Made by a program: the position numbers and the translations under genes
Shown here: in pieces, positions 1 through 21,196 of the stretch
How positions within the stretch are numbered: the first letter of the stretch is position 1
How the letters are laid out: each line of letters begins with the position of its first letter
From: a virus
Reading direction: 5' to 3' (one strand)
DNA length: 21,196 nucleotides
IMG/VR virus record: IMGVR_UViG_3300025276_000257
Span: 1-21,196 of that record
Notes under the pieces: model-generated
Told to the model about the DNA's origin: nothing
Databases searched by the model: none
What the model saw: the letters and a program-made list of their open reading frames with translations, nothing else

Positions 1-542
1 AACATAACCATGTACCCTTCAGCTTCTTTCTCCATATTATACGCAAAGGTTGATACTTTGCCTAACGTATTTGTGTAGCTAAAGGCAAAGTTAGATATGT
101 GATTATCTGCATTTGACTCAGCGCATACAGGTAACTTTCGTTGTTCTGCATAGGATGTAGGTATTTGCATCCATATTACAAAACTGTAGACTCCACCGTG
201 ATCGTGTGGTGGATTAAACTCGTGTTTCTTCTGAAAGTTTACCCAGAGACTTTCTAAGTTAAACCCTTCACCTTCTTTCATAACAGCTCGCCAAGGTGGG
301 CCATAAGACTCAATGTGGCTGTCCATAAACTTAGGGATTAACTCACTGACAAACTCTTCAAGCAGTGGTGAGCTACCATCAAGGCGTATAGAGGAGCTGA
401 TGTTACCTGCAAGTTCAGGCTTCATGTCTTCTGGCTCTTCTCTTGCCTCGTTAATCACAGTCCATATGTTTTCCACAACGTCTTCAGGTAGTTGTCCTTC
501 AACAACCCCTATGTTCGGAAAGTTTCTTGGTAATAAGTCCAT
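1..542 (-). CDS. 2OG-Fe(II) oxygenase-like protein, 3' end cut by window edge
   Basis: Reading from an ATG at 542, 180 codons stay open to the window edge, so the C-terminus is missing. The central part (residues about 97-127) has the pattern LWVNFQKKHEFNPPHDH then GGVYSFVIW, which I recognise from 2-oxoglutarate/Fe(II)-dependent oxygenases common in marine phages (2OG-FeII_Oxy_5-like). H113 and H115 would be the first iron ligands; the distal His and Arg would lie beyond the edge. Such enzymes hydroxylate a protein or small-molecule substrate, and the substrate here cannot be told from sequence. The gene starts 2 nt after the tail-fibre stop with a GAAGG ribosome-binding site 7 nt upstream of the ATG, so it is probably cotranscribed with tail genes and may act on virion or host-surface protein. 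Family assignment is fairly sure; role is inference. Confidence 0.75.
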   Translation of the reverse strand, partial: MDLLPRNFPNIGVVEGQLPEDVVENIWTVINEAREEPEDMKPELAGNISSSIRLDGSSPLLEEFVSELIPKFMDSHIESYGPPWRAVMKEGEGFNLESLWVNFQKKHEFNPPHDHGGVYSFVIWMQIPTSYAEQRKLPVCAESNADNHISNFAFSYTNTLGKVSTFAYNMEKEAEGYMVM

Positions 543-544
543 GC

Positions 545-3500
545 TTAACCTTCTAGTGTTACTATGCGAGCTGTTAAGGCTTCAATTAATGCGTTCTGTT
601 CTTGCATTGCTTTGACGAGTATTGGTACAAACTTGCTGTATTGAATACCCATTTGCTTGCCATCACCTGTTGTAGATACAGTAAGGTTTTTCTTAGCAGC
701 AGTTGTATATCCAGCAGCTTCCTCAAGAGTTTGAACTTCTTGTGCCTTGAAGCCTATGTCTAGCCAGTCTTCTTTGTGAGTACCGTCATGTGTAATAGCA
801 TTTAAATCGGTAGTTATATCCCAACCTTCATGGTCTACGCTGCCGTCTTCGTTGTATGTTGTGACATCTGTTTTATCAATATATTTAGAACGTTTATCCC
901 ACTTGTATGTTACAGGTGCTAATGCCTTAACAAAGTCTAAGCCTAAGTCTAGTGCAGTAAAGTCTGTCTTATCACGTTGGTCTGATGCTACTGTCCAATC
1001 TACTTGTATATGAGCTTCAGCAATGTTTTCATCACCCAATACAATTTTATTGGCATCGTTGGTCATATTACCTCCAGGACTTCCTGTACGTCCTGAATCC
1101 CTACCTACAAATAAATTGTTACCGCCTGAAGTTAAACCGTTTCCTGCTGCTTGACCAATACAAGTATTATTAGCTCCTGTTGCGGCTGCGGCTGCTGATT
1201 TTCCAACTACTGTGTTATCGTTACCACAGTTTCCACTTAATGCTAAATATCCAACTGCAACATTACCTTCACCATCATCATTACCATCACCTGCAAGACC
1301 ACCCACGAAAGTGTTCTGTATGCCTGTGGTTACATTTGCACCTGAAAGATAACCAACTGCTACATTATATGTATCAGTGTTAGTTGAGAAATTCTGGTCA
1401 AATAAAGCCTGATAACCTATTGCAACAGTTTTAGTTCCTTTTACATCTGTACTTAAAGCCTGATAGCCTACAGCTACGTTATTATTAGAAGTGTTTAAAG
1501 CGTCACCAGCTAACCCTCCAATGAGGGTGTTGTTTGTGCCTGTGGTTACTTGTTGTCCTGCATCGTAACCAACTGCTGTATTGTATGTATTAGTAGCTGT
1601 AGTAAAGGCTGACTCTTGTAGAGCATGAGTACCTATAGCTGTTGAGCGACTACCCAATGTATCTGTTGTTAATGCACCCATACCTAAAGCCACGTTAAAG
1701 TCAGCATCAGTTAAAGCATCACCAGCTAGACTACCTATAAGAGTGTTTTGAACGCCTGTGGTTACTGCTGCACCTGCGCCATGACCCACTGCCACATTGA
1801 AAGTATCTGTAGCAGTTGTAAAGTTTTGTACTGATAAGGCAAAATATCCTAATGCAGTAGATTTGCTACCCAAAGTATCTCCTGCTAAAGCTGACATACC
1901 TACTGCTACATTAAAATCAGCATCGGTAAGTGAATCACCTGCAAGACCTCCAATGATAGTGTTCTGTACGCCTGTGGTTACTGCTAGACCTGCGAAATAC
2001 CCTACTGCTGTATTGTAAGTATCTGTAGCAGTATTAAAGTTTTGAGAAAGTAATGCCCCCCGACCTATTGCGGTTGTTTTACTGCCTAAAAAATCACCAC
2101 TTAAAGCACCTAAACCAACAGCAGTATTTTCATCAGCATCAGTTAGTTCATCACCAGCAAGGGCGCCAATTAAGGTGTTCTGTATGCCTGTAGATACATT
2201 TACACCTGCCGATGAACCGATTGCTACGTTGTAAGCAGTAGTAGCAGTTGTATAGTTTTGTTGAGTTAAAGCAGCCTTACCAATAGCCACACTATGAGAA
2301 CCGTGGGTGTTTATAATTAAAGCCTTATCACCAATAGCAGTATTATTACTGCCTATAGTATTTTCCCCTGCTGAATCACCAACTGCTACATTATTAACCC
2401 CAGTTAAGTTGTTGAGTAAAGCATCTTTACCTATCGCTACATTTCCAGAACCTGTGGTATTAGTGCTTAAAGCATTATAACCAACTGCAACATTCTCATC
2501 ACCAGTCGTAATCGCAGTACCAGCTTCGTCACCCACAGCCACGTTGAAATTACCGCCAGATGCTATTGAGTTACCTGCGTTGACACCTGCTCTGAAGTTA
2601 GATGTACCTGCTGTGTTGGTAACAAAATCTGCGCCTGTACCTATCTGAACATTATTGTTTCCACCATCAACAAACAGAGCATCAGTTACACCATTTGATT
2701 CAACACGGAAGTTTACATCGGCAGAATTTTCGTTAAATATTGTGTCGGTTGGAGAAAGTATCATCCCACTAACTCTTTCTGTGCCTCCGATTCCACGAAA
2801 TATTTCTAAGTATCCAGCTTCAGATCCGTTAGAAGCAGTTGCAATGTATGCTTCAATTTGAGCAAATATAAAATCATTACCAGCATCATCTTTGCCAAGA
2901 AACTCAACCTGTCCTAATCCGTCACTATCAGCACCTGTTACACTTCTTGACAACCTTAAATGTGGCCCTGCGTTTGCATCTGTGTCAGTGCTTACTAAAT
3001 TTAAAGTAGTAGCATTATCAGTAGTTGTGATTGTAGAAGCAGCATTAGAAGCAAACCCACCGTTAAACACAGTCGCAGCCGTTGTAGTCAGGACGCCTGT
3101 TACGAGGGCAGTCGTCGCCATGTTTACAGCACCATCAATATCTACAACGTCTAGGTTAGTTGTACCGTCTACGTCTATGTCACCACTAATATCTAGTGAT
3201 GCTCCTGTTAAAACACCTGCAACTGCAAGTGTAGAAGCCATATCCACAGCACCATCAATGTCTACTACATCAAGATTTGTTGTACCGTCTACATCTACGT
3301 TGCCAGATATATCTAATTCTGTACCTACTAGTTTTTGTGTAAGTGTTACTACACCATCACTTGCAATAGCGATTGCATCTGTATCTCCAACAGAACCAAT
3401 CTGTCCAGCATTAGCAATAGTAATACCACCACTATGAATATCTCTACCAGTAAAGGTTGCTACACCATCTACTTGAAGAGTAGTTGCCATGTCTACTGCA

Positions 3501-4507
3501 CCGTCAATGTCAACAATATCTAAATTAGCTGTGCCATCAATATCTATATCTCCAGATATGTCTAAAGACGCACCAGTTAAAACTCCAGCTACAGCTAGTG
3601 TACTAGCCATATCTACTGCACCATCAATATCAACTACATCTAAGTTTGTAGTGCCATCTACATCAAGATCACCGTTAAAGTCTACATTACCTGCGACAGC
3701 AAGTGTTGTAGCCATATCAACCGCACCGTCTATGTCTACAATATCTAAGTTAGTAGTACCATTTACGTCAATGTCACCTTCTATATCTAAGTTACCTGTA
3801 GTAGTTATAGAATCTATATAAGCATTCTTAAAGTAAAGGGAGGCTGTACCTAAGTCTACATCTGAGTCAGTCACAGGAGCAATAGAACCATCGTTAAATG
3901 TAACCTGACCTGTACCACCATTAGCAACAGTAATTACGTTAGAGCCAGAAAATGTAATGCTAGTGTCTGTGTCTCCGTCACCAGCTATAGAGTCAAGTTG
4001 AACCGCACCTACATTTGAGAGTGCAGCATCACCAAAGTCTACAGCACCTGCAACTGTTAATGTTCCAGACACATCTACGTTACCATTAATATCTACAGTA
4101 GTAGCTGCTATTTGTATTTCTGTGTCAGCTACAATGTCAAGCTGTCCATCTGCTGAAGAGTTAATGTATATTGCTGTATCACGGAACTGTATTTTTTCTG
4201 TAGTAGCTATAAGTATGTCATCAGAGAACTCAAAGTAATCCTCATCTTCCATCCACTTTAATACACCATCATTTGACTCACCATCAAATGTTACTGTTAT
4301 GTCTGTACCTGATGTAGCATCACCAATAGTAATAGAAGTACCTAATAACTTAGTTATTGGGCCACCTTCAGCGGCTGTCCCGTCGTGTGTATGTCCTGTA
4401 GACGCAGCAAATGCAGCTAGCAACTGATCAAACTCATTGTTAGTATCTGCTGCTGTAATTACATCGCCATCAGTATAAGAGGACTGTCTCGTATATATAG
4501 CACCCAT
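545..4507 (-). CDS. Tail fibre / tailspike with C-terminal S74 intramolecular chaperone
   Basis: This 1320-residue protein is the likely receptor-binding fibre. Residues 1-60 form an N-terminal tail-attachment region (starting MGAIYTRQSSYTDGDVITAA, then STGHTHDGT) that I recognise from podoviral fibres. Residues about 240-475 are a shaft of five related units containing TTNLD-[IV]-VDIDGAV-[DN]-MA. Residues about 655-1115 are YadA-head-like repeats of the form N-x-A-[VI]-G-x-x-A-[LG], probably a left-handed beta-roll, with an exact 72-residue super-period. The C-terminus (1175-1320) is a Peptidase_S74 chaperone domain: S1175-D-Q-R-D-K1180 matches the Ser/Lys autocleavage dyad, and IGFKAQEVQ-like and C-terminal helix segments follow. 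The chaperone would fold the trimer and then be released. The start abuts the nozzle stop with no gap. The host receptor is unknown. Confidence 0.9.
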   Translation of the reverse strand: MGAIYTRQSSYTDGDVITAADTNNEFDQLLAAFAASTGHTHDGTAAEGGPITKLLGTSITIGDATSGTDITVTFDGESNDGVLKWMEDEDYFEFSDDILIATTEKIQFRDTAIYINSSADGQLDIVADTEIQIAATTVDINGNVDVSGTLTVAGAVDFGDAALSNVGAVQLDSIAGDGDTDTSITFSGSNVITVANGGTGQVTFNDGSIAPVTDSDVDLGTASLYFKNAYIDSITTTGNLDIEGDIDVNGTTNLDIVDIDGAVDMATTLAVAGNVDFNGDLDVDGTTNLDVVDIDGAVDMASTLAVAGVLTGASLDISGDIDIDGTANLDIVDIDGAVDMATTLQVDGVATFTGRDIHSGGITIANAGQIGSVGDTDAIAIASDGVVTLTQKLVGTELDISGNVDVDGTTNLDVVDIDGAVDMASTLAVAGVLTGASLDISGDIDVDGTTNLDVVDIDGAVNMATTALVTGVLTTTAATVFNGGFASNAASTITTTDNATTLNLVSTDTDANAGPHLRLSRSVTGADSDGLGQVEFLGKDDAGNDFIFAQIEAYIATASNGSEAGYLEIFRGIGGTERVSGMILSPTDTIFNENSADVNFRVESNGVTDALFVDGGNNNVQIGTGADFVTNTAGTSNFRAGVNAGNSIASGGNFNVAVGDEAGTAITTGDENVAVGYNALSTNTTGSGNVAIGKDALLNNLTGVNNVAVGDSAGENTIGSNNTAIGDKALIINTHGSHSVAIGKAALTQQNYTTATTAYNVAIGSSAGVNVSTGIQNTLIGALAGDELTDADENTAVGLGALSGDFLGSKTTAIGRGALLSQNFNTATDTYNTAVGYFAGLAVTTGVQNTIIGGLAGDSLTDADFNVAVGMSALAGDTLGSKSTALGYFALSVQNFTTATDTFNVAVGHGAGAAVTTGVQNTLIGSLAGDALTDADFNVALGMGALTTDTLGSRSTAIGTHALQESAFTTATNTYNTAVGYDAGQQVTTGTNNTLIGGLAGDALNTSNNNVAVGYQALSTDVKGTKTVAIGYQALFDQNFSTNTDTYNVAVGYLSGANVTTGIQNTFVGGLAGDGNDDGEGNVAVGYLALSGNCGNDNTVVGKSAAAAATGANNTCIGQAAGNGLTSGGNNLFVGRDSGRTGSPGGNMTNDANKIVLGDENIAEAHIQVDWTVASDQRDKTDFTALDLGLDFVKALAPVTYKWDKRSKYIDKTDVTTYNEDGSVDHEGWDITTDLNAITHDGTHKEDWLDIGFKAQEVQTLEEAAGYTTAAKKNLTVSTTGDGKQMGIQYSKFVPILVKAMQEQNALIEALTARIVTLEG
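1208..2251 (-). repeat. 216-bp tandem super-repeat in tail fibre
   Basis: Within the fibre, five consecutive units begin at residues 753, 825, 897, 969 and 1041 with [TNS]-T-[AN]-T-x-[AT]-[YF]-N. Each is exactly 72 residues (216 bp), and the fifth is incomplete. Each unit holds several YadA-head-like turns (for example AVGY, TTGVQNTLIG, LAGD, ADFNVA). The units differ by many substitutions but not by length, which suggests a fixed structural period and expansion by duplication or recombination. Confidence 0.85.
3083..3790 (-). repeat. Shaft repeat of the tail fibre (five units, mostly 40 residues)
   Basis: The core TTNLD (or TANLD) followed by [VI]VDIDGAV recurs with the core at residues 251, 286, 326, 409 and 449. 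Spacing is 35, 40, 83 and 40 residues, so two neighbouring pairs keep a strict 40-residue (120-bp) step and one gap holds an unrelated spacer (about 350-400). Two units also share the flank STLAVAGVLTGASLDISG identically. This looks like a trimeric beta-rich shaft that grows and shrinks by unit exchange. Confidence 0.8.
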
Positions 4508-6232
4508 TTATCTTCTAGCTCCTATTTGATATTCTAATTGAAAACCTTTAAGAGAGTAAGGGGCTGTTAAACCACCATCGTTTACTCTTAAAGCTATTGT
4601 AAAGCCTGAACCTTCTACAGACTGCCTTACTGAAGGCTGTGTTGTACCACCGTATGTACCTGTTGCTCCGTATGTAGCAACTCCGTATTGAGCAGCCACA
4701 GCCGATGAATCTAAAGGGTATGCAGCAGGTCTAGAAGACTCCGCTGATTCCTGATCGTACCTTAAAAATAAGTCTGCGTCTATAGCTGATTCTGGTTTAT
4801 AGTTAACTATTACTCTTTGCATATGTTTTCTGATACCTAAATCATTAAAACTTAAGTCAGGACTTCTGTATTTACCAAAAATAACTGTACCAGCAAAATC
4901 GTTACCTATTTCTTGTCTATTTACAAAACCTGTGAAATCACCATGTAATACAATTACATCACCTACATCTACTATTGTATCAGTACAAGCAGGTTTCATA
5001 CCTTTAGTTTCAGAAAACTCATAACCACCGCCTTTTCTTACACATATAACTCCACTAGTTAACGAATCAGCCTGGCCTTCTTTAGTAAAAAATATTCTAT
5101 ATTGTGTTTTATCTGGTATAACTATGCTTTCAAAAGCAACTGCGTCATCTATTTGATCATCAAATATAGGTTGTACATTTGTACTTATTGTACCTAGTTC
5201 AACATCACCAATCTTAGCTGTACCTGCAACAGTTCTTAATCCGTCTGGACCAAGAAAAATTAAATCACCTGCAAACTCTTGAATAGTATCCCCATTAATA
5301 CAACCGATGTTACGGGTAACGGGGGCTATCGCAAAATTAGCAGAAGATGTACCAGATAAACTAAATATTCTATTTTCACAAAAGATAAAAAGATTTTCAC
5401 GGAAAGTCTTAATGCCCACTATAGTATCGTCTACTCTAATACTCCCTGCGCCACTACCGCTGCTAAAAGCATCTTCATCAAAAGGTTGACTAAATACTAA
5501 TTCTTCTGGCGTACTAGACATACCTGCATAAAACATATGACCTTTAAAAGAAGTAACAAATTTTGCACCAGCTACAGCACTTTCACTTACGTCAGTTGCT
5601 GCAAATGATGTATTAAATACTGTAGGTGCATTATCTTGATCAACTACAATAATTTTGTTATTGCCGTCAAAGTTAAACTTTTCAAAGTTGTATTTTGCTG
5701 CACTAGTCCTACCTGTATCTCGTAGTGTCCAACTTTCTGAAATTATATCTCTTAATGCATGAGCAGCAGCAGTAGTAGATGCTGTAGCACGAGTTACGCC
5801 TGTAAATGTAGAAGCAGTTATACCTGTATACGTAAATATTTCACTATCAATTTGTAACGTACCACTTGCAGTAAATCCTGCAGTACTAAAAACATTAATT
5901 GTTCCAGAACCTGACATAGATGCACTTGAAGCTATAGCAATAGTTACTGTTGTAGATGCAGAAGTCCATATTTTTTCACCTCTAGCTGCCAGTACTTTAT
6001 TAGAAAAAACAGTACACATTAATACTGCCTCTGAAGATGCTGTAGTTTGAGGAACAATATGATTTACATATTTATTAAAACCATTTATACGCCTATAGCC
6101 GCCACCAATGTCAGGCTCAAAGTTTTGTAACTCAAGAGCCTCTCCTGGTTGCATTAAAAATGTAGATTTATTTAATACTAAACCTCCTTCACAGTTAAAG
6201 GAGACAGGTTCTACCTGTGAACTATCTGGCAT
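4508..6232 (-). CDS. Tail nozzle protein (T7 gp12 / tail tubular protein B-like)
   Basis: The 574-residue product would form the distal hexameric nozzle of a short tail through which DNA exits. The N-terminus has the pattern I associate with this family: GGLVLN, then PGEALELQNFEPDIGGGYRRI (residues about 16-49). Later residues are beta-rich and fit a propeller-like fold. An Ig-like insert sits at about 93-165 (see the separate repeat entry). The gene lies 1 nt after the adaptor stop and directly before the tail fibre, the usual podovirus order of adaptor, nozzle, fibre. The family call rests on N-terminal motif and position; I cannot exclude a different tail-tube-like family. Confidence 0.78.
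   Translation of the reverse strand: MPDSSQVEPVSFNCEGGLVLNKSTFLMQPGEALELQNFEPDIGGGYRRINGFNKYVNHIVPQTTASSEAVLMCTVFSNKVLAARGEKIWTSASTTVTIAIASSASMSGSGTINVFSTAGFTASGTLQIDSEIFTYTGITASTFTGVTRATASTTAAAHALRDIISESWTLRDTGRTSAAKYNFEKFNFDGNNKIIVVDQDNAPTVFNTSFAATDVSESAVAGAKFVTSFKGHMFYAGMSSTPEELVFSQPFDEDAFSSGSGAGSIRVDDTIVGIKTFRENLFIFCENRIFSLSGTSSANFAIAPVTRNIGCINGDTIQEFAGDLIFLGPDGLRTVAGTAKIGDVELGTISTNVQPIFDDQIDDAVAFESIVIPDKTQYRIFFTKEGQADSLTSGVICVRKGGGYEFSETKGMKPACTDTIVDVGDVIVLHGDFTGFVNRQEIGNDFAGTVIFGKYRSPDLSFNDLGIRKHMQRVIVNYKPESAIDADLFLRYDQESAESSRPAAYPLDSSAVAAQYGVATYGATGTYGGTTQPSVRQSVEGSGFTIALRVNDGGLTAPYSLKGFQLEYQIGARR
5738..5956 (-). repeat. Ig-like insert, copy in nozzle gene
   Basis: Residues about 93-165 of the nozzle carry a Thr/Ser-rich beta domain: x-GF-TASGTLQI-x-x-EI-x-x-YT, then STFTGVTRATASTTAAAH. 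A clearly related copy lies in the adaptor gene at 6600-6809. Over a 50-nt stretch ending each insert the two copies match at about 44 positions by my count, including about 21 identical bases in a row, so the similarity is at DNA level as well as protein level. Confidence 0.8.
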
Positions 6233-6233
6233 A

Positions 6234-7172
6234 TTAAGATACTCTTAAAGCGTTAGGTCTTGCAACGGAAGACGTTCCTAGTGGGTATGTAGAGCGTAAA
6301 TAATCAAATCTATTGACTAATAGTGATTGCATACTCTTAATACCGTCATTAAATAACTCCATGTTTAATTGATACTGTGCTACCTCACCTCTATATTGAT
6401 AAACGAAGGCAGTTGCACCAGCAACAATAATGTAAGAAAATCTATCGGGTATAGTAGTAGTGTCACCGTGTGCAGTAAGATCTGCAGGAAAAGTAAAATA
6501 GTCAAACTTTATTTGATATGACTTTGTAGGGTGAGGGTATAGTAAGTAATTATTGTCTGGCTTTCTAACTACATACTGAGGTAGACCACCACCGTCAAAC
6601 TGAGCTACAGTAACACCACTATCGTGAGCAGCCGCTGTAGTAGAAGACGTAGCGCGAGTTACGCCTGTAAATGTAGTAGATGAACCTATAGCTGTGTAAG
6701 ATACAATCTCGTTACCTATATACAAACTACCTGATGCTGAAAAACCTGATGTACTAGCTACGGTGATAGTAGTTACAGAGTCAGTGTGCGACGTACTTAA
6801 TGTAGTAGTTTCTATTTCATCTTCTTGTGAGATATACTTATCAATATAATCATTATAGTTTAGTATTCTTATTTTACCACCTGAGCTACCCAAGTCAGAG
6901 TCTTTAACTACTCTAAATGTGTTGTAGTCTACAGTCTTAGTAGAAGTAGGTAATGCATAAGATACTACACCTGCTGTTAGTGTTTGTGTAGCAAGTGCAT
7001 GATTAAATGGATAATTATATTCTCTTTGGTTTATATAACGTATAGCTTCATTGATTGCGTTTTGAGCTTGTACCTGAACGCCTCTAGCTGATGCAAAATT
7101 AGTAGAAGTTAATGCAACTTCATTAAGTTTAGTTATAACTTTATTAGTTAATGTGAGATATGTCTCAGCCAT
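6234..7172 (-). CDS. Head-to-tail adaptor (T7 gp11 / tail tubular protein A-like)
   Basis: The 312-residue product probably forms the ring that joins portal and nozzle. The helical N-terminus (TNKVITKLNEV, then AQNAINEAIRYINQREYNYPF) and the C-terminal helical part ending in LLVNRFDYLRSTYP resemble tail tubular protein A-type adaptors. The Ig-like insert at residues 122-191 separates them. The ATG at 7172 is preceded by AGGAG about 6 nt upstream. The gene follows a hairpin terminator that separates it from the capsid transcript, so expression may depend on read-through. The next gene starts 1 nt after the stop. Position before the nozzle supports the call; sequence evidence alone is moderate. 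Confidence 0.75.
   Translation of the reverse strand: MAETYLTLTNKVITKLNEVALTSTNFASARGVQVQAQNAINEAIRYINQREYNYPFNHALATQTLTAGVVSYALPTSTKTVDYNTFRVVKDSDLGSSGGKIRILNYNDYIDKYISQEDEIETTTLSTSHTDSVTTITVASTSGFSASGSLYIGNEIVSYTAIGSSTTFTGVTRATSSTTAAAHDSGVTVAQFDGGGLPQYVVRKPDNNYLLYPHPTKSYQIKFDYFTFPADLTAHGDTTTIPDRFSYIIVAGATAFVYQYRGEVAQYQLNMELFNDGIKSMQSLLVNRFDYLRSTYPLGTSSVARPNALRVS
6600..6809 (-). repeat. Ig-like insert, copy in adaptor gene
   Basis: Residues 122-191 of the adaptor read as a Thr/Ser-rich beta domain with GFSASGSLYIGNEIVSYT followed by TTFTGVTRATSSTTAAAH. It matches the nozzle insert (5738-5956) in protein and, in its last 50 nt, at about 88 per cent of bases by hand comparison. Comparable segments decorate tail proteins of other phages and often bind surfaces loosely, but no function can be read here. 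Confidence 0.8.
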
Positions 7173-7189
7173 TGTAACTCCTATGTGGT

Positions 7190-7215
7190 AAAAGGGGCAA
7201 GTTGCCCTGCCCCTT
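7190..7215 (-). terminator. Hairpin terminator after decoration gene
   Basis: On the minus strand AAGGGGCA and TGCCCCTT form a perfect 8-bp stem (7208-7215 with 7192-7199) around an 8-nt loop, and the stem runs straight into TTTT. An alternative inner stem GGGCA/TGCCC also fits. It lies 13 nt after the decoration stop and before the adaptor ribosome-binding site. The short U run suggests a partial terminator that would favour capsid over tail messages. Confidence 0.7.
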
Positions 7216-7227
7216 CATTATAGTAAT

Positions 7228-7740
7228 TTAAGCTAATAGATCTCTATCAACTTCATTAGCGTCATAATCCCCAGGATTGTCTATATCCATAAGAACCATC
7301 CAGACACGAATCTTACCACCTGTCGGTGCCGTACCTGCTGCTTGAAGTTCCAGATCTAAAGTTGTTGCCGTAGAACCTGTAAGGTTCGGAAACACTGCAG
7401 GAATCATAGTAGCATAGGAACCAACCGCCATAGCGTCTGTGTCCATTGCCGCAACGAACTCATCAACATCAGCAGCAATACCACCTGTAGAGGCAGTAGT
7501 AATACCTAAGTTGAATGTTGTATCGTTTGATTCTCCAGTTAGTAGAGCTTCGACTTCGTAACCTGCAGCCATAATAAGTGTATCTGCTGGTATTGTGAAG
7601 ATTTGCAAAATATCGTTTGCAGCTAGTGCCGCAGCGTTATTTGTGTTTTCTACAGCAATATCAATAGTATTACTCACTAAGTATGGAGCAGGAGCAGAAG
7701 GTCTGTGTACTGCTTGTAAGCTTGATGCATATGTAGCCAT
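7228..7740 (-). CDS. Probable capsid decoration / head-associated structural protein
   Basis: The 170-residue protein follows the major capsid gene by 14 nt and has a strong GGGAGG ribosome-binding site. It is beta-rich, Ala/Thr-rich and lacks signal peptide or membrane segments. A hydrophobic strand with a final aspartate, IRVWMVLMDIDNPGD, lies near the C-terminus (about residues 143-157). Proteins of this size and position in marine phages are usually abundant virion components that stud or cement the capsid. The terminator directly after the gene groups it with the capsid gene as one highly expressed unit, which supports a stoichiometric head role. No specific family is recognised, so function is inference from position. 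Confidence 0.6.
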   Translation of the reverse strand: MATYASSLQAVHRPSAPAPYLVSNTIDIAVENTNNAAALAANDILQIFTIPADTLIMAAGYEVEALLTGESNDTTFNLGITTASTGGIAADVDEFVAAMDTDAMAVGSYATMIPAVFPNLTGSTATTLDLELQAAGTAPTGGKIRVWMVLMDIDNPGDYDANEVDRDLLA

Positions 7741-7754
7741 TTGTCAGTCCTCCC

Positions 7755-8828
7755 TTACGCTGCGTTAAATTGTGCAACAGTGATAGCTTCAGGACGAAGT
7801 ATCTTTCTGCCGTACAAGTGCATCCCACGAACAATATCAGCAAAGCTATCAGGATCTCGATAGGTTTCTGTTTTATTGATCTGTTCTGCGGTTGCTATAG
7901 CTGAGTCGTGACCAGCTACGATTACACCAAAGTTAGTAAGTTGGTTTGCAGTACCTGTAGTACCTGAACCAGTTCCAACGGATGGTAGGTTACTAGAAAC
8001 ATATACACGGAAGCCGCCTAAATTGCTGACTGCTAAACCATTACGTATACTTCCTGACGCACCGAAATCAGCGTTATGAAGACGTGAATCCTCATCTCGT
8101 AAGATTTCCATGAATACTGGGTCAATGACTAACCAACGACCTGCTGTATCAACTTGCTGTTGATCAAGCAAACGAGCCATGCGAGAGATTACCATAAGAG
8201 GTGAAGCAGTCGCTGTTGGTAGTGCAGTTGCACCAGGTAGACGAGCAGCAATCGGAATAGAGTGCGCTCCTGCGGAACTTGTAGTAATGTTACCAAAAGA
8301 ACCTTTGTTTAACTTCATACTAGACAACAATTCGTCTGTGCCAGCAGAAGCTACTGCAACAGTACCATTAGTAGTTGCATTTACCGCGTCGGCAGATGAA
8401 CTAAGTGATGACTGTTTGTAACCTGACAAGTAACCAAGTACTTCTTGGTCATATTGATCAGATAAACGATATGCAGCACGATCAGTTGCAAGTTGCATGA
8501 AGTTAACGTGTGAATGTGCTTCTTCAATGTCGTCCATTTTAAATGCAAAGTAATTTGCTTTATCGACTACAAGTGAGAAGTCTTCATCGTCAAGATCTTG
8601 CGCTTGAACAGATGTGCCACGGGCGTATGAACTAACTGAAATTTCTGGCTCTTTAATGATCTTGACTGTGTCGCCTTGACCACTAATTTCCCCCATATAA
8701 TCAGAGTTAGTTATATCGCCCACAACAGTACTCTTGCGGAAAGCAAGCTGTACTTTTTTTGAATAGATTATAGCACTAAAATTACCATTCGGTAAATTGC
8801 CATAACCTGCTGCGGTTGTGAAAGCCAT
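7755..8828 (-). CDS. Major capsid protein
   Basis: The 357-residue protein (from MAFTTAAGYGN) is the main shell subunit. It sits just after the scaffold gene, has its own strong promoter and leader, and carries typical phage coat features: an N-terminal arm, a long helix region around EEAHSHVNFMQLATDRAAYR, and a late core segment RWLVIDPVFMEILRDEDSR then NGLAVSNLGGFRVYVSSNLP, as in HK97-fold coats. An ATG five codons upstream (8843) is in frame, but GGAGGA at 8841-8836 lies 7 nt before the ATG at 8828, so the latter is the real start. No cleaved pro-domain or protease is apparent in the window, suggesting scaffold-directed assembly without delta-domain cleavage. Confidence 0.88.
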   Translation of the reverse strand: MAFTTAAGYGNLPNGNFSAIIYSKKVQLAFRKSTVVGDITNSDYMGEISGQGDTVKIIKEPEISVSSYARGTSVQAQDLDDEDFSLVVDKANYFAFKMDDIEEAHSHVNFMQLATDRAAYRLSDQYDQEVLGYLSGYKQSSLSSSADAVNATTNGTVAVASAGTDELLSSMKLNKGSFGNITTSSAGAHSIPIAARLPGATALPTATASPLMVISRMARLLDQQQVDTAGRWLVIDPVFMEILRDEDSRLHNADFGASGSIRNGLAVSNLGGFRVYVSSNLPSVGTGSGTTGTANQLTNFGVIVAGHDSAIATAEQINKTETYRDPDSFADIVRGMHLYGRKILRPEAITVAQFNAA

Positions 8829-8835
8829 AATTAAA

Positions 8836-8841
8836 TCCTCC
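8836..8841 (-). promoter_or_regulatory. Ribosome-binding site that fixes the capsid start
   Basis: GGAGGA, the strongest Shine-Dalgarno match seen in the window, stands 7 nt upstream of the ATG at 8828. It lies inside the reading frame opened by the alternative ATG at 8843, which has no such site. It also begins 1 nt after the stop codon of the small upstream ORF. Confidence 0.8.
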
Positions 8842-8842
8842 A

Positions 8843-8908
8843 TTAAGATGTTTGGCTTGAGTTAAAGCGTAACACTTCGCGAAGAGGCTGATGTTTTCTA
8901 AGGTGCAT
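8843..8908 (-). CDS. Possible 21-aa leader peptide upstream of capsid gene
   Basis: An ATG at 8908 opens a 21-codon frame (MHLRKHQPLREVLRFNSSQ then TS) whose TAA ends at 8843, one base before the GGAGGA of the capsid gene. The peptide is basic with a plausible amphipathic helix. No clear Shine-Dalgarno site precedes it, which lowers confidence. If translated, ribosomes ending here would be delivered right at the capsid start and would also melt leader structure. It could equally be a chance frame within a long 5' leader. Confidence 0.35.
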   Translation of the reverse strand: MHLRKHQPLREVLRFNSSQTS

Positions 8909-8990
8909 TAACTGTAACTATGCCTAGTTAAAATTAACGGGCTTATACTTATCAGGTAGTCTTTGTAAGTAGTATAGGCTTGGGTTTTAT
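8909..8990 (-). other. Capsid mRNA leader, remainder
   Basis: The rest of the leader between the large hairpin and the small ORF is AT-rich and has no ORF. A weak imperfect pairing is possible between TATACTACTTA (8978-8968) and TAAGTATA (8950-8943), with a 3-nt bulge. I see no second promoter or operator here. Confidence 0.4.
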
Positions 8991-9050
8991 AAATAACCTA
9001 ACTTTAAGAGTAGCTACATATCTGAAGGGTCTTAAAGTTATTGGTTACTT
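8991..9050 (-). promoter_or_regulatory. Long hairpin at 5' end of capsid transcript
   Basis: The arms 9050-9030 and 9009-8991 are inverted repeats: an inner perfect 11-bp stem (TAACTTTAAGA with its complement), a 2-nt AA bulge, and an outer 8-bp stem with one G-U pair. The loop is 20 nt (9010-9029). The outer end lies about 11 nt after the promoter -10 box, so the mRNA would begin almost directly with this hairpin. Such structures can shield 5' ends from RNase E-type decay, as in ompA leaders. There is no U run, so it is not a terminator. Confidence 0.7.
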
Positions 9051-9060
9051 ATCTCGTATA

Positions 9061-9088
9061 GTTATATACAAATAAAACACATTGTCAA
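9061..9088 (-). promoter_or_regulatory. Strong sigma70-like promoter for capsid gene
   Basis: On the minus strand a perfect TTGACA (9088-9083) is followed after 16 nt by TATAAC (9066-9061, five of six consensus bases). Transcription would start near 9054, giving a leader of about 225 nt before the capsid ATG. The box begins 13 nt after the scaffold stop. It suggests that host RNA polymerase reads the late head genes; no phage-type promoter is evident. Confidence 0.75.
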
Positions 9089-9101
9089 TAACTAAATTAC
9101 T

Positions 9102-9974
9102 TTATCGGGCTGCACCCGAAATATCGTAGAAGTTAGGGTTATCTCTAGACGCTTGAAGTATAGCATCTTGATTCTTTTCATAATCAGCCATAGACATTTT
9201 CTCTACCATAGACTCTGTGTATTTAGGTATAGACGTGTCTTGTTCTAGGTTAGCTGAATTACGCTTAGATACTACAGCAGATGCAGCTTTTTTAGTGCTA
9301 GATTTTCTACCTCTAGTATCCATACCGTTGTCTACTTTATACAAGTCTATAACTCGTACAACAGACATCGGATCATCTGAGTTTTCGTACAAGGCATCTT
9401 TAACCCACTTAGGTTGTACATCTGCCCAGTCGTGAAACGCATCACTAGCTTTTAGTTCATCAAAGTCAGAGTGAGACTTACGTATTTCTGTTTCAGCCTT
9501 AGTGCGTTCAGCTTCAGCGTTTATCTCGTCGATACGTTGTAGTCTACCTTCTGCTTGGCTAAACTTCTCTTGCGCTTTCTTCTCAGCTATAGTTTCAACT
9601 ATTGCAGCTACATCAGGGTATTTCTCTGCCCACGCACCTATATCTTCGTCTGACTTAGGTGGTCTTATACCTGCTGCTGGATCAGGGTTATTAAGACGTT
9701 GTTCTAAAGCTTTAATCCTAGCGTCTTGTTCGTTTATGTACTTACGAGCATCTGTGTGTCTTTTCTTGTAAGTCTTTTCTTCTGGGCTAAGGTTCTCTTC
9801 TTGTTTAGCTTCTACGGGTTCTTCTGCAGCAGCTTCTTCTGTTGTTTCTTCTGTAGCTGTAAGTTTATCTATTTCAGCTTGTTCTTCTTCAATACGCCTC
9901 TTATTAGCGTTATTGTGTTTACTATCTACAAAACCTGCAGTCTTAGGTTTACTTACTGTTTCTAGTTCAGGCAT
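9102..9974 (-). CDS. Capsid scaffolding protein
   Basis: The 290-residue, highly charged, helix- and coiled-coil-rich protein is placed between portal-associated genes and the major capsid gene, the standard location of scaffold. Residues 35-65 are Glu/Ala-rich and disordered, 70-95 (EEKTYKKRHTDARKYINEQD) and 125-165 are coiled-coil-like, and 215-255 are basic with Ser/Lys. Scaffold organises coat subunits around the portal in the procapsid and leaves before DNA packaging. AAGGA 9 nt upstream supports the ATG at 9974. An own promoter and hairpin precede it. Scaffolds diverge quickly, so the call rests on composition and synteny. Confidence 0.82.
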   Translation of the reverse strand: MPELETVSKPKTAGFVDSKHNNANKRRIEEEQAEIDKLTATEETTEEAAAEEPVEAKQEENLSPEEKTYKKRHTDARKYINEQDARIKALEQRLNNPDPAAGIRPPKSDEDIGAWAEKYPDVAAIVETIAEKKAQEKFSQAEGRLQRIDEINAEAERTKAETEIRKSHSDFDELKASDAFHDWADVQPKWVKDALYENSDDPMSVVRVIDLYKVDNGMDTRGRKSSTKKAASAVVSKRNSANLEQDTSIPKYTESMVEKMSMADYEKNQDAILQASRDNPNFYDISGAAR

Positions 9975-10001
9975 ATATGTATTTCCTTTTGTTATATGGG
10001 G

Positions 10002-10017
10002 TCCGTAATTGTACGGA
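10002..10017 (-). promoter_or_regulatory. Small hairpin at 5' end of scaffold transcript
   Basis: TCCGTA (10017-10012) and TACGGA (10007-10002) pair as a perfect 6-bp stem with loop CAAT. It lies 14 nt past the promoter -10 box and 27 nt before the scaffold ATG. No U run follows, so a terminator is unlikely. It is the third example in the window of a hairpin placed right after a promoter. Confidence 0.5.
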
Positions 10018-10031
10018 GTAGCCTAGTTGTT

Positions 10032-10060
10032 ATTTTGCCTTATTTGTATTACTGTGTCAA
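10032..10060 (-). promoter_or_regulatory. Sigma70-like promoter for scaffold gene
   Basis: A perfect TTGACA (10060-10055) begins 2 nt after the preceding stop codon, with a 17-nt spacer and CAAAAT (10037-10032, four of six). The -10 box is weaker than in the capsid promoter, consistent with lower scaffold expression. Confidence 0.6.
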
Positions 10061-10062
10061 CC

Positions 10063-11208
10063 TTATGTTTTCTTTCTGCGTGAGATAAATGCGCCTTTGT
10101 TAAAATACCCATGCGCCCCACCAAAGTTTGCGCCACTAAAGTCTCCACCTGAGTTATCATCCCCACCGCTGTAACCGTCTGGGCCATCTTCACCTGAGTA
10201 GTCAAAGTCTTTAGATGCTTCTTCAGCTTCTGATATTTCTTTTGTTCTTTTATCTTTATAATTTTCTGACTTTTTGTATTTTTTTAGATTTTTTAATTGC
10301 ATATTTTTTAAGAAGGCCACAACTTTGTTATCATCCTCATTGGGTTGAAGTTGGGCTTCTGTTGAAGTTATTTCAGCACTAGTTTGACCACTTAAACCCA
10401 AGCTTATATTATCTTGAGCAGAATCTGGACCACCAGGTTCTACTTTTTTCTTTTTTACTTCTTCTGTAGGTGCAGCAACTCCAGCCTCTTCTTGTATGTC
10501 AGCAGCCGTTTTAGGTTTCATTAAACCACTAGAATACATACCTAACCCAAAGTCAGGATTAAAAGGGTCAAACGAAGGTTTGTAGTTCTTTGCTACATTT
10601 ATATAGTCAACTGCACCACCTGCTTCATAACCTTGTACATCACCACCATTCATAAAGCCTATACCTCTAGCGGCTAACTTTTCTTTTATCATCGGGTTTT
10701 TCTGGACGGAGTTCATAATACGATCTATTAACATATCTGTATCTTTATCTACATCCATGCCTACCTTCTTAGTAGGTAAACCACCTTCTTCGTTTTCCTT
10801 TAAGACATCACTTAAGCCACCCTCCTGAAAACCTACTGCACCACCCTCACTAGCTTGTAGTACAGACTCTAACTTCTGCATATCTTCTGGTGATAGATCT
10901 AAACCATTAGGTTGATCTGGGGTTGGTGCAGCAGATCCAGGTCCAGCAATAGGTTCTCCACCTATGCGACCCTCGTCTGCCATCTGCGCTATTTGTACTT
11001 TAGCGTCAGTTCGCAAGTCTTCAAAAAACTTTAAACCGTAGAATCGTAATACATCAGCAGGTACTACATATTCTCCCTCACTCAGCATGGCTGGTACATC
11101 ATCTCTTACTTCTTCGGGTAGTGATCCCATAGGTACATCATTACCGCTTACTGGGTCTTGTCTCTCTGACTCAGATAGAGCCATTTCCATTTGATCACTT
11201 ACCGCCAT
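10063..11208 (-). CDS. Portal-associated structural protein with G-[YF]-x-x-G-G motifs
   Basis: The 381-residue acidic, Gly/Asp-rich protein has a conserved-looking block at residues about 37-65 (DDVPAMLSEGEYVVPADVLR followed by FYGLKFFEDLR), which I recognise from proteins beside portal genes in marine phages; its biochemical function is unknown to me. It then has GFQEGG, GFMNGG and GYEAGG motifs, a Lys-rich section (about 310-330) and a Gly/Asp-rich tail. Much of it looks disordered. The ATG at 11208 overlaps the previous stop by 14 nt, with AAGGGA about 8 nt upstream. Position between portal and scaffold suggests a head or ejected internal protein. Confidence 0.6.
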   Translation of the reverse strand: MAVSDQMEMALSESERQDPVSGNDVPMGSLPEEVRDDVPAMLSEGEYVVPADVLRFYGLKFFEDLRTDAKVQIAQMADEGRIGGEPIAGPGSAAPTPDQPNGLDLSPEDMQKLESVLQASEGGAVGFQEGGLSDVLKENEEGGLPTKKVGMDVDKDTDMLIDRIMNSVQKNPMIKEKLAARGIGFMNGGDVQGYEAGGAVDYINVAKNYKPSFDPFNPDFGLGMYSSGLMKPKTAADIQEEAGVAAPTEEVKKKKVEPGGPDSAQDNISLGLSGQTSAEITSTEAQLQPNEDDNKVVAFLKNMQLKNLKKYKKSENYKDKRTKEISEAEEASKDFDYSGEDGPDGYSGGDDNSGGDFSGANFGGAHGYFNKGAFISRRKKT

Positions 11209-11416
11209 TTATTTCATCCCTTAAATATTGTAATTTACGTAAAGCAGCTATCTCACCTTGACACCTGTATATATCTGCCTCACCTTGAACTTGCTCCATC
11301 TTAACGTGTACTTGATTTATTTTATCATCTAGTGTTTTACCAAAAGCAACCCACACAGATTTATCGTTTACTATTTTCTTTAGTGCTATTATATTATCTG
11401 CGTAACTGTCTGTCAT
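11195..11416 (-). CDS. Small coiled-coil protein near portal
   Basis: The 73-residue protein is almost wholly helical: IIALKKIVNDKSVWVAFGKT followed by LDDKINQVHVKMEQVQGEAD and GEIAALRKLQYLRDEINGGK. It has heptad-like spacing and no membrane segment. It overlaps the previous gene by 1 nt (TAATG) and the next by 14 nt, so it is translationally coupled on both sides. Similar short helical ORFs follow portal genes in related phages as far as I recall, but their role is unknown. A structural or assembly-assisting role is inference from place. Confidence 0.6.
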   Translation of the reverse strand: MTDSYADNIIALKKIVNDKSVWVAFGKTLDDKINQVHVKMEQVQGEADIYRCQGEIAALRKLQYLRDEINGGK

Positions 11417-12405
11417 TATCTAGCCATTAGTCCTTTTTTTACTATGCCGCCTTTGTTATATCCTTTATGTGCCTTATCTAATATAGCATTTTTAGCCAAT
11501 ACTAATGGTCCAATTTGAATTACTTCGGAGGCTTCTTTAACAGGAATGTGTTTGTTTTCTCCTTTACGTACAAAAAAACCACCTTGCCTACGTGGATCAA
11601 AGCCTACTTGTGTCCAATCTGGGTTATCTAAATACTCAGTAGCACTAACACGTATATTATTTGCATCAAGATCTTTAACTATACCTGAAATTGTTGCATA
11701 GCCTGTTTTTCCTATTTCCCCTGTTCCTATTCTTTCACTTGTTTTTTGAGAGGCTAAAAACCTAACAGGTTTGTTTTCTGTTCCTTTGTAGTGTACTGCT
11801 TTAAGATAATGTGTTGACCCCTTATTAGCAGAGCTAGATTTTCCTGCAACGATCCATGAATCATAACTTTTATATGCGTCTATGTCTAATCTGCCGTTGA
11901 ACGTATCTCCTACTTTTAATGCAGATGCAGAAACACCATACTTAGATAATTCATCAGAAGGTAAAACAAACAAACCATCATCTCGTTGGTTTTTTCTTAA
12001 AGAAAACACAACAGCCTTGTTAGATGGCTCACGAGGTAAATCATCCCAAGATGTAACAGGTTTAATTTCGTCAATATTCTTTAAATGTTCTTCTCTAGAA
12101 ATATTATCGTCTAAAAGTCTTCTAGTAGAATTTTCTAATTCAGGAGTTTTAATATCAGGGTTTACTTCTCTAGAAGTTTTAACATTATCTGAAACTGTGT
12201 TTCTCCATTCTGATATGTCTTCTATATTATCAAATTCTTTCATTTTAGTTGTATAGTCTGTATTTGATATTTTAGGTGTTGTTAATGTTGCGTCTGCTTT
12301 CATAGATGTAGCAACAAGATCATCAGAGCCTTTAGTGACTACATCATCTGCACCACCTATAAACTCACTTAATGCATTTGCAGCTAGTCTAGCAAAACTA
12401 CCCAT
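11416..12405 (-). CDS. Conserved portal-adjacent protein, function unknown
   Basis: The 329-residue protein has a divergent, charged N-terminal half and a better ordered C-terminal half with KPVRFLASQKTSERIGTGEI, GKTGYATISG, WTQVGFDPRRQGGFFVRKG and EASEVIQIGPLVLAKNA (about residues 215-310). I recognise the last two blocks from domains inside large polyvalent proteins of marine phages, where they occur near head genes. No catalytic motif is evident. It ends GYNKGGIVKKGLMAR, another G-Y-x-x-G-G motif with a basic tail. It overlaps the portal gene by 1 nt (TAATG) and the next gene by 1 nt. It may be packaged in the head and injected. Confidence 0.6.
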   Translation of the reverse strand: MGSFARLAANALSEFIGGADDVVTKGSDDLVATSMKADATLTTPKISNTDYTTKMKEFDNIEDISEWRNTVSDNVKTSREVNPDIKTPELENSTRRLLDDNISREEHLKNIDEIKPVTSWDDLPREPSNKAVVFSLRKNQRDDGLFVLPSDELSKYGVSASALKVGDTFNGRLDIDAYKSYDSWIVAGKSSSANKGSTHYLKAVHYKGTENKPVRFLASQKTSERIGTGEIGKTGYATISGIVKDLDANNIRVSATEYLDNPDWTQVGFDPRRQGGFFVRKGENKHIPVKEASEVIQIGPLVLAKNAILDKAHKGYNKGGIVKKGLMAR

Positions 12406-14543
12406 TACTGTACATTCCCACTAAAGCCTTGTTCACCTGGAGCTGCAGCACCGCCTATACCTATGTTAGCACCACCACCACCAGACATATCTGCAGGAGA
12501 CTGTGGACCCTGACCCGTAGGTGCAGCACCAGCAGGGCTAGGTGTAGCAGGTGCGCCACCTTCAGGTCCTGGAGCAGGTTCAGGAGGGGCTGTGAAGCCT
12601 TTAAGTATCTCAGCTTGTATTGCTGCGTCAGCTAATGAGTTAGTCACTTTGTCTGGGTCTAAGTCCATACTAATAGCTATCTCACGTATAATGTAATCCA
12701 TCTTAGCGAATGGAGCAAGTATTGGGTTCTGTGCAACCTGTAGGAACTGCATTAATCGTTGACTACGGACTTCGTTAGCCATTAGTGATTCAGTACCTTG
12801 CGCTTTAACGTCTAAGTCACCTTTTATTTCTGGATCATAGTCGAATTGCATATTAAAGTTAAAGAATGCTTTACCTAATGGGTTAATCAAGTAGTCATCT
12901 ACGTTCTTTATAACAGTTCGTATAGAACCATTAGCTGCAGACATAAGCATAGAAATCCCAGAAGCAGTTCGTCCCACCCCTGATACGCCTGTTTGTCCGT
13001 GTGCAAAAGATGGGAAACCAGTACTTTCATCGGCTAATACCCTCGCTTTATCAAACAGTTGCATATTCTCTTGGGCTACATTAGGGAACTTAGTGCCGAA
13101 AATAGCTTGTCCTGGCGCACCACCCTGCCGTCTAAAGACTTTGCCTGGGTATACACTTAGGTCTTGTCCAGGTACTAAGTTAGTCTCGTCTACTTCTATG
13201 ATTAAGTTACCTGACAACGCAGAGTTATCAATAGCCATACGCATAAAGCCATTCATCAAGGTCTGTGTGTCATCCATGTTCTCAGCTATACCTACACCAA
13301 AGAAACTATACGGTGATACTTCATACGGTACAGCGTAGTACGGAATATAAGAAGGTTTGAATGGGTTCATAACTAAACGTAGTACTTCGTTGTTACATAT
13401 CCATATGTTTACGTTTAGTTGTTCTGCGTCTTTTAACTCTTTAGGTATATCTATTTCGTATTCTTCTAGTATCTCTCTATCTACAAAACCCCAGAACTCT
13501 AATACTTCATAGCGTTCAGCCTGTGAGCCGTGTTCTGTTTCTTCCATAGTTTGTTCCCACCACTTCTTAGTGTAGGACTCTCCCATGTTTAGTGACAGGT
13601 CTATGGCGTTCTTTCTAAAGAAAGGTCTATCTTTTAATGCTCGCATTTGTGAGCGAGACATCTTATGGCGTTCTACTATGTATTCAGCTTCATCCATGTT
13701 AGCTGCATCAGGGTCAGGATAAAAGTTCCATATAGATACATTACTAGTTGACGGTACTGTTTTAATTGTAGGGTTATACTCACCACCTTCGTCCCAGTTA
13801 GCGTACTCTTTAGATACAGCAAATGGCCCTTTCATAATACCTGTGCCAAACAAAGCTAACTCAAATGCTGCTAACCTTAGTTGTTTATTAGCACCAGACT
13901 CTTCTAGTTGATCGTGTATCTTTTTCTGCATCTTCTTAGCTGCAACTAACGCAGGATGAAAAGTAATACTTGTAGGTGTTGGACCTGGGCCTTCTATTAG
14001 TTTATCACTTACAGGCTCAAGTTTATCTTTTAATGCGCCTAGTCTATCTCTAATAGACTCCATTGTATCGCCAGGTTCTAATGTATTATCAGGAGAAAAT
14101 GTAGGTCTATCGAATGCTTTCTTAATTGCGTCCATACCTTCTTCAGCTTTAGGATTAGCTTCAAAATGTACTGTGTCAGCTACACCTTCAGGTAAACTAG
14201 TAGGATCTACACTTAATGGGAACTTAGAGTTACCAAACAAAACATCAATAACTTGACCGTAGGCTGCTAGTGTTTTAGTTTTTGTTACTTTAACGAATAC
14301 ACGGGAACGCTCTGTGTCCGTAAACTGCACATCAGGGCCATACAAACCTCTGTAGTTACGATAAGCTTGTAGCCATCGTATCTCATCATTTTGTCTAGCG
14401 TCTTCAGCTTTACTAAATTTACCTTCAACAAAATTAGATATTCTTCCTACAGAAGTGTCTTCTTGATCTTCCATATTTTTAATGTCTTCTATAAAAGAAG
14501 ACTCATCGGATTCAATATTGTAGTCTAGATCATCTTCAGCCAT
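12405..14543 (-). CDS. Portal protein (large, P22-like)
   Basis: The 712-residue protein directly follows the large terminase and has the length and motif style of large podoviral portals: an early helical region with RWLQAYRNYRGLYG (about 56-69), FELALFGTGIMKGPF in the core, SIWNFYPDPDA, and a late ENMDDTQTLMNGFMRMAIDN then ASGISMLMSAANGSIRTVIKN, which fit wing, stem and crown-proximal helices. The C-terminal 60 residues are Pro/Gly/Ala-rich and probably disordered. Twelve copies would form the DNA entry vertex that docks terminase and adaptor. The gap to the terminase stop is 3 nt; the stop overlaps the next start (TAATG). Confidence 0.88.
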   Translation of the reverse strand: MAEDDLDYNIESDESSFIEDIKNMEDQEDTSVGRISNFVEGKFSKAEDARQNDEIRWLQAYRNYRGLYGPDVQFTDTERSRVFVKVTKTKTLAAYGQVIDVLFGNSKFPLSVDPTSLPEGVADTVHFEANPKAEEGMDAIKKAFDRPTFSPDNTLEPGDTMESIRDRLGALKDKLEPVSDKLIEGPGPTPTSITFHPALVAAKKMQKKIHDQLEESGANKQLRLAAFELALFGTGIMKGPFAVSKEYANWDEGGEYNPTIKTVPSTSNVSIWNFYPDPDAANMDEAEYIVERHKMSRSQMRALKDRPFFRKNAIDLSLNMGESYTKKWWEQTMEETEHGSQAERYEVLEFWGFVDREILEEYEIDIPKELKDAEQLNVNIWICNNEVLRLVMNPFKPSYIPYYAVPYEVSPYSFFGVGIAENMDDTQTLMNGFMRMAIDNSALSGNLIIEVDETNLVPGQDLSVYPGKVFRRQGGAPGQAIFGTKFPNVAQENMQLFDKARVLADESTGFPSFAHGQTGVSGVGRTASGISMLMSAANGSIRTVIKNVDDYLINPLGKAFFNFNMQFDYDPEIKGDLDVKAQGTESLMANEVRSQRLMQFLQVAQNPILAPFAKMDYIIREIAISMDLDPDKVTNSLADAAIQAEILKGFTAPPEPAPGPEGGAPATPSPAGAAPTGQGPQSPADMSGGGGANIGIGGAAAPGEQGFSGNVQ

Positions 14544-14546
14544 ATG

Positions 14547-16124
14547 TTAATATCCAAATTTTGAATCTGACGCTTGGAAGCCAGATCGTTGTGTGGCAGG
14601 ATTAAAATCCCATAAAGAACTTCTTGGTCTTGTCATAACACCGTAACGTAAAGCATCATATAAGTGGTCTTCTGCGTGTGTATCTACATCTTCAGGGTTA
14701 CGTTTGTCTAGGGGTAAACTAGGTACTTGCGCTATTGTGTTAGTACAAGTAGAAAAAAACACTAATCTAGGCTCCTCTGTAAACTCATCTACTTGTAACC
14801 TTCTATGTATTTCATTTTTACCTGAGACACGAGAGCCTTTACTTCTGTCGGAAGGCCGCCATCTGCAACCCTTCATGTTCATCTGTTCAGCTAGACTTGG
14901 ACCTGTATCGCCTCTGTTGTGCCACAGGGAAGAGTCTAACACACCATATCTAATTGTACCGTCATCTTGTTCTTCTTCAAGTATCATGTCAGCTAAATCG
15001 GTAGCTGTTACTTTAGTGACGTACATTTCTCTGTATACTACTAATTGTTCTGACGGAGTTACTGCCATCCATACTACACCAGTCCAACTTCCGTATCCGT
15101 AGTCACACGCTCTAAATCTAGTCCAACTCTTAGGTATACTGTAAGGATCTACTACGTGTATGTTACGGTTAAACTCAGGGAATGCTGCACCTTCGTTAAC
15201 ATCCCAGTTACCTTCTAGTAATTGCTTACGTTGATGCTCAGGTAGTGAGAGAAGCATCGCTTCGTAGTCACCACCCTGTGACAAGTAAGGGTTATCAAAC
15301 AAACTAGCAGGTATAAACCTACGTTTAAATAGTGGTTCTCCTTCACGGCTATGCCCTTTAGGATATATTATTGTATCGCCTGACTCTATGTCTGTAGCCC
15401 AAAAAGGATCTTTAGCTGGGCTAGGATCTATAAACATCTTCTTAACCCATTGATGTCCTGCACCTCCTGGGTTTGTAGTAGCTCTCATATACAAACCTAA
15501 CTCAGCAGAGTGTGCGCTCCTAAGCCTAGATCTCATATAATTCCAAGCGTAAGGAGAACTCCATTGTGTAAGTTCGTCAAAACCAATCCAATTGAAAGCC
15601 TGACCTTGGTAACGCATGACATCCATGTCTTTATCGAGGTACGACATCCATAATCTACCACCTTTAGGCGAAGTCCATTGACTTTTTCGTTCAGACCACT
15701 TAATGCCTGGTATTGCTTTAGGGTATAGCTCTTGACTTTTCTGTATAAGTTCACGTAGTTCCTCAGTTGTGTGTCGTACTAATAACCCACTAAAATTAGC
15801 GTTATTTAAACCGTGTAAGGGGTCTGCAAGCATCGCAAAACTTTTTCCCCCACCTGCTGCGCCTCCATATAGTACCTCTCGCTCTGACGAAGATAAGAAA
15901 TCTGTTTGTGGACCCTTATTAGGTGCAAAAACTATGTTTTGTAGTTCTTCTATAGGTATTTCACGTATTATAGGCTTGACGGGTGCTACTTTAGTTTGTT
16001 TCTTCTTGACGGGTGTAGCTGCCGATACCTTTTTCTTCGAGCTTCTGGATTTCTTCAAGCGTTTCTTTGAGCCTTCTGGCAAGGTTGCGTTTAATTGAAG
16101 CTGCTCGTTTACGTTTTTGCTCAA
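14547..16124 (-). CDS. terL: Terminase large subunit
   Basis: This motor pumps DNA into the prohead and cuts the concatemer. The ATPase shows Walker A GGAAGGGKS (residues 87-95), Walker B FNWIGFDE (D183, E184) and coupling motif TTNPGG (216-221). The RNase H-like nuclease shows D341 (ACDYGYG), D397 (VLDSS) and D486/D490 (THAEDHLYDAL). The frame has no ATG before Walker A: a TAA stop lies 2 codons upstream of TTG at 16124, and the other possible starts are TTG at 16082 and 16058. I use 16124, but the lysine-rich first 50 residues are uncertain. The frame overlaps the HTH gene by up to 134 nt in the +1 register. The portal gene follows after 3 nt. Confidence 0.93.
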   Translation of the reverse strand: MSKNVNEQLQLNATLPEGSKKRLKKSRSSKKKVSAATPVKKKQTKVAPVKPIIREIPIEELQNIVFAPNKGPQTDFLSSSEREVLYGGAAGGGKSFAMLADPLHGLNNANFSGLLVRHTTEELRELIQKSQELYPKAIPGIKWSERKSQWTSPKGGRLWMSYLDKDMDVMRYQGQAFNWIGFDELTQWSSPYAWNYMRSRLRSAHSAELGLYMRATTNPGGAGHQWVKKMFIDPSPAKDPFWATDIESGDTIIYPKGHSREGEPLFKRRFIPASLFDNPYLSQGGDYEAMLLSLPEHQRKQLLEGNWDVNEGAAFPEFNRNIHVVDPYSIPKSWTRFRACDYGYGSWTGVVWMAVTPSEQLVVYREMYVTKVTATDLADMILEEEQDDGTIRYGVLDSSLWHNRGDTGPSLAEQMNMKGCRWRPSDRSKGSRVSGKNEIHRRLQVDEFTEEPRLVFFSTCTNTIAQVPSLPLDKRNPEDVDTHAEDHLYDALRYGVMTRPRSSLWDFNPATQRSGFQASDSKFGY

Positions 16125-16410
16125 TTGTTATTCGCTTTCTTAAACCTTCACCAGAAATGTAACGATCCGTTTGTTTTGTTAACCAAATTGCTACTTCTCT
16201 GTAAGCATACTGCTTTAAATGACGCTTTGCAAGCTCTAATGCTTCTAATTGTATGAGTATAGGCTGTAAAAGTTTATCATTATCTTTATCTAACTCGTAT
16301 CCGAAAGGTATAGTACGACTAACACGCGCTATAGTGTGCCACGCTCGCTCTTTGCCTTTATTTGGTTTAGGTAATTCCCAGTAACCTAACCATTCTTTTT
16401 GAAGATACAT
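15991..16410 (-). CDS. Helix-turn-helix protein between small and large terminase genes
   Basis: The 139-residue basic protein has an aromatic N-terminus (MYLQKEWLGYWELP), a HTIARVSRTIPFGYE block, a helix-turn-helix-like segment at about 68-95 (REVAIWLTKQT, then GEGLRKRI), and a charged coiled-coil tail. I recall similar proteins just upstream of large terminases in marine phages, with no firm function. A DNA-binding role in packaging-site choice, or as an extra small-terminase-like factor, is inferred from the HTH and position. No obvious Shine-Dalgarno precedes the ATG at 16410. Its last 44 codons overlap the possible N-terminus of the large terminase. Confidence 0.65.
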   Translation of the reverse strand: MYLQKEWLGYWELPKPNKGKERAWHTIARVSRTIPFGYELDKDNDKLLQPILIQLEALELAKRHLKQYAYREVAIWLTKQTDRYISGEGLRKRITIEQKRKRAASIKRNLARRLKETLEEIQKLEEKGIGSYTRQEETN

Positions 16411-16430
16411 CTTATAATCTTACAATTCTA

Positions 16431-16682
16431 CTAAGTAACTCTTCTTTTAGCTGTTTTTGTTCTAGGAAACGACCTGTTAGCTGTTTTACTAGACATTTTA
16501 AGGTTTTTACGGCTATTGTTTAGGGGGTTGTTGTTTTTATGCGCTACATCTTTACCGTCACTCTTTTTAGCGACACCACCAGCTACCATCTTAGCTCTTG
16601 CCGTGTTGCGAGATGCACGTTTCTTTATCTGTGCAGGTTTACCTTGGTAGTTTTTGTATTCGCCTTTATAGTTTCTATTCAT
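16431..16682 (-). CDS. HNH endonuclease-like small protein
   Basis: From the ATG at 16682 the product has 83 residues. The motif DVAHKNNNPLNNSRKNL (about 44-60) matches the HNH pattern H-x-[ND]-x-N-x-x-x-N-x-x-x-N-L, with the general-base His present but Ala where Asp or His usually stands as first metal ligand. The C-terminus NRSFPRTKTAKRR is basic and DNA-binding-like. HNH proteins near terminases can help cleave packaging sites, as HK97 gp74 does; whether this one is active is open. A longer frame starts at 16715, but the ATG at 16682 has GAGG about 7 nt upstream and gives a short 8-nt overlap with the small terminase gene, so it is preferred. Confidence 0.68.
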   Translation of the reverse strand: MNRNYKGEYKNYQGKPAQIKKRASRNTARAKMVAGGVAKKSDGKDVAHKNNNPLNNSRKNLKMSSKTANRSFPRTKTAKRRVT

Positions 16683-17043
16683 TGTTACCCTCTTTAGGTG
16701 GTAAATAAAATACACTACTAGATGCTTGGATGTCTACTTTATCCGTTTTAATTATACCTGCTCTATCTAATACATCTTTAGCTGCTACCATTTTTTCTTT
16801 TATGCCTAACTCAGTAGGGTCATTCATAGCGTTACCTAATGCAAAAGCTGCAAGAGGTGCAGTCCTAGCGAAGTAAGAACGTGTAGCGTCCATTATCTCT
16901 TCTTTTAGTGACTCAACTATAATGCGCGTAGGTGTATTGTCACTGTAGCCTGACAGTTTTTTAGCTGTTACTACATCTCCACCTGCTTGATCAAACAATA
17001 CCTCTAAGAAGTTCTGTTGGTTTTCCGTTAGTTGTCTAGCCAT
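16675..17043 (-). CDS. Terminase small subunit-like protein
   Basis: The 122-residue helical protein begins MARQLTENQQNFLEVLFDQA with GGDVVTAKKLSGYSDNTPT (about 21-39), a small-terminase-type HTH in which a Gly-Tyr-Ser segment links two helices. A helical oligomerisation region (IKEKMVAAKDVLDRAGIIK) and a short extended tail (VFYLPP) follow. It would recognise phage DNA and regulate the large terminase motor. The position two genes upstream of the large subunit supports this. The start lies 2 nt after the previous stop behind an A-rich oligo-lysine codon run rather than a normal Shine-Dalgarno site. Confidence 0.78.
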   Translation of the reverse strand: MARQLTENQQNFLEVLFDQAGGDVVTAKKLSGYSDNTPTRIIVESLKEEIMDATRSYFARTAPLAAFALGNAMNDPTELGIKEKMVAAKDVLDRAGIIKTDKVDIQASSSVFYLPPKEGNNE

Positions 17044-17045
17044 AG

Positions 17046-17213
17046 TTACTTTTTCTTCTTTTTCTTAACGTACATACCTTTATTAGCTTTAGGAAAACCA
17101 GCCTTCATATTAGCGTACGCTTTATCTGATATAGTACTCTTAGACTTAGGGTTGCTAGTACCCTTTTTCTTTTTTGCATTTATATTAGCGTATAAACCTC
17201 TTTTAGCTACCAT
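17046..17213 (-). CDS. Small basic protein (GLYANI motif, oligo-Lys tail)
   Basis: An ATG at 17213 opens 55 codons: MVAKRGLYANINAKKKKGTS, a middle with SKSTISDKAYANMKAGFPK, and a tail of six lysines. The GLYANINAK and AYANMKAGFPK segments resemble short repeated motifs that recur in small proteins of marine phages; no function is known to me. The charge suggests nucleic-acid contact. The gene sits 1 nt after the previous stop and 2 nt before the small terminase start, so it is an integral operon member despite its size. Confidence 0.7.
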   Translation of the reverse strand: MVAKRGLYANINAKKKKGTSNPKSKSTISDKAYANMKAGFPKANKGMYVKKKKKK

Positions 17214-17214
17214 T

Positions 17215-17613
17215 TTATTTTTTTACCTTTTTTGTTTTCTTTTTAGGTTTGTTTTCTAATTTACCTATAATTTTTTCTAGGCGTAAAACTAAATCATCTT
17301 TTTTCTTTTTGTCTGGTACTTTTTTAATGTCTTTTTTTAATGAGCTAATATAGGCTGCACTTCCTACCGCAGTACCACCAACAACTGCACCTCTTACTTC
17401 AGAAGATGCTCTAAGCCTAGAGTTTTTATTACGTTTTTTATTTATTACTTCTCCTAGAGTTTTATTTGTAGTTACTTTACCTTCTGTGCCTAATACTAAT
17501 TTTTTATAACGTACAGGAACAGGTGCGCTTACTATAGCTTTTGCTGTAGCTTTTTCTACACCAAGTAAAGAAGATCTTAAAGCTTTTGTTAATCCCTTAG
17601 CTAGACTACCCAT
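17215..17613 (-). CDS. Basic membrane-proximal protein, function unknown
   Basis: The 132-residue product is Lys/Arg-rich with one short, weakly hydrophobic stretch (RGAVVGGTAVGSAAYISSL, about 74-92) that could be a membrane or membrane-bending helix, and a Lys-rich coiled-coil C-terminus (LVLRLEKIIGKLENKPKKKT). The small-residue-rich core is like those of fusion-type or channel-forming peptides, but this is only a resemblance. It starts 2 nt after the preceding stop. The compact spacing and clean frame support a real gene; no family is recognised. Confidence 0.6.
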   Translation of the reverse strand: MGSLAKGLTKALRSSLLGVEKATAKAIVSAPVPVRYKKLVLGTEGKVTTNKTLGEVINKKRNKNSRLRASSEVRGAVVGGTAVGSAAYISSLKKDIKKVPDKKKKDDLVLRLEKIIGKLENKPKKKTKKVKK

Positions 17614-17615
17614 AT

Positions 17616-17798
17616 CTATTTCTTCTTTTTCTTAGGTCTAGCTTTAGCTTGTGCCGTTTTAGATAACTCTTTAAAGTGATACAAACGTTTACTAGATTTA
17701 GTATGTGCTTTACCTGTATGCAATGTGCCATCAGCCATTTTATGCATACTGCCTTTGTGTTCTGTTCCGTCGCGGTTATAATGAGGTACACCTTTCAT
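17616..17798 (-). CDS. Small basic protein (MADGTLHTGKAHT motif)
   Basis: From the ATG at 17798 the product has 60 residues: MKGVPHYNRDGTEHKGSMHK, MADGTLHTGKAHTKSSKRLY, then FKELSKTAQAKARPKKKKK. It is rich in His and Lys with no membrane segment. Similar short proteins with the TLHTGKxHT pattern occur in marine phages as far as I recall, without assigned function. A GTG at 17810 would add four residues and overlap the previous gene; the ATG, 1 nt after that gene's stop, is preferred. The last five codons (all lysine) supply the A/G-rich sequence ahead of the next start. Confidence 0.65.
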   Translation of the reverse strand: MKGVPHYNRDGTEHKGSMHKMADGTLHTGKAHTKSSKRLYHFKELSKTAQAKARPKKKKK

Positions 17799-17799
17799 G

Positions 17800-17901
17800 T
17801 CAGCTACCACACTGACATTTATCGCAACAGTTACACCTAATGTTTAATATAGAACGTACAATACGCTCTAGGTATCGGTATATAGATTTAATGTAATTCA
17901 T
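17800..17901 (-). CDS. 33-aa protein with clustered cysteines
   Basis: An ATG at 17901 opens 33 codons ending in TGA. A basic helical N-terminus (MNYIKSIYRYLERIVRSILN) is followed by CNCCDKCQC, five cysteines in nine residues. This could bind a metal (zinc or copper) or a Fe-S cluster, or be exported and disulfide-bonded. Spacing to its neighbours (11 nt upstream, 1 nt downstream) and an AGGGA element fit an operon gene. A 9-bp hairpin with 3-nt loop (17850-17870) lies inside the frame, so the region could also act as structured RNA. No family recognised. Confidence 0.45.
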   Translation of the reverse strand: MNYIKSIYRYLERIVRSILNIRCNCCDKCQCGS

Positions 17902-17912
17902 AATAGTGTTCC

Positions 17913-18053
17913 CTATTGCATTGTTAATCTTTTAATGTCACCACGACATATACCTAAGTCTCTGAGTTGCCTGTCTGTCATATTCATTAGTTGCCAGTAA
18001 GCTGTTTTATTAGATGTGTATGTTTTATATGTGTTTATTAGTTTCTTGATCAT
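17913..18053 (-). CDS. DUF1127-like small protein
   Basis: The 46-residue ORF reads MIKKLINTYKTYTSNKTAYW then QLMNMTDRQLRDLGICRGDI and KRLTMQ. The pattern L-x-x-M-[ST]-D-R-x-L-x-D-[LI]-G-[IL]-x-R-x-D-I is the signature of DUF1127 (YjiS-like), short Arg-rich proteins abundant in alpha- and gammaproteobacteria; several act in RNA turnover or stress and phosphate responses, for example CcaF1 of Rhodobacter. AGGAG lies 8 nt upstream. It is the first gene after an own promoter. Host-derived origin and a role in host RNA regulation are inference. Confidence 0.75.
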   Translation of the reverse strand: MIKKLINTYKTYTSNKTAYWQLMNMTDRQLRDLGICRGDIKRLTMQ

Positions 18054-18057
18054 TTGA

Positions 18058-18088
18058 ATAACTCCTTTTTAATGACTAAGGGAGTTAT
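18058..18088 (-). promoter_or_regulatory. Hairpin holding the DUF1127 ribosome-binding site
   Basis: ATAACTCC (18088-18081) pairs perfectly with GGAGTTAT (18065-18058). Allowing one bulged C, two further A-U pairs extend it to 10 bp with a 10-nt loop. The GGAG of the DUF1127 Shine-Dalgarno site is in the stem, so translation would need the helix to open. The stem starts about 11 nt after the -10 box, at the probable mRNA 5' end. Confidence 0.65.
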
Positions 18089-18107
18089 ATCATACTTAGT
18101 TATATCA
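18083..18107 (-). repeat. 10-bp direct repeat over promoter -10 and start region
   Basis: TGATATAACT occurs at 18107-18098 and again at 18092-18083, a 15-bp period. The first copy contains the -10 box; the second spans the probable start site and the first hairpin arm. It could be an operator or a duplicated -10 element. Confidence 0.5.
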
Positions 18108-18127
18108 CAAAAATGTTATTATTGCAA
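18099..18127 (-). promoter_or_regulatory. Sigma70-like promoter for DUF1127 gene
   Basis: TTGCAA (18127-18122, four of six) is followed after 17 nt by TATAAC (18104-18099, five of six). It lies in the 96-nt gap between the holin-like gene and the DUF1127 gene, one of the few non-coding gaps in the window. The same TATAACT sequence forms the -10 of the capsid promoter. Confidence 0.6.
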
Positions 18128-18149
18128 CCCCGTTATGCTTTTTTGTAGT

Positions 18150-18455
18150 TTACTTTTCGTGTCCAGCAAAAGCTGATCCAGTAAGTATGGCCCCAAAAGC
18201 TAAGTGAAACAACCCACCACCCATAAGAGTAAAAGGATTATGTTGACCTGTGAGCTTTTTCATTAGCTCCATCTGAACCATCGGTTCTGTAGTAGAATTT
18301 ATAATATCCATAAACTGTGATATGTCTGGTCTATTAATGCCGTACCATATAGGTACAAACATAAAGTCATAGAAACATATAAGTAAGTAAATTATAAGAG
18401 CCGTCCATCGCCAAGTCATAGTAGACTTTTGTTGAGCTGTTAGTTCCTTACTCAT
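18150..18455 (-). CDS. Two-TM protein, holin candidate
   Basis: The 101-residue protein has a short cytoplasmic-like N-terminus (MSKELTAQQKSTM), a first membrane segment rich in aromatics (WRWTALIIYLLICFYDFMFV, about 15-34), a polar middle with MVQMELMKKLTGQHNPF, and a second hydrophobic segment (about 74-97, LFHLAFGAILTGSAFAG) ending GHEK. Size and two segments fit class II holins, which permeabilise the inner membrane to time lysis. I recall related proteins in marine phages annotated as holins. The u-spanin candidate lies upstream in the same run of genes; no endolysin is in the window. No clear Shine-Dalgarno; the start is 6 nt after the preceding stop. Confidence 0.6.
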   Translation of the reverse strand: MSKELTAQQKSTMTWRWTALIIYLLICFYDFMFVPIWYGINRPDISQFMDIINSTTEPMVQMELMKKLTGQHNPFTLMGGGLFHLAFGAILTGSAFAGHEK

Positions 18456-18461
18456 TTACTA

Positions 18462-18566
18462 TTAGACACACGGAGGTTCACACACTGCTGTGTTAGTTCC
18501 GTAAATCACCATGCCTATACCTATTATAAGTATTATAGCTATCCAAACCCATTTATTCTTTAACAT
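18462..18566 (-). CDS. 34-aa single-span membrane protein
   Basis: An ATG at 18566 overlaps the previous stop by 1 nt (TAATG), with AGGAGAG about 10 nt upstream. The product is MLKNKWVWIAIILIIGIGMV, then IYGTNTAVCEPPCV: a short basic N-terminus, one membrane helix and a C-terminal CEPPC pair. It could be a lysis accessory (antiholin or pinholin-like) or an exported anchor. The strong ribosome-binding site and tight coupling argue for a real gene. No family recognised. Confidence 0.6.
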   Translation of the reverse strand: MLKNKWVWIAIILIIGIGMVIYGTNTAVCEPPCV

Positions 18567-18763
18567 TATACAGACTCTCCTATAGGTTGTAACTTAAAAC
18601 AATGTGTTACTACATACTCTTTTTCTTTACTTAGTAGTCTACCCATCTTAGTTACACTTCTTGCACACGCAGGTTTATCTTGAAACAAACCACCTATTCT
18701 AACCATTACATCACAGGTGTCAGCTTCTAGCGTAATACAGTGAAGTATAACAGCTAACCACAT
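18566..18763 (-). CDS. Small exported or membrane-anchored Cys protein, unknown
   Basis: The 65-residue protein begins MWLAVILHCITLEADTCDVM, a short hydrophobic N-terminus resembling a brief signal or anchor, and continues with FQDKPACARSVTKMGRLLS and YVVTHCFKLQP. Four cysteines (9, 17, 33, 55) could form disulfides in the periplasm. Its start overlaps the previous stop and its stop overlaps the next start, both as TAATG. Function is unknown; location between an EF-hand protein and membrane proteins hints at an envelope role. Confidence 0.5.
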   Translation of the reverse strand: MWLAVILHCITLEADTCDVMVRIGGLFQDKPACARSVTKMGRLLSKEKEYVVTHCFKLQPIGESV

Positions 18764-19473
18764 TATTTTTTCTTCTTTTTAGTCATACCACCATACATAT
18801 AACCTGATTTACCTTTTTTAGACATACCACCTTTGTTCATCATTTTAAAGTCTGCACCAGATATCTTACCGTCTTTGTTTTTATCTAGTTTAGATTGACC
18901 ACCTGACATATAACCCATTTTCTTTTTACCCATCATGCCGCCCATGTTCATGTTGTTTTTTGCCATGTCTTTAATTTGTTTTATAAGCATCTGAAAGGTA
19001 CTTAAAGGTTGATTTTTATTATTTATTAATCTAGTTTCAGCAGCAGTTAATACTTTCTTTTTAGGGTTTTTTAAACTAGATACTATACCTTTTAATTTTT
19101 TCTCTAAAGAATCCATTTCTTTTTTTCTTGCAGCTTTTTTATCTGGACCAAATCCCAACTGAAGTTTTTCTAGTTTATCTAAGCTAGATCTTTTTCTTAC
19201 AGTTGCAGGTTTTTTAGTAGTTTTAGCTTTAGCTGCTTTTCTGTCTTTTCTAATCTTTTCTGCCATTTCCATTCGTTTAGCTTCCGCTGCTTCACGGCCT
19301 GTTAACTTTGGCTTAACTGTTTTTTTAACAGGCTTAGGTTTCATACTAAGACCATTACCTTTTGTTTTAGATGCTTTTTTAGCGGCTCTAATTTTTTCTA
19401 GCTTTTCCATGCGTTTAGCTTCTGCTAACTCACGACCTGATAATCCTTGGTTTGCACTAATTTTAACACCCAT
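18763..19473 (-). CDS. Basic repeat protein with EF-hand-like loop
   Basis: The 236-residue, very Lys-rich protein has an internal duplication: residues 11-36 (LSGRELAEAKRMEKLEKIRA...) and 57-82 (LTGREAAEAKRMEMAEKIRK...). An EF-hand-like loop DKNKDGKISGAD (197-208, acidic at positions 1, 5 and 12, Asn at 3) lies near the C-terminus, surrounded by Met/Gly motifs GYMSGG, MNKGGM and GYMYGGM, then TKKKKK. AAGGA precedes the ATG at 19473. The pattern is typical of small proteins in marine phages that I cannot name. Calcium binding is possible; a packaged, DNA-binding protein is one plausible guess. Confidence 0.6.
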   Translation of the reverse strand: MGVKISANQGLSGRELAEAKRMEKLEKIRAAKKASKTKGNGLSMKPKPVKKTVKPKLTGREAAEAKRMEMAEKIRKDRKAAKAKTTKKPATVRKRSSLDKLEKLQLGFGPDKKAARKKEMDSLEKKLKGIVSSLKNPKKKVLTAAETRLINNKNQPLSTFQMLIKQIKDMAKNNMNMGGMMGKKKMGYMSGGQSKLDKNKDGKISGADFKMMNKGGMSKKGKSGYMYGGMTKKKKK

Positions 19474-19487
19474 AATAGTATTCCTTT

Positions 19488-19814
19488 TTATTTAGATTTT
19501 GTTCTGCTTAAAGCTGTAGCACCCATAAAGCCTACAACAACTCCTAGTTGTGCTACTATAAATGTATTTAAAAAACTAGCAGCGGACTGCATTTTCTCTG
19601 CACTTACAATAGGTGTAAATAACACTATGACTGCTACAATAGTTACAGACATAGCTAACCAAGCCATCATACGTTGCGTATCCATTAGCTTGTCTTCGTT
19701 CTCTAGACGTATCCACCTTTCGTGACGATCCATCTCTTCGTCAGTAATAATGCCGTCACCGTCTGTATCAGCTACAGAGTACTTACTGTCTACCTGTAGC
19801 TTCTTAGGTGTCAT
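19488..19814 (-). CDS. EF-hand protein with two membrane segments, holin-like
   Basis: The 108-residue protein has a canonical EF-hand loop at 16-27 (DTDGDGIITDEE, ligands D16, D18, D20, E27), a charged helix (DRHERWIRLENEDKLMDTQR), then two membrane segments (about 49-70 and 82-102: MMAWLAMSVTIVAVIVLF and FIVAQLGVVVGFMGATAL). This domain order is known in marine phages, sometimes annotated as holin-type. A calcium-sensitive membrane pore or lysis regulator is an attractive but unproven idea. The ATG overlaps the previous stop by 4 nt (ATGA). Confidence 0.6.
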   Translation of the reverse strand: MTPKKLQVDSKYSVADTDGDGIITDEEMDRHERWIRLENEDKLMDTQRMMAWLAMSVTIVAVIVLFTPIVSAEKMQSAASFLNTFIVAQLGVVVGFMGATALSRTKSK

Positions 19815-20149
19815 TTTTTCTTCTTATTAGGCTTTAACTTTTTTAGTACCTTAGTAGTCCAGGCTTCATTTACTTCTGTATCTGGGTCATCCTTAATAAA
19901 GTGACCATTCTCATTTCTAGCGCGTACTAGTTCTTCTTCTACTACAGGGGCTACTTTAGGCTCAACTACAGGTTCAACTTCTTCTACTGTATTACATATA
20001 GCTTCGATGGTCTCATCTTTGAACCACGTTTGTCCGTAGGCATCCATACCAGCTTCGGGTTGACCGTTAAGTCCTAAGACGGTGTTATCGTCTTGTACTA
20101 CAAAGCCTTTAGCTTCTAGGCTGCTCTTCTTGTCTGTGAATATACTCAT
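19811..20149 (-). CDS. Acidic protein with Lys-rich tail, unknown
   Basis: The 112-residue protein has an N-terminus with possible order (KSSLEAKGFVVQDDNTVLGL then GMDAYGQTWFKDETIEAICN), a Val/Glu/Pro-rich disordered stretch (EEVEPVVEPKVAPVVEEE, about 57-74), an RNENGHFIKDDPDT segment and a C-terminal KVLKKLKPNKKKK. No membrane segment or catalytic motif is visible. It overlaps both neighbours by 4 nt (ATGA), so it is translated in a coupled chain. No family recognised. Confidence 0.55.
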   Translation of the reverse strand: MSIFTDKKSSLEAKGFVVQDDNTVLGLNGQPEAGMDAYGQTWFKDETIEAICNTVEEVEPVVEPKVAPVVEEELVRARNENGHFIKDDPDTEVNEAWTTKVLKKLKPNKKKK

Positions 20150-20499
20150 TTCTTAAATAGTCCTTTTTTGCGGTAATCTGTATGGGTTACTTTACCACCT
20201 GCAGAAAAACCCATACCTTTAGGATTCTTAGGCCCCTGCTTATTTAGTTGTTTTGGCATTCTAGCAGGTTTAGCTTGTTGCGGTGCAGGATTTGTACCAA
20301 CCTTGTCCCCACTTGTATAATCAATTTCTGACTTTTTACTATCTGTTTGTTTTCTTTTAGAGCCTTTAACGCCCCTCATAGATGATTTAACTTTAGATTT
20401 ACCGTATTTCTGTATTGCTTTTTTTACACCGTATTTAGCGGCAAACCTACCTACTACTGCCGCTGCCGCATACGCTATTGGTATTATTGGTAAAACCAT
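20146..20499 (-). CDS. Basic protein with hydrophobic N-terminus, unknown
   Basis: The 117-residue protein begins with a hydrophobic helix (VLPIIPIAYAAAAVVGRFAA, about 2-21), followed by a long Lys/Ser-rich, probably disordered region and a C-terminus with GFSAGGKVTHTDYRKKGLFK. The first part could anchor it to the membrane or be a weak signal. The GFSAGG motif links it to other proteins of the window. AAGGA about 9 nt upstream supports the ATG at 20499. No family recognised. Confidence 0.55.
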   Translation of the reverse strand: MVLPIIPIAYAAAAVVGRFAAKYGVKKAIQKYGKSKVKSSMRGVKGSKRKQTDSKKSEIDYTSGDKVGTNPAPQQAKPARMPKQLNKQGPKNPKGMGFSAGGKVTHTDYRKKGLFKK

Positions 20500-20517
20500 A
20501 TTACTTTTCCTTATGTA

Positions 20518-20823
20518 TTAACATTTCCATCGTCTTCTAGCTTGTCTTATTCTAGAGTTAGGATCATTCCTAGTCTTAGCTGAACTATTCTTTAGTTGAC
20601 CTGCAGATCTAGCGCAGTAAGACTTTCTACGTTTAGCTGCTTTACTGCCTGGTTTAACCTTACCTGTAACAGCAGTCTTTAACTTACTACCTGGGTTTTT
20701 AGCGCGATACGCTTTCACGCCTTTAGCGGTCATACCTGCACCCTTACTAGTCTTACGGTAGTTAGCCTTCTTACCTGTAGTAGTCTTTGGTATAGCTTTT
20801 TTTGGTGCTGTTGTTCTACCCAC
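20518..20823 (-). CDS. DUF6321-like small basic protein
   Basis: The 101-residue protein starts with GTG, overlapping the upstream gene by 8 nt. Residues 28-75 (KGAGMTAKGVKAYRAKNPGS, then LKTAVTGKVKPGSKAAKRRK and SYCARSAGQL) match the conserved pattern of DUF6321, a short family found in phages, with the hallmark VTGKVKPGSKAAKRRKS-[FY]-C-A-R. The C-terminus RIRQARRRWKC matches the usual arginine-rich ending in W-x-C. Function is unknown; the strong positive charge suggests nucleic-acid binding. No ATG alternative gives the full domain. Confidence 0.75.
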   Translation of the reverse strand: MGRTTAPKKAIPKTTTGKKANYRKTSKGAGMTAKGVKAYRAKNPGSKLKTAVTGKVKPGSKAAKRRKSYCARSAGQLKNSSAKTRNDPNSRIRQARRRWKC

Positions 20824-21196
20824 GGTATCTACCTAACGTTATCGTTTTAAGGAAGCCTCTCCATATCTCTATAGGAGAAGGTAGTACCCAACCCAGTACA
20901 AGTAACAAGATCATCCACAGGGGTATGTCTTGGTTCATAACATTTATGCTATCAACATTACCGTCAGCTTGTACTTGATTTTCATTCTTAGTGTTTGTAA
21001 TAACTGCGTTGTCACCAGCCTTAGTGTCAGTAGACTCTGAGTTAGATACAACAGCTTTAGTGTTGTTCTTACCTGCTTGAATGTCAGCGTTAACGGTAGG
21101 GCCACTAGACTTGCCGCCACCCATGATCTTGCTAACAATAAAGCCTGTACCTAGACAGCCACTAAGTGGTATTATACATAATAGTAATATTATAGC
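20816..21196 (-). CDS. Lipoprotein with C-terminal TM, candidate unimolecular spanin (5' end cut)
   Basis: The frame is open to the window edge, so the start is missing. The visible N-terminus is AIILLLCIIPLSGC, a signal-peptide core with lipobox L-S-G-C (Cys at visible residue 14). A polar, Asn/Thr/Ala-rich periplasmic part follows (GGGKSSGPTVNADIQAGKN and beyond), then a C-terminal membrane helix IPLWMILLLVLGWVLP and a basic end (LGRYRG). An outer-membrane lipid anchor plus an inner-membrane helix is the layout of u-spanins (T1 gp11), which fuse the two membranes in the last step of lysis. The ATG at 21124 would remove the lipobox and is probably internal. Confidence 0.65.
   Translation of the reverse strand, partial: AIILLLCIIPLSGCLGTGFIVSKIMGGGKSSGPTVNADIQAGKNNTKAVVSNSESTDTKAGDNAVITNTKNENQVQADGNVDSINVMNQDIPLWMILLLVLGWVLPSPIEIWRGFLKTITLGRYRG

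Follow-up and report, generated by a model that had tools for sequence, protein, structure and literature searches.

A predicted promoter embedded in a Shine-Dalgarno-hiding hairpin probably gates a DUF1127 gene in HMO-2011-type marine phages

In bacteriophage T4, the leaders of genes e (lysozyme), soc, 49 and I-TevI hide the Shine-Dalgarno sequence (SD) in long RNA, and RNA from a late promoter in the 5' strand is free of this hiding (PMC3014915, PMC2988022). Leaders of the homing endonuclease genes mobE (phage Aeh1) and segB (T4) likewise have a ribosome-binding site sequestered in the long transcript and an adjacent late promoter (PMC2988022). A DUF1127 gene under the control of an mRNA leader is found in Sinorhizobium meliloti, where duf1127_1 is attenuated by way of a translated uORF and, probably, Rho termination (PMC12218461). 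Among bacterial DUF1127 proteins, CcaF1 of Rhodobacter binds RNA (PMC10253847) and another binds PhoR (PMC12501420). The literature searched, which had few subscription journals, held no study of a phage DUF1127 protein, and a survey of HMO-2011-type phages (PMC9038755) has neither DUF1127 nor promoters in its text.

The window—the whole stretch of DNA analysed here—is a 21-kb viral fragment (21,196 nucleotides) whose portal/terminase region has 73-75% nucleotide identity to the Roseobacter phages CRP-207, CRP-2 and CRP-603. Matches to PHROG and Pfam families reveal a large terminase, a portal, a P22-like coat and a probable small terminase, and the gene order is common with that of the CRP isolates. 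By the kinship of its terminase, portal and capsid genes together with this gene order, the window belongs to an HMO-2011-type phage, the hallmark DNA polymerase being outside the fragment. The window also encodes, on the minus strand, a 1320-aa fibre-like protein (545-4507) that contains repeated blocks; its C-terminus matches the Peptidase_S74 chaperone domain (30.3 bits, cut-off 22). A lysine-rich 236-aa protein (18763-19473, minus strand) has a weak EF-hand-like stretch, DKNKDGKISGADF, under the Pfam cut-off, and a similar stretch, DTDGDGIITDEE, is found within 19488-19814. Several short ORFs around the terminase genes are very rich in lysine and arginine (17616-17810, 17046-17213, 16431-16715, 20518-20823 (-)).

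The 46-aa ORF had been annotated as a DUF1127 protein, and the HMM search agrees: it scores 33.8 bits against PF06568, above the curated cut-off of 23.3. Its gene is under purifying selection (median dN/dS 0.19 over the 34 distinct coding sequences of its clade). The protein resembles the bacterial CcaF1, YjiS and Agrobacterium SDPs in Pfam domain, small size and basic character; it is known from sequence, whereas those are chromosomally encoded and have been shown to bind RNA or PhoR. A DUF1127 gene stands upstream of the terminase genes in the cultured phages CRP-1, -2, -3, -9, -207, -212, -235, -345, -603 and -738, as it does in hundreds of metagenomic contigs. DUF1127-like genes without the leader described below adjoin ribonucleotide reductase in Siovirus and Celeribacter phage P12053L (leaders L163 and L167); the one in P12053L comes after a MazG-like gene, and the one in SIO1 is unannotated.

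Table 1. Features of the DUF1127 locus in the window, in order of coordinate.
Feature	Position	Strand	Basis or remark
Terminase small subunit candidate	16675..17043	-	Downstream of DUF1127 gene; phrog_2538, E 0.00085
DUF1127 gene, 46 aa	17913..18053	-	Pfam PF06568; ATG at 18053
Stem 3' arm, GGAGTTAT	18058..18065	-	Fold; cognate-arm test in relatives
SD, GGAG, within 3' arm	18062..18065	-	Sequence, fold
Stem 5' arm, ATAACTCC, overlapping P2 -10	18081..18088	-	Fold
Predicted P2 -10, TATAAC with TG extension, TGATATAAC	18084..18089	-	Fixed box A distance
Second TATAAC, possible P1 -10	18099..18104	-	15 bp upstream of P2, 17 nt after TTGCAA
Putative box A, GCATAACGGGGTTGCAA	18122..18138	-	About -61 to -45 from P2 start; conserved CGGG flanks, fixed distance, pattern search
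101-aa gene upstream of DUF1127 gene	18150..18455	-	Likely source of read-through RNA

Read along the minus strand, the leader consists of box A, two copies of a 10-bp direct repeat with period 15 (TGATATAACT at 18107-18098 and again at 18092-18083), a loop, AAGGAGTTAT with the SD, and the ATG. The repeat had been described as covering the -10 and the start; its length and period stand and it supplies two -10-like TATAAC copies, but the start codon is not reached. That the SD GGAG sits in a hairpin stem is borne out by the pairing of ATAACTCC with GGAGTTAT, which includes GGAG. The stem had further been placed at the 5' end of the mRNA, and here we differ: the -10 of the nearest predicted promoter, P2, is the 5' arm itself, so the arm should be excluded from its RNA. 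The +1 of P2 is predicted near 18077 by the usual distance from a -10, and RNA from the possible upstream promoter P1 would begin at about 18092 and is predicted to contain the whole hairpin. Folded alone, the window leader is ordinary against shuffles (z -0.57; 46 of 200 equally good), and the significance of the stem therefore comes from the comparison with relatives.

The initial annotation had proposed looking for the same gene and leader in related phages, and both recur: 341 DUF1127 genes whose starts could be used were taken from 411 records and gave 168 distinct leaders, nearly always from related HMO-2011-type phages. A TATAAC-like box is present in 158 of the 168; among those without it are the sequences ahead of the DUF1127 genes of other phage groups (Siovirus, Celeribacter phage P12053L and Melnitz), which do not have this type of leader, and the leader of CRP-738, whose -10 (TATAATG) was missed by the search pattern. 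The predicted -10 nearest the gene (TATAAC/T) lies 42-43 nt after the CGGG of an upstream box, GCATAACGGGKWTGCA (box A), in 154 of the 158 leaders, and its distance to the ATG ranges from 26 to 63 nt. As the -10 is constant from box A and variable from the ATG, box A and TATAACT form a fixed element and leader length is free. The flanks of box A, GCATAA before CGGG and T.GC after it, are conserved though they were not used in selection. This geometry is as expected of a promoter, with box A as a putative activator or upstream promoter site, and gives comparative backing to the earlier suggestion that the gene has its own promoter. A second, upstream TATAAC occurs in 67 of the 158 leaders, at a spacing of 15 bp in 61 of these, and it is this two-box arrangement that appears in the window as the direct repeat. 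The -10 of most leaders lies within or directly before the 5' arm; in CRP-235 (L161) and L398, the whole -10 (TATAAT) is in the loop with the 5' arm upstream of it, still 43 nt (hand count) after the CGGC of box A. Because the -10 overlaps or precedes the 5' arm or sits in the loop, promoter RNA should lack the full stem.

We propose that the leader acts as a cis-acting expression gate. RNA reading through from the upstream genes, as we infer it does, would have both arms, and their pairing would hide the SD so that no DUF1127 protein results. RNA from the gene's own promoter (box A, 43 nt, TATAAC/T), which is presumably active and may be served by an activator at box A, would start beyond the 5' arm, and its free SD would let the protein be made. 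Synthesis would then be tied to the firing of one promoter, probably late in infection; this timing is suggested by the position ahead of packaging and structural genes and by the T4 analogy. The upstream genes are on the same strand as the DUF1127 gene, and no terminator-like site was found on the minus strand between the 101-aa gene and the DUF1127 gene. We consider it likely that read-through RNA is silent and box A promoter RNA translatable in this way; the gene, the arms, the fixed promoter geometry, the co-variation of the arms and the cassette behaviour described below can all be read from the sequence.

The stem covers or abuts the SD across leaders, with arm pairs that differ by clade: ATAACTCC/GGAGTTAT, GGTATAACT/AGTTATACC, ACTATCTCC/GGAGATAGT, ACTCCTATG/CATAGGAGT, CTATGT/ACATAG and CTGT/ACAG. 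The mean MFE of 37 representatives (leader similarity below 80%) is -15.6, compared with -7.6 for shuffles. Within a clade, the outer arms are nearly invariant (alignment A5) and little informative, so arms were swapped between clades instead. Cognate arms of the 37 representatives reach -12.2 kcal/mol and swapped arms -7.6 kcal/mol, with none of 10,000 permutations as good, and the excess persists at 0/10,000 in the single-box set, in the two-box set and with TATAAC excluded. The comparison argues that the stem is kept by covariation in the relatives. An inverted repeat whose arms flank or overlap a -10, in a region that is also a promoter, could also be read as a DNA operator bound by a repressor. 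We regard this as highly improbable: the arms differ between leaders in sequence, in their placement relative to the -10 and in the length of the loop between them, some clades having apical hairpins, with the 3' arm remaining at the SD, whereas a dimeric operator would keep its sequence and spacing. The apical loop hairpins themselves, in leaders L014, L008, L045 and L034, pair GTCAG with CTGAC or ATCAG with CTGAT, so that the difference is compensatory.

Predicted folding was also used to follow the SD. Its unpaired probability is 0.20 in DUF1127 leaders and 0.58 in 107 further genes on those contigs (p about 1e-10). Across 158 leaders the mean is 0.16 for RNA with the 5' arm and 0.80 for the predicted promoter RNA; the 38 representatives give 0.19 and 0.69, a difference that withstands moving the start by 2 nt. 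Some rise is expected for any sequence, as the promoter RNA is shorter. The predicted gain is at most 0.3 in 10 of the 38 representatives; some of these (L091, L143) have a stem abutting the SD. The greater closure of the long RNA relative to controls and the co-variation of the arms are stronger evidence than the rise in openness. For the window, the SD is predicted to be unpaired at 0.02 in read-through RNA, 0.77 in promoter RNA and 0.00 in P1 RNA; the AUG of the promoter RNA is at 0.10, so the start codon may be paired.

Two-box leaders, the window included, may also use the upstream promoter and so make RNA that retains the hairpin. Such RNA would suit the initial annotation's suggestion that the DUF1127 mRNA itself begins with the hairpin and that temperature, a helicase or a ligand opens it: transcription starting from the upstream TATAAC would begin at the stem base and leave the SD hidden. 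The second TATAAC is missing in more than half of the leaders, however, and CRP-235 and L398 have the 5' arm upstream of a -10 that keeps its distance from box A. Stem strength and loop sequence are highly variable, neither a conserved loop nor a ligand pocket is apparent, and no match to any Rfam family turned up at E <= 1; together these make such a switch quite improbable. Translational control through an SD-hiding stem is upheld by the comparison; in place of a switch on the gene's own mRNA, the loss of the 5' arm from RNA of the conserved promoter points to a cis switch between read-through and promoter RNA. A further version, in which P1 of two-box leaders, 15 bp upstream, gives untranslatable RNA, P2 gives translatable RNA and a phage factor at box A chooses between them, we see as possible but rather unlikely; if true, the choice of promoter would switch translation of a host-like regulator with the transcript level unchanged.

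The combination of box A and TATAACT was used as a sequence-only pattern, blind to the gene, and matched at least 111 new viral loci, with DUF1127 the next gene in 111 of 111 of the matches listed. Bacterial genomes gave 106 matches in 257 Gb, none followed by DUF1127; as these are spread over unrelated taxa, a host-derived promoter was rejected. Where the exact pattern is present, the cassette occurs once per complete or long genome, at DUF1127, which led us to reject a general late-promoter family; an extra match in CRP-1 at 39468 is without the flanks of box A and has the look of a chance hit. DUF1127 is 413 to 3824 nt away from the large terminase gene, depending on the locus, and the cassette may come before or after the neighbouring 101-aa gene; promoter, hairpin and gene therefore appear to travel together. 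An apparent absence of DUF1127 beside the 101-aa gene at some loci was rejected, the gene being found on the opposite side. One cassette per genome, linked exclusively to DUF1127, would suit autoregulation, in which the basic DUF1127 protein binds the leader hairpin and tunes its own translation, and the relative CcaF1 of Rhodobacter does bind RNA (PMC10253847). Yet the loop has no conserved protein-binding sequence and the protein could act only on hairpin-bearing RNA, and we judge autoregulation very improbable, though it can coexist with a promoter-in-hairpin gate.

Set beside gene e, soc, 49 and I-TevI of T4, the leaders described here show the same succession of 5' arm, promoter and SD. 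They share with gene e an SD hidden when the 5' arm is present, here in predicted folds, and a promoter in the 5' strand giving RNA without the arm, here a predicted one. Unlike the T4 late promoter TATAAATA, the element is a host-type-looking TATAAC/T -10 with an upstream box A, which also separates it from the T4-type late promoters of mobE and segB, and the gated gene is DUF1127, not a homing endonuclease. The phages are unrelated to T4, the arrangement is conserved over more than 150 divergent leaders, and in some members the loop contains the entire promoter. The S. meliloti duf1127_1 leader differs in having no promoter within the stem (PMC12218461). The proposed mechanism is of a known kind; the phage group, promoter type and topology are new.

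The gene e trick has so far been documented mainly in T4-like phages, and here unrelated, diverse and abundant marine phages would retain it for just one gene, which forms a cassette together with its promoter. The initial annotation had suggested a host-takeover regulator; a gated DUF1127 protein would be in keeping with an action on the host's RNA turnover or phosphate signalling, by analogy with the bacterial proteins, that is harmful to the phage if early. The gate would imply selection against early DUF1127 synthesis, which would open the role of DUF1127 in phages to direct testing, and a single-copy promoter that looks factor-dependent would give a way into the gene timing of these marine phages.
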